Below are positions 1-64,000 of a stretch of DNA of 64,000 bases, one piece after another. The notes below the pieces were generated by a model, which saw only the letters and a program-made list of their open reading frames with translations, was not told the DNA's origin and made no database searches. The DNA is from Clostridiales bacterium. Its GTDB lineage: Bacteria > Bacillota > Dethiobacteria > Dethiobacterales > Dethiobacteraceae. How positions within the stretch are numbered: position 1 is the stretch's first letter; each line of letters begins with the position of its first letter. The stretch spans positions 1-64,000 of the forward strand of contig JAGXRM010000053.1 in the NCBI GenBank assembly GCA_018335855.1. Direction: 5' to 3'. The translations under genes were made by a program, and so were the position numbers.

Positions 1-183
1 GAACATTTGTTCGCCTTGAGGTTATCATGGTATGTATAAATATGTCAAGACACAACATATATGACTTTTCACTCCCGAAAGCCGGTATAGTTGCTTCAGG
101 AAATTACTAAGGGCAGTAAAAGTTCTTGTATTTCAGTTCGGCCTAAGCCATAATGCCGGGGGGACTGCAAGATCCAGACAAGC

Positions 184-312
184 TCAGCTATAACCAGGTC
201 GGATGTATTTTTGTTTTGATGGCAATAAATATTCGTGTTTGCACTCCTTGCACTTTACCATCGCAAAACCAATTTCCGGGTTAATTTCTTTTGGGTCGAA
301 TATTTTTATTGA
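184..312 (-). pseudogene. possible relic of an IS91-type transposase zinc-binding segment
   Basis: A 43-codon open stretch without a convincing start. It contains a Cys-x-x-Cys-x-His pattern (KCKECKHEYLLP) that resembles the zinc-binding segment of IS91-family transposases, but the second Cys pair expected after it is lost. No terminal repeats or further transposase sequence are visible. The rest of bases 1-326 shows no gene I can support. The resemblance is from memory of the family and is weak. Confidence 0.25.
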
Positions 313-326
313 CTATAAATTTACTA

Positions 327-2048
327 CTAAATTGGCTTGATGAAGATAGGGCTTGTATAGATATACTCTGTACTGCCAACGCTTCCTTCAACAATTAAGT
401 GATAGTACCTATTGCTTTTCGTATTTGCACTGTCAAAGGTGAAACCGAAAGTAATTTGATTTGCAACTCCGCCCGTCAGGCTTCGGGTTGAATCAAAAAT
501 AGTACTGGCAAAATTATTTTCAACGACCCTGATTCTGTATTGTGCCGTGACAGTCGGTTTAATAGTTATAGTTGAACTTACCCATGTTTTTGACGCTAGT
601 GAATAATAGTCTCCAATTTGCTTGTTATTCCCTGCAGAGTCCTTCATAGTAAATGCAGCCATTCCTCCGTGCCTGCTGGCAACAGTGCGACCCTTCCGGA
701 GAGGAGTGTCAACCGCGCTTTGGGAGAGTGTCTTCAGGTCACTCCAGGGCGGAGGGGAATCAAGTCCGATAAAAGTATAGTAGGCTATATCAGGGCTATA
801 CCAGTTACCGCAATAATCACTGCCTGTTCTTGCGGAAGGAAAAGCTAGACCACTAAAAACACCGGGTAGTTTATGTGTTAACTCACTGCGCCACCTTACC
901 ATAGGAGAAGCACCTGTGCCAAAGTTTGTCTGCACGCCGCTCATCAACTCAAAGCCATGGTAACGGGTAGAGCCAAGCGAACTTCCCCAAACGTTCCAGG
1001 GGTAAACCGTATGAGTTGGATGCGCAATGCTCGAATGGGCTACCGACCTGTTGTTATTTATATTGTTTATTAAATCGCCCGGAAGAAACCAGCGATATCG
1101 TAGACCAGTTGTCTCGAAAGTACTGCTTCCGGTAAAACTATTTATTCCATATGCTAAGGCATGTCCATTGTGTTCACCCCTTTGCTTATTCAATGTGGAT
1201 GCAGCTATTTCAGATCCTGGAAACATTGCAATATTTGCTGAATACGTACGAACACCGGTTGAATATGTGCTCCAAGTTGCGCCAGACTTAGTAGTAGCAG
1301 GGATAGATGGAGAAGTTGAATCATTTCCATTCGTTTCATCCGTTATATAGGCTATATTGTACCCTTTATTAACAAGAAGCGACGCCAGTTGTGCGGGCGT
1401 TTTTGTTCCATCAGAATACGATGAATGTATGTGCAGTTGTGCCGGCACCCAAACCGGATTGGTTTGCAGTACCCCAATATCGACAATAAGAACGGTTCCC
1501 TCCCAAGTAGAGACTACATTTTCAACTTCAACAACAAATTTTATATTGTAGTAGGTTTCTGCTTCTAAAATAAAAGGCAGTTCAGATGTTTCTACAATCA
1601 GCTCGAAAGGCCTGATATCTTTCCTCTTTTGCCCAACACTACGCATTTTCAGATTTAATTCTTCGAATGCAACTTCCTCTTGCTGTGAAATATTGTGTTC
1701 AATAAAAGATGTTGAGCGCCTCTTTACTTCAACCCATGTTCTAAAATCGGACCGGCTAACTTCAGTATCAAGTTGATGAATCGGAATAATCTTGGGATCT
1801 TTTATATTGCTGAGCAAGTCATATCCTTCAATAGAAAAGTCGGTGATTCTCCCAACGCTTGCACCTTTTCCAAATGCCATGACTGTGAATGGAAAAACCA
1901 ACTCTTTTGCGTCTATATCATAAATTTGGTTCTCTTGCCCAACTATAATTATCTCCCGTTCCTGTTTCTCTGAAAGTGCAGGACCTATACTGAGTAAAAG
2001 ACAAATTAAAAAAATGCAGCCACCTATTAAGAAGTGCTTTTTCTTCAT
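327..2048 (-). CDS. secreted PHP-domain (CehA/McbA-like) metallohydrolase
   Basis: A 573-residue protein with an N-terminal signal peptide (Lys-rich start, hydrophobic stretch about residues 6-22, cleavage near ALSEKQ), so it probably acts outside the membrane. From about residue 200 it has the PHP metal-binding signature: HIHSSYSDG, then YITDE, and later SIAHPTH, supplying the His/Asp ligands of a phosphoesterase-type metal site. The first 190 residues look like a beta-rich accessory domain. Substrate unknown. The ATG is preceded by a GGGGAG-type ribosome site. It stands alone, convergent with no neighbour on its left and followed upstream by a small membrane protein on the same strand. The fold assignment is firm, the function is not. 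Confidence 0.7.
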   Translation of the reverse strand: MKKKHFLIGGCIFLICLLLSIGPALSEKQEREIIIVGQENQIYDIDAKELVFPFTVMAFGKGASVGRITDFSIEGYDLLSNIKDPKIIPIHQLDTEVSRSDFRTWVEVKRRSTSFIEHNISQQEEVAFEELNLKMRSVGQKRKDIRPFELIVETSELPFILEAETYYNIKFVVEVENVVSTWEGTVLIVDIGVLQTNPVWVPAQLHIHSSYSDGTKTPAQLASLLVNKGYNIAYITDETNGNDSTSPSIPATTKSGATWSTYSTGVRTYSANIAMFPGSEIAASTLNKQRGEHNGHALAYGINSFTGSSTFETTGLRYRWFLPGDLINNINNNRSVAHSSIAHPTHTVYPWNVWGSSLGSTRYHGFELMSGVQTNFGTGASPMVRWRSELTHKLPGVFSGLAFPSARTGSDYCGNWYSPDIAYYTFIGLDSPPPWSDLKTLSQSAVDTPLRKGRTVASRHGGMAAFTMKDSAGNNKQIGDYYSLASKTWVSSTITIKPTVTAQYRIRVVENNFASTIFDSTRSLTGGVANQITFGFTFDSANTKSNRYYHLIVEGSVGSTEYIYTSPIFIKPI

Positions 2049-2093
2049 TAAAAACTCCCCTTCTTGCTTATTAGCAAAATATAATTAATCTCT

Positions 2094-2303
2094 TTACGTC
2101 TTAAACTTCTGGTCTTTAACCGCTTGGCTTAATTCTTTTTTTTTATAGTAAGAACGCAAAAGCAAAATCCCAATTAACAGTAAAATAAAACTTCCATAGT
2201 AAAATGGGGTATGCGTAAAACGCAATCTTGTTCTGCCAATTTGCCCGTATAGAATTGCATAAATTGAATATAAAGTTAAAATCCAACCGAAATATTTCTT
2301 CAT
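2094..2303 (-). CDS. small two-helix membrane protein
   Basis: A 69-residue protein with two predicted membrane helices (about residues 5-20 and 35-50) and a Lys-rich, soluble C-terminal tail, so probably a hairpin with both ends on the cytoplasmic side. It has a strong ribosome site (GGGGGGAG, 5 nt before the ATG), which argues for a real gene. It lies just upstream of the PHP protein on the same strand with a 45-bp gap and may be co-transcribed with it. I recognise no family. Confidence 0.55.
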   Translation of the reverse strand: MKKYFGWILTLYSIYAILYGQIGRTRLRFTHTPFYYGSFILLLIGILLLRSYYKKKELSQAVKDQKFKT

Positions 2304-2397
2304 GTACTCCCCCCGTCCATATGCGAATTTGTAACAAAGAATTCCCTATTACTTGGCAAATTCCTCTAAATTAAGGGATAACTGGAAAAAATTATTT

Positions 2398-3111
2398 TCA
2401 ATACTTGCTTTGTCCTTGATGCAAAAAAAGGACCGTCCCTTCTTTGCAAGGCAAACTTGCAAGAATAAGATGCTCCCAGGGAATTCTATCAAGTAGAATC
2501 AGGGGGAAGTCCATGTAATTAGCTGCAGCTTCTTCTTTAGTAAGTTCAATATCCCATGTTCTCTTTACCTGCAGCCGGTTTTCTTGTATATACCTTGTTT
2601 CGAAATGGAGCGGTTCAGCGTCTCTGAAGATGATAAAAGATGTATTAAACCTTAAAATATCACCGTTCATGTCGACATCAAACAATGGGAACCCCATAAA
2701 GTTATAGAGCTTTCCCTCATCAGCGTTGACAGTTGAGGCCAGTTTCTCAGCTAACCCCACAAAATCAATATCGTATATGTTTGAACTTATCTCGATATTG
2801 TATTTTTCCCGGGTCAGTTCATCGTAAAAGGGCGGGAAAACTTGTGCGGCGGCGGCAGTGAGCAACACCAGCCCAAGGCACAGCAATATGACTCTGCTCC
2901 TGATTTTTTTAAAAGGCGCCTTCTCTTTTGCCGGTTCTTGCTGTTTTACTACAAACTGTGGGATAGGTCCCGATTTCATAACCTCTATAACTTCCCGGCA
3001 TTCCTTACAGCCGTCAACATGCTCATCCACCAAACGCCTGGTTTCTTCACCGCATACGTTATCGATATATAAAGGAATCATGTCTTTCATAACGTCGCAC
3101 TTAATATTCAT
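2398..3111 (-). CDS. zinc-finger (zf-HC2) anti-sigma-like membrane protein
   Basis: About 237 residues. The N-terminus has the anti-sigma zinc finger pattern: an early Cys (KCDVMKDMIPLYID), then HVDGCKEC with the His-x3-Cys-x2-Cys ligands. One membrane helix follows at about residues 75-95, then an extracellular domain of unknown type. Such proteins hold an ECF sigma factor at the membrane. The start overlaps the end of a sigma-factor-like tail just upstream (GATGAATATTAA), the usual translational coupling of a sigma/anti-sigma pair, but that partner is truncated. The anti-sigma may therefore be an orphan or may act on the ECF sigma factor at 3974. Confidence 0.65.
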   Translation of the reverse strand: MNIKCDVMKDMIPLYIDNVCGEETRRLVDEHVDGCKECREVIEVMKSGPIPQFVVKQQEPAKEKAPFKKIRSRVILLCLGLVLLTAAAAQVFPPFYDELTREKYNIEISSNIYDIDFVGLAEKLASTVNADEGKLYNFMGFPLFDVDMNGDILRFNTSFIIFRDAEPLHFETRYIQENRLQVKRTWDIELTKEEAAANYMDFPLILLDRIPWEHLILASLPCKEGTVLFLHQGQSKY

Positions 3112-3268
3112 CACCCTCTATCCTTTCTTGCAGTTTGATCTTGGCCTGGTAAAATGTCACCCTGGCCCAGTTTTCACTTCTCCCCTGAATTTCACCTAGA
3201 ATAATTGCTAAAAGGATAATAGTCATCCAGAAAAACGGGTCAAAGCTGCTAACTACAGCTTTTTTCAT
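3101..3268 (-). pseudogene. C-terminal relic of an ECF sigma factor
   Basis: A 55-codon frame whose second half reads as the region 4.2 end of an ECF sigma factor (ILGEIQGRSENWARVTFYQA, where ENWARVTFYxAK is the recognition-helix end). Everything N-terminal (regions 2 and most of 4) is missing and replaced by an unrelated hydrophobic start. It ends inside the start of the anti-sigma gene, which is where the complete sigma gene should have ended. A deletion is the simplest explanation. A short expressed peptide cannot be excluded. Confidence 0.5.
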
Positions 3269-3296
3269 AACCTAGTGCCCCTCTCTCTATAAAATG

Positions 3297-3331
3297 GTTA
3301 TTACGGAGAACAATAAGTTCTCCGTAATAAC
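3297..3331. repeat. perfect 15-bp inverted repeat, possible terminator
   Basis: Two 15-base arms (GTTATTACGGAGAAC and its complement) around a 5-base loop. It lies about 95 bp downstream of the DUF6147-like gene on the minus strand and upstream of the sigma relic. The run of T after the stem is weak on both strands, so it could be a terminator or a protein site. Confidence 0.5.
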
Positions 3332-3424
3332 TGGACGTTATTTTCTAAAAAATACGGACATTATCTGTTGCCTTTTTTAATGTTATGTTTCGTAATTTGT
3401 AAAGAATGTATTTCCCTACCAGAC

Positions 3425-3829
3425 TCAATAGAAAATATAACTGGATGTCGAGTGCATTGTTTCTTTAATACCTGCTGATTCTGCGGTATGGACACTTCTT
3501 ACCCTGTAATAATAACCACGAGGAGGAATAACTTCTCTGTAAATACTTACATAGCTTGTGTTGCTCTTTTCAGATGACCAGGAGAGATAGTCAACCCAAC
3601 GGGAGCCATTCCAGTACTGCAGATAGGTTGTAACGGAAATTTTGCTAACCGAATTATATGTATGTGTTTCACCATAGACAGTAATTTTGCCGGATACTGT
3701 ATTAATTTCACTTACCGCCGACATAATCAAGGTAGAACTCTGGGGCTCCAGTTCAAACGCATAAATCGGACTGCACGCAACAAGTAGCAGAAGTAAAACT
3801 ATAAACTTGATGTGAAGCTTTCTCCTCAT
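3425..3829 (-). CDS. secreted DUF6147-like protein
   Basis: 134 residues with a signal sequence (hydrophobic residues about 8-20). The stretch LLLVACS fits a lipobox, so it may be a lipoprotein with Cys at about residue 19, or a normally cleaved export protein. The mature part is beta-rich with many aromatic and Ser/Thr residues (TYLQYWNGSRWVDYLSW, then PPRGYYYRVRSVHT), as in DUF6147-type small secreted proteins of Firmicutes. No catalytic motif is visible. It is divergent from the ECF sigma gene; the 144-bp AT-rich gap probably holds promoters for both. Confidence 0.5.
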   Translation of the reverse strand: MRRKLHIKFIVLLLLLVACSPIYAFELEPQSSTLIMSAVSEINTVSGKITVYGETHTYNSVSKISVTTYLQYWNGSRWVDYLSWSSEKSNTSYVSIYREVIPPRGYYYRVRSVHTAESAGIKETMHSTSSYIFY

Positions 3830-3973
3830 TTAATCACCCTTTCGTTATTCTCTATATAGTAGACGCTTTAAGGCGCCATGCGGTTCACTAAAATTTGTTA
3901 AAAATAATTAAAAAAGGGATTTTTTATTTCTTGTCAAATTATTGTTATATCCTAAGAGATTTGGTGGTCCGCC

Positions 3974-4513
3974 ATGATTGATAAAAATATTATTGAAAAA
4001 CTTTATTTGTTATATAGTGAGCGAGTTTACCGCACTTCGTACTATCTGGTAAGAGACTCGCGTATTGCGGAAGATATCGTGCATGACACGTTTGTCAAAG
4101 CCGCTTTAACTCTAAATTCAGTCCGTGACTTTAATAAAATTGAGAGTTGGCTTTGCAGGATTGCAGCTAACGAAACCTATACTCTACTTCGTAAAATGAA
4201 AAAAGTTGACGTATCGGCTGTTGCGCGGGTTATTACCGAAAGGTTGGAAGATAACCCGGAAGCCAGTTACTTAGTGCGGGAAACAAGCGAAGAGGTTCAG
4301 AATGCGTTGAATCAGTTGAATCCTCATGATTCACTGATGGTGACACTTCATTATTATGAAGATGTACAGTTAAAAGAAATTGCGTATATTATGAATGTAC
4401 CTTTAGGCACGGTTAAATCGAGATTGTACCGGATAAGGCGTAAATTACTGAACCTTCTGCGTGAAAATGGGGGGACAACGCATGGAAAACCATTTCGACA
4501 AATGTATCCGTAA
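3974..4513 (+). CDS. ECF-type RNA polymerase sigma factor
   Basis: 179 residues. Region 2 is visible as AEDIVHDTFVKA and the following IESWLCRIAANETYTLLRK; region 4 as LKEIAYIMNVPLGTVKSRLY, a clear sigma helix-turn-helix. This is the usual length for ECF sigma factors of the SigM/SigV/SigW kind. The end overlaps the start of the next gene, a membrane protein with the build of its anti-sigma, so the pair is translationally coupled. The promoter region is AT-rich, and self-activation by this sigma factor is likely but no copy of its own promoter motif can be defined from one site. The target regulon is unknown. Confidence 0.85.
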   Translation: MIDKNIIEKLYLLYSERVYRTSYYLVRDSRIAEDIVHDTFVKAALTLNSVRDFNKIESWLCRIAANETYTLLRKMKKVDVSAVARVITERLEDNPEASYLVRETSEEVQNALNQLNPHDSLMVTLHYYEDVQLKEIAYIMNVPLGTVKSRLYRIRRKLLNLLRENGGTTHGKPFRQMYP

Positions 4514-5276
4514 AGCTATTCAGGAAGATATGGACAGAGTTTCTTTGCCCGACCCGGAAGGCCTATGGCATAGAATTGAGAACACATTAGACAGTATTCA
4601 AGCAGAGAATTTGGAAGCAACAAAAAAATCGCGTCAATTTCCGCTTTCGAAAATCGCCGCGATGCTGTTTGCGATACTTGCAATAGGGACGTTGCTCTTG
4701 ACTCCCAGAATGGCAGAGACATTCCCGTTCGGTTCGTATTTTCGCAACCTGTTTGACAGGCAATCAGGAGGAACACAACGTAATATACGATTTAACTCGC
4801 CGGCTGAAAATCCGCCGTCAGACGTGCCTGTTGTCCTGGATCCGGCAAATGCTATTGTTCAAGAACCAACACAGGAGGATTTTACAGAAACGACTCTGGA
4901 TGATTTGGCTTCATTTTATCCATATACACTATACCTGCCACAGGATATTTTCTCCTCTCAGCTCAAAAATGTTCTGTACCAGCAGCTCTCAGAAGAAACC
5001 TGGCAGGTTATGCTTATTTACGACGGTGGTGCTATTGATTTTTATCTCACGCAGAAAACAGTCACGGAGGACGCGGGATTCGGGTTTGGTTATGACGAGC
5101 AGGATGTTGAAGTTATATTTTTACATGAAAACGGTATTGAATATATGTTCCTGCTGGGCCGGTATAATATTATTACTGCACACTGGTTCCAGCACGGTCG
5201 TAAATTTACACTGTATGGTAACCTGACAGTAGATCAGGCCATGACTTTAATTCGTTCTATAAGGCAATACCCTTAA
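4482..5276 (+). CDS. membrane-anchored anti-sigma-like protein (DUF4367-like C-terminus)
   Basis: About 264 residues. I chose the ATG at 4482, 7 nt after a run of six G, which overlaps the sigma gene by 32 bp. The cytoplasmic N-terminus (about 55 residues) would bind the sigma factor, one membrane helix follows at about residues 58-76, then a long external region with a Pro/Asn-rich linker. The last 90 residues resemble DUF4367 sensor domains of anti-sigma regulators (ending FTLYGNLTVDQAMTLIRSI). No zinc finger is present. The role follows from gene order and build, not from a specific motif. Confidence 0.6.
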   Translation: MENHFDKCIRKAIQEDMDRVSLPDPEGLWHRIENTLDSIQAENLEATKKSRQFPLSKIAAMLFAILAIGTLLLTPRMAETFPFGSYFRNLFDRQSGGTQRNIRFNSPAENPPSDVPVVLDPANAIVQEPTQEDFTETTLDDLASFYPYTLYLPQDIFSSQLKNVLYQQLSEETWQVMLIYDGGAIDFYLTQKTVTEDAGFGFGYDEQDVEVIFLHENGIEYMFLLGRYNIITAHWFQHGRKFTLYGNLTVDQAMTLIRSIRQYP

Positions 5277-5289
5277 AATTTTCATTGAA

Positions 5290-5774
5290 AGTCTTTTGAG
5301 GCAGCTCATGACGGCACAATCTTCTTTGACGAGATTGGGGACATGCCCCAGGAGGTCCAGGCATCGCTGCTGAGAGTTTTGCAGGAAAAAGAAATATACC
5401 GAATTGGTGATACAAAAACCCGTAAGGTGAATGCCAGGGTTATTGCGGCTACAAATAAAGACTTAAAAACACTGGTTGATGATGGACGCTTTAGACTTGA
5501 CCTTTTCTATCGTTTAAAAGTTATTACTATTGAACTGCCTGCTCTGCGTGAGAGAATTGAAGATATTTTGGATTTAGCTCCGTATTTCCTGAATAAAATA
5601 TGTAAATCAGCAGGCAGGGTGACGCCGGATGTTTCGGATGCGGTATACAGCCGGTTACTTTCGTACCCGTGGCCGGGTAGTATCCGGGAACTGGAGAACT
5701 GTATGGAGAGCATGATTGCCATGACAGACGGAACTGTTCTGACCGAGGAAGATATACCTGAAGAAATTAGATGA
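5290..5774 (+). pseudogene. 3' fragment of a sigma-54-dependent activator (AAA+ domain)
   Basis: Homology to the central domain of sigma-54 activators starts abruptly at FEAAHDGTIFFDEIGDM (Walker B) and runs through LLRVLQEKEIYRIGD, the sensor segment RVIAATNKDL, and SYPWPGSIRELENCMESM. The whole N-terminus, the Walker A loop and the GAFTGA loop that contacts sigma-54 are missing, and an in-frame TGA directly precedes the homology. There is no C-terminal DNA-binding domain: the frame ends at EEIR. It cannot work as an activator. A GTG/TTG/ATG start inside (for example ATG 5343) could still make a peptide. Confidence 0.8.
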
Positions 5775-5795
5775 ATTCAATATAAAACTATAAGT

Positions 5796-5830
5796 AAGGG
5801 GAGTGACCTGGTCATTCCCCTTTTTATTTT
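5796..5830 (+). terminator. rho-independent terminator
   Basis: Stem AAGGGGAGTGACC paired with GGTCATTCCCCTT around a very short loop, followed by TTTTTATTTT. It ends the sigma-54 activator fragment and insulates the molybdopterin genes. Confidence 0.75.
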
Positions 5831-5869
5831 GCAGTAAATTGTGGTAAGATAACCTCGAGGTGTTGCGAA

Positions 5870-6043
5870 ATGGAAAAAAATGAACTGTTGCAAAAAATTC
5901 GAGAAAACCTGGCTGAGGGGAAGCTTCCCTGTGACCGGGCCTACCAGATTGCATCGGAGTATGATGTAAAACTGTGGGAGATTGGCAAAATATGTGATGA
6001 AGAGAAAATTAAGATAACTGGCTGCCAGTTAGGCTGTTTCTAG
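5870..6043 (+). CDS. 57-residue conserved-looking protein before moeA
   Basis: A short gene, ATG at 5870, stop TAG at 6041. The product is mostly helical (NELLQKIRENLAEGKLPCDR) and ends in a Cys-containing tail, KITGCQLGCF. Its stop codon lies inside the moeA ribosome site (TAGGAGGC), so it is probably translated together with moeA. I recall similar small proteins with a CQLGCF tail ahead of MoeA in other Clostridia, but no function. The three Cys residues and the neighbourhood suggest a role in molybdenum cofactor handling; this is inference. Confidence 0.6.
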   Translation: MEKNELLQKIRENLAEGKLPCDRAYQIASEYDVKLWEIGKICDEEKIKITGCQLGCF

Positions 6044-6052
6044 GAGGCGCCC

Positions 6053-7270
6053 ATGTTAACTGTATTAACTGTTGCTGAAGCGAAAGAAAAGATACTAACG
6101 ACGGCCTCCATAATGCAAGTCAGGGGAAATAAAATCCCGCTGATTGACGCAGTGGGACGGGTTCTGACGCGGCCTTTTATCGTTTCGGATGATCTCCCTT
6201 TGTTTAATCGTTCAACGATGGACGGCTTTGCCGTTATGGCCAAGGATACATTTGGCACTACGGATGCGATGCCTGCACTTCTTGAAATTGCCGGTGAAGT
6301 TTTAATGGGTCAGATACCGCCAGTACCATTAAGCCCTGGCTATGCACTGCGTATTTCTACTGGTGGAATGCTGCCTGATGGCAGCGATGCTGTGGTCATG
6401 GTGGAATATACGGAACTGCTTGGAAATAAGACGGTCGCCATTCACCGTGCCGTTGCACCCGGAGAGAATACCATTATTCGGGGAGAGGATATGAAGATGG
6501 GTGAAACGCTCCTGTCTGCCGGTCATATCCTGCGGCCCCAGGATGTCGGAGCATTAGCTGCTTTAGGGTATACAGAAGTAGATGTGTCAGATAAGCCGAG
6601 GGTAGCTATTCTCTCCACCGGAGATGAGCTGGTAATGCCGGACCAAACTCCCAAGCCGGGTCAGATACGGGATATAAATTCGTATCTCCTGGCTGCCATG
6701 GTAAAACAGGCCGGAGGGACGCCGACACTACTAGGCATCATCCCTGATCAGGCGGACGAACTATTATTTGCTCTTAAGGAAGCCCGGGCTTTTGATTGTA
6801 TAATTTTATCCGGCGGCAGCTCTGCCGGCACACGGGACCATACTGCCGCCGCCATTAATAAACTTGGTAACCCAGGGGTCCTGTTCCACGGGGTTTCCAT
6901 GCGTCCGGGTAAGCCGTTGATTTTCGGTATTGTTGACGACAAGCCCTATTTTGGTCTTTCGGGCAACCCCACTTCGGCTATGGTAGGATTTCTGCTTTTT
7001 GTGCAACCTTTGCTGCTGCATCTTGCCGGCTCCCGGGAAGTTCCCAACCTCCTGCAGGCCAGGGTGGATCGGAATCTTTCGTCTGCCAGCGGTCGGGAAG
7101 ACTATTTTCGTGCAGTGCTTTATGATAGGGACGGCGAGCTGTGGGCACGGCCACTATTGGGACAAGCCAATTTAATTTCCACAGTGGTCCGGGGCAATGC
7201 ATTATTGCGCATTCCCCAAAACAGTGAAGGCATTGAGGCAGGTGAAATATTGGAAGCAATTTTGATTTGA
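6053..7270 (+). CDS. moeA: molybdopterin molybdenumtransferase MoeA
   Basis: 405 residues, the normal MoeA length. It inserts molybdate into adenylylated molybdopterin. Visible motifs: FNRSTMDGFAV (active-site MDG), the ARISTGGMLPDG-like segment (LRISTGGMLPDGSDAVVM), STGDEL, SSAGTRD, MRPGKP and FGLSGNP. Good ribosome site (GGAGG) overlapping the stop of the preceding small gene. It is followed 23 bp later by a second MoeA fused to another domain. Which of the two handles Mo and which W (or their different target enzymes) cannot be told from sequence. Confidence 0.95.
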   Translation: MLTVLTVAEAKEKILTTASIMQVRGNKIPLIDAVGRVLTRPFIVSDDLPLFNRSTMDGFAVMAKDTFGTTDAMPALLEIAGEVLMGQIPPVPLSPGYALRISTGGMLPDGSDAVVMVEYTELLGNKTVAIHRAVAPGENTIIRGEDMKMGETLLSAGHILRPQDVGALAALGYTEVDVSDKPRVAILSTGDELVMPDQTPKPGQIRDINSYLLAAMVKQAGGTPTLLGIIPDQADELLFALKEARAFDCIILSGGSSAGTRDHTAAAINKLGNPGVLFHGVSMRPGKPLIFGIVDDKPYFGLSGNPTSAMVGFLLFVQPLLLHLAGSREVPNLLQARVDRNLSSASGREDYFRAVLYDRDGELWARPLLGQANLISTVVRGNALLRIPQNSEGIEAGEILEAILI

Positions 7271-7293
7271 CGAGCCAGACGGGGTGAAAACAA

Positions 7294-9228
7294 ATGAAAG
7301 ATAAACGAAGGCGCTATCTGCATAATATTCCTATCAATGAAGCACGGAGCCGGTTTCTTGACCGTAACTGGCCTGTTAGTGAAGAGGAGACATTACCGGT
7401 TACTGCGGCAGTGGGCAGTATTACGGCAAAGGCGGTCTTTGCTGTTTTCTCGTCACCTCATTACCATGCGGCTGCTATGGATGGTGTGGCCGTTCATGCT
7501 GCTGATACTGTGGGAGCAACTGAGACGTCATCAAAGATGCTGCGACTGGGGGAAACGGCCTTCCCGGTTGATACAGGCAACGCACTGCCCGCAGGCTGCA
7601 ATGCGGTCATTATGGCGGAAGAACTGGTAGAGCACGGAGAAGAAGTGGAAATTATCGCCTCTGTCGCGCCGTGGCAGCATGTACGCCCTATCGGAGAAGA
7701 TATTGTAGCTACGGAAATGCTGCTGCCTGCCGGTCATAAACTGCGCGGTGTCGATGCCGGTGCTCTGCTGGCCGGCGGTATCACCGAAGTTGCCGTACGC
7801 CGCAGCCCTATTGTTACTGTAATTCCTACCGGCAATGAACTGGTCAGCCCCGGTACGGCTCCTGCTGCCGGGCAAATTATTGAGTATAACTCTACCGTCT
7901 TTGCGGCCCTGGTGGAAGAATGGGGAGGAAAGGCGGTCAAGCATGATATCGTCCGTGATGAATTGAGCATTATAAAAGAAGCTGTCTATAACGCGGCGCA
8001 GGTCAGTGATGTGGTATTAATTAATGCCGGTTCTTCAGCAGGACGGAGAGACTATACCGCCGATGTGGTAGGTGAACTGGGAGAAGTCCTAGTCCACGGT
8101 GTGGCTGTCCGGCCGGGAAAGCCAACAATTCTCGGTGTTGTGGCGGGTAAACCCGTGATTGGTGTGCCGGGCTATCCTGTCTCTGCTTTTGTCGCCCTGG
8201 AACTTTTTCTCAAACCGTTGCTCTATCAACTGCAGGGTCTGCAGGAACCGGCACGTCCGAAATTGCGGGCGGTCTTTTCAAGGCAGTTGACGTCAGCGCT
8301 TTCCGCTGAGGAATGGGTAAGGGTAAAAGTGGGTAAAGTGGGGGAAAGGTATGTGGCGTCACCGCTTTCACGGGGATCAGGGGTGATCACTTCCCTGGTC
8401 AGGGCAGACGGTATTGTCCGTATCCCTCAGCAAAAAGAGGGACTGATGGCCGGAGATGAAGTGGATGTTGACCTGTTCCGGACGCGGGAGTATATTGACA
8501 ACAGCGTGGTTTGTATTGGCAGTCACGACCTGACGTTGGATATTCTCGGTAGCTTGTTAAGTTTACACAATCCCGGGTTTTACCTGTCATCCGCCCATGT
8601 TGGCAGTACCGGCGGCATTATGGCACTGCGGCGAGGTGAGGCGCACTTGGCCGGGGTTCACTTGCTTCACGAGGAAACAGGCGAGTACAATATTCCGTTT
8701 CTCAGCCAGTTTATTCCTGATGTTCCAGTCATGCTAATTACGCTGGTAGAGCGGGATCAAGGCTTAATGGTTGCACCGGGTAACCCGAAGAAAATAACTG
8801 GCCTGGAAGATTTGCTGAGGCAGGATGTTTCATTTATCAACCGACAGCGAGGTGCTGGGACTCGGATTCTTCTGGATGCGCGTTTAAAAGAAAAAGGCAT
8901 TGATCCTGCAGCGATTGACGGTTATCTGAGAGAGGAATACACTCACCTGTCAGTGGCAGCGGCTATTGCGGCAGGCTCTGCCGATACAGGGTTGGGCGTT
9001 TTAGCCGCAGCCCGCTCTCTGAACCTGGATTTTATCCCGGTGGCAAAGGAGCGATATGACCTTGCCATTGCCCTGAAACATACGGAAAACGAAGCTGTCG
9101 TTAAATTATTAGCGGTTGTGCGCTCGGAAGAATTTCGCCAGACCGTGGAATCTCTGGGCGGTTACCATACGGAAAAAACGGGCCGGATTGCCTACCGGCC
9201 AAAGGAGAGTTCCCATGGAGAGATTTAG
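7294..9228 (+). CDS. MoeA fused to a periplasmic-binding-protein-like (PBP) domain
   Basis: 644 residues. Residues 1 to about 405 are a MoeA unit (AAMDGVAVHAADTVG, PTGNELV, SSAGRRDYT, VRPGKPTILG, GVPGYPVSA). From about residue 410 a type-2 PBP-like domain follows (CIGSHDLTLDILG, then FINRQRGAGTRILLD, ending in EEFRQTVESLGGY), the fold known from ModE-linked and LysR-type substrate binding. It has no signal peptide, so the PBP domain is cytoplasmic and may sense molybdate, tungstate or a pterin. Such MoeA-PBP fusions are known in Clostridia and archaea. The next gene starts inside its last 14 bases. Confidence 0.9.
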   Translation: MKDKRRRYLHNIPINEARSRFLDRNWPVSEEETLPVTAAVGSITAKAVFAVFSSPHYHAAAMDGVAVHAADTVGATETSSKMLRLGETAFPVDTGNALPAGCNAVIMAEELVEHGEEVEIIASVAPWQHVRPIGEDIVATEMLLPAGHKLRGVDAGALLAGGITEVAVRRSPIVTVIPTGNELVSPGTAPAAGQIIEYNSTVFAALVEEWGGKAVKHDIVRDELSIIKEAVYNAAQVSDVVLINAGSSAGRRDYTADVVGELGEVLVHGVAVRPGKPTILGVVAGKPVIGVPGYPVSAFVALELFLKPLLYQLQGLQEPARPKLRAVFSRQLTSALSAEEWVRVKVGKVGERYVASPLSRGSGVITSLVRADGIVRIPQQKEGLMAGDEVDVDLFRTREYIDNSVVCIGSHDLTLDILGSLLSLHNPGFYLSSAHVGSTGGIMALRRGEAHLAGVHLLHEETGEYNIPFLSQFIPDVPVMLITLVERDQGLMVAPGNPKKITGLEDLLRQDVSFINRQRGAGTRILLDARLKEKGIDPAAIDGYLREEYTHLSVAAAIAAGSADTGLGVLAAARSLNLDFIPVAKERYDLAIALKHTENEAVVKLLAVVRSEEFRQTVESLGGYHTEKTGRIAYRPKESSHGEI

Positions 9229-9727
9229 TGTGGCAATACTTACAGCCAGTGACAAAGGTTCCCGCGGCGAGCGCGACGACGAAAGCGGCCGCGTTATCAG
9301 GGAAATGGTTGAGGCCGTCGGCGGTAATGTTGAAGCATATGATGTGGTGCCTGACGATTTTGATACACTCCGGGACAAACTGATTAAATATGCTGACAGC
9401 TTAGGTGTTAACTTGGTTCTTACCACAGGCGGCACCGGTTTAAGCCCCAGGGATAATACCCCTGAGGCTACCCTGTCTGTGATTAAGAAACAGGTTCCCG
9501 GTATGGCCGAGGCGATGCGCGCGTATGGTTTGCAAAAGACACCTCATGCCATGATATCCCGAGCAGTTTGCGGTGTGCGGGGGAGAACTCTGATTGTTAA
9601 TTTGCCTGGCAGTCCCCGGGCAGTTCGGGAAAATCTTGGCGTTGTTCTGCCTGCTATCCCCCACGCGATTCAGGTTCTCTGCGGTAAGGGACCAGAATGT
9701 GCATCCCTGAGAAAAGATAACGCATAA
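9215..9727 (+). CDS. molybdopterin adenylyltransferase (MogA/MoaB family)
   Basis: 170 residues from the ATG at 9215 (ribosome site AAAGGAG), overlapping the previous gene by 14 bp. It adenylylates molybdopterin before metal insertion by MoeA. Family motifs are LTASDKGSRGERDD, LVLTTGGTGLSPRD, and NLPGSPRAVREN. The length and the GGTG signature fit MogA/MoaB. Last gene of the molybdopterin group; no clear terminator follows before the groESL promoter region. Confidence 0.92.
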   Translation: MERFSVAILTASDKGSRGERDDESGRVIREMVEAVGGNVEAYDVVPDDFDTLRDKLIKYADSLGVNLVLTTGGTGLSPRDNTPEATLSVIKKQVPGMAEAMRAYGLQKTPHAMISRAVCGVRGRTLIVNLPGSPRAVRENLGVVLPAIPHAIQVLCGKGPECASLRKDNA

Positions 9728-9902
9728 AAATAATTTCACTGAGTATAATAAATTCTGTAAACAAATGAGGAAAAATAAGATAATTGAAGAAATATCAATG
9801 AAATCTGTGATAATTACGTATAACTGCGTTATTTTGCAAAAAAAATCCCTACGGGGGGGTTGCTTTTCTGACCGTTTTTCTATACCATTACTAGTGTGAC
9901 AA

Positions 9903-9929
9903 TTAGCACTCGCAAACGTTGAGTGCTAA
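9903..9929 (+). promoter_or_regulatory. CIRCE operator (HrcA site) of groESL
   Basis: Perfect 9-9-9 inverted repeat TTAGCACTC, nine bases, GAGTGCTAA: the canonical CIRCE element. It lies 35 bp before the groES start, where HrcA binding blocks transcription until heat stress. The promoter must lie just upstream in the AT-rich stretch before 9900; I could not define its hexamers with confidence. Confidence 0.97.
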
Positions 9930-9964
9930 TAACAATATATCAACTTTATAAAGGAGGTTACACC

Positions 9965-10252
9965 ATGAACATTAAACCCCTAGCTGACCGTGTAGTGATT
10001 AAAGTGCTTGAGGCTGAGGAAAAAACAGCCAGCGGCATTGTCATCCCTGACAAAGCCAAGGAAAAGCCCCAGGAAGGCGAAGTCGTCGCCGCTGGAAACG
10101 GAAAAATTCTTGATAACGGCACCCGTGTAGAAATGGATGTCAAAGTTGGAGATAAAGTTCTCTTCTCCAAGTACGCTGGTACCGAAGTTAAACTCGATGG
10201 TCAGGAATACCTGATTATGCGTCAGGACGACATACTTGGAAAAATGGTTTAA
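9965..10252 (+). CDS. groES: co-chaperonin GroES
   Basis: 95 residues from the ATG at 9965, which has the ideal site AAAGGAGG ahead of it. It caps the GroEL folding chamber. Full-length GroES with the start [13 protein letters not shown]-type strand ([15 protein letters not shown]) and the mobile-loop region [12 protein letters not shown]. First gene of the CIRCE-controlled operon, 40 bp before groEL. Confidence 0.97.
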
Positions 10253-10265
10253 TCAGTACTTATAA

Positions 10266-11921
<1,656 letters not shown>

Positions 11922-11931
11922 GAGAATCCCT

Positions 11932-11966
11932 GAAGCGTCTGCGAAGGCAGGCGCTTCTTATTTTTT
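11932..11966 (+). terminator. rho-independent terminator of groESL
   Basis: Stem GAAGCG-T-CTGC with GCAG-G-CGCTTC around a GAAG loop, followed by TTATTTTTT. It starts 10 bp after the groEL stop. Confidence 0.85.
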
Positions 11967-12173
11967 CCTTCAAGAATACACAGATATGTTATAATCAAAT
12001 TGTTGTAACAATAAGTCGGGGAGTTTGTTATGAGCAAAACTTACAATTATCACTCTACGTCCGACTCAGTATTATCTATTAAATAGAATTAAAAAGGAAA
12101 AGGCATAGGAGAATACGGTAAGAAAGGCGAAAAAAGAAAGTAACCTCTAAATTAATATAAAGTGGTGACAGTA

Positions 12174-12791
12174 ATGATTAAGCTAGATATCAAGAAAGAA
12201 TTACAGCACTTGTACAAACCTTCTATTAAGCATCCCGAACTGGTGGATGTGCCTAACATGAATTTTCTGATGGTGGATGGCAAAGGGGATCCCAATACCA
12301 CACCGGAATTTCAGGATGCTGTAGAGGCGCTCTACAGTCTTTCTTATACATTGAAGTTCATGGTTAAAAAAGGGCCCTCACTTATTGACTATAAAGTTAT
12401 GCCTTTAGAAGGTCTGTGGTGGTCCGAGGATATGTGGGAATTTAGCGTTGAACATAAAGACGACTGGCTCTGGACGCTTATGATTATGCAGCCGGAATTT
12501 GTAACGGATGATTTATTTACGAAAGCTCTGTTTCAAGTGCAGAAAAAAAAGGATCTCCCTGCTTTGCCCCGGGTTCGTCTTGAAAGCTACCATGAGGGAT
12601 TATCAGTACAAATTATGCATGTCGGACCGTTTTCCGATGAAGGCCCAACTGTCGCCAAACTCCATGGGTTTATTGAAGATGAGAAGCATGAACGCGCAGG
12701 AAAACACCATGAGATTTATCTTAGCGATCCGCGTAAAGCTTCCCCGGATAAAATGAAAACAGTAATCAGACAGCCAGTCAGGGCAAAATGA
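12174..12791 (+). CDS. GyrI-like small-molecule-binding domain protein
   Basis: 205 residues from ATG 12174 (a GTG at 12162 is possible). The whole protein looks like a GyrI-like domain of the larger, stand-alone type: MNFLMVDGKGDPN near the start and LSVQIMHVGPFSDEGPTVAKL near residue 145, followed by HHEIYLSDPRKASPDKMKT. These domains bind hydrophobic or cationic small molecules and occur fused to AraC/MerR regulators or alone. No DNA-binding domain is present here. It is a single gene after groESL; ligand unknown. Confidence 0.75.
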   Translation: MIKLDIKKELQHLYKPSIKHPELVDVPNMNFLMVDGKGDPNTTPEFQDAVEALYSLSYTLKFMVKKGPSLIDYKVMPLEGLWWSEDMWEFSVEHKDDWLWTLMIMQPEFVTDDLFTKALFQVQKKKDLPALPRVRLESYHEGLSVQIMHVGPFSDEGPTVAKLHGFIEDEKHERAGKHHEIYLSDPRKASPDKMKTVIRQPVRAK

Positions 12792-12828
12792 ATGGCAACT
12801 CGAGAACCGTCCCCAAGTTTCATTAAAG

Positions 12829-12854
12829 AGTGAAGAATGTTTCACCCTTTTTTA
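12829..12854 (+). terminator. weak terminator-like hairpin
   Basis: A short stem, GTGAA with TTCAC around six bases, then CC and six T. It follows the GyrI-like gene by about 40 bp. The sequence just upstream (GAACCGTCCCC) resembles the core of extragenic repeats seen in this bacterial group. Confidence 0.4.
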
Positions 12855-12956
12855 ATTATAAATTACAGCGGCGATAATTTGCTCTTTTCAAATTGCAAAA
12901 TGAGATGTAAGATAGTAATACTTGCTTAACATGATATCAGTGAGGAACGGTGAGGT

Positions 12957-13613
12957 ATGGATATCCGGCTGAAAGTAGTATTGCGCTATATCTGGATTAT
13001 GTTTGGTTTGTTCTTTATGGCTAACGGTATCGTTTTTCTCGTGCGGGCACAGATTGGGGTCAGCCCCTGGGATGTGTTGCATATCGGGATTTCGCAGCAC
13101 ACTGGGATTAGCCTGGGGAAAGTGCTGCAAGGTGTGGGCTTGCTGGTGGTGGTCATCAGTTATGTCTTCCATGTCCGGCCGCGCTTGGTGACGCTGATGA
13201 ATATGTATTTTGTCGGTCTTTTTGTTGACATGATAAATGGTATGAGCTATATACCCCAACCTGATGCACTTTGGTTAAAGTTTGCCTCCTACCTTTTGGG
13301 TGTGGCAATCTGTGGTTTCGGGACCGCTCTTTATATCAGCGGAAATCGTGGGGCCGGACCCCGGGACAGTTTAATGCTGGCTCTGACAAAAGCAACATCA
13401 CTGCGTATCGGTGTTGTTCGAACGATGATGGAGATAACAGCGGCCACCATTGGTTTTATACTTGGCGGACCGTTGGGAATCGGAACGTTACTGTTCGCAC
13501 TACTGGTGGGCGTATTTATAGAGATAGGTTTTGCAGGCATAGGCTTACTTAAACGAAGCTCTTTTTTCCATGCAATGTGGGATGGTATTCCGACGTATTC
13601 TCACCATCAATAA
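12957..13613 (+). CDS. YczE/YitT-like integral membrane protein
   Basis: 218 residues with about five membrane helices. The N-terminus (RYIWIMFGLFFMANGIVFLV, then AQIGVSPWDVLHIGISQHTG) matches the YczE-like branch of the YitT family in Firmicutes, with the conserved GVSPWD turn, and the later segment GNRGAGPRDSLMLAL repeats that pattern. Function unknown; B. subtilis YczE influences bacillaene production, which says little here. Followed by a terminator. Confidence 0.8.
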   Translation: MDIRLKVVLRYIWIMFGLFFMANGIVFLVRAQIGVSPWDVLHIGISQHTGISLGKVLQGVGLLVVVISYVFHVRPRLVTLMNMYFVGLFVDMINGMSYIPQPDALWLKFASYLLGVAICGFGTALYISGNRGAGPRDSLMLALTKATSLRIGVVRTMMEITAATIGFILGGPLGIGTLLFALLVGVFIEIGFAGIGLLKRSSFFHAMWDGIPTYSHHQ

Positions 13614-13624
13614 CACTGCAACCT

Positions 13625-13646
13625 GACCCCAGGGGTCTTTTTTTTT
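13625..13646 (+). terminator. compact terminator after the YczE-like gene
   Basis: GACCCC-A-GGGGTC followed by nine T. The loop is tight, so part of the stem must open. The left side (AACCTGACCCC) is the same core as the ends of the 183-bp element at 28391. Confidence 0.6.
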
Positions 13647-13869
13647 GTTTAATACATATTTAGAGGATTCAGGAAAAAAATAACGGAGAGATATCAGAAA
13701 AGGCGGTGTAGTTTTCATTAGTCAGTTTATCAGGGTAGATATGAGTACTAAAGAAGTAAAGATTATCCCATTGGTGCCAAAAGCCCGCTGACAAAAGGCA
13801 TCAAGGAATCCAACGGAGGTGGAATCACAGGACAAAAAATGGGGGCACTGGGTGTCCGGGGAGTCATTT

Positions 13870-13909
13870 AAAAAACGTGTCTTCCTTTTAAAAGGAAGAC
13901 ACGTTTTTT
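13870..13909. terminator. perfect 40-bp palindrome, probable bidirectional terminator
   Basis: Two 20-base arms with no spacer, running from AAAAAACGTGTCTTCC to its complement ending in TTTTTT. Each strand gives a GC-containing stem followed by T residues. It sits 27 bp beyond the stop of the trpB2 relic and was probably its terminator. Confidence 0.75.
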
Positions 13910-13935
13910 TAATGGTGTTAATTGAAACCAGGACA

Positions 13936-14486
13936 CTAGCTGTCGCAGGTATTTATTTTGGGGACGGTGGCCAGGCCTTTGGCCAGGTCTTCTTCGGTAT
14001 ACTCAAAGTCTTCCAGTTTGCCGGAGAGATAGGCGTCATAGGCGGTAAGGTCAAAGTGGCCGTGACCGCTGAGGCAGAAAAGAATGGATTTTTCTGTGCC
14101 GGCTTCACGGCATTCAATGGCGGCGCCGACGGCGCCTTTAATAGCGTGGGACGATTCCGGTGCTGGCAGGATGCCCTCGGTGCGGGCAAAGAGCAGAGCG
14201 GCTTCAAAGACGCCTGTCTGGCCCGGTGCCTGTGCTTCAATAATACCTTCGTGGTAGAGCTGACTGACCAGAGGGGAATCACCATGATAACGGAGGCCGC
14301 CGGCGTGAATGCCCGGGGGCACAAAGTCGTGTCCCAGAGTGTACATTTTAACCAGCGGGGTGAGGGCGGCAGTGTCGCCGAAGTCGTAGGCGTACTTACC
14401 GCGGGTCAGAGTGGGCAGGCTGACGGCTCGACTGCGATAACGCGCATGTCACGGCCGTGTATCTTGTCATAAAGGAAGGGGAAACT
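13936..14486 (-). pseudogene. C-terminal relic of tryptophan synthase beta chain, type 2 (TrpB2)
   Basis: The frame carries a long, well-kept TrpB2 C-terminus ([19 protein letters not shown], then [17 protein letters not shown] and [20 protein letters not shown]). Homology continues upstream as [20 protein letters not shown] but in another frame: one G/C base is missing near 14412-14415, where the sequence should read [11 protein letters not shown]. About the first 60 percent of the protein, including the PLP lysine, is absent, with a sharp border near 14486. TrpB2 enzymes use indole to make tryptophan. Inactive. Confidence 0.88.
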
Positions 14487-14625
14487 TAAAAGTCAAGAAA
14501 GTCAAGACTGATATAATAATCTGCTCATAAAATGTTCAGGACAGAAATTTTTGTCGAAACGGGCCAATCGGGCAGGAGAACAGGTAAAAAAACTCGAACA
14601 TAAAACATCTGGGAGGTGGAGGGTT

Positions 14626-16161
14626 TTGAACCAAGAAATGGTGGTAATTTTAGACTTCGGCGGCCAGTATACACAACTGATTGCCCGCCGTGTCCGGGAA
14701 TTAAAGGTTTATTGTGAAATACTGCCCTTTACAGCACCGCTGGAACGTGTAGAGGCCCTAAAGCCTAAAGCGTTGATTTTTTCCGGCGGCGCTTTTAGTG
14801 TTTACGGCGAAAATGCTCCGACGGTGGATCCCCGTGTGTACAAAATCGGAGTGCCGATTCTGGGAATCTGCTATGGAATGCAGTTAATGGCCAAGGATTT
14901 GGGTGGTATCGTCAACGCTGCCGGACATCGTGAGTACGGGAAAACAGAGTTGGTGGTACAGGACGATGGCGACCTCTTTAAGGGATTAGAAAAGGAAATG
15001 ACTGTTTGGATGAGCCACGGTGACTTTGTCGAAGCGGCACCGCCCGGTTTTACCGTGACGGCGTCTACGGAAAACACGCCGGTGGCGGCCATGGGCAACG
15101 ATGGCAGCCGTCAGTATGCGGTGCAGTTTCACCCTGAAGTCATCCATACACCTCGGGGCATGGAAATGCTAAAGAACTTCCTTTTCCAAATTGTCGGTTT
15201 TCGCGGCGACTGGACGATGGAGTCGTTTGTCGAAACCACTGTACGCCAGATCCGGGAGACTGTTGGCAGTGAAGAACAGGTGGTTTGCGGTTTGTCCGGT
15301 GGGGTTGACTCTTCTGTGGCGGCACTTCTTGTCCATCGTGCCATCGGTGATCGGCTGACCTGTGTTTTTGTGGACCATGGTTTATTAAGAAAAAATGAAG
15401 CCCAACAGGTTATGGAAACGTTTGCAGGGCAGTTTAATATGAAAGTGATAAAAGTGGATGCCCGGGATGTGTTTTTAGGTAAGCTGAATGGTGTGAGCGA
15501 TCCGGAGAAAAAGCGAAAAATTATCGGCACTGAGTTTATCCGGGTATTTGAACGGGAAGCGGCTAAGATTGCCAACATTGATTATCTGGTACAGGGGACG
15601 CTATACACCGATGTAATTGAAAGTGGCACAGCTACTGCCGCCGTAATTAAATCTCATCACAATGTCGGCGGGCTGCCTGAAGATATGAAGTTTAAACTGA
15701 TTGAACCATTAAATCATCTTTTTAAGGATGAGGTAAGATTAGTCGGTGAAGAATTAGGTATGTCTGAGGAATTAGTCTGGCGGCACCCATTCCCCGGCCC
15801 CGGTTTGGCGATTCGGATACTGGGTGAGATTACGGAGGAAAAGCTGGAGATCTTGCAAGAAGCAGACGCCATTATGATTGAAGAGATTAAAAAGGCGGGG
15901 CTTTACCGGGAAATCTGGCAGGCGTTTGCTGTACTGCCGGACGTTCGTTCTGTGGGTGTAATGGGGGACCAGCGGACGTATGCGTACACGGTGGCACTGC
16001 GTGCTGTAACCAGTCACGACGGAATGACAGCAGACTGGTACCGATTTCCCATGGATGTGCTGGCCCGGATCTCCAACCGGGTTGTCAACGAAGTGCCCCA
16101 CGTTAACAGGATGGTGTATGATATTACCTCAAAGCCGCCTTCAACCATTGAGTGGGAGTAA
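14626..16161 (+). CDS. guaA: GMP synthase (glutamine-hydrolysing)
   Basis: 511 residues from a TTG at 14626, 8 nt after GGAGGT; ATG 14638 is too far from a ribosome site and upstream starts have none. It converts XMP to GMP. The N-terminal glutaminase has [10 protein letters not shown] (catalytic Cys) and QFHPEV; the ATP-pyrophosphatase has [14 protein letters not shown]; the C-terminal dimerisation domain ends in the usual [16 protein letters not shown] at 14512 may be its -10 box. It precedes the riboswitch-controlled purine operon. Confidence 0.96.
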
Positions 16162-16228
16162 GAAAAATATGAGTTATCTTAAGACGTAAGCAGGGCTTGC
16201 ATGTCGGGTTAGATGCCCGCCAATAGTA

Positions 16229-16257
16229 TTGACAGTCTATGTCGAATCTGCTAGTCT
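16229..16257 (+). promoter_or_regulatory. promoter of the purine riboswitch leader
   Basis: TTGACA (16229-16234), a 17-bp spacer, then TAGTCT (16252-16257). Transcription would begin about 10 bp before the guanine aptamer, the correct place for a leader. The -35 is perfect, the -10 is poor. Confidence 0.55.
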
Positions 16258-16273
16258 TAAGGTAATTGCATAA

Positions 16274-16342
16274 CTTCGTATAAATTCAGGAATATGGCCT
16301 GAAAGTCTCTACCAGATAACCGTAAATTATCTGACTACGAGG
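16274..16342 (+). ncRNA. guanine riboswitch aptamer (purine class)
   Basis: The three-way junction of the purine riboswitch is visible: P1 (TTCGTA with TACGAG), P2 (TTCAGG/CCTGAA) closing the loop AATATGG, and P3 (AGATAA/TTATCT) closing CCGTAAA, with the junction strands TATAAA and GTCTCTACC. The specificity base in GACTACGA is C, which selects guanine or hypoxanthine, not adenine. Its P1 strand runs straight into the next aptamer. Guanine binding is expected to lower expression of the genes downstream. Confidence 0.93.
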
Positions 16343-16440
16343 GGAAGTGCGCCTAGGGTTCCGCCGCGATAGCGGGCTGGTCCGAGTGGCGCAGGCGTCC
16401 AGCGCTACACCGGAGGGATAAAAGCCCAGACGGGTAGGTT
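16341..16440 (+). ncRNA. ykkC-type aptamer, probably PRPP riboswitch
   Basis: It has the ykkC hallmark segments in order: CCTAGGGTTCCG, CTGGTCCGAGTGG, ACACCGGAGGGATAAAAGCCC. Subtype 2b members of this class bind PRPP and are known to occur in tandem with a guanine aptamer before purine genes in Firmicutes, forming a two-input switch. This placement fits that arrangement exactly. The aptamer's last helix shares bases with the terminator stem, so ligand binding should prevent termination. The ligand call rests on the context and known tandem pairs; ppGpp or guanidine are alternatives. Confidence 0.85.
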
Positions 16441-16480
16441 TCACTCGACTGACCTACCCGTCTGGGCTATTCTATTCATA
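16423..16480 (+). terminator. riboswitch-controlled terminator hairpin
   Basis: A perfect 17-bp stem (AGCCCAGACGGGTAGGT, 12-base loop, complement) followed by ATTCTATTCATAT. The left arm includes the GCCC of the ykkC aptamer core, making the structures mutually exclusive. The U-run is weak for an intrinsic terminator. Between it and the permease lie a second small hairpin (CCGAAATT/AATTTCGG near 16503-16520) and a six-codon frame with a strong ribosome site (ATG 16563 to TGA 16583). Confidence 0.8.
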
Positions 16481-16627
16481 TGTGTAGCCTACTTGTGCGC
16501 GCCGAAATTTCAATTTCGGACCCTCTGGTTAGTTTTTGAGGCGCCCGTTTTAGGGAGGTGAGATGGCAAAAGCCGGTTCTTGAATGTCTAAATAGGGAAA
16601 CATATCTACAAAGGAGGCATGCAAACA

Positions 16628-17911
16628 ATGGAGAAATTTTTCAAACTAAAAGAAAATAACACCAGTGTGCGTACTGAAATTATTGCCGGTCTGACTACAT
16701 TTATGACCATGGCCTACATTATTTTTGTAAACCCGCTGATTCTGAGCGCAACAGGAATGGACAGGGGAGCGTTGGTTACTGCTACAATTCTGGCTGCGGC
16801 GTTAACAACAATTCTCATGGGTCTGTTAACGAATTATCCTTTCGCCCTGGCATCCGGGATGGGTTTAAATGCTTATTTTGCATTTGTTGTTGCTCCGCAA
16901 CACGGCTGGGAAGTGGCTTTGGGCGCAGTTTTCATCTCTGGTATTGTATTTTTACTGTTAGCGTTATTTGGCATCATTGAACAGATTGATAAAGCCGTAC
17001 CCACCAGCTTAAAAAGAGCTGTGGCTGCCGGTATCGGTTTATTTATTGCTTTAATCGGCCTGAAGAATGCCGGAATTATTATCCCAAGCGAGGCTACTCT
17101 TGTTCAACTGGGCAGTCTGACTGACAGTGGGCCGGCGTTGGCTGTCATCGGCCTGGTTATTACAGCTTTACTCATGGCGTTAAAATTAAAAGGTGCAATT
17201 TTACTTGGCATTATTATAACAACAATTATTGGTATGTTTACAGGGGTTACTTCTGTACCCACCGGTATTGGAGATTTTATTGGTTCTCCCGCAAGCCTGG
17301 CCCCCATCGTTTTTAAGATGGATATTGGCGGCGCATTACGCTTAGGCTATGTAATCTTTGCTCTTCTTTTTGTCGATTTGTTTGACACCATGGGTACATT
17401 GCTGGGGACAGGCGCCCGTGCCGGATTTCTCGATAAGGACGGTACCCTGCCTAAGGTAAAGAACGCCATGATTGCTGATGCAATCGGTACTATGGGCGGT
17501 GCGCTCATGGGGACAAGCACTGTTACCACCTATGTAGAATCTACGGCTGGAATTTCCGAAGGCGGTCGGACAGGCCTGACGTCCATCGTGACTGGTGTAC
17601 TGTTCCTGTTGGCACTGTTTTTTGCACCATTGGCATTAATGATACCCGGTCAGGCAACGGCACCTGCTTTGGTCATTGTTGGTGTGCTGATGGTTGGCGC
17701 GATTACTCATATCGATTTTGATGATTTCACAGAAGCATTCCCCGCATTCATGACGATTGCCGTCATGCCGTTTACGTTCTCTATTGCTCACGGTATTGCT
17801 GCAGGCTTTATTACGTATCCTCTGGTAAAAATTGCCGCCGGGCGCGCTAAAGAAGTTCATTGGTTCATTTATATCCTGGCCGTGGCTTCTGTTGCTCACT
17901 TTCTTCTGTAA
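16628..17911 (+). CDS. purine (guanine/hypoxanthine/adenine) permease, AzgA/PbuG type
   Basis: 427 residues with about 13 membrane helices; a member of the AzgA-like branch of the NCS2/NAT family. Start at ATG 16628, 10 nt after GGAGG; the ATG at 16619 touches the ribosome site. Family motifs: TTFMTMAYIIFVNP near the N-terminus, ASGMGLNAYFAF, and GTSTVTTYVESTAGI. It imports purine bases by proton symport. As first gene after the guanine/PRPP riboswitch it should be off when guanine is plentiful and on when PRPP builds up. The pur genes follow without a terminator. Confidence 0.93.
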   Translation: MEKFFKLKENNTSVRTEIIAGLTTFMTMAYIIFVNPLILSATGMDRGALVTATILAAALTTILMGLLTNYPFALASGMGLNAYFAFVVAPQHGWEVALGAVFISGIVFLLLALFGIIEQIDKAVPTSLKRAVAAGIGLFIALIGLKNAGIIIPSEATLVQLGSLTDSGPALAVIGLVITALLMALKLKGAILLGIIITTIIGMFTGVTSVPTGIGDFIGSPASLAPIVFKMDIGGALRLGYVIFALLFVDLFDTMGTLLGTGARAGFLDKDGTLPKVKNAMIADAIGTMGGALMGTSTVTTYVESTAGISEGGRTGLTSIVTGVLFLLALFFAPLALMIPGQATAPALVIVGVLMVGAITHIDFDDFTEAFPAFMTIAVMPFTFSIAHGIAAGFITYPLVKIAAGRAKEVHWFIYILAVASVAHFLL

Positions 17912-17968
17912 AAAAACTTGGATGGGGGTCGTGAATACGGCCCTCTTCCGTCTTAAAGAGGTATGTAT

Positions 17969-19129
17969 ATGCTAAACCGGATTACCATGTCTCCCCCTGT
18001 CCGCATCGCCATCGTGGGGGGTGGACAGCTCGGCAAAATGATGACGACCGCTGCAAAACAAATGGGTTTTCACGTGACGGTTCTTGACCCGACACCGGCC
18101 AGTCCGGCCGGTCAGGTTGCAGACCGGCAGGTGGTGGCGGCTTTTGACGACGGGGAAGCCATCCGCGCCATGGCAGCGGAAGCCGATGTGGTCACATACG
18201 AATTTGAACATATCGACAGCGTGTCATTGATTGCGCTGGAGAAGTCGGGACAGGCTGTTTACCCCACACCTAAAATCTTGCGCGTGATACAAAACAAGCT
18301 TACGCAAAAACGGGCACTGGTCGAGGCCGGAATTCCCGTGGCGCCGTTTATGCCGGTACCGTCCCGTGTTGACGCGGAACATGCGGCAAACAGTTACGGT
18401 TTCCCGTTCTTGTTGAAAGCCTGCACCGGCGGTTACGACGGCAAAGGCAATGCTCTTGTCCGCGATATGGACGAAATTAATGATGCCATGGCAGCACTGG
18501 GTGACTGCGAGATTATGGCAGAAAAGTTTGTGCCCTTTACCTGCGAGGTTTCGGTGATGGTGGCACGCAGTCTAAACGGTGACATCAAAAGTTATCCGCT
18601 TAGCGAAAATGAACATGAAGAAAATATTCTGCGCCGGAGTATCGTGCCGGCCAGGGTTACCGATAAAATAGCAGATCGTGCCCGGAAAGCGGCGGAATCG
18701 GTCATGTCCACCTTTTCGGGCGTTGGCGTTTTCTGTGTGGAGATGTTTGTTACACCGGAAGAAGAAATACTGATTAATGAGGTAGCGCCCCGGCCGCATA
18801 ACTCCGGTCACTACACCATTGAAGCCTGCGTTACATCCCAGTTTGAGCAGCAGATACGGGCGATTACCGGTTTGCCGCTGGGAGATACGAAGCTGGTAAC
18901 CCCCGCTGTGATGATCAATCTTCTGGGCGAAGAGGGGCACAACGGCTCCGCAGTCCTGGAAGGATGTGCCGCAGCACTGGCGCTGCCCGGTGTTCATCTA
19001 CATTTCTATGGCAAGGCCATGACTGCGTCAAAACGTAAGATGGGGCACGTGACTGTGACAGCCCCTGTTCTTGAGGAAGCCATGACGATTGCGTCAAAAG
19101 CCCAAAAGATGCTGCGCGTTATTACCTAA
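17969..19129 (+). CDS. purK: 5-(carboxyamino)imidazole ribonucleotide synthase PurK
   Basis: About 386 residues. Start chosen at ATG 17969 (AAAGAGGT 6 nt upstream); 17987 is possible. PurK uses ATP and bicarbonate to make N5-CAIR from AIR. Motifs: IAIVGGGQLGKMM at the start, the ATP-grasp segment, and NEVAPRPHNSGHYTIEAC. First of the pur genes; purE follows 24 bp later. Confidence 0.95.
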   Translation: MLNRITMSPPVRIAIVGGGQLGKMMTTAAKQMGFHVTVLDPTPASPAGQVADRQVVAAFDDGEAIRAMAAEADVVTYEFEHIDSVSLIALEKSGQAVYPTPKILRVIQNKLTQKRALVEAGIPVAPFMPVPSRVDAEHAANSYGFPFLLKACTGGYDGKGNALVRDMDEINDAMAALGDCEIMAEKFVPFTCEVSVMVARSLNGDIKSYPLSENEHEENILRRSIVPARVTDKIADRARKAAESVMSTFSGVGVFCVEMFVTPEEEILINEVAPRPHNSGHYTIEACVTSQFEQQIRAITGLPLGDTKLVTPAVMINLLGEEGHNGSAVLEGCAAALALPGVHLHFYGKAMTASKRKMGHVTVTAPVLEEAMTIASKAQKMLRVIT

Positions 19130-19152
19130 ACTGCGCGGAGGAGGAATAGCAA

Positions 19153-19686
19153 ATGGCAGTACGTCCTTTGGTTGGTATTATTATGGGTAGCGACTCCGAT
19201 CTGCCGGTGATGAGTGCGGCGGCAGAAATCCTTGATCAGTTTGAAGTGGCTTATGAATTGACAGTTGTATCCGCACACCGTACGCCGGCGCGCCTTTTCC
19301 GGTATGCTGATGAAGCTGCCCGCCGTGGACTGAAAGTGATTATTGCCGGGGCTGGCGGAGCAGCTCACCTGCCGGGAATGGTGGCATCCATTACGGAACT
19401 GCCGGTGATCGGTGTTCCCGTGAAGACAGCGGCGTTGGGCGGTGTTGACTCCCTTTATTCCATTGTGCAGATGCCTCCCGGGGTACCCGTAGCTACGGTG
19501 GCAATTAACGGAGCAAGGAATGCCGGGCTGCTGGCTGTACAAATCCTGGGTACCGGTGATGAAGAGTTGAGGCGAAAGATGATTACATTTAAGGAAGCTT
19601 TGCGTAACACCGTGGAAAACAAGGCCGCATCGCTTGAGGAAGAAGGATATCGGCGTTATTTGGATAAAATGCCGGGTAAAGAATAA
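19153..19686 (+). CDS. purE: N5-CAIR mutase PurE (class I)
   Basis: 177 residues. It converts N5-CAIR to CAIR and works with PurK, next to it. Motifs: [23 protein letters not shown] with the catalytic His, and [13 protein letters not shown]. Ribosome site GGAGGAGG. Length normal for bacterial PurE. Confidence 0.97.
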
Positions 19687-19712
19687 ATTTTCTTTGGCTG
19701 AGGTGAAAATAA

Positions 19713-21005
19713 ATGATAGAACGATACAGTTTGCCTGAGATGGCAGGAATATGGACACTGGAAAACAAATTTAAAAAATGGTTGGAGATTGAAATCTATG
19801 CGTGTGAAGCCTGGGTTGAACTGGGCGTTATTCCGGCAGAACCGGTCCGGGCCATCCGGGAAAAGGCTACGTTTAATGTAGAGAGGATTCTGGAAATTGA
19901 AGCCCAGACCAGGCATGATGTGGTGGCCTTTACCCGCTGCGTCGCCGAGTCTCTGGGTGATGAGTCCAAGTATGTCCACTATGGCCTGACATCTTCTGAT
20001 GTGGTTGACACGGCGCTTGCTGCACTGATGAGAGATGCCGCCGACTTGATTTTAGCAGACTTACGCGCGTTGACAGACACACTCAAAGGAAAGGCCGTTG
20101 AACATAAGTACACCGTAGTCATGGGCAGAACCCATGGGGTTCACGCCGAACCCACCACATTCGGTTTGAAGCTGGCACTTTATGTGGCGGAAATGGAGCG
20201 CAACCTGGAAAGAATGGCGCGGGCCAGAGAGAATATTGCCTATGGCAAAATGTCGGGAGCTGTCGGGACGTTTGCCAATATTCCACCCTTTGTTGAGAGT
20301 TACGTCTGTGAAAAGATGGGCCTGACCCCAGCACCGATTTCTACCCAGATTTTGCAGCGGGACCGTCATGCCGAATATATGACAACTCTGGCTATTGTGG
20401 CCGGGACACTGGACAAGCTGGCCACTGAAATCCGCGGTTTGCAGAAAACGGAAGTAAGGGAAGTGGAAGAGCCGTTTTATACAGGACAAAAAGGGTCTTC
20501 GGCCATGCCTCACAAACGCAACCCGGTAAACTGTGAACAAATTACCGGCTTGTCGCGGATTGTCCGCGCCAACGCCATAGTTGCTCTGGAGAATATGCCA
20601 CTGTGGCATGAACGGGATATTTCCCATTCTTCGGCGGAACGGGTTATCGTTCCGGACAGCACCATGCTGGTTAACTATATGCTCCGCAGTATGACAAGAA
20701 TTGTCCGCGATCTTCACGTTTATCCGGACAATATGAAGAAAAACATGGAAAAAACACTGGGCCTCACCTTTTCACAACGTGTTTTACTGGCGCTGATTGA
20801 AAAAGGCATGACCCGGGAGTCGGCGTATGACCTGGTACAGAAATATGCCATGCAAGCCTGGGGTGAACAGCGCCCGTTTAAAGAGATTTTATCTGCGGAC
20901 GGACAGATTATAAACACATTGACCGCAAGCGGTCTGGAAGAATGCTTCGATCCACTCTACCACCAGCAGCGTGTTGATGAGATCTTTAACCGTTTGGGTA
21001 TCTAG
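19713..21005 (+). CDS. purB: adenylosuccinate lyase
   Basis: 430 residues. It splits SAICAR and adenylosuccinate to release fumarate, serving both the main pathway and AMP formation. Signature [11 protein letters not shown] with the fumarase/aspartase family loop is intact, and [14 protein letters not shown] carries the catalytic His. Lies between purE and purC with short gaps. Confidence 0.97.
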
Positions 21006-21028
21006 TCATTAAAAAAAATAAAGGGGAT

Positions 21029-21748
21029 ATGGGCGTGGATAAGAAAGAATTCTTATATGAAGGCAAAGCGAAAAGAATTTACGCCACCGCAGACCCGTCT
21101 TTGGTGGTTGTGGAGTACAAGGATGATGCCACAGCGTTTAACGGAGAAAAAAAGGGGCAAATCACGAACAAAGGCATGTTGAACAATAAGATTGCCTCCT
21201 TTTTCTTTGAACTGCTGGCGGCGGAGGGTATCCCCAGCCATTTCGTGCAGCAATTGTCGGAGCGGGAGATGCTGGTCAAAAAGCTCACTATTTTGAAGGT
21301 GGAAGTTGTAACCCGCAATATAGCCGCAGGTAGCCTTTCCAAACGGTTGGGCCTTGCCGAAGGGACTCCCATGTCCCGGCCGGTATTGGAATTTTATTAT
21401 AAAGACGATGACCTGGGGGATCCGATGATTAATGAATCCCATATCTATGCCATGGAAATGGCAACTCCGGAGCAAATACAATATATTTCCGAAACGGCGC
21501 TCCGTATCAATGAGATTCTCACCGGGTATCTGAAGGAGAAAGAAATTATGCTCATCGATTTTAAACTGGAATTTGGGCTTTATGAGGGCAGTGTACTGCT
21601 GGGGGACGAAATCTCACCGGACACCTGCCGTTTTTGGGACGCCAAGACAAAGGAAAAACTGGATAAGGACCGTTTTCGGCGGGACTTGGGCGGTGTGAGC
21701 GAGGCGTATGAAGAAATACTTAAACGGTTGACAGACGGCGTGAAATAA
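21029..21748 (+). CDS. purC: phosphoribosylaminoimidazole-succinocarboxamide synthase
   Basis: 239 residues. It joins CAIR and aspartate with ATP to form SAICAR. Motifs: [20 protein letters not shown], and LIDFKLEFG. In Bacillus-type operons purSQL follow here, but the next gene is purF, 32 bp on. Confidence 0.97.
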
Positions 21749-21780
21749 TGTGGAAAGCTTAAATACTGGGAGGCTATGGC

Positions 21781-23244
21781 ATGTTGTCTGAAATAATTGA
21801 CCTTGATGGGGATAAAATGAGGGAAGAGTGCGGCGTGTTTGGTATTTTCGCTCCGGGCAGTGATGTGGCCCGGCTCACCTACTACGGGTTGTACGCACTG
21901 CAGCACCGGGGACAGGAGAGCGCCGGCATTGCCGTGTCCAACGGTAAAATCATCAAAGGTGAAAAAGGTATGGGCTTGGTGTCCGAGGTATTTCAGGACA
22001 CTGCCAAGTTACAACGCCTTGTTGGAGATATCGCCGTCGGCCATGTACGCTACTCTACCACCGGTTCCAGTTTGCTGGTTAATGCCCAGCCACTGTTAGT
22101 ACGTTACCGCAACGGCTTCCTGGCCATTGTTCATAACGGGAATCTGGTGAACGGAGGGGAACTGCGCACTGAACTGGAGACGGAAGGTTCCATCTTCCAG
22201 GCGACTACCGACAGCGAAGTTATCGCCCATCTCATCGCCCGTTCCGGTGAAAAGGACATAGAGGATGCTGTGAAAAAGGCTATTCCTGTTATTCGCGGCG
22301 CGTATACGTTTATCCTGATGACGAAAGATAAGCTGGTCGGGTTGCGTGATCCAAAGGGCATCCGCCCTCTTTCCCTGGGACGGACTGCCGACGGTTATGT
22401 TCTGGCTTCGGAAACTTGCGCTTTTGATACGATGGGTGCTGAGTTCGTCCGGGATGTTAAGCCTGGTGAGATGGTGGTCATTGATGCGGACGGTGTGCGC
22501 AGCGAGCAGCTTTTTGCATCAGGTGGTGATTCTCTCTGCGTTTTTGAATTTATTTATTTTGCCCGGCCGGACAGTAATCTGGATGGCCGGAATGTGCATA
22601 CGGCCCGTAAACAACTGGGCCGGCGTTTAGCTATTGAGCACCCGGTGGAAGCCGATATTGTCACCGGCGTCCCTGATTCGTCCCTTTCCGCCGCCTCCGG
22701 TGTGGCGGAGCATTTGGGGCTACCTTACGAAATGGGCTTTATTAAAAACCGTTATATCGGCCGCACGTTTATTCAGCCAACGCAGGAAATCCGGGACCTG
22801 GGGGTGAAGTTGAAGCTAAACCCTGTCAGGCAAATTGTGGAAGGCAAACGGGTTGTGATGGTCGATGATTCTATTGTTCGCGGCACGACATCGAAGCATA
22901 TAATTCAAATGTTACGCAACGCCGGCGCCCGGGAAATCCATGTGCTTATCAGTTCACCCCCTGTTAAGTGTTCTTGCTTTTATGGTATTGACACATCGAC
23001 ATCAGGAGAACTGATTGGTGCGCAGTTAGATGTGCCCGAAATCGCCAAAGCGATTGGTGCCGATTCCCTGGGCTACCTGAGTGAAGAAGGAATGTTGGAA
23101 TCAATTGGTTTGCCGAAAAAAGGATTTTGCACAGCTTGTTTTTCCGGCTGCTACCCGATTCAACTCGGCATCAGCAAACGCAGTAAGTTGATGAATGATG
23201 AAGAAGACGATGGGGGGTGCGGCGGCTGTGGCGTACACATATAA
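21781..23244 (+). CDS. purF: amidophosphoribosyltransferase
   Basis: 487 residues. First step of purine synthesis: PRPP plus glutamine to phosphoribosylamine. The ATG at 21781 (GGGAGG upstream) gives a 16-residue propeptide before Cys17 (EECGVFGIF), the nucleophile of the glutaminase, as in the processed Bacillus-type enzyme. The PRPP motif [14 protein letters not shown] is intact. Cys residues near CSCFYGID and [10 protein letters not shown] fit the 4Fe-4S cluster of that type. The tail is Asp/Glu- and Gly/Cys-rich (DDGGCGGCG). It overlaps purM by about 50 bp if purM starts at 23195. Confidence 0.96.
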
Positions 23245-24250
23245 AGACTCAGGCGTTGATATTGATGCCGGCAACGAGGCGGTACGTCTGATGCGTCGCG
23301 CGGTAGGTACCACGTTCCGCCCGGAAGTAATGACGGATATTGGTGGCTTCGGCGGCCTTTTCGCCCTGGATATCAAGAAATACAAAGCGCCGGTGCTGGT
23401 CTCCGGCACGGATGGTGTGGGGACGAAGCTGAAAGTAGCCTTTCTGATGGATAAGCATGATACCATCGGTCAGGATGTGGTAGCCATGTGTGTGAATGAT
23501 GTGGTTGTACAGGGGGCGGAGCCGCTTTTCTTTCTTGATTATCTGGCGGTGGGAAAGCTGGAGCCGGAAAAAGTGGCCGAGATCGTCAGTGGTGTGGCTG
23601 CCGGCTGCCGCCTGGCGGGCTGTGCCCTCATTGGCGGGGAAACGGCTGAAATGCCCGGGTTTTATCCGGAAGGGGAATATGATCTGGCCGGATTTACCGT
23701 GGGTGTGGTAGACCGTAGTAAAATAGTAAGCGGTGCCGGCACCGAACCCGGTGATGTCATCATTGGCCTACCATCCTCAGGCTTGCACAGTAACGGGTTT
23801 TCCCTGGCACGAAAGGTGTTTTTGGAAAAAGCAAACTGGTCTGTGGAAACGCTGGTTCCGGAATTTGGCCGGTCCTTAGGGGAAGAATTGCTAACGCCCA
23901 CAAGAATCTACGTCCGGGCTGTACTGGATCTGTTATCCCAGGTTACGGTACGCGGCATGGCTCATATCACTGGCGGCGGTCTTTTGGAAAACGTTCCCCG
24001 CTGTCTGCCCCAAGGCCTTGGGGCCCATATTGACAGCGCTGCCTGGTCCATCCCCCCGGTATTTACACTTTTACAGGAAATCGGTGAAGTGCCGAAAAAA
24101 GAAATGTTTCGTGCGTTTAATATGGGTATCGGCTATGTTATTGTTGTGCCTGAGGCAGAAAAATATGAAGCTGCCCGTATTCTTACGGATTTAGGTGAGG
24201 AACCGGTACTCATCGGTGAAATTATTGAGGGCGAAGGTGTCAGCCTTTAA
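23195..24250 (+). CDS. purM: phosphoribosylformylglycinamidine cyclo-ligase
   Basis: 351 residues from ATG 23195; ATG 23210 or GTG 23229 inside the purF end are alternatives, since no ribosome site decides it. It closes the imidazole ring: FGAM to AIR. Motifs: [15 protein letters not shown] at the start, [16 protein letters not shown], and [10 protein letters not shown]. Its substrate FGAM must come from PurL/Q/S, which are not in this operon. Confidence 0.95.
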
Positions 24251-24296
24251 TGTGGCAGCAGGATAACGTTGTTAATCTCCAGTGGGGGAGGATATC

Positions 24297-24908
24297 ATGA
24301 AAAGAATAGCCGTACTAGCATCGGGCAATGGCAGCAACCTGCAGGCTATCCTCGATGCGGTAGACAGCGGAGAGATTCAAGGCGGGGCTGTTACACTGGT
24401 TGTAAGTGACAGAAAGAATGCGTACGCGCTGGAACGGGCCAGAATAAAGGGTATACAGACAAAGCATCAAAGCGCATTGCGCTACACGTCCCGGGAAGAA
24501 TATGACCGGGATCTGGTTACATATTTGGAAGAGCAGGAGATTGACCTAGTCGTCCTCGCCGGATTTATGCGTCTGTTGAGCCCCTATTTTGTTTTGGCTT
24601 TTAACCACCGCATTTTAAATATTCATCCCTCACTTCTGCCGGCTTTTCCCGGGGGACATGGGGTGGCAGATGCGTTAGCCTACGGTGTAAAGGTCAGTGG
24701 TTGCACAGTCCATTTTGTCGATGAAGGGATGGATACCGGTCCGATTATTCTTCAGGAAGCGGTGCCTGTTCTGGAAAAAGATACGGCAGAGAGCCTGCAC
24801 CAAAGGATCCATGCCTTGGAATATAAGCTCTACCCCCGCGCCATAGATTTATGGGTGCGCGGCAAGCTAAAAATACAGGGAAGAAGGTGTATCATCGATG
24901 AAAACTAA
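24297..24908 (+). CDS. purN: phosphoribosylglycinamide formyltransferase
   Basis: About 203 residues from ATG 24297 (GGGGGAGG upstream). It transfers a formyl group from 10-formyl-THF to GAR. Motifs: VLASGNGSNLQAI, the catalytic NIHPSLLPAFPG, and VSGCTVHFVDEGMDTGPI. It links purine synthesis to the folate C1 pool. Its last 11 bases overlap the start of purH. Confidence 0.96.
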   Translation: MKRIAVLASGNGSNLQAILDAVDSGEIQGGAVTLVVSDRKNAYALERARIKGIQTKHQSALRYTSREEYDRDLVTYLEEQEIDLVVLAGFMRLLSPYFVLAFNHRILNIHPSLLPAFPGGHGVADALAYGVKVSGCTVHFVDEGMDTGPIILQEAVPVLEKDTAESLHQRIHALEYKLYPRAIDLWVRGKLKIQGRRCIIDEN

Positions 24909-26439
24909 ATTAGCGTTACTGAGTGTGTCAGACAAAACCGGGTTGGTCGACTTTGCCAAAGGCCTGGTGGAAGCGGGTTATACCATAATTTCCACCGGCG
25001 GTACAAAAAAAGCATTGGACGATGCTGGCGTACCGGTAAAAAGCGTGTCAGAAATTACCGGGTTTCCGGAAATTCTGGACGGCCGGGTAAAAACACTGCA
25101 CCCTAAAATTCACGGCGGTATTCTGGCGCGCCGCGATGAAGAATCCCACCTGCAACAGATGGAGGAACATGGTATCGGCTCTATCGATCTGGTGGCCGTT
25201 AACCTTTATCCATTTGCCCAAACAGTAGCCAAACCTGATGTAACCCTGGCCCAGGCCATTGAAAACATCGATATTGGTGGCCCGACCATGGTTCGCTCCG
25301 CAGCGAAAAACTTTAGGGATGTGGCCGTCGTCGTCAATCCGGCCCGCTACTCTTCTGTTATAGAGGAGATGAAAAAAGACGGGGCTTTGAGTGAAGCTAC
25401 GAAGTTTGCTCTGGCCGTGGAGGCATTCAGCCATACGGCTGAGTATGACGCGATGATCAGTAGCTGGTTATATAAGAAAATCGACGGTGCACCGCTGTTT
25501 GCAGAAACGATGGTACTGCCGTATCAAAAAGTTCAGGATTTGCGCTATGGAGAAAACCCACAGCAGAAAGCTGCGTTCTATCGGGAACCCAACGCTGCTC
25601 CGGGCAGTGTGGCCGGTGCGAAGCAACTGCATGGCAAGGAGCTTTCGTTTAATAACATTAACGATTTAAATGCTGCCTGGGAACTGGTGCAGGAATTCAG
25701 CGAACCGGCTGCCGTTGCCGTAAAGCATGCCAACCCCTGCGGCGTGGCCGTAGCTGCTAATATTTTTACTGCTTACGAGCGTGCCTTTGATGCCGATCCA
25801 GTCTCCATTTTTGGCGGTATTGTCGCCGTAAACCGTACATTGGACGGCAAGACGGCCGAAAAAATGAGTGAAATTTTCCTCGAAGTGATTATTGCCCCGG
25901 AATATGATGAAGAAGCGCTGGCGATCCTCATGAACAAGAAAGATATCCGCCTGCTTCAAGCACCGCTACCTGATGAAAAAGTGCTTTTCGACGCCAAAAA
26001 AGTGTCCGGAGGGCTTTTAGTGCAGGAACTGGACACGGAAGCAGTCCACTCCTCTGGATGGGGAGCGGTTACCAACACGAAACCGGAATTAAAGCAAATC
26101 GCCGATATGATATTTGGCATGAAGGTGGTTAAGCATGTCAAATCTAACGCCATTGTCCTCGTTAAAGACGGCCAGACAATAGGTGTCGGCGCCGGACAGA
26201 TGAACCGTGTCGGTGCTGCCCGGATTGCCATCGAGCAGGCCGGAGACAAAGCTAAAGGCAGTGTACTGGCCTCTGATGCGTTTTTCCCGTTCCCGGATAC
26301 GGTGGATGAAGCTGCCAAAGCCGGTGTGAAAGCAATTGTGCAACCAGGTGGCTCAATGAAAGACCAGGAGTCCACCGAGGCTTGCAATAAATACGGGATT
26401 GCTATGATGATGACCGGACGGCGTTATTTCAAACACTAA
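24898..26439 (+). CDS. purH: bifunctional AICAR transformylase / IMP cyclohydrolase
   Basis: 513 residues, the normal size. The N-terminal MGS-like cyclohydrolase domain runs from LLSVSDKTGLVDFAK with GRVKTLHPKIHGGIL; the C-terminal transformylase has KHANPCGVAVA with the catalytic Lys-His. It makes the last two steps to IMP. The 10-bp overlap with purN indicates translational coupling. Confidence 0.97.
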   Translation: MKTKLALLSVSDKTGLVDFAKGLVEAGYTIISTGGTKKALDDAGVPVKSVSEITGFPEILDGRVKTLHPKIHGGILARRDEESHLQQMEEHGIGSIDLVAVNLYPFAQTVAKPDVTLAQAIENIDIGGPTMVRSAAKNFRDVAVVVNPARYSSVIEEMKKDGALSEATKFALAVEAFSHTAEYDAMISSWLYKKIDGAPLFAETMVLPYQKVQDLRYGENPQQKAAFYREPNAAPGSVAGAKQLHGKELSFNNINDLNAAWELVQEFSEPAAVAVKHANPCGVAVAANIFTAYERAFDADPVSIFGGIVAVNRTLDGKTAEKMSEIFLEVIIAPEYDEEALAILMNKKDIRLLQAPLPDEKVLFDAKKVSGGLLVQELDTEAVHSSGWGAVTNTKPELKQIADMIFGMKVVKHVKSNAIVLVKDGQTIGVGAGQMNRVGAARIAIEQAGDKAKGSVLASDAFFPFPDTVDEAAKAGVKAIVQPGGSMKDQESTEACNKYGIAMMMTGRRYFKH

Positions 26440-26468
26440 TCAAGAGAATCAATAGTGGGAGGATAAAG

Positions 26469-27755
26469 ATGCGTGTATTAGTAGTCGGCGGCGGCGGCCG
26501 TGAACATACGTTAGTCTGGCAACTGTTAAAGAGCCCCCGGGTGCAAAAGGTGTATTGTGCACCTGGTAATGCGGGGATTGCCGGCATTGCCGAATGCGTC
26601 CCCATTGCCGGAGAGGATGTGGACGGTCTCGTCCGTTTTGCGCTGGAAAACGAAATCCAGTTGACTGTGGTTGGCCCCGAAGCACCTCTTACCGCCGGCA
26701 TTGTGGATGCGTTTACAGCCGCCGGTCTGTTGGCATTTGGTCCGGACAAAAACGCGGCACAACTGGAAGGCAGTAAAGTGTTTGCCAAAGAGATTATGGA
26801 GAAATATAATATACCAACGGCGGAAAGCCGGGTTTTTCAGAACGCCACAGAAGCAATAGCATATATCAGAGAAAAAGGCGTGCCCATTGTGGTAAAAGCT
26901 GACGGCCTGGCTGCGGGTAAAGGTGTAATCGTGGCGGAAACGGTGGAAGAAGCGGTTGGCGCTGTTCAGCTGATTATGGTAGAGCAGGCCTTTGGTGTTG
27001 CTGGCAGCCAGATTGTGGTTGAGGAGTTCCTGTCCGGAGAAGAAGTCTCCGTACTGGCGTTTACTGACGGGGTTACTGTTGTCCCCATGGTTTCCTCTCA
27101 GGACCATAAAGCCGCATATGACGGAGATACCGGTCCCAACACTGGTGGTATGGGTGCATACTCACCGGCGCCCGTTCTGACTCCGGAGTTGTTGGCAGAG
27201 GTTGAAGAGCGGATTTTACGTCCCACCATTTCCGGTTTACGCCAGGAAGGGATTGTTTTCAAAGGAATACTCTATGCTGGGCTGATGATTACGCCCAACG
27301 GGCCAAAGGTTTTGGAATACAATGTCCGTTTCGGTGATCCTGAGTGTCAGGCGGTTCTGCCGAGGCTGAAAAGCGACCTTTTGACGATTATGCTCTCTGT
27401 TGTGAACCGGTGTCTGCACGAGCAGAAGATTGAGTGGCACAACAATCATACAGCGTGTGTCGTCATGGCTTCCGGCGGCTATCCAGGACAGTATGATAAA
27501 GGCTGGGTGATTGATGGTCTGGAAGACGCAGCAACAATGGAGGATGTTTTTGTTTTCCATGCCGGAACTGCATTGAAACAGGGAAATGTTGTTACAGCAG
27601 GCGGGCGGGTGCTTGGCGTAACCGCCTGGGGTAAAACGCTACGCTTGGCCCTTGATAAAGCGTACGCGGCGGTCGATGTGATCTCTTTTGAAGGCGCCCA
27701 TTACCGCCGGGACATCGGCCAAAAAGCGTTGCGCAGGGATGTTAGAAATATTTAA
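26469..27755 (+). CDS. purD: phosphoribosylamine-glycine ligase
   Basis: 428 residues. An ATP-grasp enzyme that makes GAR from phosphoribosylamine, glycine and ATP. Motifs: VLVVGGGGREH at the start, FGPDKNAAQLEGSK, VVKADGLAAGKGV, and NVRFGDPECQ. Last pur gene of the operon. No clear terminator follows. Confidence 0.97.
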   Translation: MRVLVVGGGGREHTLVWQLLKSPRVQKVYCAPGNAGIAGIAECVPIAGEDVDGLVRFALENEIQLTVVGPEAPLTAGIVDAFTAAGLLAFGPDKNAAQLEGSKVFAKEIMEKYNIPTAESRVFQNATEAIAYIREKGVPIVVKADGLAAGKGVIVAETVEEAVGAVQLIMVEQAFGVAGSQIVVEEFLSGEEVSVLAFTDGVTVVPMVSSQDHKAAYDGDTGPNTGGMGAYSPAPVLTPELLAEVEERILRPTISGLRQEGIVFKGILYAGLMITPNGPKVLEYNVRFGDPECQAVLPRLKSDLLTIMLSVVNRCLHEQKIEWHNNHTACVVMASGGYPGQYDKGWVIDGLEDAATMEDVFVFHAGTALKQGNVVTAGGRVLGVTAWGKTLRLALDKAYAAVDVISFEGAHYRRDIGQKALRRDVRNI

Positions 27756-27850
27756 CACCACATTAAGTAAACCTTATTCCCCCTTAGGACTAACTTAACA
27801 TTCATAGCGTAAACTGTAATAAACAGACAAAAAGGGGGTTCTATTCTTTT

Positions 27851-28393
27851 ATGAGAAAATTGCTTGTCCTGACAGCCATAATGGCACTGCTTCTGGGAGC
27901 TTTAGTCGGCTGCACCCGGACAGACACATCACCGCAGCCCAGACCGCCCGAGAGAGAGGAAGAGCAGGACCGTACGGAAACTGTCACCTTATATTACGCC
28001 AACAGTCAGGTGCAGTACTTGCTTGCTGAGGAGCGCGTAATTACCGTGCCGGAGGGAGTAACGCTGGCCTATGCTGTTGTGTCAGAACTACTGCATGAAC
28101 CGGTGACTCCTGATGCTGCACTGCTCATGCCTGCAGAAACGGAAGTGCTGGGAGTAACCGTGGAAAGCGGCTTAATTACTGTTGATGTAAACCAAAATTT
28201 CCGCGACAATTTTTACGGCGGTTCATCCAGCGAAGCTTTCCTCATCTACAGTATCGTCAACACACTCACCGAGCTTGAAGGTCTGGAAGATCACGAAGTC
28301 CGGTTTCTCATCAATGGTGAACCCTTTGACACCATTGGCGGTCACATGTCTGCAGAGGAACACTTCACAAGAAGCGAAGAACTCATTAACTAA
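27851..28393 (+). CDS. GerMN-domain lipoprotein
   Basis: 180 residues. The signal peptide ends in a lipobox, ALVGC, with the lipid-bearing Cys at residue 21. A Pro/Glu-rich linker precedes one GerMN domain (about residues 45-165: TVTLYYANSQVQYLLAEERV, then GLITVDVNQNFRD). Two GerMN domains make B. subtilis GerM, used in sporulation and germination; single-domain lipoproteins of this kind are common in Clostridia. It suggests a spore former. Its own promoter probably lies in the 95-bp gap after purD. The stop codon overlaps the left end of the 183-bp repeat element. Confidence 0.8.
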   Translation: MRKLLVLTAIMALLLGALVGCTRTDTSPQPRPPEREEEQDRTETVTLYYANSQVQYLLAEERVITVPEGVTLAYAVVSELLHEPVTPDAALLMPAETEVLGVTVESGLITVDVNQNFRDNFYGGSSSEAFLIYSIVNTLTELEGLEDHEVRFLINGEPFDTIGGHMSAEEHFTRSEELIN

Positions 28394-28573
28394 ACGGGGT
28401 CAGGTTTAACAATTGATCTAACTTAAAAAATCACAAAGCCAAAGAGCACGATGTTCACACATCATTGCTCTTTGGCTTTTAATATGGGATATAGTTCTTC
28501 CAGCTCAAAATTAGTTTATGCGATACGAGCCTTGTTAACAGATTAATATCAATTGCAAACCTGACCCCGTTAA
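28391..28573. repeat. 183-bp palindromic extragenic element with CGGGGTCAGG ends
   Basis: The ends are inverted repeats of about 25 bases (AACGGGGTCAGGTTT then CAATTGAT on the left, the complement on the right, with small differences). The stop codons of the two convergent flanking genes lie exactly inside the repeats. The inside holds the long hairpin at 28435-28479. The size, ends and position fit a non-mobile repeat of the REP/MITE kind. The same CCTGACCCC core is seen at 13620. Confidence 0.7.
28435..28479. terminator. long bidirectional hairpin between convergent genes
   Basis: A 14-bp stem (AAAGCCAAAGAGCA / TGCTCTTTGGCTTT), extended inward by GATG/CATC, with T-rich flank on the plus side. 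It would terminate the GerMN gene and the Yip1-type gene. Confidence 0.75.
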
Positions 28574-29151
28574 ATTTTGCCCCACAGGATGAGGAAGCTG
28601 ATGATGAAGATGATGGTGATTGATAATACGGCTACAGACTGGCGCCAGGAAAAGTTTTGGCTGTCCATAACGCTGTTTGTGATGGTTGCAAAGCCCCAGG
28701 CCATACTTAGAATGCCCAGGTACAGTATGAACTGCCCGGTAGCGACAGCGCCGAAATACATAAGAAGCATGGGTAGACCAAGCCAGAGCGGGGGGACGGC
28801 GGCGCCGCTGTGAAGGTAGACAGAGAGGAAGGTTGCTTTCCCTCTGAGACCCATACCCATCGCCCAGAGCAGAAGTGAGAACCCTGCGTGGGTGAGAAAA
28901 ATTTGGCTGATGCTGAAGAAAATAAGATAACCAAAAACCATGATTGCAAGCCCGGGGGTTTCAAAGCCGCCGGAAAGTTCTGCCTCAAGTAGCGTACGCG
29001 TGTTAGCGACGTTGACGTAACCGCTGAGCAATCCAAGGATGAAGAGATTAAGAAAAGCGGTTGAAAACAGGCGTCTGTTTTTCTCAAGTTTGTGAAAAAT
29101 ATTTTTTTTAAGAGTTAAAATTTGGTATATATTTTGCATATATATCATGAG
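28570..29151 (-). CDS. Yip1-family membrane protein
   Basis: 193 residues from ATG 29151 (AAAGGAG 8 nt before). About five membrane helices after a cytoplasmic Lys-rich start. The layout (helix near 40-60, then a hydrophobic core ending AWGFATITNS) fits the bacterial Yip1 domain family, integral proteins of unknown function. It follows the symporter genes on the same strand with a 32-bp gap and may be part of the same transcript. Confidence 0.6.
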   Translation of the reverse strand, partial: LMIYMQNIYQILTLKKNIFHKLEKNRRLFSTAFLNLFILGLLSGYVNVANTRTLLEAELSGGFETPGLAIMVFGYLIFFSISQIFLTHAGFSLLLWAMGMGLRGKATFLSVYLHSGAAVPPLWLGLPMLLMYFGAVATGQFILYLGILSMAWGFATITNSVMDSQNFSWRQSVAVLSITIIFIISFLILWGKI

Positions 29152-29183
29152 AAAGACTCCTTTCGCACGCAATTCTTAATAGA

Positions 29184-30830
29184 TTACCAGGGCATCAGAC
29201 CCCAAATGGAGATACTGATACACACGATACCAATTAAGGCAGCCCAACCGTTTCCTGTATAGCGGGAGCTGTCGAAATCTGGCCAACCATGAATTCTGTC
29301 AACCAGGTTTTTGTCTGCATCCGACGGATTGAAATTGGCCAAAGCAGGGATACGGTTAAAGGCCAGGGACAAGAAGATAAAGATAGCGAAGGCCAGAGGA
29401 ACCGTAAACAGGGCACCGGACATCCCCAGGTTTGCTGTTACTCCTGCACCCAAAACAATTTTAGGCAGGACGTAGGGGGAGACGATGATAAAGAGGAAGC
29501 CACCAACTAAGGATGAAATAATGCCGGCTAGTTTATTGGCCTCTTTCCACCAGACGCCAAGCAAAATCATCGGTGTAACTGCACTGGCGCAGATACCGAA
29601 GGCCCAGAGAATACTGGTGACCAAAAATTGTGGGGGCTGATAGGCCAAAACTACGCTGAGGATACCAGCGATAAATAGCACCACATAACCGATTTTCATC
29701 CGGTCTTTATCTTCCATATCTGGCTTAAAGACGCCAAGGATATCCTGTGCAGTTAGTGCGCCTATGGCGAGCAGATTGCCGTTTAGTGTAGAAAGGCCGG
29801 CAGCTACGGCGCCTGCGATAACAATGGCGGTAACCCATTCAGGATTATAGAAAACGTTTAGAATCAGGGTGATTTTATCGGCATCACCCTTTGCGATTAT
29901 AGTGCCAGTGGTTGCAGCAAAAAAGTTGCCGGCAAACCCCATGGTGTAAGTAGCGGAAAAGAGAACTCCCAGGAAACCGGAAAACCAAACCACGGCCCAG
30001 CGTGCACTTTTTAAGCTTGGCGCAGTGAAGACGCGCATTGCCAGGTGCGGCAGGCCAATAGGTCCTAAGGTAAAGGCCGGAATTAAGGCAAAGTACCACT
30101 TAAAAGAGTAGTTTGTGTTAAAAAAGGTGGGTACTAATTCAAGCATGGACGGAACCATGTCGCCGTAAGCCAGAGGAGGAAACCACCAGCCTGTGGAGCC
30201 CATTTGCTTCATAATCGCTCCCAGTGGTACAACAAAGGCTAATGTCATGATGATCATTTGAAACGCAGCGTTGTAGGACGCGCCGTACATGCCGCCGATG
30301 GTAACATAGCCTACGATAATGATACCGCCGACAAATAATGCCGGGACGTAGGGGAACCCGAAAAGCATTTCAAACGCCTTGGCAAGACCAATCATTTGGC
30401 CTAAAGAATACATCAGCATAATGAGAACCATCCAGGACGCAACAATAACAGTGGCAGTTTTACCGTAACGTTCACGGATAAATGATGCCGGTGTGTAGGC
30501 CTGCATACGTCTCAGGCTTGTACCGTACAGCAGGGTAATCAAAGGAATGGAAAGAATCCATTGAATCCAAAGAAAAACAAAAGGCACCTGTAAATTTAAG
30601 ATTAGAGCTGTAACACCCAGAAATGTGGCGAGGCTGGCCCAGGTGGATGCCATGCCGAGGCCGTTTGTAACCGAACCGATGGTGCGACCGGCAACATAAA
30701 GGTCACTGACATCAGTCGTCTTACGCTGAGACCACCAACCGACGAAATAGAAGAGCACGAAACATAAAACAACAACACCAAGACCTAAAGCACGGTTTTG
30801 AAGTGCCCAGGATACTGATTGTTCAGTCAT
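29184..30830 (-). CDS. sodium:solute symporter (SSS family), probably monocarboxylate
   Basis: 548 residues with about 13 membrane helices. The N-terminal part DVSDLYVAGRTIGSVTNGLGMAST is typical for ActP-like members of the SSS family, which take up acetate or other short acids with sodium. Other family segments: ALFVGGIIIVGYVTIGGMYG and AIVIAGAVAAGLSTLNGNLL. Its start shares one base with the stop of the small subunit gene. Divergent from the acyl-CoA operon, which makes uptake of acetate, butyrate or isobutyrate a reasonable guess. Confidence 0.85.
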   Translation of the reverse strand: MTEQSVSWALQNRALGLGVVVLCFVLFYFVGWWSQRKTTDVSDLYVAGRTIGSVTNGLGMASTWASLATFLGVTALILNLQVPFVFLWIQWILSIPLITLLYGTSLRRMQAYTPASFIRERYGKTATVIVASWMVLIMLMYSLGQMIGLAKAFEMLFGFPYVPALFVGGIIIVGYVTIGGMYGASYNAAFQMIIMTLAFVVPLGAIMKQMGSTGWWFPPLAYGDMVPSMLELVPTFFNTNYSFKWYFALIPAFTLGPIGLPHLAMRVFTAPSLKSARWAVVWFSGFLGVLFSATYTMGFAGNFFAATTGTIIAKGDADKITLILNVFYNPEWVTAIVIAGAVAAGLSTLNGNLLAIGALTAQDILGVFKPDMEDKDRMKIGYVVLFIAGILSVVLAYQPPQFLVTSILWAFGICASAVTPMILLGVWWKEANKLAGIISSLVGGFLFIIVSPYVLPKIVLGAGVTANLGMSGALFTVPLAFAIFIFLSLAFNRIPALANFNPSDADKNLVDRIHGWPDFDSSRYTGNGWAALIGIVCISISIWGLMPW

Positions 30831-31126
30831 TATTTTTCCTCCTTCGTGGCCGCGGCTGCGTTGTTTGCTTTGTAGCTGCTCATGTAGGAGTCAAGTTCGT
30901 CATCCAGCTTGTTGCAATAGTATGCCATAAACCAGGAAACGATGGTAACACCAAACCAACCGAGAAGGATGGGAATGATGTAGTAAATTGGGAAACCCCA
31001 CATTGTGCCTTTTTGCAAAGCAGGAAACGCGACAAAGATGGAAGCAGAATGCCCCATTAACATAAGGACGATAGTAAAAAAAATGGTTAGAAAAAGTTCT
31101 TTTTTGTATAGATTTTTCCCGTTCAA
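30830..31126 (-). CDS. small subunit of the sodium:solute symporter
   Basis: 98 residues with two membrane helices (about 10-32 and 47-70) and a charged C-terminal tail (KLDDELDSYMSSYK). Small proteins of this build directly precede SSS symporters (DUF485/DUF4212-like). Translationally coupled to the symporter (TAATG). Good ribosome site (GGGAGG) before the ATG. Confidence 0.7.
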   Translation of the reverse strand: MNGKNLYKKELFLTIFFTIVLMLMGHSASIFVAFPALQKGTMWGFPIYYIIPILLGWFGVTIVSWFMAYYCNKLDDELDSYMSSYKANNAAAATKEEK

Positions 31127-31355
31127 AATTATTCCTCCCTTAAATTTTTTGGTTATATCAAGTTAAAATTTTCTTATACCTACCACCTCCAAAAACGTTT
31201 GATCGGTAAGTTATTGTAAAATTCGATGCTAAGATACATACAAGATGCTTTATTACATGAAAAGTATGTAGTTGTACATCATGTCAATGTCAATTCTATG
31301 CGAAATCGAGAGTTTTGACAAGTCCTTAAATGAAATATTTAAAAAATTTAAGGTA

Positions 31356-31384
31356 TTGACGAAATTTCGTATTTTCTATAAACT
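31356..31384 (+). promoter_or_regulatory. promoter of the thiolase/mutase operon with palindromic operator
   Basis: TTGACG (31356-31361), 17 bp, TAAACT (31379-31384). A perfect 12-bp palindrome, ACGAAATTTCGT (31359-31370), overlaps the -35 and spacer, where a repressor would block RNA polymerase. A second inverted pair, TTCTATA and TATAGAA, brackets the start region. The rest of the 350-bp gap (31127-31476) is very AT-rich and must also hold the symporter promoter; I see no gene in it. Confidence 0.6.
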
Positions 31385-31476
31385 TATTGTAAAATATAGA
31401 ATCTTTCCAGGCAGGATTAGGAGAATTCATAGTGAAACTTTCCTAAGCTGAAGAAAAAGATTGAAGAGGTGAGAGG

Positions 31477-32661
31477 ATGAAAGAAACAGTTATAGTAAGC
31501 TACGCGAGGACGCCTTTTGGTTCTTTTCTAGGGTCTTTAAAAGACGTTCCTGCTGTTGACCTGGGTGCTCTGGCCGTCAGGGAGGCTGTCTCACGGGCGG
31601 GTTTGGAAGGTAGCTTGGTTGACTATGCATTATTAGGTATGGTGGTTCAGGCCGGGGCAGGGCAAATTCCCTCACGGCAGGCGACAATTAAAGCAGGACT
31701 GCCAGTAGAAGTTCCATCTGATACGATCGGCAAAGTTTGTGCTTCCAGTTTGCGTGCCGTGAACCTTGGGGACTCGCTTATTCGTGCCGGCGATGCTGAA
31801 ATTATCGTGGCCGGCGGCATGGAGAACATGTCGGCTATTCCGTATCTGCTGGAAAAAGCCCGCAGCGGATATCGTATGGGTGACGGTAAACTTCTGGATG
31901 CCATGGTTAAAGACGGTTTGTGGTGTGCTATCCATGACGTTCACATGGGTGTCCACGGCGGTGATGTTGCCGACGAGTTTGAAATTGGACGGGAAGAGCA
32001 GGATCAGTGGGCGCTGCGCAGCCATCAGCTGGCGCTTAGTGCCATGGATGAGGGTCGCCTGAAAGAGGAAATCGTATCGGTGTCCATACCCCAAAGGAAA
32101 GGTGAGCCTATCCTTTTTGACACGGATGAACTTCCGCGTCGTAATGCAACGCTTGATGCTTTGTCGAAGCTGCAACCTGCCTTTAAGAAAGGTGCTTGTG
32201 TCACCGCAGGTAATGCTCCCCCTATTTCCGACGGCGCGTCTGCCTTGGTGCTTATGTCAAGGGATAAGGCGGAAGAGTTAGGATTAAAACCGCTGGCAAG
32301 CATTATTTCGCAGGGTGCCGCCTCAGCCAGGGCTCCATATATTGCCACCGTACCGGCGCTTGCAGGCAAAAAAGCTTTGGAGAAAGCGGGAATGACGGCT
32401 GGCGAACTGGATCTCATTGAGGTTAACGAGGCGTTTGCCGCAGTAGCACTGACGTCAATCAAGCTTGGCGGATGGAACCCGGAAATAGTGAATGTCAACG
32501 GTGGTGCTATTGCATTTGGTCATCCCATCGGTGCCAGCGGCGGACGCATTCTGATGACACTGGTTTCGGAAATGAGGCGTCGTGGCGCACGTTACGGCAT
32601 GGCTACCATCTGCAGTGGTGCTGCACAGGGTGAGGCTACCATCGTGAAGCTAGAAGATTAG
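31477..32661 (+). CDS. acetyl-CoA C-acetyltransferase (thiolase)
   Basis: 394 residues. It cleaves acetoacetyl-CoA to two acetyl-CoA or runs in reverse. The acylated Cys is in GKVCASSLRAVN (about residue 88), and the C-terminal NGGAIAFGHPIGASGGR and ICSGAAQGEA carry the His and second Cys. First gene of an operon for C4 acyl-CoA metabolism. Confidence 0.95.
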   Translation: MKETVIVSYARTPFGSFLGSLKDVPAVDLGALAVREAVSRAGLEGSLVDYALLGMVVQAGAGQIPSRQATIKAGLPVEVPSDTIGKVCASSLRAVNLGDSLIRAGDAEIIVAGGMENMSAIPYLLEKARSGYRMGDGKLLDAMVKDGLWCAIHDVHMGVHGGDVADEFEIGREEQDQWALRSHQLALSAMDEGRLKEEIVSVSIPQRKGEPILFDTDELPRRNATLDALSKLQPAFKKGACVTAGNAPPISDGASALVLMSRDKAEELGLKPLASIISQGAASARAPYIATVPALAGKKALEKAGMTAGELDLIEVNEAFAAVALTSIKLGGWNPEIVNVNGGAIAFGHPIGASGGRILMTLVSEMRRRGARYGMATICSGAAQGEATIVKLED

Positions 32662-32709
32662 TTGTACAGAGCATAGTTAAAGAACACATAGAAGAAAGGA
32701 ATGAAACTA

Positions 32710-33558
32710 ATGGATATTAAAAAGATTATGGTTTTAGGCGCGGGCCAGATGGGCGGAGGAATTGCCCAAGTTTGCGCCCAGGCGGGGTACCAGGTAGTGC
32801 TCCGTGACATTAAGGACGAGTTCGTGGAAAAGGGCATGAAAGTCATTGAGAAGAATTTGCTTCGCAGTGTTGAAAAAGGTCGGTTAACGGCTGATGAGAA
32901 GGATGCAATCCTTGGTCGTTTCACTACCACCCTTACCCTAGAGGACGGACATGATGTAGACTTAGTTATTGAAGCTATCGTAGAAGACGCAAAAATCAAA
33001 GCCGAAACATTTGCAGCTTTGGACAGAATTTGTCCTCCCCACGCCATACTGGCAAGCAACACATCATCACTGCCAATAACCCAAATCGCTGCTGCAACGA
33101 AAAGACCGGAAAAAGTGATTGGGATGCATTTTATGAACCCGGTTCCTGTAATGAAATTGGTGGAAGTAATCCGCGGTATTGCCACCTCTGATGATACATA
33201 CCAGGTCATCGAGGATCTTTCGAAGAAACTGGAAAAAGTTCCGGTTCAGGTCAATGATTTCCCGGGATTTGTGTCAAATAGAATTCTACTGCCTATGATT
33301 AACGAAGCGGTTTACTGTGTAATGGAAGGAGTCGGTGACGTCGAGGGGATTGACACAGTAATGAAGCTGGGTATGAATCACCCCATGGGCCCGCTGGCTT
33401 TAGCAGATTTAATCGGTCTGGACACTTGTCTGGCAATTATGGAAGTACTGTACGACGGGTTTAAAGATACGAAATACCGCCCTTGCCCCCTGCTGCGCAA
33501 GTATGTTACCGCCGGTTGGTTAGGACGGAAAACGGGAAGAGGCTTCTACACCTACTAG
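32710..33558 (+). CDS. 3-hydroxybutyryl-CoA dehydrogenase
   Basis: 282 residues from ATG 32710 (AAGAAAGGA 9 nt upstream; the ATG at 32701 abuts that site). It oxidises 3-hydroxybutyryl-CoA with NAD(P). Rossmann motif [20 protein letters not shown], then [10 protein letters not shown] and [15 protein letters not shown] with the catalytic His, and FPGFVSNRI. Usual length for the short, single-function form. Confidence 0.95.
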
Positions 33559-33680
33559 CAGACTGTTGAAAAGCGGCGCATTACTTCGTTGCTCGCTCTT
33601 CCGACATCCTCAGCGTATGCATATACGCCTCCGGTGCCGAAAGCACTCGCGCCTCGTCCTGCTTGCTTTTGAACAGTCTG
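33559..33680. repeat. 122-bp palindromic repeat element between genes of an operon
   Basis: Ends are 16-base inverted repeats with one mismatch (CAGACTGTTGAAAAGC / GCTTTTGAACAGTCTG). The centre holds GCGTATGCATATACGC. It codes for nothing and fills the gap between the dehydrogenase and crotonase genes. I recall similar sequence (TCCTCAGCGTATGCATATAC) scattered in other Firmicutes genomes, which points to a small non-autonomous mobile repeat. Confidence 0.7.
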
Positions 33681-33718
33681 TGATGCATGCCTAAAAGATA
33701 AACAAGGGAGGATTTTGT

Positions 33719-34501
33719 ATGGGGTTTGAGAATATTTTATTGGAAGTGGATGGCGGCACAGCGATTGTGACGATTAACCGGCCGAAGGCGCTGAATGCGT
33801 TGAATGAAGATACGCTGAAGGAATTGGACCAGGTGTTTACTGACCTCGGTGCTGATGATTCAGTCCATGCAGTGATACTGACGGGGGCAGGGGAAAAAGC
33901 TTTCGTGGCCGGTGCCGATATTTCTTTCATGAAAGAATTGACGGCTGTGGAAGGGCGCAGCTTTGCACTGCTCGGTCAGGCTGTATTTAACAGGATTGAA
34001 AATTTGCCACAGCCGGTAATCGCCGCAATAAACGGATTTGCTTTGGGTGGTGGTTGCGAACTTGCTATGGCTTGTGATATCAGGCTGGTTTCGGATAGTG
34101 CAAAGTTTGGCCAACCGGAAGTCAACCTTGGTGTTCCCCCCGGCTTTGCAGGCACACAGCGCCTTCCCCGTCTGGTAGGAAAAGGTCGCGCAAAAGAGCT
34201 CCTTTATACCGGAGATATGATTGACGGCCAGGAGGCCTACCGGATTGGCTTAGCCAACAAGGTTTACCCTGCCGGAGAATTACTTGACGCAGCCAAAGCG
34301 TTAGCCAAGAAAATTTCAGGAAAAGGCCAGATTGCTGTACGCCTGACAAAATCTGCGATTAACCAGGGGCTGGAGATGGATGCTGCCCGTGGTATGGCTT
34401 ATGAAGCAGAAGTATTTGGATTGGCTTTTTCAACGAATGACCAGACAGAAGGCATGACAGCTTTTCTGGAAAAAAGGAAACCCGAGTTTAAGGGGAAATA
34501 G
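33719..34501 (+). CDS. enoyl-CoA hydratase (crotonase)
   Basis: 260 residues. It hydrates crotonyl-CoA to 3-hydroxybutyryl-CoA. The oxyanion-hole segments AFVAGADISFMKEL and NGFALGGGCELAMACD, and the catalytic Glu region FGQPEVNLGVPPGFAGTQ, are intact. Ribosome site GGGAGG follows the repeat element. The next gene begins 10 bp later. Confidence 0.95.
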   Translation: MGFENILLEVDGGTAIVTINRPKALNALNEDTLKELDQVFTDLGADDSVHAVILTGAGEKAFVAGADISFMKELTAVEGRSFALLGQAVFNRIENLPQPVIAAINGFALGGGCELAMACDIRLVSDSAKFGQPEVNLGVPPGFAGTQRLPRLVGKGRAKELLYTGDMIDGQEAYRIGLANKVYPAGELLDAAKALAKKISGKGQIAVRLTKSAINQGLEMDAARGMAYEAEVFGLAFSTNDQTEGMTAFLEKRKPEFKGK

Positions 34502-34511
34502 GAGGAAGACA

Positions 34512-35657
34512 ATGCAGTTCAAACTTAGTGATCAGCATGCAATGATGCATAAAATGTTTCATGAATTTGCCCAGAAGGAAATTGCACCATATGCCGCAGA
34601 AAATGATATAAAGGCTGAGTTTCCGGCAGAGATTATGAAGAAACTTGGTGCCCAGGGTTTTATGGGGATTCCTATCCCCGAGGAATATGGCGGTGCCGGT
34701 GCTGATTTTCTCACCTATATCCTCTGCATTGAGGAAGTGTCCCGTGCCTGTGCATCAACCGGTGTTATACTTGCGGTTCACACCTCAGTAGGCACATTCC
34801 CGATTCTTTACTTTGGAACGGAAGAGCAAAAAAGAAAATATGTACCAAAGCTGGCGGCCGGTGAGTATATCGGAGCCTTCGCCCTGACAGAGCCCGGTGC
34901 CGGTTCCGATGCTTCGGCATTACGGACTTCCGCCAAGCGTGACGGGGACGATTATGTAATAAATGGTTCAAAAATTTTTATTTCCAATGGTGGCCACGCA
35001 GATGTGTACACAGTTTTTACCACAGTGGACAGTAAGCTTGGCACAAAGGGAATTACTGCTTTCCTGGTCGATAAAGATACTCCAGGGTTCAAAGTGGGCT
35101 CCATAGAAAAGAAAATGGGCTTAAACGCTGACGTTACCACGGAAATCATCTTCGAGGACTGCCGGGTTCCGGCGAGCCAGCGTCTCGGCAAGGAGGGTGA
35201 AGGGTTTAAAATAGCCATGAGCCTTCTTGACGGCGGACGGGTTGGCATTGGGGCCCAGGGATTGGGGATTGCCCAGGCTGCATATGATGAAGCGCTAAAG
35301 TATGCTCAGTTCCGTGAACAATTTGGCCAGCCTATCTTTAACAACCAGGCCATTGCGTTCAAACTGGCAGATATGGCCACACGTATCGAAGCCGCAAGGC
35401 TCCTGGTATATCAGGCGGCATTCCGTAAAGAAAATGGTCTGCCCAATGGGAAACAAGCATCCATGGCTAAAATGTTCGCAACAGATACTGCCATGTACGT
35501 AGCCACCGAAGCCGTCCAGATTCTTGGCGGTTACGGTTACAGCAGAGAATATCCGGTAGAGCGCTTAATGCGGGATGCTAAAATTACTCAGATATATGAA
35601 GGAACAAATCAAATTCAACGCCTGGTTATTGCTAAGGCCCTGGAAAAAGGTCTTTAA
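34512..35657 (+). CDS. acyl-CoA dehydrogenase, short-chain (butyryl-CoA type)
   Basis: 381 residues. A flavoprotein that oxidises butyryl-CoA or a similar acyl-CoA to the 2-enoyl-CoA. Motifs: [19 protein letters not shown] (FAD and substrate site), [17 protein letters not shown], and the catalytic Glu in [10 protein letters not shown]. The electron-transfer flavoprotein it needs is not in the window. It is followed by a close paralogue. Confidence 0.93.
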
Positions 35658-35682
35658 AAAATTAAATTAGGGAGGAAGAATA

Positions 35683-36819
35683 ATGAATTTTCAGCTTTCT
35701 GCTGAGCATGAAATGATCCGCAAGATGGTTCGCGAGTTTGCACAGAAAGAAGTTGCGCCTACTGCGGCGGAACGGGATGAGAAAGAAGAATTTTCGCGGG
35801 AAATATTTGATAAGATGGCGGGCATGGGTCTGACGGGGATTCCCTGGGAAGAGCAGTACGGCGGCGCAGGTTCAGATTTTCTGGCGTATGTAATCGCTGT
35901 GGAGGAACTGTCCCGTGTTTGCGGTTCCACCGGTGTCACATTATCTGCCCATATTTCTCTTTGTTCCTGGCCCATTTGGAAATACGGCACAGAAGAACAA
36001 AAACAAAAATATCTCCGTCGTTTAGCTGAAGGTTCAGCTCTGGGCGCTTACGGCCTGACCGAGCCTTCTGCCGGTACCGACGCCGGTGCTATGCGGACTA
36101 ACGCCAAAGTTGACGGCGACAACTATATCTTAAACGGCACTAAAATATTTATCACCAACGGTGACGGTGACATTTTTGTTGTATTTGCCATCACTGATAA
36201 AACAAAAGGCGCTAAAGGTATCAGCGCGTTTATCGTAGAAAAGGAATTCCCTGGGTTCCGGGTTGGTGGACATGAGAAGAAGCTGGGAATCCGTGCATCC
36301 AGTACTTGTGAACTGGTATTTGAAGATTGTATCGTACCAAAAGAGAATCTGCTCGGTAAAGAAGGCGATGGCTTTAAAATTGCCATGAGTACTTTAGACG
36401 GTGGTAGAAACGGTATTGCAGCCCAGGCGCTGGGTATTGCCCAAGGTGCCTTTGAAGCGGCACTCAGCTACTCCCAGGGCCGGGAACAATTTGGCCAGCC
36501 GATTTTTAACTTCCAGGCTATTTCCTTTATGCTGTCTGACATGGCTACAAAAATCGAAGCATCCCGCCTGCTGACATACCAGGCTGCCTGGCTGGAGCAG
36601 CAACAATTGCCTTACGGGAAAGCTTCCGCCATGGCTAAGTTATATGCTTCCGACGCGGCTATGGAAATTACGACCAACGCGGTGCAGATTTTTGGCGGAT
36701 ACGGTTACAGCCGCGAATATCCGGTGGAAAGAATGATGAGAGACGCAAAAATTACGCAAATCTATGAGGGAACTAACGAAGTCCAACGGCTGGTAATTTC
36801 CCGCTATATTAAAGGGTAG
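35683..36819 (+). CDS. acyl-CoA dehydrogenase, second paralogue
   Basis: 378 residues, clearly similar to the preceding dehydrogenase along its length ([46 protein letters not shown] with the catalytic Glu). Two adjacent copies may act on linear (butyryl) and branched (isobutyryl) substrates, or one may serve the reductive direction. No residue visible here decides this. Confidence 0.92.
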
Positions 36820-36830
36820 GCGAATTGGAA

Positions 36831-37361
36831 ATGACGGATAAGAAGGGCCTTGTGCTGGTTTACACCGGAAACGGCAAAGGCAAGACGACCGCCGCCCTCG
36901 GCCTGGCCCTGCGGGCGAGCGGCCACGGTGAAAAAATATTTATGGTGCAATTCAGAAAGAATGATCCAAGCTACGGGGAGATTCAGGCAATTCAGAAATT
37001 CTTGCCTGACTTTACAGTAGTTCAGTCAAATAAGGACAGGATATTAGTCAGAGGCTATTTTATGCAGGAAGACATCAATGACGCCCATAACGGTTTCTTA
37101 CAGGGTAAGTCGGCAGTTTTGAGCGGACGATATGATTTGGTTATTTTTGATGAAATTAATATCGCCATGGATTACGATCTGCTTCCTGTTGAAGATGTCC
37201 TGCAGATGCTGGAGCAAAAGCCGTCCCATGTGGATATTGTTTTAACGGGGCGGAATGCACCTCAGGCTATTATGGATGCGGCTGATCTTGTCAGCGAGGT
37301 TAAAGAAATCAAGCATCCGTTTAAGTCTGGAATCAAAGCCAGAAAGGGCATAGAATTCTAG
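36831..37361 (+). CDS. cob(I)alamin adenosyltransferase (CobA/BtuR type)
   Basis: 176 residues from ATG 36831 (a TTG at 36825 is also possible). It makes adenosylcobalamin from ATP and cob(I)alamin. P-loop VYTGNGKGKTTAALGLALRA and the segment DLVIFDEINIAMDYDLLP fit the CobA family. Its place before the MeaB-like GTPase and the mutase indicates supply of cofactor to the mutase. Confidence 0.92.
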   Translation: MTDKKGLVLVYTGNGKGKTTAALGLALRASGHGEKIFMVQFRKNDPSYGEIQAIQKFLPDFTVVQSNKDRILVRGYFMQEDINDAHNGFLQGKSAVLSGRYDLVIFDEINIAMDYDLLPVEDVLQMLEQKPSHVDIVLTGRNAPQAIMDAADLVSEVKEIKHPFKSGIKARKGIEF

Positions 37362-37384
37362 TCCGTACAGTAATCGGGAGGTTG

Positions 37385-38353
37385 ATGACATCAGTGTATG
37401 ACAAAGTGATTGAAGGTGTTTTAAACAAAGACCGCCGTATGGTGGCAAGAGCCATTTCTCTGATCGAAAATAATGATAACGGGAGAACTAAAATCCTAAG
37501 TGAAATTTACCCCCACACCGGCAACGCTTATGTCATTGGGATAACAGGTGCTCCGGGTGCCGGGAAGAGTTCACTGGTGGATTGCCTCCTGTCGACACTG
37601 CGCCAGCAAGGGCTAAGTGTGGGTGTAATTGCCGTTGACCCAACGAGCCCCTTTACCGGCGGGGCAATTCTTGGGGACCGTATCCGTATGCAGGAACATG
37701 CTCTGGATAAAGAAGTGTTTATTCGTAGTATGGGTACGCGCGGCAGCCTGGGCGGCCTCTCCCGGGCAACGAAGGAAGCTGTCCAGGTTCTAGACGCAGC
37801 CGGTAAAGATGTTATTATTATTGAAACGGTTGGGGTCGGGCAATCTGAGGTCGACATTATCAAATATGCCGATACCACCATCGTTGTGTTAACTCCGGCC
37901 GGCGGAGACAGTGTCCAGACAATTAAGGCGGGCATTATGGAAATCGCCGACATCTTTATCGTTAATAAGTCGGACCTTCCCGGCGCGGACAGAACAGCAT
38001 CCGAAATTAGTATGATGCTTGACTTAGGGGGATCGTTAAGAGAGTGGCGGCCTTCTATTGTCCGTACCATTACACTGGATGGTAGCGGAATTACGGATAT
38101 GCATAAAGCTATTTTTGAGCACCGGGATTTCCTCGAAAATAGCGGCCACTTGCAAAAAGTCCGTAAAGAACGAATCCGCCGCGACATCATTGATTTGATT
38201 GAATACAGAATTAAAAGCACGGTTTGGGAACAGATTTCCGGCAGTGAGGAATTTGACCTGCTGACAAATCAGATCATGTCCCGGGAAACGGATCCCTACA
38301 CCGCTGCCGCACAGATACTCACCGGGATAAATCTTGACAAGTGCAAAGTTTAA
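37385..38353 (+). CDS. MeaB/ArgK-like GTPase, mutase chaperone
   Basis: About 322 residues; ATG 37385 preferred (GGGAGG), TTG 37382 possible. G-protein motifs GITGAPGAGKSSLVDCLL (P-loop), VDPTSPFTGGAILGDRIRM, ETVGVGQSEVDI, and NKSD. Such GTPases load and protect adenosylcobalamin in acyl-CoA mutases. It directly precedes the mutase large subunit, so it is probably the MeaI counterpart of an isobutyryl-CoA mutase. Confidence 0.93.
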   Translation: MTSVYDKVIEGVLNKDRRMVARAISLIENNDNGRTKILSEIYPHTGNAYVIGITGAPGAGKSSLVDCLLSTLRQQGLSVGVIAVDPTSPFTGGAILGDRIRMQEHALDKEVFIRSMGTRGSLGGLSRATKEAVQVLDAAGKDVIIIETVGVGQSEVDIIKYADTTIVVLTPAGGDSVQTIKAGIMEIADIFIVNKSDLPGADRTASEISMMLDLGGSLREWRPSIVRTITLDGSGITDMHKAIFEHRDFLENSGHLQKVRKERIRRDIIDLIEYRIKSTVWEQISGSEEFDLLTNQIMSRETDPYTAAAQILTGINLDKCKV

Positions 38354-38371
38354 GGACAAGGAGGAGATATA

Positions 38372-40033
38372 ATGTCTCATGATGATATGGATAAGATCCG
38401 TCAGGGTAAAAAGGAATGGGAAGAGTGCTCATCGAACGTGAAAGAGCGTCCCAACAAGTTTATGACGGTATCTTCCGTACCGATTAAAGCGCTATACACA
38501 CCTGAGGATACTGAAGGTATCAGCTTTCAGGATGACCTGAACTTCCCGGGCTACTACCCGTATACCCGGGGTGTTCAACCTAACATGTACCGCGGACGCC
38601 TCTGGACCATGCGACAGTTTGCCGGTTTTGCTACGGCAAAAGAGTCTAATGAACGTTATAAGTATTTATTGTCACAGGGGCAAACCGGCCTCTCCGTCGC
38701 CTTTGACATGCCGACAATTATGGGCTACGATTCGGACCACCCACGCTCTTTTGGCGAAGTGGGCCGCGTCGGTGTGGCCATCGATTCCCTGGATGACATG
38801 GAAACTCTCTTTAGCGATATTCCGCTGGATCGCATCACCACATCCATGACCATTAACGCGCCAGCGGCCGTTTTATGGTGCCTCTATATTGCCACGGCTG
38901 AGAAGCAGGGAATATCATCCCACAAACTGGGCGGCACCATCCAGAACGATATTCTTAAAGAATATATCGCGCAGAAATCATGGATTTTCCCGCCTGAGCC
39001 GTCCCTGCGCCTGATTACCGATATTTTCGCATTTTCCAGCCAGCATGTTCCCAAGTGGAATACAGTCAGTATTTCCGGCTACCATATCCGGGAGGCGGGT
39101 TCCACCGCCGTACAGGAACTGGCGTTTACACTGGCGGACGGTTTTGCTTACGTGGAAGCCGGTATCAAGGCGGGGCTTGACGTAGACTCCTTTGCCCCAC
39201 GTCTTTCCTTCTTCTTTAACGCCCATATCGACTTCTTTGAAGAAATCGCTAAATACCGTGCCGCGAGGCGGATTTGGGCGAAGCGCATGAAAGAAAAATA
39301 TGGCGCAAAAGACGAGCGTTCGCTGCTCCTGCGCTTCCATACGCAGACCGCGGGTTGCTCACTGACAGCTCAACAGCCTGAAAACAATATTGTCCGTACA
39401 GCCTATGAAGCTCTGGGTGCCGTCCTTGGTGGGACACAGTCGCTGCATACCAATTCTATGGATGAAGTGATGGCGCTGCCCACGGAGAAAGCCGTACGTA
39501 TTGCGTTGAGGACTCAGCAGATTATTGCAGAGGAAACCGGTGTCGCCAACACCATCGACCCGTTGGCCGGTTCTTACTTTGTCGAAGCACTCACTAACCA
39601 GATGGAACAGGAAACTGAAAAGTATTTTGAGCGCATTGACCATTTTGGCGGAGTGCTGGCAGCCATTGACGAGGGTTTCTTCCAGCAGGAAATCGCAGAC
39701 GCCGCTTACCGCTACCAAAGGGAAATTGAAAAGAAAGAACGGATTATTGTAGGTGTTAACGACTATGTAACCCAGGAAAAACCACCTGTGGATCTGTTAA
39801 AGATAGATCCGCAAATTGAAGAGGAGCAGAAGCAGCGTGTACGCAGTGTACGTGAGAAGCGCGACAATATTGTCTGCACAAACCGCCTGGAAGCGTTGCG
39901 TAAAGCAGCTGGAACCACAGAGAACCTGATACCGCTTATTCTCGACGCTGTCAAGGTGTATGCCACAGAAGGTGAGATTATTCAGGTGCTGCGTGAAGTA
40001 TTTGGCGAATATAAAGAGAAACCGATATTCTAG
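38372..40033 (+). CDS. icmA: acyl-CoA mutase large subunit, isobutyryl-CoA mutase type
   Basis: 553 residues: the TIM-barrel substrate domain only, with the B12 domain on a separate gene. Methylmalonyl-CoA mutase has Tyr and Arg at the two substrate positions (Tyr89 and Arg207 in the P. shermanii enzyme). Here these are Phe83 (MRQFAGF) and Gln201 (KEYIAQKSW), the pair found in isobutyryl-CoA mutase; the spacing of 118 residues is identical. The catalytic His region SGYHIREAG is intact. Expected reaction: isobutyryl-CoA to n-butyryl-CoA. Automatic annotation would call it methylmalonyl-CoA mutase; I think that is wrong for the substrate. Confidence 0.82.
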
Positions 40034-40050
40034 GGAGGAGGATTGTAAGG

Positions 40051-40464
40051 ATGAACACAGCAAGAAAGATACGCGTCCTTGTGGCCAAACCGGGCCTTGA
40101 CGGACACGATCGTGGAGCTAAAGTGGTGGCTCGCGCGTTGCGCGATGCCGGTATGGAAGTTGTGTATACCGGGCTGCATCAGACACCGGAACAGGTAGTG
40201 GAGGCGGCCATTCAGGAAGATGTGGATATGGTTGGTTTAAGTATCCTGTCCGGTGCCCATCTGACGATATTCCCAAGAATATGTGAACTTCTTAAAGAAA
40301 ATGGCGCGGAAGACATTATGGTGATGGGCGGGGGGATTATTCCCGATGATGATATGCAGGAGTTGCTTGCAAACGGCCATGCTCAAGCGCTGTTTACCCC
40401 TGGCACAGTCACCGCTGACATTATTAACTGGATTCATGAGGCAATGAAAGACAGATTAAGCTAA
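40051..40464 (+). CDS. icmB: B12-binding small subunit of the acyl-CoA mutase
   Basis: 137 residues. A free-standing cobalamin-binding domain with the base-off signature DGHDRG (His is the lower cobalt ligand), then [10 protein letters not shown] and [10 protein letters not shown]. It pairs with the large subunit 17 bp upstream; the two-gene form is typical of isobutyryl-CoA mutase and of archaeal and some bacterial methylmalonyl-CoA mutases. Last gene of the operon. Confidence 0.9.
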
Positions 40465-40470
40465 AAAACT

Positions 40471-40512
40471 GGCGAGCTGGTTATAATACCTTGCTCGCCT
40501 TTTACTTTTTGA
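40471..40512 (+). terminator. terminator of the acyl-CoA/mutase operon
   Basis: GGCGAGC and GCTCGCC around a 15-base loop, followed by TTTTACTTTTT. It starts 6 bp after the last stop. Confidence 0.85.
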
Positions 40513-40595
40513 AAAAAAGGTTTATTTTTTTTGTTGTTCTATAGTATAGTATATGTAAGTTTTACGGATAGGCTTAAGGGAAGGAAGCGGGAGCC

Positions 40596-40931
40596 ATGAC
40601 AACGAGAGTGAAAGTATATGCGGGTGCATGCGGATTCACTAGCGTAATCAAAGTTAAACGTATAAGCAAAACAGAAATATCAGTAACAATTATTTCAGCA
40701 TGTAAAATGCTGCGTAAAATGAACGATGATTTGGAAGTATTGGACTGGCGTCATAACGTGTTTACAAAACTACTTGACTCCGTTGTCTACCGCTCAGCAA
40801 GTAAGCATCTAATGCATACGGATTGCCCGGTACCCAGTGCAATTATAAAAGCGATACAAATTGAACTGGACGGAATGGCTCCTATTGATGTTTCGATGAA
40901 ATTTGAAAGAGTAAATGATGAAGACATATAG
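40596..40931 (+). CDS. DUF6951-like small Cys-containing protein
   Basis: 111 residues with conserved-looking Cys motifs: GACGF near residue 12, SACKML near 36, and DCPVPSAIIKAI near 82. The build (beta start, then helices) and the motifs match small proteins I recall as DUF6951, often near corrinoid or molybdenum genes in Clostridia. The Cys set suggests a metal or Fe-S site. It shares an operon with the next regulator gene (20-bp gap). Function unknown. Confidence 0.55.
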   Translation: MTTRVKVYAGACGFTSVIKVKRISKTEISVTIISACKMLRKMNDDLEVLDWRHNVFTKLLDSVVYRSASKHLMHTDCPVPSAIIKAIQIELDGMAPIDVSMKFERVNDEDI

Positions 40932-40951
40932 TGCAGTGAGGAGGTAGGTAA

Positions 40952-41716
40952 ATGCTTGCTAACAGGATTCGCACATTTCGTATGGAGCGTGGACTAACAC
41001 TTGAACAATTGGCAGAAAAAACAGGCCTTTCCGCATCGTATCTAAGTACAATTGAACGCGGCCTGAAAAAGCCATCCATTTCTGTACTGAAAAGAATAGC
41101 TGATTCGCTGCACGTTTCTTCAGCATTGCTTGTACAGGACGAAGATCAGGCTTTTACAGGAGACAGGTTACGGTTTTTAAGGGAAGGCCGCGGGCTTTCT
41201 ATTCATGAGTTAGCCGAAATCAGTGAGCTTTCTTCGACGTTGCTGGAAAGTCTTGAGACCGGTGAAATCCGGCCGGACTTTGAGCAGATCGAGCGTCTGG
41301 CGGAAGCTTTAAACTTTACAGTCAGTTTTTTTATGGAAAAAAACAATTATCAAACCAATATTGGGCCGCGACTAAGGCAGTTGAGAGAAGCACAGGGCCT
41401 TACGGTTGCATCTTTGGCTGATAAAGCCGGTGTATCAAACGGTTTAATCAGCCAGATGGAGAATAATTATACAATTCCGTCCCTTGACACGCTGGAGCGA
41501 CTGGCCGACGCCTTGGGTACAACCATACATTATTTTTTGCTCGAACATGAAGAAATTGAAAACCTGCTAACATCATTGGGCCCTGACCTTATTGAATTGC
41601 TGGGCGACCACAAAGTCCAGGCCGTCCTGCGTTCTATCCGTGATTTTAACTCTGCCGAACTGCGTTATATTTTAAACTATCTTCAGTTCTTTAAAAGGAA
41701 CAGAAAAATATTATGA
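40952..41716 (+). CDS. regulator with three tandem XRE-type HTH domains
   Basis: 254 residues made of three similar helix-turn-helix units: residues about 5-60 (RMERGLTLEQLAEKTGLSAS), 70-125 (REGRGLSIHELAEISELSST) and 136-192 (REAQGLTVASLADKAGVSNG), then a helical C-terminal tail of about 55 residues. Each unit has the full XRE pattern. Units one and three look best conserved; the middle one is weaker at its recognition helix (SELSSTLLESLETGE). Placed just before the corrinoid methyltransferase genes, it is a candidate regulator of that island. Confidence 0.85.
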   Translation: MLANRIRTFRMERGLTLEQLAEKTGLSASYLSTIERGLKKPSISVLKRIADSLHVSSALLVQDEDQAFTGDRLRFLREGRGLSIHELAEISELSSTLLESLETGEIRPDFEQIERLAEALNFTVSFFMEKNNYQTNIGPRLRQLREAQGLTVASLADKAGVSNGLISQMENNYTIPSLDTLERLADALGTTIHYFLLEHEEIENLLTSLGPDLIELLGDHKVQAVLRSIRDFNSAELRYILNYLQFFKRNRKIL

Positions 41717-42103
41717 AAATTCACTCTTGTCAGATTGAAAATATTTTGATATAGTCATACTAAGTATTTTGATTCATATTGTTTAGTAGCAGAGAAGAAT
41801 TTTTTTTAAGTTTTTATTTTTTCAATATTCAAAAAAAATAACAGAGCTTTCGCCGTAAATTGACAGAATTCCCAGCAGATCAGGAAATTCAATCAAACCA
41901 GAAACATTGTTTAGGGCGTAATTCCCTTGAATTATTTAAACGGCTGGAGGTGATTTTTCGTCAAAGATTTTCCGACGCTTGAGGTAATTAGTCATTATAT
42001 TTGCGGGTATCGTCGGAGAGCAGCTTCATGCTGAATGGCTCGGGACCTGTTTGGGGAAGCAGATTTATTGTACGGCAAAAATACGTAATGAGGAGGAACA
42101 AGA
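41717..42103. other. AT-rich leader region before the corrinoid genes
   Basis: 387 bp without a supportable gene. The first half is AT-rich with a T-run. The second half is GC-richer and has an inverted pair CCGACG (near 41979) and CGTCGG (near 42012) and a small hairpin CAGC/GCTG, which could be a structured leader. I saw no cobalamin-riboswitch B12 box and no sigma-54 GG-N10-GC pair. It should hold the promoter for the genes from 42104 on. Confidence 0.4.
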
Positions 42104-42778
42104 ATGTCGGATGAGCGGGTAAAAGAATTGCTGGAAGAACTGAAAGACGGGGTTATTAATTATGACGAGGATCGGGTTATAGCTGCGGCCAAGGCAGTTG
42201 TCGAAGAGGGATTGGATGCTACCAATGCGGTGTTTCACGGGCTTATTCCGGGCATGGAAGAGGTGGGCAGGCTCTATGAAGAACAGGAATATTTTGTGCC
42301 TGAACTTTTAATGTGCGCCGACGCGCTTTATGCGGGTTTGGACATCATGAAGCCGCATATGGAGAAGAAAGATATAGGTATTGCCGGCGTCGTGGTTATG
42401 GGTGTTGTCCAGGGTGATGTTCATGATATCGGCAAAAATATTGTTAAAATGATGTTTGATGTTGCCGGCTTCCAGGTTTTTGACCTTGGGCGCGACGTGC
42501 CGCTTGATAAGTTTGTGGAAGAGCAACTGCGCACCGATTCGGATCTTGTTTGCCTATCGGCAATGATGACTACGACCATGGTGGGAATGAAGGACATTAT
42601 CCGCAAGATTAAGGAGAAAAATCCGAAATGTAAAATTATGATCGGCGGCGCACCGGTCAGTGAAGAGATTGCGGAGAACTTTGGAGCTGACGGTTACGCC
42701 AAAGATGCCAGCAATGCCTTAAAGGATGCAATCAATATGCTGAGCACGCTGAGGAAACTGCAGGAAGAATCCGCCTAA
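42104..42778 (+). CDS. corrinoid protein (MtbC/MttC/MtaC-like methyl carrier)
   Basis: 224 residues. An N-terminal four-helix cap (VKELLEELKDGVINYDEDRV) is followed by a B12-binding domain with the base-off signature GDVHDIGKNIV and a later GGAPVSEEIAENFGADGY. It carries the methyl group between a substrate-specific methyltransferase and an acceptor methyltransferase. The partner is likely the MtrH-like enzyme at 44802 or one of the UroD-type enzymes. Substrate not evident: no MttB- or MtbB-like gene is beside it. Confidence 0.92.
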   Translation: MSDERVKELLEELKDGVINYDEDRVIAAAKAVVEEGLDATNAVFHGLIPGMEEVGRLYEEQEYFVPELLMCADALYAGLDIMKPHMEKKDIGIAGVVVMGVVQGDVHDIGKNIVKMMFDVAGFQVFDLGRDVPLDKFVEEQLRTDSDLVCLSAMMTTTMVGMKDIIRKIKEKNPKCKIMIGGAPVSEEIAENFGADGYAKDASNALKDAINMLSTLRKLQEESA

Positions 42779-42807
42779 TATTTGTAGTTTAAAGGAGGTA
42801 GTAGCAG

Positions 42808-44754
42808 TTGGAACATACAGTTATCTTCCAGCCCTCGGGACGGCGTGGTCTTGTTAAGCATGGTAATTCTCTTCTGGATGCGGCGCGGGAATTAGGTGTT
42901 GATATCGAGGCGCCATGCGGTGGAGCAAGAGTCTGCGGAAAATGTAAAATTAAAATCGAGGAAGGTTTTTTTGAGAAATTTGGTATCGACTCAAAAATGA
43001 GCAATCTTTCGCCGGTACTGGAAGAAGAAAAAGATTTTTTTAGCACTGAAGAATTAGCGGACAACTATCGCCTGGGCTGCTGCGCTTATGTTCACGGTAA
43101 TATCCTGGTATTTGTGCCCGAAGAGTCGCGCGGGGCCAAACAGGTAATTCTCGAAGTCGGGCGGGAGAGAGCTTTTGGTCTGGAGCCTGTGGTAAAGAAT
43201 TATTATATCGAAATGATACCAGCAACGCTGGATGACCAGTTGGATGACTATGCCCGTATTAATACGGCGCTTGTGGAGAAGTACAATTTTCCCGGAGATT
43301 TGGGAATTGATTATCCTGTACTGTTGGGCTTGCCAGAAGCGGTTCGTGACGGTGACTGGAAAGTTACTGTATCTGTATGGGATGATAAAGAAATCATTAA
43401 AGTTGTCCCGGGACTGGCGGAAGATCCGTGGGGCATTGCCATTGACGTGGGGACAACCACCGTTGCAGCTTATCTGTGTAATCTCAGAACAGGGGAATCA
43501 CCTTTTAAAAGCTCTGTCATGAACCCGCAGATTCGCTACGGCGAGGACGTTTTATCCCGGATTACTTACGCAATGATGAACGACGATGGCCTGGAAAAAA
43601 TGTATACAGCGATTATTGACGGTGTGAACACGCTGGTTCAAAGGCTCACGGAGATGGCCGGCATCACTCCCGATGATATTGTCGACATGGTGTTGGTTTT
43701 TAACACGGCGATGCACCATATTCTTCTGAATATTGACCCCAAATATGTGGGAAGGGCACCATTCGCTCCGGCCCTCAGGTCGAGTATGAACTTTAAAGCA
43801 AGGGATATCGGCATTAAGATTGCCAAAGGCGCTTACGCTCATACCCTCCCGGTTGAGGCCGGGTTTGTCGGGCCTGATAACGTGTCCGTATTGATCGCGG
43901 AAGAGCCGTACAAGCAGGATAAGATGATGCTGATTATTGATATTGGCACAAACGGGGAAATTGATTTTGGTAATAAAGACCACCTGCTTTCCACTTCCTG
44001 CGCCACAGGACCGGCGTTGGAGGGAGCACAGATTAAATTTGGCATGCGGGCGGCTCCTGGTGCCATTGAATGGGTGAAGATAGACCCTGAGACAAAAGAG
44101 CCTAGTGTTAAACTGATTTCTCAGGAAGAATGGTTTAAAGAGGGCGATGAACCCATTGCCAAAGGTGTCTGCGGATCAGGCATTATTGATGCCATCGCAG
44201 AGATGTTTAAGTCGGGAATTATTGCCAGCAGTGGACGGTTTAATCAGGATACTGGCAGCCCGAGGGTAAGAAGAGGCGCGGATAATAAGATGGAATATGT
44301 TATGTGCTACGCCAAGGATACTTCAATCGGTAAGGATATCACGATTACGCAGGGCGATGTCCGTGCCGTGCAGCTGGCCAAGGCCGCGCTCTATGTCGGT
44401 GCCAAGTATCTGATGGAAAAACGCGGTGTAGAGAAAGCGGACAGCGTAACGTTGGCAGGTGCCTTCGGTAGCTTCATTAACAAAGAAAGCGCCATGGTCA
44501 TCGGTATGTTCCCTGATTGTGACCTCGAAAATGTCCAGGCTGTAGGGAACGCCGCCGGAGACGGCGCTAAGCTGGCGCTTTTAAGCAAAACGAAGCGGCA
44601 TGAGGCAGAGGAAGTAGCCAGGTTTGTCCAGTTTGTTGAAACAGCAACAGAGTCTGATTTCCAGCCGAGATTTGCCGACGCAATGGCCTTCCCGCACAAG
44701 ACGGATCAATTCCCCCATATCCAGCACATCCTTGATAAAATTCCCAAAGTTTAA
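42808..44754 (+). CDS. reductive activator of corrinoid proteins (RACE, ASKHA ATPase with 2Fe-2S domain)
   Basis: 648 residues from a TTG at 42808, 8 nt after AAAGGAGGT. The N-terminal plant-type ferredoxin domain has the 2Fe-2S ligands CGGARVCGKC and a later GCCAY. The middle and C-terminal parts form the DUF4445 ASKHA ATPase (WGIAIDVGTTTVAAYL, then LIIDIGTNGEI and LAGAFGSFINKE). RACE proteins use ATP to drive one electron into inactivated Co(II) corrinoids. It lies 29 bp after the corrinoid gene it probably serves. Confidence 0.92.
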   Translation: MEHTVIFQPSGRRGLVKHGNSLLDAARELGVDIEAPCGGARVCGKCKIKIEEGFFEKFGIDSKMSNLSPVLEEEKDFFSTEELADNYRLGCCAYVHGNILVFVPEESRGAKQVILEVGRERAFGLEPVVKNYYIEMIPATLDDQLDDYARINTALVEKYNFPGDLGIDYPVLLGLPEAVRDGDWKVTVSVWDDKEIIKVVPGLAEDPWGIAIDVGTTTVAAYLCNLRTGESPFKSSVMNPQIRYGEDVLSRITYAMMNDDGLEKMYTAIIDGVNTLVQRLTEMAGITPDDIVDMVLVFNTAMHHILLNIDPKYVGRAPFAPALRSSMNFKARDIGIKIAKGAYAHTLPVEAGFVGPDNVSVLIAEEPYKQDKMMLIIDIGTNGEIDFGNKDHLLSTSCATGPALEGAQIKFGMRAAPGAIEWVKIDPETKEPSVKLISQEEWFKEGDEPIAKGVCGSGIIDAIAEMFKSGIIASSGRFNQDTGSPRVRRGADNKMEYVMCYAKDTSIGKDITITQGDVRAVQLAKAALYVGAKYLMEKRGVEKADSVTLAGAFGSFINKESAMVIGMFPDCDLENVQAVGNAAGDGAKLALLSKTKRHEAEEVARFVQFVETATESDFQPRFADAMAFPHKTDQFPHIQHILDKIPKV

Positions 44755-44801
44755 CCATAAAGTATACCTCTGACCGTAGAGGTAGGAAAGTAGGCGATAC
44801 A

Positions 44802-45740
44802 ATGTTTACACTGGAGACAAAACAAAAAGTCTGTCAGATTGGTCCGTGGAAAGTGGGAGGCCAACCAGGGGACAATCCCCCGCTGTTGATTTCCTCCATG
44901 TTCCATAAAGGTGACCGTTTGCTCGAAAGCCGGAAAGAAGGCACGTTTAATAGAGCCAAAGCCGCCGACTATATTAAGCGGCAGGAAGAACTGTCGGAGC
45001 AGACGGGCATTCCCGCCGTCACTGCCATGGTCGCCAATACTGCTAACGAGATGAAATACTATATTGATTTTTTTACAAGTATCAGTGACAAACCTTTTGC
45101 CATAGATATGTGGGTTCAGGAGCCGCGCATAGCGAGCGTCAGGTACGTAGCTGAACTAGGCTTGATTGACAGGCTTATCTACAACAGCATCACCCCCTGG
45201 GATAAGGATATCCCTGCGCAGGTGGACCAACTTAAAGAACTAGGTGTCAAGCATGTAGTAGTGCAGGTTTATGACGATGATGATCCATCCCCTCAGGGTA
45301 GAGTGAAAAGTTTTGACAAAATGATGGGAACGATCGGGGAAGACACATTTGAAAGCATCCTCGTCGACACCTCGGTTATGAACCTGCCGGCAACTTCTTT
45401 CTCGGCCGTAGCCAACAAGATGATCAAGGAAAAATACGGTCTGCCTGCAGGGTTGGCAAGTTCGAACGGAACGTTTATGTGGAAAGCCGCCCGGGAAATG
45501 TGGGGCAGTGACGGTTTTTCGGCTATGAATACAGCCGCACAGGCCGTTTCCGCCATGTTTTGGTCCGACTTGCTTTTCTACGGTCCGCAAGTTACGGCCC
45601 CTAAGGTTTTTCCCGCAGTAGTCAGCGCCGTACTAATGCTCTCCACTCTTGTCTACCACGAATCTGGCAGGCTGCCGTCAAATCCCAATCATCCGCTTTA
45701 TAAGTTCTTTGGAGAATTTGCCGAAAAGCTTAAAAAATAA
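44802..45740 (+). CDS. MtrH-family methyltransferase (corrinoid / tetrahydrofolate side)
   Basis: 312 residues. A TIM-barrel protein of the MtrH family (QIGPWKVGGQPGDNPPLLI start, HKGDRLLESRKEGTFNRAKA, IDMWVQEP). In methanogens MtrH moves methyl groups to or from tetrahydromethanopterin; soluble bacterial homologues beside corrinoid proteins are known or thought to use tetrahydrofolate. Here it would connect the island's corrinoid protein to the folate C1 pool, which also feeds PurN and PurH. Its neighbours on both sides are corrinoid methyl-transfer genes. Confidence 0.88.
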   Translation: MFTLETKQKVCQIGPWKVGGQPGDNPPLLISSMFHKGDRLLESRKEGTFNRAKAADYIKRQEELSEQTGIPAVTAMVANTANEMKYYIDFFTSISDKPFAIDMWVQEPRIASVRYVAELGLIDRLIYNSITPWDKDIPAQVDQLKELGVKHVVVQVYDDDDPSPQGRVKSFDKMMGTIGEDTFESILVDTSVMNLPATSFSAVANKMIKEKYGLPAGLASSNGTFMWKAAREMWGSDGFSAMNTAAQAVSAMFWSDLLFYGPQVTAPKVFPAVVSAVLMLSTLVYHESGRLPSNPNHPLYKFFGEFAEKLKK

Positions 45741-45770
45741 ATAAAAAATAATGAAGGTGGTGGAGACACA

Positions 45771-46820
45771 ATGGCTTTGACACCAAAAGAAAGAGTATTA
45801 AATCTGTTCGCCGGTAAAGAGGTCGACCGTGTAGCCTGTTACAGCGGTATGGGTAACGTAACGGTTGCCGGCCTCAATGAACTGGGCTACAAGTTTCCCA
45901 AAGTTCACGGCGATGCCAAAATGATGGCGGATCTTGCAGCCACATCATATAAAATGTTTGGCTTTGAATGCGCACTTGTACCGTTTGACCTCTGTGTGGA
46001 AGCGGAAGTGCTTGGTTGTGAAATGAATGCATACGAAAACGTTGACCAGTTGCTTTACCCGACCATTAAGGAAAAGGCGATTCACAATCAGGAAGAAATG
46101 GCTACATTTGTTGTTCCTGACAACATAGCCAATGCCGGCAGAGTGCCGGTGGTATCCGAGGCAATCCGCCTTTTAAGGAAAGACATCGGTGATGATGTGG
46201 CAATCGGCACATACCTGGTAGCGCCGTTTACCCTTGCCGGCCAGCTTATGGATTTAAACGATCTCTTTAAACTGTCATTCAAGAAACCTGATCTGGTTAA
46301 CCAGATGTTAGACAGATTGGCTGACGTACTGATTAAAATTGCGGCAATTTACCGTGAGGCCGGTGTTGACTATATCTGTGTCCGCGAAATGGGTGCTACG
46401 ACTGATATACTCAGCCCGCGCAGTTTTAAAGCGATTATTCAGCCTCATCTGAAAAAAATACATGCTGCTCTTGACTTCCCCAACGTTCTGCACATCTGCG
46501 GCAGCACTAATTTTGTTATCCCGCAGATGAATGACTGCGGCGCGGACGCCATCAGTATAGAAACTAAAAATGATATGGTTAAAACCAGAGAAGACATTGG
46601 CCTGGAACCACTCGTCTTCGGTAATATTGATGCCTATAGCGTTTTATGCCTGCAAGGTGTTGATGATGTTGAAAAAGCGGTTATCAGCGCTCTGGAGCTT
46701 GGCGTGGACGCTATCTGGCCCGGTTGCGATATCTGGCCGGAAGCCAAGCCGGAAAATGTAAAAGCGATGGTTGATGCGACAAAAAAATATGGCGCGGAAA
46801 AATGGGCCCGTAAAAAGTAA
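45771..46820 (+). CDS. UroD/MtaA-type corrinoid methyltransferase with the standard Cys zinc site
   Basis: 349 residues of the uroporphyrinogen-decarboxylase/MtaA-MtbA superfamily. The zinc site of the thiol-methylating enzymes is complete: His241 and Cys243 (LHICGS) and Cys319 (WPGCDIWPE). In methanogens MtaA and MtbA transfer methyl from a corrinoid protein to coenzyme M, whose thiolate binds this zinc. No coenzyme M genes are seen, so the acceptor thiol here is unknown. It is the Cys paralogue against which the UGA-containing gene at 48956 should be compared. Confidence 0.88.
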   Translation: MALTPKERVLNLFAGKEVDRVACYSGMGNVTVAGLNELGYKFPKVHGDAKMMADLAATSYKMFGFECALVPFDLCVEAEVLGCEMNAYENVDQLLYPTIKEKAIHNQEEMATFVVPDNIANAGRVPVVSEAIRLLRKDIGDDVAIGTYLVAPFTLAGQLMDLNDLFKLSFKKPDLVNQMLDRLADVLIKIAAIYREAGVDYICVREMGATTDILSPRSFKAIIQPHLKKIHAALDFPNVLHICGSTNFVIPQMNDCGADAISIETKNDMVKTREDIGLEPLVFGNIDAYSVLCLQGVDDVEKAVISALELGVDAIWPGCDIWPEAKPENVKAMVDATKKYGAEKWARKK

Positions 46821-46828
46821 AGCTACAG

Positions 46829-46861
46829 CTTAATCCTTCCCCAAAACCGGGAAGGATTAAG
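46829..46861. terminator. 13-bp hairpin between methyltransferase and DGC genes
   Basis: CTTAATCCTTCCC and its complement around a 7-base loop, 9 bp after the stop codon. There is no T-run, so it may be an RNA-stability or processing element instead of a terminator. Confidence 0.5.
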
Positions 46862-46915
46862 TCGATATTTGTCAGAATATTTTTAAAAATTAATTAACCG
46901 GGGGAGTGGTTTAGC

Positions 46916-47467
46916 ATGGTTGAAAGAGTATGCATTTTTCCCTGCGGCGGAATTAAATTTACAGAGTCTACTGTGGCACGCATTGCCGCCTATATTGTCA
47001 ATGAAGACCTTTTGCCGAGAAAAACAATGATTCTCTGTGTGCCTGCTTTCCTGCGCGGAGTGGAAGAAGACCTGGTGATGGTAGAAGATTACCCGACCAT
47101 TGTCATTGACTGCCATGAGGAAAGTTGCGGCACAAACCTGCTTTACCTTGCCGGGGTCACCCCTGCGGCAAGGGTTTTTATTCCTGATATCGCAGCCGAA
47201 ACCGGCCTCTCTTATGGAAATGCACGACGGGAATTGGAATCGGAAGCCAATGATTTGGCTCGGGCTGTGGCCGATGCTGCCGTACTGGCGGCTACAGCTA
47301 TGCTGGAATCACCGGAATATATCTTTCCGAAGCAGAAGGTAAAAACACAGGCTTGCCTTGCCCAGGGTAAAATACCGGTAAATCCGTTCCACTATGAACG
47401 GGTTGCAGGTGGAATCTACAAGCCGAAGGATATGCCGGATTTCTTTGCAAAGGAGAGTGTATCCTAA
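46916..47467 (+). CDS. DGC-domain putative zinc-binding protein, copy 1
   Basis: 183 residues. It starts with FPCGGIKF and has a Cys pair segment IDCHEESCGTNLLYLAG, the arrangement of DGC-domain proteins thought to bind zinc through four conserved Cys. The tail ends with YKPKDMPDFF, also seen in the next protein as RPGSMPG. It overlaps the next gene's start by one base. The function of the family is unknown; here two copies sit between methyl-transfer and lipoyl/redoxin genes. Confidence 0.75.
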   Translation: MVERVCIFPCGGIKFTESTVARIAAYIVNEDLLPRKTMILCVPAFLRGVEEDLVMVEDYPTIVIDCHEESCGTNLLYLAGVTPAARVFIPDIAAETGLSYGNARRELESEANDLARAVADAAVLAATAMLESPEYIFPKQKVKTQACLAQGKIPVNPFHYERVAGGIYKPKDMPDFFAKESVS

Positions 47468-48054
47468 TGGACACTGTAAGGAAAGTGGCTGTCTACCCCT
47501 GCGGTGGTGTCGGTTTTGTCCTCTCGAGCATCGCCCGTTATGCTGCGTATCAGGTTACTGAAGACATGCTGCCGGGGCAGACAGAAATCGTGGATGCGCT
47601 AAGACTAATTTCCGGCATGCCGGATGAAGTCGCCCTTGTCGAGGAAAACCCCACTGTAATTATTGACGGTTGCGGATATCAGTGCGGGTCAAACCTCTTT
47701 CGCCTGCTGGGCCTCAAACCTGCGGCGAGAGTTCTGATTCCTCCCATCGCTAAGCTACCGCCCACGTTTGTATGTGACTGTAAAAAACAGGAAACCAAGC
47801 TTGCGCCGGGTATGCAGAGAAGGGTTCCCAGTGAGTCGGGTAAGAACCTTGCCACGGAGATTGCCACACAGGTAAAGAATATCGCTTTGGTTATACTGAA
47901 CATGGACTATCCTTATCAGAAGCAAAAGCTCAGTCAAGATGAGAACGTAATCTGCGACTATATTGAAAATATCCCGCAGGCAGTCGACTATGTGCCAATT
48001 TCAGAGGGTATCGATCGCCCGGGCTCGATGCCGGGGCTGGCAGGAATGGAGTAG
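47467..48054 (+). CDS. DGC-domain putative zinc-binding protein, copy 2
   Basis: 195 residues, a paralogue of the preceding protein: YPCGGVGFVLSSIARYAAY, then the eponymous motif IIDGCGYQCGSNLFRLLG and, unlike copy 1, an extra FVCDCKKQE Cys pair. It may bind zinc or handle thiols. It shares an operon with copy 1 (start overlapping the stop) and with the H-like protein 27 bp downstream. Confidence 0.75.
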   Translation: MDTVRKVAVYPCGGVGFVLSSIARYAAYQVTEDMLPGQTEIVDALRLISGMPDEVALVEENPTVIIDGCGYQCGSNLFRLLGLKPAARVLIPPIAKLPPTFVCDCKKQETKLAPGMQRRVPSESGKNLATEIATQVKNIALVILNMDYPYQKQKLSQDENVICDYIENIPQAVDYVPISEGIDRPGSMPGLAGME

Positions 48055-48081
48055 AACTGGGCAGAGAAAGGAAGTGGTACA

Positions 48082-48561
48082 GTGTCCTTAATTACATGCG
48101 ACGATTTTTATGGGCAAAGCGTGACAATTGAAGACAGGTATCTTTACTATTTGCCTGAGCACCTTTGGGTGGACTGCACCGGAGACGATATTTACCGCTT
48201 TGGTGTCAGCCATGCCGGCGTAATCCTGGTTAACGGCTTTAAGTATATGGATTTTGCCGTAAGTGTGGGGGAACAAATAGACGTCGAGGACAGCCTGGTC
48301 TTTGTGGAAACATTTAAGGCTATGATTAACGTGACTTCCCCCATTTCCGGGACGGTTGCTCAAATCAACGAAAAATTGTCCGGGGAAGGGATTAAGCTGC
48401 TCGACGAATCGTATCATGAAGAATACTTAGTGGGTATACAAAGCAATGGTCTGGATGTGGCTACAGTGTTTCTCACGGCAGAGCAGTATCTGGAAGCGCT
48501 TTTGCGCGGGGACGCCGATCACTGCGGTGCCGGCGCCAGAGTCATGAGGAGAAACCGCTAA
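48082..48561 (+). CDS. glycine-cleavage H-like lipoyl carrier protein, copy 1
   Basis: 159 residues from a GTG (AAAGGAAG upstream). The protein aligns with GcvH: LPEHLWVDCTGDDIYRFG corresponds to the HEWV start, and LVFVETFKAMINVTSPISGT to the lipoyl hairpin, with Lys79 at the position modified in GcvH. The C-terminal 30 residues (ADHCGAGARVMRRNR) are extra. No GcvT, GcvP or 2-oxoacid dehydrogenase is present, so this H protein is expected to do something other than glycine cleavage, as lipoate-binding proteins do in the sHdr sulfur pathway. Confidence 0.82.
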   Translation: MSLITCDDFYGQSVTIEDRYLYYLPEHLWVDCTGDDIYRFGVSHAGVILVNGFKYMDFAVSVGEQIDVEDSLVFVETFKAMINVTSPISGTVAQINEKLSGEGIKLLDESYHEEYLVGIQSNGLDVATVFLTAEQYLEALLRGDADHCGAGARVMRRNR

Positions 48562-48578
48562 TTGGGGGAGGTAGTTCG

Positions 48579-48869
48579 ATGGGTCCGCCAAAAAAGGTTA
48601 TTGTTGAAATATTTATCAATGACTTTGTGCAGTGAACTCCCTGCGTCTATCTGCTGGAGGCAGTAGAAGCAATTCCGTCACTGGTCAGTGATATTGCTGA
48701 ATTCATAGAGATTCGCCGGTGGGATTTACGGACGCCGGAAGGGATACAAAGAAACAATGAACTCGGAATATATCTCTTTCCCACCGTGGCCATCAATGGC
48801 GAAGTGCTTTTTGAAAGTATTATTCCTCCGGAAACGGAACTGGAAGAGGCGATTCGTTCCCGGTTGTAG
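48579..48869 (+). CDS. thioredoxin-like selenoprotein (UxxC), UGA read as selenocysteine
   Basis: 96 residues if the TGA at 48633-48635 is read through. A strong ribosome site (GGGGGAGGT) precedes ATG 48579. The product has Sec19-Thr-Pro-Cys22 (VQUTPC) where the paralogue at 50031 has Cys-Ala-Ala-Cys (VQCAAC), and the two remain alike after it (YLLEAVEAIPS with YMLEAVSALPD; FPTVAINGEVLFESIIPP with LPTIVINGDLVFESIIPT). A hairpin fitting the bacterial SECIS model follows the UGA. It is probably a small redoxin for the neighbouring selenoprotein methyltransferase. Standard gene finders would miss it or truncate it. Confidence 0.88.
48647..48666 (+). promoter_or_regulatory. bacterial SECIS hairpin of the thioredoxin-like gene
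   Basis: CTA(T)CTGC paired with GCAGTAG, a 7-bp stem with one bulged T, around the loop TGGAG. The loop begins 19 nt after the UGA and has G at its second position, as expected for SelB binding in bacterial SECIS elements. Confidence 0.75.
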
Positions 48870-48955
48870 CCTGGTCAGGAATTTGATACTGGGAGGTGAT
48901 AGAGAACGAGACAGCATTGCAGGGAAATCACAAATAAAAAAAGGAGTGAGTATGA

Positions 48956-50029
48956 ATGGGGATACAGTTATTAATTGACGCCTACCGCGGCAAAAAGACG
49001 CCTAAAGCGCCTTGGCTGCCCTATGCGGGTGTGCACTGCGCGTACCTCATCGGCGAGAAAGCGGACGTCTATCTTCAGGATCCTGATCTGATTGCCAAAG
49101 GCGTTCTGTTTGCCGCAGAGCGGTATAAGGCCGACGGCATTCCGCTGGTTTTTGACCTGAACATCGAAGGTATGTCCATGGGTTGCGAGGCTAAATGGTA
49201 TCCAGACAATCCGCCTGCAATCACAGGACACCCGTTGGCGGACAAAACCCTTGCTGAAGCCAACCTGAAAATTCCTACAGCTAAAGACGGCCGCTGGCCC
49301 GTAATTGTGGAAGCCGGCAAAAAAGTAATGGCGCAGAAAGGTGACGTTGCACTGCTCGGTTTGATTTGCGGGCCGTTGACTCTTGCTTCACATCTGCGCG
49401 GCGTAAAAATCTTCACCGATGTGGTGAAGAATCCGGCTCTCGCTAAGGAGATTATGGATTTCTGCGCTCAAGTATGCGCCGAATCTGCCAGAATCTACCG
49501 TGATATTGGCTGTGAGATCATTGCCATCGTTGACCCGGTAGCTTCACAAATTAAGCCTGGTACGTTTGCAGAGTTTGTGACCCCGGCCTGTCAACCAGCC
49601 ATTGATGTTATCCATGAAGCAGGGCTCACATCGAGTTTCTTCATTTGCGGTGACGCGACGAAGGTTATGGAAGAAGTCTGCAAGATTGGCACACACGGTT
49701 TCGCCATTGATGAGCAGCTAAACATGAACTATGTCCGTGAAATGGCTATTAAATACGGACGAGGCTTTGGTGGAAACCTCAAGCTGACTCTGGCGATGTC
49801 CCTGGGAATCTTAAGCCCGCGGGAAGACGCAATAGTCAGCCTTGCCGCCGGAGGCTTAACCGGCTTTACCTTCGCCCCTGGCTGAGACATGCCCTTTGAC
49901 GTTCCCGTGGAGAACGTAGATAAAGTCCTGGAAGCAAAAGAATGGTATGAGAAGTTTTACGCAGCCTATCCGACCCATGTACCCCCCGGATACATTACCT
50001 TAGAGGATTTGAAAAAAGGGGGAAACTAA
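48956..50029 (+). CDS. selenoprotein UroD/MtaA-type methyltransferase, Sec in the metal site
   Basis: 357 residues when the TGA at 49883-49885 is read as Sec310; the frame then runs 47 more codons to TAA 50027, with the family's usual C-terminus (MPFDVPVENVDKVLEAKEW). Sec310 falls in APGUDMP, exactly where MtaA/MtbA enzymes have the zinc-ligand Cys of PGCD. The other metal motif is altered too: Phe229-Ile-Cys231 (FFICGD) replaces His-x-Cys. The metal site would be Cys/Sec based, lacking the His. Ribosome site AAGGAGTGAG. It lies between the selenoprotein and Cys thioredoxin-like genes. Probable role: transfer of methyl from a corrinoid protein to or from an unknown thiol or selenol. Confidence 0.9.
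49899..49917 (+). promoter_or_regulatory. bacterial SECIS hairpin of the methyltransferase gene
   Basis: A perfect 6-bp stem, ACGTTC with GAACGT, around the loop CCGTGGA, which contains GU as in the E. coli fdhF element. The loop begins 19 nt after the UGA, the same distance as in the thioredoxin-like gene. Confidence 0.8.
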
Positions 50030-50030
50030 T

Positions 50031-50354
50031 ATGAGTGATAAACTGGTAGTTGATATCCTGACTCTGGATTCGGTGCAATGCGCAGCCTGCCAGTATATGC
50101 TGGAAGCAGTTTCAGCGTTGCCGGATAATGTTAAGGCACACATCGAGTTCAAGGAATGGAATATCAAGGGCCCTGACGGAATCAACAAGTTCCTGGAATT
50201 AAACGGCAGAGTATTACCGACAATCGTTATCAACGGTGATCTCGTATTTGAAAGCATCATCCCAACATTCGAAGAAATACTCGATGAACTGTCAGCGAGG
50301 GCTTCGGAAGCTCTGAAGGTGGAAATTGAAAAAGCTCGCATCGCGGGGAGCTAG
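50031..50354 (+). CDS. thioredoxin-like protein (CxxC)
   Basis: 107 residues. A thioredoxin-like fold with Cys17-Ala-Ala-Cys20, a cis-Pro segment (RVLPTIVINGDLVFE), and a helical C-terminal extension. It is the Cys version of the protein at 48579. Its ATG follows the methyltransferase stop by one base, so the two are translated together. Having a UxxC and a CxxC form on either side of the Sec methyltransferase suggests they are a redox relay or two redoxins for different partners. Confidence 0.85.
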   Translation: MSDKLVVDILTLDSVQCAACQYMLEAVSALPDNVKAHIEFKEWNIKGPDGINKFLELNGRVLPTIVINGDLVFESIIPTFEEILDELSARASEALKVEIEKARIAGS

Positions 50355-50362
50355 AAGAAATT

Positions 50363-50398
50363 GAGAGGGATAAAAAAGGATACTTTTTTATCCCTCTC
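50363..50398. terminator. strong hairpin after the selenoprotein genes
   Basis: A perfect 16-bp stem (GAGAGGGATAAAAAAG and complement) around GATA. It lies 8 bp after the stop codon. The stem itself contains six A and six T, which may help release, but no T-run follows; it could act as a terminator in either direction. Confidence 0.65.
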
Positions 50399-50457
50399 TC
50401 CCAATTCATTGTAAAATAGGGATAACGCCAAATGTATGCGTTTTAGGAGAGATTTAC

Positions 50458-51330
50458 ATGTCTGTTCCCCAGTGGTTATTAAAGAAAATGCCGGAGTTTG
50501 TCGTTTTCTCCCGGACGAACCGGATTATTTCCAGTGTCAATACGGTATGCAGAAGCGCGGCCTGTCCCAATATCCTGGAGTGTTTCAGCAACCGGCATAC
50601 CGCATTTATGATTCTGGGCAGCAGTTGTACCAGAAACTGCGCTTTTTGCGGAGTAGATCACGGCACTCCACTGCCGGTGGATTCCGGTGAACCCGCAAGG
50701 GTAGCAGAGGCGGCAAAGGAACTCGGATTGTCCCACGTAGTGGTGACCTCAGTCAGCCGTGATGACCTTGCTGACGGCGGCGCCCTGCAGTTTGCCCGGA
50801 CCATTGAGGCATTACATCGGGCGGGCGGGATGACAGTTGAGGTGCTAATCCCCGACTTCGGGGGTAACAACGATTCTCTCAGGCAAGTAATGGATGCAGA
50901 GCCACATGTAATTGCTCATAATCTGGAAACCGTCCGGCGCCTGCAGCCTGTTATCAGGCCAAGGGCAGGTTATGAACGTTCTCTTGATATCATTCGGCAC
51001 GTAAAGGTGTCTGATAAACGGATACTCGCAAAATCCGGGCTAATTCTGGGTCTTGGCGAAAATGACAGTGAAATCCTGGCGGCGATGACAGACCTTCGGG
51101 AAGCCGGCTGTGATATCCTTACGCTGGGCCAGTACCGCCAGCCCGGTGAAAATCAACTGCCGGTGCCGCGATTTATCCTGGAAGAGGGTTTTGAATACTG
51201 GCGTGAAGAGGGAATGCGGCTGGGATTTTCCCACGTGTTTTCAGGCTCCTATGTTAGAAGTTCTTACCGCGCCGGGGATGTTTTTCAATCTGACGGGGGG
51301 AAACCGACATGGAAAACTGGCGGTTATTAG
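50458..51330 (+). CDS. lipA: lipoyl synthase
   Basis: 290 residues. A radical-SAM enzyme that inserts two sulfur atoms into octanoyl groups on lipoyl domains. Auxiliary-cluster motif Cys-x4-Cys-x5-Cys in VCRSAACPNILEC, radical-SAM motif CTRNCAFC, and the C-terminal RSSYRA whose Ser binds the auxiliary cluster are all present. Its stop overlaps the next gene (start 51309). It probably makes the cofactor of the H-like proteins of this island. Confidence 0.96.
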   Translation: MSVPQWLLKKMPEFVVFSRTNRIISSVNTVCRSAACPNILECFSNRHTAFMILGSSCTRNCAFCGVDHGTPLPVDSGEPARVAEAAKELGLSHVVVTSVSRDDLADGGALQFARTIEALHRAGGMTVEVLIPDFGGNNDSLRQVMDAEPHVIAHNLETVRRLQPVIRPRAGYERSLDIIRHVKVSDKRILAKSGLILGLGENDSEILAAMTDLREAGCDILTLGQYRQPGENQLPVPRFILEEGFEYWREEGMRLGFSHVFSGSYVRSSYRAGDVFQSDGGKPTWKTGGY

Positions 51331-52112
51331 ATACCGGCGCTAACAGTGGAGCAAGGAATATGGCTATTGATGAAGCTCTGCTCCATCATATCATTCGTGG
51401 AGACTCCCCTCCGACACTACGAGTCTTTTCCTGGGAACCGGAATGCCTTTCTCTCGGATTTATGCAGCAGGCGGATGAACGACTGGTAACTGACTGTGAG
51501 AGATTCGGAATCTCTCTCGTGAGGCGTCCCACAGGAGGATACGCTGTATTGCACGGAGAAGACCTCTGTTACAGTGTGGTGGCAAAAATGGGTGATGGGC
51601 CCCTACCCGCGTCCTTACAGTCCGCCAATATGCAAATCAGTCTCTCGCTACGTGCTGCATTACACTGCCTGGGTGTGCCGGCGGAAATATCTGAAACCAA
51701 AGAGCGAGAAACGTCATCTTATACAGCGTGCGCCGAAGCCGCTTCACTATATGAGATTACAGTTCGCGGTAAAAAAATAATTGGCAGCGCTCAAATGCAA
51801 TCCCAAGGACATTTGCTGCAGCACGGTTCGATTGCGTTGAATTTTGACCCAGCCCGGATAGCTACCTTGCTAAACCTGAATCAAGCCGGGGAGCGCGAAC
51901 TAACGGCGAAAGCAACCGACCTGCGGCAGGCTGGGGGAAGGGTTTTTAGCCGGGAAGAGATTTGTGTTGCGCTGGCTGGCGGTTTTAGCAAGGTCTTTGC
52001 AGTGGAGATGCAGCCGGGAGACCTGACGGAAAAAGAGCAACTGACAGCGGAAACAATCCGGCGCGAACATATGAAAAACTTTGTTAGTCAAAGGGGGAAA
52101 ACCTGTGTATGA
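51309..52112 (+). CDS. LipM-like octanoyltransferase / lipoate ligase family
   Basis: 267 residues of the biotin/lipoate ligase fold. LRVFSWEPECLSLGF, VRRPTGGYAVLHG and IIGSAQMQSQGHLLQHGSI match LipM, the octanoyl-ACP:GcvH octanoyltransferase of Bacillus, and a Cys precedes the YEITVRGKK segment (TACAEAASLYEI) where LipM has its acyl-Cys. An LplA-type ligase is the alternative. Overlaps lipA by 22 bp and lpd by a few bases, so the three are one unit for making and using lipoyl groups. Confidence 0.85.
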   Translation: MENWRLLDTGANSGARNMAIDEALLHHIIRGDSPPTLRVFSWEPECLSLGFMQQADERLVTDCERFGISLVRRPTGGYAVLHGEDLCYSVVAKMGDGPLPASLQSANMQISLSLRAALHCLGVPAEISETKERETSSYTACAEAASLYEITVRGKKIIGSAQMQSQGHLLQHGSIALNFDPARIATLLNLNQAGERELTAKATDLRQAGGRVFSREEICVALAGGFSKVFAVEMQPGDLTEKEQLTAETIRREHMKNFVSQRGKTCV

Positions 52113-53472
52113 CGTTATCGTTCTCGGCGGCGGCCCCGCCGGATACGCTGCCGCTATACGTACCGCACAACTTGGAGGAAACGTTCTGCTTGCCGAAGCC
52201 GGTAAAGTTGGCGGAACCTGCCTGCACCGCGGCTGTATCCCCTCAAAAGTTTTATATCATGCTGCGTCATCCTATTCCAAAGTAATCGACTATCTATCTC
52301 CGGACAACGCTGTCGCTCCGCGGCTAGACAGAATCGCCCAAAGGCAGCGGGAAACTGTGGAGAAACTCTATGCGGGCCTGTGCCGCGTTATCTCAAGTTA
52401 CGGTATAATTACGGTGAATGGGCACGGAGAGATTATTTCGCCGGGCCTTGTTCGCGTCGGAAGCGCTGAATATCGGGCAAAAAAAATTATCATTGCCACA
52501 GGTTCCCGTGAAGCCGGTTTTTCTATCCCGGGAGCCAAGTTTGCCCGCAGCGCGGAAGAGAGTCTGAAACCACCCGCTAAATTGTGTCGCGTCACCGTTA
52601 TCGGCGGGGGCAATACCGGGCTGGAACTGGCAAGCGCTTATGCATTACTGGGTTTTAAAGTAACCGTTATTGAGAAAGAGCGCAGGATACTGCCGGCTCT
52701 GGCTGATGAAGAAATCAGGAATTGGTTAAGCTTTTCCCTAAGGAAGCGTGGCCTTATCATAGATACGGGAGTTACACCCGTAGAAATCCGGCAAAGCGGT
52801 CGTGCCCTTACCGTTACTTCAGAAAACGCTGCCGGCACGCTAACTGTTGACGCAGACCTCGTCATTGCGGCGCTAGGGCGCAGACCGAACCTGGATGTAC
52901 TGGGAGAAGGCCTTGGCGAGTTAAAAAATGCCACTGAGGGTTATATTCAAGTTAATGACAGTATGGAAACTCTTATGCCGGATATTTTTGCCGCCGGGGA
53001 CGTGACCGGGCCACCGATGCTTGCTCACCTTGCATATGCGGAAGGGATAGCCGCGGCCGATAATGCCATGGGGATCGAACACAAATTAGATCGCTCTGCT
53101 GTCCCCCATTTCCTCTCCGCTCATCCTGGGGTGGCTTGGGCAGGCATGACTGAAACGCAAGCGGCCGGAGCGGGACTTAACTGTAGGACAGTCAAATTTC
53201 CGTTTGCCGCTAACGCCCATGCAACTATTCTCGGCCAGAGTGAAGGGATGGTTAAAATTGTTGCCCTGGAAGAGACGGGGACTGTGGTCGGTATGCAGAT
53301 TCTTGGCGGCCGCGCTTCAGAAATGATTATGGAAGGTGTACTTGCCATACAAAATGGCTTACACGTTGATAGAATAGCTAAGACGATTCACCCCCATCCC
53401 ACTTTTTCCGAGACAATATGGGAGGCTGCCCTTTCCTTTGGGGAAGGTGCCTTACACGGACTTAAGCAATAA
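52105..53472 (+). CDS. lpd: dihydrolipoamide dehydrogenase
   Basis: 455 residues from GTG 52105, 6 nt after AAAGGGGG. A flavin disulfide reductase: FAD motif VIVLGGGPAGYAAAI, redox-active GGTCLHRGCIPSK, NAD motif VIGGGNTGLELAS, FAADVT-like FAAGDVTG, and the C-terminal HPHPTFSETIWEA with the catalytic His-Glu. It reoxidises or reduces protein-bound lipoamide, so it is the NAD(H) connection of the H-like proteins of this island. Confidence 0.94.
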   Translation: MYDVIVLGGGPAGYAAAIRTAQLGGNVLLAEAGKVGGTCLHRGCIPSKVLYHAASSYSKVIDYLSPDNAVAPRLDRIAQRQRETVEKLYAGLCRVISSYGIITVNGHGEIISPGLVRVGSAEYRAKKIIIATGSREAGFSIPGAKFARSAEESLKPPAKLCRVTVIGGGNTGLELASAYALLGFKVTVIEKERRILPALADEEIRNWLSFSLRKRGLIIDTGVTPVEIRQSGRALTVTSENAAGTLTVDADLVIAALGRRPNLDVLGEGLGELKNATEGYIQVNDSMETLMPDIFAAGDVTGPPMLAHLAYAEGIAAADNAMGIEHKLDRSAVPHFLSAHPGVAWAGMTETQAAGAGLNCRTVKFPFAANAHATILGQSEGMVKIVALEETGTVVGMQILGGRASEMIMEGVLAIQNGLHVDRIAKTIHPHPTFSETIWEAALSFGEGALHGLKQ

Positions 53473-53504
53473 TAGATAACCAGCTAGGAATTAAGGAGCG
53501 AAAT

Positions 53505-54758
53505 ATGAACACACAAAATCGTTATCGCTGGGTTATATTAGGTGTTTGTTTTCTGATGTTACTGGTTAATAGTGGGATTGTCTTAAGTTTCGGTATCTTC
53601 CTCCGGCCGTTAAGGGCACAGTTCGGTTGGAGCGCCACGCATGTTTCCCTGGTATTGGCATCATTTATGCTAATGCAGGGCCTATTCTCGCCCCGTATCG
53701 GTTCTCTGATTGACAGACACGGACCGAGAAAGATCATCATTGTGGGGATTATCTCATTTGGCATCGTCCTCGCCCTTATTTCACGTATGACCGGCTTTTG
53801 GCAGTTCGCCATTCTTTACGGTTTATTGGGCGCGATTGCATATACAACAACGACTTTGTTAACAAATGCTGTATTGATTTCAGGCTGGTTCCCGGAGAAC
53901 CGGGGTCTGGCACTCGGTATTTCCATGTCAGGATTTCCCCTTGGTCCTTTGGCCATAACACCGCTCTTAACATTACTTCTGATACGGTATGATTGGCGAA
54001 CTGCGATTTTGGCTGCTGCCGGAATAGTCCTGTTCTTCCTTCTTCCACTAGTGTTATTATTGCTGCGGGACGGTCCGGGCCATCTGGCTATCAAGGATGC
54101 TTTGCGCAACCCGGACAGGCAATCGTTGGGTGTTCCTGCAAACAACTGGACACTGCTTCGTCTTATCGGGGATCCACGTTACCGGAGACTGGCGGGAGCT
54201 TATTTTACCTGTGGTTTTAGTATGGCTCTGATTATGGCGCACTTTCACAATTTCGGCCAGAGCATTGGCTTCCAGTTAACGACTACGGCCCAGGCATTCT
54301 CTTTAATGTCACTGTTGGCTTTTATGGGCACCATTACTTCGGGCCGGTTATCAGACATATTGGAGCGCAAATATGTTTTGGCGCTGATCTACCTGTTGCG
54401 GGGGACATCCTTCCTGGTCTTTGCCTTTGCTGTTAACCTCGGCAGTTTTTATTTAGGAGCCGTGCTGTTTGGTATCTTCTGGACAGCTACAGGGCCGCTG
54501 ACGTCTGCACTGAGCGGGGAATGCTGGGGATTGGAATGTATGGGACGGACGTTTGGAGCGGTGTTTCTCAGCCATCAGATTGGTGCCAGCATAGGGCCGA
54601 TACTGGGAGGCCTCAGCTATGATGCAACAGGCGGCTACAGATTTATTTTCCTCTTGGCTGCGCTGTTGTTATTTGCCGGTTCGATGGCAGTAAGAGGGCT
54701 TAGGGTTAGCGTTGACCCGGCACCCCATCAGTTAAGCGGGCTTCCGCTCAAGGGTTAA
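53505..54758 (+). CDS. MFS transporter (OFA/monocarboxylate type)
   Basis: 417 residues, 12 membrane helices. The first helix and loop (NRYRWVILGVCFLMLLVNSG, then FGIFLRPLRAQFGWSATHVS) and the motif SPRIGSLIDRHGPRK resemble oxalate/formate-type and monocarboxylate MFS carriers. It lies between lpd and the second H-like gene on the same strand and may import the substrate of the island, for instance a methylated acid. No substrate-specific residue is recognised. Confidence 0.8.
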   Translation: MNTQNRYRWVILGVCFLMLLVNSGIVLSFGIFLRPLRAQFGWSATHVSLVLASFMLMQGLFSPRIGSLIDRHGPRKIIIVGIISFGIVLALISRMTGFWQFAILYGLLGAIAYTTTTLLTNAVLISGWFPENRGLALGISMSGFPLGPLAITPLLTLLLIRYDWRTAILAAAGIVLFFLLPLVLLLLRDGPGHLAIKDALRNPDRQSLGVPANNWTLLRLIGDPRYRRLAGAYFTCGFSMALIMAHFHNFGQSIGFQLTTTAQAFSLMSLLAFMGTITSGRLSDILERKYVLALIYLLRGTSFLVFAFAVNLGSFYLGAVLFGIFWTATGPLTSALSGECWGLECMGRTFGAVFLSHQIGASIGPILGGLSYDATGGYRFIFLLAALLLFAGSMAVRGLRVSVDPAPHQLSGLPLKG

Positions 54759-54776
54759 GCGGAGAAAGGAGATATT

Positions 54777-55301
54777 ATGATAACGTTAACTTTCCTTGGC
54801 AAGGAAATAAAAATTTCCGGTGAATTTCTTTATGATTGTGCACGTGACTATTGGGTGTCCGTTAATAAAGAGAAGAATATTGCCACGTTTGGCCTGACTC
54901 CAGCCGGTGTACAGAAAGAGGGCGGCTACCGGAGTATAGAATTTACAGTTGATGCCAGTGATCAGATTAGTGCCGGTGACACCATTGCTGTGGCGGTGAC
55001 AGGAAAGGTGAAATACCTGGAAGCGCCGGCAAGCGGAACGGTTATAGAAGTGAATAAGGCTCTCGAGGATAAAATTTCAGTGATTGAGCAGGCGCCGTAT
55101 GTATGTTGGTGGCTGGCCAGAATTGAACTATCGGGAACAGGCGCTGATGAGTTCACCAACGTTGAAGAATATTGCGCCGTTCTTGAGGAGACGGATCGGC
55201 GTACCATCTCCGGTATAAAGGGTGCGGGGTCTCCAACCTGCAGAAGCGTCTACCAGTCAATCAGGGAACAAAAGGACAAATGCGGCGAAGGCGACTGCTG
55301 A
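54777..55301 (+). CDS. H-protein-like carrier, copy 2, with altered lipoyl site and Cys-rich tail
   Basis: 174 residues. The fold follows GcvH (YDCARDYWVSVN for the HEWV region; GKVKYLEAPASGTVIEVNKAL for the hairpin). Aligned from APASGT leftwards, the modified Lys of GcvH falls on Gly76 with Lys77 and Lys79 beside it, so lipoylation needs a one-residue shift or does not happen. The C-terminal 40 residues hold four Cys (PTCRSVYQSI, DKCGEGDC). It may be a partner of copy 1 that does not carry lipoate. 18 bp after the MFS gene. Confidence 0.7.
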   Translation: MITLTFLGKEIKISGEFLYDCARDYWVSVNKEKNIATFGLTPAGVQKEGGYRSIEFTVDASDQISAGDTIAVAVTGKVKYLEAPASGTVIEVNKALEDKISVIEQAPYVCWWLARIELSGTGADEFTNVEEYCAVLEETDRRTISGIKGAGSPTCRSVYQSIREQKDKCGEGDC

Positions 55302-55310
55302 AACTAATTA

Positions 55311-55328
55311 ATTGCGCCGTGGCGCAAT
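55311..55328. terminator. palindrome after the second H-like gene
   Basis: ATTGCGCC-GT-GGCGCAAT, 9 bp after the stop. With only two bases between the arms it is more like a protein site or a small terminator without a T-run. The next 100 bp to the aquaporin gene show no gene. Confidence 0.4.
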
Positions 55329-55444
55329 ACGCTTGTGTGGGGAAGCTATGGACGACATCAGAGAAATTCCCACTATGCTGAGTCACAGTTTTATCGTATT
55401 CAGAGATTCTTCTGACTAACTGCTATGAAACGGGGGTGTGGACA

Positions 55445-56272
55445 GTGAGGAATGCGCATGACTTCTGGGGAGAATTTATTGGGACCTTTATTCTAGTATT
55501 TTTCGGCTGTGGCGGCATTGCCGTAACTATACTCTTTTCATCACTCACGGGCCTGTTCCAGGTAGCAGTTGTATGGGGAATCGGGGTTAGTCTGGCAATC
55601 TATGCGACCCGGCATCTTTCCTGCGCGCATCTTAATCCGGCCGTGAGTGTTGCCATGGTTGCGGCGGGACGGATGTCCGTCAAAAGACTGCCTACGTACC
55701 TCATTGCGCAACTGCTCGGATCCATTGCTGCTGCGTTATTACTCTACACAATCTTTTCCGGCTCCATTACCCAGTTCGAGGCGCTAAACGGAATTTTGCG
55801 GGGTTCACCGGATTCATTAAAAACCGTAATGATCTTCAGCAGCTTTTATCCGAACCCCGGATCGGTACCGGTGGCGGCCATTGGGGTTCCCGCTGCTTTT
55901 CTAGCGGAAATGACCGGCACGTTTATTCTGGTGTTTCTGATTTTTACGCTTACAGACGGCTGTAACCTAGGTCGGCCAGACAACAGTTTAGCCCCGCTTT
56001 TTATCGGCCTGACGGTTGCTATGGTGATTGCTGTGATGGCGCCTCTGACTCAGGCGGCGCTGAACCCGGCGAGGGATCTTGGGCCGAGAGTCATCGCATA
56101 TTTCATGGGTTGGCGGGGAGTCGCTTTCCCGGAACAGATAGGCGGCTATCTCGCAGTCTACATTATTGCCCCCCTTGCGGGTGCGGGACTAGCCGCGATG
56201 TTTTTTTCCAAGCTCGTCCGACCACTTATGGACAGTAAGGGTACAGCGGAACGATGTGATTGCCGACCTTAG
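55445..56272 (+). CDS. aquaporin / glycerol-facilitator family channel
   Basis: About 275 residues from GTG 55445 (GGGGG 8-9 nt upstream; GTG 55436 is too close to it). Six membrane helices with both NPA motifs: HLNPAVSVAM and ALNPARDLGPR, the Asp after NPAR being usual in glycerol facilitators. It passes small neutral solutes. In a methanol-methyltransferase island methanol is a plausible solute; that is inference. Confidence 0.88.
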   Translation: MRNAHDFWGEFIGTFILVFFGCGGIAVTILFSSLTGLFQVAVVWGIGVSLAIYATRHLSCAHLNPAVSVAMVAAGRMSVKRLPTYLIAQLLGSIAAALLLYTIFSGSITQFEALNGILRGSPDSLKTVMIFSSFYPNPGSVPVAAIGVPAAFLAEMTGTFILVFLIFTLTDGCNLGRPDNSLAPLFIGLTVAMVIAVMAPLTQAALNPARDLGPRVIAYFMGWRGVAFPEQIGGYLAVYIIAPLAGAGLAAMFFSKLVRPLMDSKGTAERCDCRP

Positions 56273-56314
56273 AAAACGTCCACAACCAGATGATTACTAG
56301 AGAGGTGTTACGCC

Positions 56315-58297
56315 ATGACGGATGGCTTATCGCTGGAGAAACGAGCAGACCGGATTCAAAAATCCTGGCAGGGGTTTATTGTCCGAGGGAAAATGGAGTC
56401 TTATGTTGTTCGCGATATGATTGCGAGCTCCTGGGAACGCTCTCTGGCTGCAGGTGTTAATCCTTACGGGAATTTACGTTACCTGGTAACCAGTAAAAGC
56501 AATACAAATAACCGCAATTTAATTAAAATCAGCAGGCCGTTTTTAGATAACCTGCACACTTTTATCAAGGGTTCGGATTTTATGGTATTGCTCACCGATG
56601 ATGAAGGAACGATTGTTAAAATTCTCGGAGATCCGGTGATTATGCAAAAAATGAGAAGCTTCCCTTTTTGGGAAGGGGCGAACTGGGACGAGGAAAGCTG
56701 CGGCACAAATTGTATCGGACTGGCCATTCGGGAAAAAATGCCGATTCAGGTTTTTGCGTCAGAGCATTTTAACCAGCAACTGCATATAATTGTGGGCTCC
56801 GCCGCTCCTTTTTTTAATCCCAGCGGGAAGTTTCTCGGTGTGGTGGCACTGGTCGGGTTTTACAGTGACTTTCACCCCCATACGTTGGGAATGGTTGTAG
56901 CTTCGGTTAAGGCGATAGAAAATCAACTGCTGTTCATTGAGGCGAACCAGAGCCTAAAGCGGTCTTATAAAGAAGCCACAACAATTATGGAAGAAATGAC
57001 GGCTGGGTTAATTTCCGTAGATACACTTGGCAGTATCACCATGCTCAATACCTTAGCGCGCAAAATGTTGGGTATTACCGCTCAGGACTGGCTTGGGAAA
57101 AATATAGGCGAACTATTTGGTGAAAAATCGCCACTCATTCACGCTCTGCATGAAGGCAGAGGGTTTTCCGACCGTGAAATTAAAATGAACGATAGTGGTG
57201 TCACCAAACGATTTTCCTGCAGCGCCAATGTGATGAAAGACGAAAATAATCAGACGCTTGGCATGGTTGTCACCATTCATGAAGATAAGGCCATCCGGCG
57301 ACTTGTGAATAGAGCTCTTGGGTCGCAAGCAACGTTTACATTTGACGATATACTCGGCGAGCATGGAACTCTAAAAAAAGCAATTAATGTGGCTATCCGG
57401 GCTGCAGCGTCCGATAGCACTCTGCTGATTCAGGGGGAGAGCGGCACAGGAAAAGAAATGTTCGCACAGGCTATCCATAACTCCAGCGAACGAGCTAGAG
57501 CCCCGTTTGTAGCCATCAACTGTGCCGGTATTCCGCGGGAGCTGGTGGAAAGCGAACTGTTCGGCTATGAAGCTGGAGCTTTTACAGGTGCTAAAAAAGA
57601 GGGCCGTCCCGGAAAATTTGAGTTGGCGCAGGGAGGCACAATCTTTCTTGACGAAATCGGAGATATGTCTCTGGAAACACAGGCGCATTTGCTACGGGTA
57701 TTGCAGGATAAAACTATAACCCGTCTCAGCGGACAATTTCCGATACCCATTGATGTAAGAGTTATTGTCGCTACGCACCGCGACCTAATTTCCCTGGTGG
57801 ATGAAGGAACCTACCGACTTGATCTTTTTTACCGGATTAATGTCATTAACTTGAAAGTGCCCAGTTTGCGTGACCGGGGAACGGATGTCCTGTTGCTGGC
57901 CCGACTATTTTTGGAGAAAATCAGCGGGAAGATGGGGCTTCCCATTACGCCCGTACTTTCCGCCAAATGCGAAGACAGACTTTTATCATATCCCTGGCCA
58001 GGCAATGTCCGTGAGTTACAGAATGTAATTGAACAGGCCATGTTTATATCCAACTTTGCGGCGGAGTTGCGCGAGGAACATCTTCCTGAGAAGCTTCTGA
58101 ACGGAAGAAAAGAAATGCCCGGCCATCTTACCCAGATGGCTCTGGAGCTTCAGGAGTCTATGCATATCAAGCATACTCTGGACGTTTGCGGGGGAAATAT
58201 CAGCCGTTGCGCAAAAATACTTGGGATTGCGCGAAATACTCTATACCGGAAAATAGAAAAGTATGATCTCTCGAGGAGGGGTGAAGGTGGAAATTGA
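56315..58297 (+). CDS. sigma-54-dependent activator, AcoR-like (GAF-PAS-AAA-Fis)
   Basis: 660 residues. An AcoR-like N-terminus (residues about 1-60, [15 protein letters not shown]), a GAF domain (about 65-195), a PAS domain (about 210-310), then the AAA+ domain with [15 protein letters not shown] (Walker A), the sigma-54 contact loop [25 protein letters not shown] (Walker B), and a C-terminal Fis-type HTH ([20 protein letters not shown]). It should bind the palindromes at 59034-59126 and open the sigma-54 promoter at 59198. The ligand is likely a C1 substrate such as methanol. Confidence 0.93.
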
Positions 58298-59033
58298 TTA
58301 CAATAAAATTTTCACAAGATATGATCTGCAAACCGGAGAAAAGGAGCAGCCGCCTCAGGAACTGTCGCGGGATCCGGGCCTGCGTGAGATTATCGACTGT
58401 GTAGTTATGGGCGATATTCAAAATATCACGGAAGTTGTGCAAAAAAATCTTAAGACAAAGGACCCGCTGGAGATTATCTACCGCGCGTTAATTCCTGCCA
58501 TGGAACATGTGAGCAGGTTGTGGGAAGAAAATATTTTTTATCTGCCACAGACATTGAACTCGTCAGACGCTATGCTGATAGGAATAGAAATATGTGAAAA
58601 GAAAATGGGTAAAGCCATAGAGAAAAAAGGTGTGGTAATCACACATACGGCGGAAGGGGATATCCATGATCTCGGCCAGAAAATCGTCAATGCCCAGCTG
58701 CGCGCGCAGGGGTATGAAGTTCTGGATCTTGGCAGGGATGTCCCGGTGGAGACAGTCATAGAAGCGGTTAAAAAACAACGACCGCTGATGCTTACCGGAA
58801 CCGCCGGACTGACAATCAATATGGATGCGTTTCAGCGAATATCAAATCTTCTCCGCGAAGAAGGTTTTGATATTCCCTTCGCGTGCGGTGGCGGCGGCGG
58901 TGTCTCACGCAATTATATAAACTCGTTGGAGTTTGGTATTTTTGGCAAAGATGCCCGTGAGGCTCCAAAAATGGCAACTGACGCCCGGGCAGGATTAACC
59001 TGGTTGCAAATCAGGGAAAGATATAATGAATAA
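58287..59033 (+). CDS. corrinoid protein, MtaC-like, regulator-linked copy
   Basis: 248 residues from GTG 58287, just after GAGGAGGGG and inside the last codons of the activator gene. It resembles MtaC at 60731 along its length (same FTRYDL/FVRYDL start; [19 protein letters not shown] with the cobalt-binding His; [13 protein letters not shown]). A second corrinoid protein for methanol, or for a related methyl donor, encoded before the inducible promoter and so perhaps made constitutively. It could also inform the activator, as its gene overlaps the regulator's. Confidence 0.9.
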
Positions 59034-59126
59034 TTGCTCCATTATGGAGCAATGCTCCAAAATGGAGCAGTATGCATGTACGATAAAACAAGCCTTTTCA
59101 AATAATCGTTCCATTATGGAACGATT
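59034..59126 (+). promoter_or_regulatory. three palindromic upstream activator sites
   Basis: Three inverted repeats with the core YTCCA-N3-TGGAR: 59034-59052 (TTGCTCCATTATGGAGCAA), 59053-59069 (TGCTCCAAAATGGAGCA), and 59104-59126 (AATCGTTCCAT-T-ATGGAACGATT). They lie 70-165 bp before the sigma-54 promoter, the usual distance for enhancer sites, and are the likely targets of the AcoR-like activator. Confidence 0.82.
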
Positions 59127-59197
59127 TTGTTTTAATAACTCCCGGTTATCTGGGGTATATGCGCCTAAAGGACGGAAGATTCCGAATTTTAGGACAA

Positions 59198-59213
59198 TGG
59201 CATACTTCTTGCA
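59198..59213 (+). promoter_or_regulatory. sigma-54 (-24/-12) promoter of mtaB-mtaC
   Basis: TGGCATACTTCTTGCA: the GG and GC doublets are exactly 10 bases apart, with the TGGCA and TTGCA consensus boxes. It lies 112 bp upstream of the mtaB start. Confidence 0.88.
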
Positions 59214-59324
59214 ATTAGTCTTATGCAGAATAACCGGAAGGTGATTGATGATCATTAGTAGATCGTATCAATTGTCCGGTGTGTGTTGGAGAACGGAAGC
59301 GAAAAAAAGAAAAGGAGGAAGTTG

Positions 59325-60701
59325 ATGATGGCTAAATATACCAAAATGGCTTATGACAGTGCTGAAGAAATGATTTTTGGAACGGCTAAATTTCCTGTAA
59401 AGTATGGCAGGGACTTTGAGGTTGGAGGAGGGATTGTCTATCCCGAATTAGTCCCGCACCCCAGGCCCGGTTCCGAAGAAACAAAGAAAAGCCTGATGCG
59501 GGAATATGAACGGATGGTCAATGACGCTCTGGAGCGCGCTGTCAACCTTGGCTTTCCGGGTATCCAGATTGAGCTGGAACATGTTTGGCAGATGACTAAG
59601 AACCCAGATTGGGGCGGCGATATTGCCGGGCAGACTAGAAAGCAGCAGGAAGACTTTTACCAGAAATACGGGCTCAAGAGTGCTATCAGGGCAACGATCG
59701 CTGATAACAGGAAACCGGATGAGGAAAATATCCGAGACTGCAAATCGCTTGAACTGGCGCTGAAAACTTTCGAATCAAGCGCGGCTAACGGAGCAGACAA
59801 CCTGTCTATGGAAAGTGTCGGCGGCAAAGAAATTTCCGACTACTGCATCGTCCGTCAGGATATCCGCGGTGTTCTTTTTGGCATCGGTGTTCTTGGCAGC
59901 AGGGATATGGAGTTTATGTGGAAGAAGATTGTTGACATCGCCAACAAGTACGGTGCTACCCCAGGCGGTGACACCGATTGTGCTCAGGCCAACGTCGCTA
60001 TGTTTATGGCCGGCGGCATGCTCGATAAATCTGTACCCCACACATTTGCGGCAGTTACCCGGGCTATCGCCGCCGGGCGGACACTGACCGCCTATGAAAT
60101 GGGGGCAAAGGGTCCGACAAAGGATTGCGCCTATGAAGATCCCATTATCAAGGCAATTACAGGTATCCCCATCTCTACGGAAGGAAAGAGCTGCGCCTGC
60201 GCCCATGCCGATCTGCAGGGCAACCTAATCGCAGCGGTCTGTGACCTGTGGAGCAATGAAGCGGTAGAATACCATGATATGTTTGGCGGCACCACTCCCG
60301 CGGTCTTTACGGAAATTCTGGGCTTCGACGTGGCTCTGATGAACACGGCGATCGCTTTGGGGAAAGCAAAAGACTTGCAGGAAATGTTTATAAACTCAGA
60401 TCTTTACCGCGACCCACACAGCTTTGTGGTCGCTCCTCATAATGCTTACCAAATCGGACAGGCGTTGGTGGCAAACAATACAGATTACTACAACCGTGCC
60501 AGGGCGGCTGCTGTGAAATCGGCCCAGTTAATTTTGGCCGACGGAAAAATGTTGCTCTCCAATTTCGAAAAGGAAGTACTCCAGAAGACTCTGCGTGAAT
60601 TGGAAAGCTTCCCCGACAAAGAGAGTGACTTTATTGACCAGTGCGTAAACGCTTACAAGAAAGTGATTCCGGGCTTCAACCCTGCCAACTATGGGCTGTA
60701 A
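59325..60701 (+). CDS. mtaB: methanol:corrinoid methyltransferase MtaB
   Basis: 458 residues from ATG 59325 (59328 equally possible; AAAGGAGG upstream). It activates methanol at a zinc ion and methylates the corrinoid protein MtaC. The N-terminus KYTKMAYDSAEEMIFG and the segments SMESVGGKE, GGDTDCAQANVAMF and KSCACAHADLQGN, holding the zinc ligands Glu, Cys, Cys, match MtaB of methanogens and acetogens. First gene after the sigma-54 promoter. Confidence 0.95.
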   Translation: MMAKYTKMAYDSAEEMIFGTAKFPVKYGRDFEVGGGIVYPELVPHPRPGSEETKKSLMREYERMVNDALERAVNLGFPGIQIELEHVWQMTKNPDWGGDIAGQTRKQQEDFYQKYGLKSAIRATIADNRKPDEENIRDCKSLELALKTFESSAANGADNLSMESVGGKEISDYCIVRQDIRGVLFGIGVLGSRDMEFMWKKIVDIANKYGATPGGDTDCAQANVAMFMAGGMLDKSVPHTFAAVTRAIAAGRTLTAYEMGAKGPTKDCAYEDPIIKAITGIPISTEGKSCACAHADLQGNLIAAVCDLWSNEAVEYHDMFGGTTPAVFTEILGFDVALMNTAIALGKAKDLQEMFINSDLYRDPHSFVVAPHNAYQIGQALVANNTDYYNRARAAAVKSAQLILADGKMLLSNFEKEVLQKTLRELESFPDKESDFIDQCVNAYKKVIPGFNPANYGL

Positions 60702-60730
60702 AAATTCAAATGGAACAGGAGGAAATAAAA

Positions 60731-61474
60731 ATGGCGACTGTCGATTTAAATAGTGTGTTTGTACGATATGACCTGAAAAAAGAAGTGATTGAGAAATCTG
60801 TTTCCACCAGCAAGGATGTACTGTTGCAAGCAGTGATTACTGCTGTGGTGGACGGCGATGAGGATGCAATTCCCGGTGCCGTTAATGCTGCGTTCGCAGC
60901 CCATGACCCCATGGATATCATTAAGGACGGCTTGGTTAAAGGAATGGCGGAAGTCAGCCGCCTGTGGGATGAGGGTGTCTACTTCCTGCCCCAGACCATT
61001 ATCTCCTCTGATGCCATGCTGGCCGGCATAGAAATCTGTGAAGAGAAAATGGGCAAAGCAATGGATAAGAAGGGTGTCGTAATCACACATACAGCGGAAG
61101 GCGACATCCACGACCTCGGCCAGAAAATTGTGAACGCCCTCTTGCGGGCCAATGGTTTTGAAGTCGTTGATCTCGGCAAAGATGTTCCGGTGGACGATGT
61201 CATCAGCGCGGTGAAAAAGTACAAACCCGTGATGGTCACTGGAACAGCGCTCATGACCACAACAATGACCGCTTTTAAGAAAATAGCGAGCCGTCTCACC
61301 CACGACCATAATGAATTGCCGTTCGTCTGCGGTGGCGGTGCTGTTTCTTTGGAGTATGTAAACAGTTTTGACACGGGCATCTGGGGTAAAGACGCCCAGC
61401 AGGCACCCGGTATGGCGGAGGACGCCGTATCCGGTAAGAGCTGGAGTCAGATTAGGGAAAAATACAACGGATAG
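60731..61474 (+). CDS. mtaC: methanol corrinoid protein MtaC
   Basis: 247 residues from ATG 60731 (GGAGG upstream). A helical cap and a B12-binding domain with [16 protein letters not shown] (cobalt-binding His), then VMVTGTALMTTTM and FVCGGGAVSLEY. It accepts the methyl group from MtaB. In acetogens the methyl group then goes to tetrahydrofolate, or in methanogens to coenzyme M through MtaA; the MtrH- and MtaA-like genes 15 kb upstream are the candidates for that step. Confidence 0.95.
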   Translation: MATVDLNSVFVRYDLKKEVIEKSVSTSKDVLLQAVITAVVDGDEDAIPGAVNAAFAAHDPMDIIKDGLVKGMAEVSRLWDEGVYFLPQTIISSDAMLAGIEICEEKMGKAMDKKGVVITHTAEGDIHDLGQKIVNALLRANGFEVVDLGKDVPVDDVISAVKKYKPVMVTGTALMTTTMTAFKKIASRLTHDHNELPFVCGGGAVSLEYVNSFDTGIWGKDAQQAPGMAEDAVSGKSWSQIREKYNG

Positions 61475-61492
61475 TTAAGGGGGTGCGAGGCC

Positions 61493-62437
61493 GTGATTAT
61501 CGATGTTGTAATCGGATTTCTCGGAAGCGGCAAGACAACGTTTATGCTTGGGGTAATCACGGCCTTATCGCACCAACAGAAACTGGCTGTCATCGTTAAC
61601 GAATTTGGCGACATCGGGATAGACGGGACAGTTCTTAAAGAGTACGATGACACGGAAGTTGTGGAACTCGCCAGCGGTTGTATCTGCTGTTCGTTAAGTA
61701 AAGACCTGGTTGCGCAGGTAGAGATGATTGCGTGCCGCTTTGCTCCCGACCGTCTGCTGATCGAACCTTCCGGTGTAGCCACGGTAGCCAGCCTGCTCAT
61801 GGCGCTGCGCAGTCTGAAGCTTGAACAATATGTTGATGAAATTCGGATTATCTGCATTCTTGACGCCGTTAACTTTTCAGAGTTTTATACACAAAATCGC
61901 CTTTATGTGGAAGCTCAGCTCCGGGCTGCCAGCCTTGTAATCATCAATAAAGCAGACTTGAGTACCAAAGAAGCGGTGGTGGAAGTCAGAGAACTGGCAG
62001 CAAGTCTGAACGCTAATGCGGTAATTGTGACCACAACGTATTGCCGTGTTTTGACCGCGGATTATCTGAGTCCGAGGGAAATTCCCGAAAATTTTATCGA
62101 CGGGAACATCGACGCGGGTACGGGTCAGTCGCCTGTGGCGCACGGTCTGGAAAAGATTAGTATGCCATGTAACGGTTCCCTGCGTTTTGCGGCATTGGAC
62201 GAATTTTTAAGAGATCTGCAGCGCGGTGAGTTCGGAAATATCCTCCGCGCCAAGGGTATCGTTCATACCCGGGAGAGGGGGTGGGTTTTGTTCAATCTCG
62301 CTTCCGGCTATATCTCGTTTGCTCCGCTTAGGAAACCTCAGACGGCCGGCAAGATTTTTGTCCTGGGAAACCAACTGGCTAGAGATGCTTTTTTTGCAAG
62401 CTTAGACGCATGCGATGGTAAGGAGGCGAGCCGATGA
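61493..62437 (+). CDS. CobW/COG0523-type GTPase
   Basis: 314 residues from a GTG at 61493. P-loop IGFLGSGKTTFML, the metal-binding CxCC motif (ASGCICCSLSKD), VNEFGDIGIDG, and the NKAD G-motif are intact; the C-terminal CobW domain is short. These GTPases deliver metals such as zinc or cobalt to target proteins. Between mtaC and a corrinoid activase it could load zinc into MtaB or UroD-type enzymes or assist the corrinoid protein. Overlaps the next start by 4 bases. Confidence 0.88.
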   Translation: MIIDVVIGFLGSGKTTFMLGVITALSHQQKLAVIVNEFGDIGIDGTVLKEYDDTEVVELASGCICCSLSKDLVAQVEMIACRFAPDRLLIEPSGVATVASLLMALRSLKLEQYVDEIRIICILDAVNFSEFYTQNRLYVEAQLRAASLVIINKADLSTKEAVVEVRELAASLNANAVIVTTTYCRVLTADYLSPREIPENFIDGNIDAGTGQSPVAHGLEKISMPCNGSLRFAALDEFLRDLQRGEFGNILRAKGIVHTRERGWVLFNLASGYISFAPLRKPQTAGKIFVLGNQLARDAFFASLDACDGKEASR

Positions 62438-64000
62438 AAAAAATCGGGATCGCTCTTGACCTGGGAACCAGCGGCTTTCGGGGCCAGGCCATTGACCTGG
62501 AAACCAAAAGAATTTTAAAAACTGTGATGACAGCGCGTCACCCGTTGCCCGGCGCCAATGTGATTGATCATCTTAATTTTGCTATTGATGCGGGTAGCGA
62601 TGCGGCGCACCAAATTATTATCATTACGATTAACCAGATTATCGGTCTGTTACGTTTGCCCGGACAGGTTATAGAGCGTCTTGCCGTCTGCGGGAATCCG
62701 ATTCAGCTCTCTCTCTTTGAAAATATTGAAATCCGGGATCTCGCTTATGCGGGTGAAAATAAAAAGCGCCTGCTTGGGATTGTCCCACCCGACCGTGGCA
62801 GCAAGGAGTATCCGGCAAGCCATTTTCCGGAGCTTGACATAAATAAAGACTGCCATGTTTTTATTCCTCCTGCGGTAGAGCATGAAATCGGCGCTGATGC
62901 CCTGGCTATGCTTGTACTGTCGGGAATCTTGGAACAGAAGGAAATCTGTCTTGCCACCGACTACGGAACTAATGCGGAGATGGCCCTGAAGGTAGGGGAT
63001 AAAATTTTTACGGGCTCTTGTGCGGCTGGGCCCGCCCTGGAAGGCCAGCATATCGAGAGTGGAATGCTGGCGGCACCTGGTGCCATTGCCGACATCCACC
63101 CTGAGGGCACCGGCCATCGCTGCCTTGTGCTGAATGAGGAGATGCAGCCGGAGGAAGGCGACCTAGTTTCCCTTGAATCAGGCGCAGTTCTGGCTCGGGG
63201 GAAGCTTACAGCCAAAGGTGTGACAGGAACTGGGGTCGTCGCTGCGCTTTCCCGCGGCTTTGATACCAACCTGATCCGCCTGCCGTATATTAATACTCCA
63301 AGTACCTATCTTCACCTAGCAAATGGTATCCGTTTTGGCGAGGATGATCTTCTTGAGGCGGGTAAAGCGATTGGCGCGCTGCGAGCGGGATACCTAACGC
63401 TAACCGCCGAGGCGGGAATTGCTGTTGAAGATATTAATACAGCCTATATGGCTGGCGCTTCCGGTACCTATGTAGACGCGGTAAAAGCAATGCGTATCGG
63501 TATGGTACCGCCCAGGGTTAAGGAAATCCACCAGGTCGGCAATACATCGCTGACCATGGCCCGGGAAATTGTCCTGAATCCAGCACGCTTAAGAGAATTG
63601 GACGGTATTGCCGGGCAATTACGCGCAAGCCACTGTATGTTTGGCAATTCCAAAGTATTTGAGAAGGCGTATCTTCTGGAACTTTCCTATTGGACAGAAG
63701 GAATGCCCTGGGAGCAGTATGAAAAATTCTCTAAAATGTATCGTCTCCCCGCTTTACCGCAGCCGAAAACAGGCACCTGTGCTGTTACTAAAGTACCACG
63801 CGATATTTTAGACGTTGGCGCGGCAGGGGTAGTAACTATTGAAAAAGTCGGTTTTGAAAAGAAAAACGAGGTAGAGGGATGCATATCCTGTGGTCACTGC
63901 ATAAAAGAATGTCCTGAACGGGCACTTCAGATTGATGATAAAACAATAACCATGCGCATGGATTATTGCAGTGGCACTGCCTGCCGGCGCTGTGAGCATG
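62434..64000 (+). CDS. RamA-like corrinoid activase with C-terminal ferredoxin domain (cut by window end)
   Basis: 522 codons visible, no stop before the edge. ATG 62434 with AAGGAGGCGAG upstream. An ASKHA-type ATPase of the DUF4445 group without the N-terminal 2Fe-2S domain (IGIALDLGTSGFRGQAID, then ATDYGTNAEMALK and MAGASGTYVDAVKA), followed from about residue 480 by a two-cluster ferredoxin domain (CISCGHCIKECP, then CSGTACRRC). This is the build of RamA, which reduces Co(II) corrinoid proteins of methylamine and methanol pathways with ATP. It probably serves MtaC. It differs from the RACE protein at 42808 in its Fe-S module. Confidence 0.9.
   Translation, partial: MKKIGIALDLGTSGFRGQAIDLETKRILKTVMTARHPLPGANVIDHLNFAIDAGSDAAHQIIIITINQIIGLLRLPGQVIERLAVCGNPIQLSLFENIEIRDLAYAGENKKRLLGIVPPDRGSKEYPASHFPELDINKDCHVFIPPAVEHEIGADALAMLVLSGILEQKEICLATDYGTNAEMALKVGDKIFTGSCAAGPALEGQHIESGMLAAPGAIADIHPEGTGHRCLVLNEEMQPEEGDLVSLESGAVLARGKLTAKGVTGTGVVAALSRGFDTNLIRLPYINTPSTYLHLANGIRFGEDDLLEAGKAIGALRAGYLTLTAEAGIAVEDINTAYMAGASGTYVDAVKAMRIGMVPPRVKEIHQVGNTSLTMAREIVLNPARLRELDGIAGQLRASHCMFGNSKVFEKAYLLELSYWTEGMPWEQYEKFSKMYRLPALPQPKTGTCAVTKVPRDILDVGAAGVVTIEKVGFEKKNEVEGCISCGHCIKECPERALQIDDKTITMRMDYCSGTACRRCEH

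Follow-up and report, generated by a model that had tools for sequence, protein, structure and literature searches.

A Predicted Selenoprotein of the UroD/MtaA Superfamily Encoded beside Corrinoid Proteins and a Thioredoxin-like Partner

Within a 64,000-nucleotide stretch of a Clostridiales bacterium genome (the window), a gene of the UroD/MtaA methyltransferase type, here called urodU, is interrupted by an in-frame TGA. We asked whether this codon ends the protein or is read as selenocysteine and, if the latter, what a selenocysteine might do at this position of an MtaA-like fold. The features discussed are collected in Table 1; homologous loci in other genomes are designated by L numbers.

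Results

The Coding Frame Continues beyond the TGA

The preliminary description of this locus, made from the sequence alone, had noted one TGA in the context APG-TGA-DMP followed by 47 codons of family sequence, and our analysis confirmed both points. The TGA (FAPG-TGA-DMP) is codon 310 and the only one in the frame, and 47 open codons lie beyond it, ending at a TAA. With U entered as C, the protein matched PF01208 with E=7e-47 over residues 4-327, a match that spans the TGA, and the MtaA-like paralogue at 45771 has PGCD in the equivalent position, as had been described. The 47-codon extension of urodU differs from that of L016 at 2, 3, and 9 first, second, and third codon positions, respectively, and from that of L019 at 3, 5, and 16. 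In these close relatives, the extension changes in a manner that looks coding-like, mostly at third positions.

Table 1. Features of the window around urodU.
Feature	Coordinates	Strand	Basis or remark
Corrinoid protein	42104..42778	+	B12-binding domains; kept beside urodU in many loci
RACo-type corrinoid reductive activase	42808..44754	+	PF14574 and PF17651
MtrH-like methyltransferase	44802..45740	+	PF02007; NF002142 above cut-off
MtaA-like methyltransferase, Cys form (HIC...PGC)	45771..46820	+	PF01208; TIGR01463 and NF004889 above cut-off
Two DGC-domain genes	46916-47467 and 47467-48054	+	PF08859; conservation chiefly in Bacillota and Actinomycetota loci
GcvH-like lipoyl-domain protein	48082..48561	+	PF01597; weak NF045810 GcvH_rel_desulf match
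Predicted Trx-like selenoprotein, VQ-U-TPC (QUTPC)	48579..48869	+	just upstream of urodU; TGA at 48633-48635 taken as Sec
urodU, predicted UroD/MtaA-superfamily selenoprotein	48956..50029	+	357 aa with TGA taken as Sec; PF01208, AlphaFold2 model, 58 close-clade rows
Predicted Sec codon 310 (PG-U-D), in-frame TGA	49883..49885	+	aligned TGA in 54/58 close-clade rows, Cys in the rest
Bacterial SECIS-like hairpin	49899..49917	+	ACGUUC-CCGUGGA-GAACGU; hairpin in 49/49 folded TGA homologues and synonymous-codon test
Trx-like partner, QCAAC	50031..50354	+	directly downstream of urodU; CxxC

Relatives Carry TGA or a Cysteine Codon at Position 310

A scan of public genomes yielded 52 urodU-like loci with 60-84% identity, from Bacillota, Desulfobacterota/Thermodesulfobacteriota, and Actinomycetota. 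Desulfofundulus australicus and Desulfatitalea alkaliphila are among the carriers. Wherever the codon was readable it was TGA, except for TGT in L021 and L024, and the sequence that follows it is conserved (DMPYDVP..H/N.D...EA..WY..YYAKYP). Cysteine also occupies this position in L088 (64% identity) and in a paralogue from the source genome itself (L002, 66% identity, with TGT). The homologue search that the preliminary description had suggested returned TGA or a cysteine codon in the close relatives whose codon could be read. In the close clade, which comprises 58 rows from Bacillota, Desulfobacterota, and Actinomycetota, 54 rows have the predicted selenocysteine, four have cysteine, and none ends there, termination in close relatives being one of the outcomes named beforehand as fatal to a selenocysteine reading.

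The family tree was built from 79 rows, one of them an MtaA outgroup and the other 78 from the family; a few rows are identical or near-identical proteins. At codon 310, 56 rows are assigned selenocysteine and 22 family members cysteine; the distant relatives have cysteine, apart from two further independent TGA copies (L079 and L089), and the supported branches require no fewer than four switches between the two residues. One genome (G130) holds a close UroD-type pair, L089 and L074, with TGA in one and cysteine in the other at the same position; this pair is a recent Sec/Cys switch. Separately, L019 and L020 have a second in-frame TGA just past urodU residue 350, near the frame end (FISLxU), which is probably the real stop. 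Our search found no other urodU carriers in the window organism's own order, so the distribution close to this organism is patchy.

These comparisons bear directly on the simplest reading, that the TGA of urodU is a real stop and the gene encodes a 309-residue protein, is decaying, or contains a read error. The open reading frame up to the TGA is indeed 309 residues long already, and standard gene finders would end it there. Nevertheless, about 55 homologues keep the TGA together with a conserved downstream sequence that changes mostly at third positions, no homologue ends at the codon, cysteine stands in the same column of relatives, and the genome has the full sel machinery (see below). A read error, also foreseen as a possible explanation, is ruled out because about 55 independently sequenced genes share the TGA. 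On this comparative evidence a real stop appears already refuted, and we assign it a very small residual probability.

Selenocysteine Machinery and a Hairpin Downstream of the UGA

The source genome carries selA, selB, and selD consecutively, selA being recognized from sequence beside selB, as well as a tRNA-Sec (selC) with anticodon tca (UCA); selD has an in-frame TGA of its own. All four genes whose presence had been proposed as a check are accordingly in the genome. SelB scored above its curated cut-off in 26 of the 28 carrier genomes tested, with weaker or partial matches in the other two.

A SECIS-type hairpin with its loop 19 nt away and GU in the loop had also been described, and we found it: the stem starts 13 nt after the UGA, the loop starts 19 nt after it, and the loop contains GU. 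The window hairpin alone is not significant (shuffling of stretches that contain it gave z of roughly -0.6 to -1), so its evidence rests on comparison across homologues. The loop starts 19-22 nt past the UGA in all 49 TGA copies that were folded, and most of these follow one of two designs, either ACGUUC-(7 nt)-GAACGU in Actinomycetota and the Bacillota near the window or AUGUUCC-(3 nt)-GGAACAU, or a shorter form of it, in Desulfobacterota and Desulfofundulus-type Bacillota; the position of the 3' arm of the hairpin varies among the copies. Compared with synonymous recodings, the 30-nt hairpin stretch was more stable than expected (mean z of -1.55, with 80% below -1) against averages of -0.43 to +0.09 for five control windows in the same genes, the 49 copies being mutually related and not 49 independent tests. 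Three cysteine homologues gave z values of +0.87, +0.10, and -1.36. A wider stretch, 9-54 nt from the start of the UGA, showed no signal (mean z of -0.51, controls -0.25 to -0.44), and the signal is thus confined to the short hairpin. Rfam, which to our knowledge includes no bacterial SECIS model, gave no match at the hairpin.

An in-frame TGA by itself names no residue, and the codon could in principle be read as something else, through reassignment to tryptophan or unspecific readthrough. The window argues otherwise. Nine of its open reading frames of at least 150 residues end in TGA, and only urodU has a long conserved frame beyond it; the other eight simply terminate there, TGG codons are used normally, and the standard code therefore applies in the window. 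Together with the cysteine aligned in TGA-less family members, the tRNA-Sec with its tca anticodon, and a hairpin at the SECIS place, this leaves decoding as another residue the least probable of all the readings considered here. That UGA 310 is read as selenocysteine is strongly supported by the combined sequence evidence.

Fold and Putative Cys/Sec Center of urodU

By both score and fold, urodU is a member of the UroD superfamily, in line with the family assignment made earlier. It scored 160.5 bits against PF01208 (gathering score 23.9); MtaA (4ay7) was its best PDB sequence match (E=5e-24) and also the best fold match of its AlphaFold2 model (pLDDT 92; TM 0.81/0.86). Against TIGR01463 (MtaA/CmuA) it reached 129.4 bits, below the cut-off of 235.4, which makes it a sister kind to MtaA and not an MtaA.

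The zinc motif of MtaA and MtbA is HxC...C. The alignment to 4ay7 shows Cys-231 of urodU at the first cysteine of this motif (HIC) and the predicted Sec-310 at the second (APGC), the zinc-ligand position to which it had been assigned before. The histidine is lost: it is phenylalanine in urodU (SFFIC), another point on which the preliminary description was right, and phenylalanine, tyrosine, or leucine in both the Sec and the Cys forms among the members examined. The motif is hence incomplete, with both cysteine columns kept, one of them as selenocysteine, and the histidine replaced. An acidic pair, D252 and E253, is nearly invariant and aligned with E-E of MtaA. Because the histidine is replaced, the protein may have a modified metal site or none, and a redox Cys/Sec pair working with the partner thioredoxin becomes a real alternative to a metal site. 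CdmB, a methyltransferase with the UroD fold, functions in the absence of zinc (PMC13222342).

Corrinoid and CobW Genes beside urodU

Genes for the corrinoid protein, RACo, and the MtrH-like and MtaA-like proteins recur beside urodU across three phyla; the MtrH-like protein probably represents the methyl-folate side. Other neighbors are CobW GTPases (33 loci), DUF2284 (22 loci), TrxB (16 loci), and several thioredoxin-like families. Of the 10 distant loci retrieved, 7 (L094, L097-L100, L102, and L103) have CobW adjacent to the gene for the UroD or UroD-Trx protein; in four of them (L097, L100, L102, and L103) it was recognized from sequence. A COG0523/CobW subfamily co-localizes with zinc-dependent corrinoid methyltransferases (PMC2770081), and for this reason the association with CobW speaks for a metal in urodU.

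Several further genes lie in or near these clusters. The segment 50458-55301 of the window contains genes that resemble, by eye, those for lipoyl synthase, lipoate ligase, dihydrolipoyl dehydrogenase, and a transporter, together with a second GcvH-like protein. They lie next to the DGC and GcvH-like genes, with which they possibly form a lipoyl-carrier module associated with the methyltransferase cluster of Bacillota. It is followed by an MIP aquaglyceroporin (55436-56272; PF00230), related copies of which occur in the vicinity of urodU in Desulfotomaculum copahuensis, Desulfofundulus, and L035 and beside the Cys copy in L104. Farther downstream, 58263-60701 encodes a corrinoid protein and MtaB (methanol:corrinoid methyltransferase). 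Near Actinomycetota urodU clusters, a CobW-related protein has a selenocysteine of its own (GGGUIGC; L023 3998-5029 and L033 4461-5090), the L033 protein scoring 100 against an NF041053 cut-off of 180.

Thioredoxin-like Neighbors

A Trx-like gene lies immediately 3' of the urodU homologue in 47 of the 50 loci with enough sequence, and in distant Cys relatives the same Trx domain is fused to the C terminus of the UroD domain (Pfam on L094). The three loci without it are L021, L022, and L024; as two of these are Cys forms, the protein may not depend strictly on a thioredoxin. Orthologues or paralogues of the Trx-like gene upstream of urodU occur in L016, L017 (two), L053, and L104 (two), all with TGA at the Sec position, for which the paralogue downstream of urodU has cysteine. 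Both the upstream Trx-like selenoprotein and the downstream thioredoxin partner, fused in distant relatives, go beyond what had been described before.

Several of the Trx-like neighbors carry selenocysteine themselves (QUAAC, QUTPC, HUIPC, and CVPU), and the L063 protein is a bona fide member of the known HUIPC selenoprotein family NF047660 (145 bits, cut-off 105). Selenocysteine-containing Trx-like proteins with HCVPUL, DQUASG, and RQUAAC, in L028 (9149-9500), L034 (11020-11388), and L031 (9943-10218), respectively, score under the NF047660 cut-off and could represent new subfamilies.

Discussion

We give a probability of roughly 0.8 to the reading that urodU encodes a selenoprotein of the UroD/MtaA superfamily in which Sec-310 is inserted by the cell's own Sel machinery and which acts, with a corrinoid system and a thioredoxin, in corrinoid-dependent methyl transfer. 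UGA 310 would be decoded by SelA, SelB, SelC, and SelD with help from the hairpin. The protein would work with the corrinoid protein, RACo, MtrH, and MtaA system and, judging from synteny and fusion, would pair with the small Trx-like protein encoded immediately downstream. Methyl transfer would take place at the Cys-231/Sec-310 center, probably metal-bound, which may activate or receive the methyl group or a thiol or selenol co-substrate, and the dedicated thioredoxins could keep this center reduced or deliver a thiol. Given the lost histidine and the thioredoxin fusion, the center may cycle through a redox state. Methyl-sulfur, methyl-selenium, and methyl-arsenic compounds and methanol are candidate methyl substrates, offered as guesses.

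The strongest competitor would accept the selenoprotein and dispense with metal-dependent methyl transfer: Cys-231 and Sec-310 would form a redox pair (a selenenylsulfide) for the reduction or reductive cleavage of a substrate, and a thioredoxin relay would regenerate the pair. The loss of the zinc-motif histidine in the members examined speaks for it, as do the Trx fusion and the several Sec-containing Trx-like genes and TrxB in the clusters. It fits poorly with the recurrent corrinoid, RACo, MtrH, and MtaA context, with MtaA as the closest solved fold, and with a CobW gene that adjoins urodU relatives even where no other recognized methyltransferase gene is nearby (L094 and L100). We regard this alternative as rather unlikely, and favor metal-assisted methyl transfer over a purely redox enzyme by about two to one.

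A sub-question compatible with the methyl-transfer reading is whether urodU is the cluster's substrate-demethylating MT1 and not an acceptor-side MT2 or accessory protein. UroD-type MT1 enzymes exist, namely CdmB and O-demethylases (PMC13222342), and in many Desulfobacterota loci urodU stands beside the corrinoid, RACo, MtrH, and MtaA genes. Distant forms, however, adjoin separate MT1 genes, MtmB in L102 and L103 and MTTB in L097, which suggests an acceptor-side or shared role; an MT1 role is conceivable, and we lean against it. More speculative, and in our estimation improbable, is that the partner or fused thioredoxin replaces coenzyme M, its CxxC thiol accepting or donating the methyl group at the Cys/Sec-metal site. 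If true, this would be a protein-borne thiol carrier of corrinoid methyl groups in bacteria without coenzyme M.

Several known systems resemble urodU in part. With the methylcobamide:coenzyme M methyltransferases MtaA and MtbA (4ay7) it shares the fold, the two cysteine columns of HxC...C, and the corrinoid gene context; it differs in the selenocysteine at the second cysteine, the replacement of histidine by Phe, Tyr, or Leu, the thioredoxin partner or fusion, and a score below the family cut-off. The Mlp methyltransferases of type 1 mlp clusters are soluble homologues of MtaA, encoded in the corrinoid clusters of anaerobes; the hosts mostly make selenocysteine, and one Mlp enzyme acts on selenide, but searches of the text of PMC10418091 showed neither selenocysteine in the methyltransferase itself nor a thioredoxin or CobW partner. 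The HUIPC Trx-like selenoprotein (NF047660) and the CobW-related selenoprotein (NF041053) share urodU neighborhoods, but these are small Trx-like or GTPase proteins, whereas the UroD-type selenoprotein is without a family of its own. Formate dehydrogenase and NiFeSe hydrogenase use selenocysteine as a metal ligand where Cys relatives have their ligand (PMC13188914), which is the likeness to the putative site of urodU; their folds and metals are unrelated.

The preliminary description knew of no enzyme of this superfamily with selenocysteine in its metal site. We found no UroD-type family among the 119 prokaryotic selenoprotein families of a 2026 review and no dedicated family in NCBIfam (June 2026), and mention elsewhere is possible; nor is a UroD-type selenoprotein reported in seven papers of the selenium and recoding literature (PMC12013277, PMC2398784, PMC5029168, PMC9723677, PMC8318568, PMC1242214, and PMC9312934).

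The present analysis adds a widespread selenoprotein family to the UroD/MtaA superfamily, occurring in three phyla and including cultured sulfate reducers. Dozens of sulfate reducers and their relatives carry urodU together with its partner thioredoxin, and annotation pipelines likely truncate the protein at residue 309. With natural Sec and Cys forms and a thioredoxin partner or fusion available, the contribution of selenium to a corrinoid-linked thiol/metal center is directly testable.
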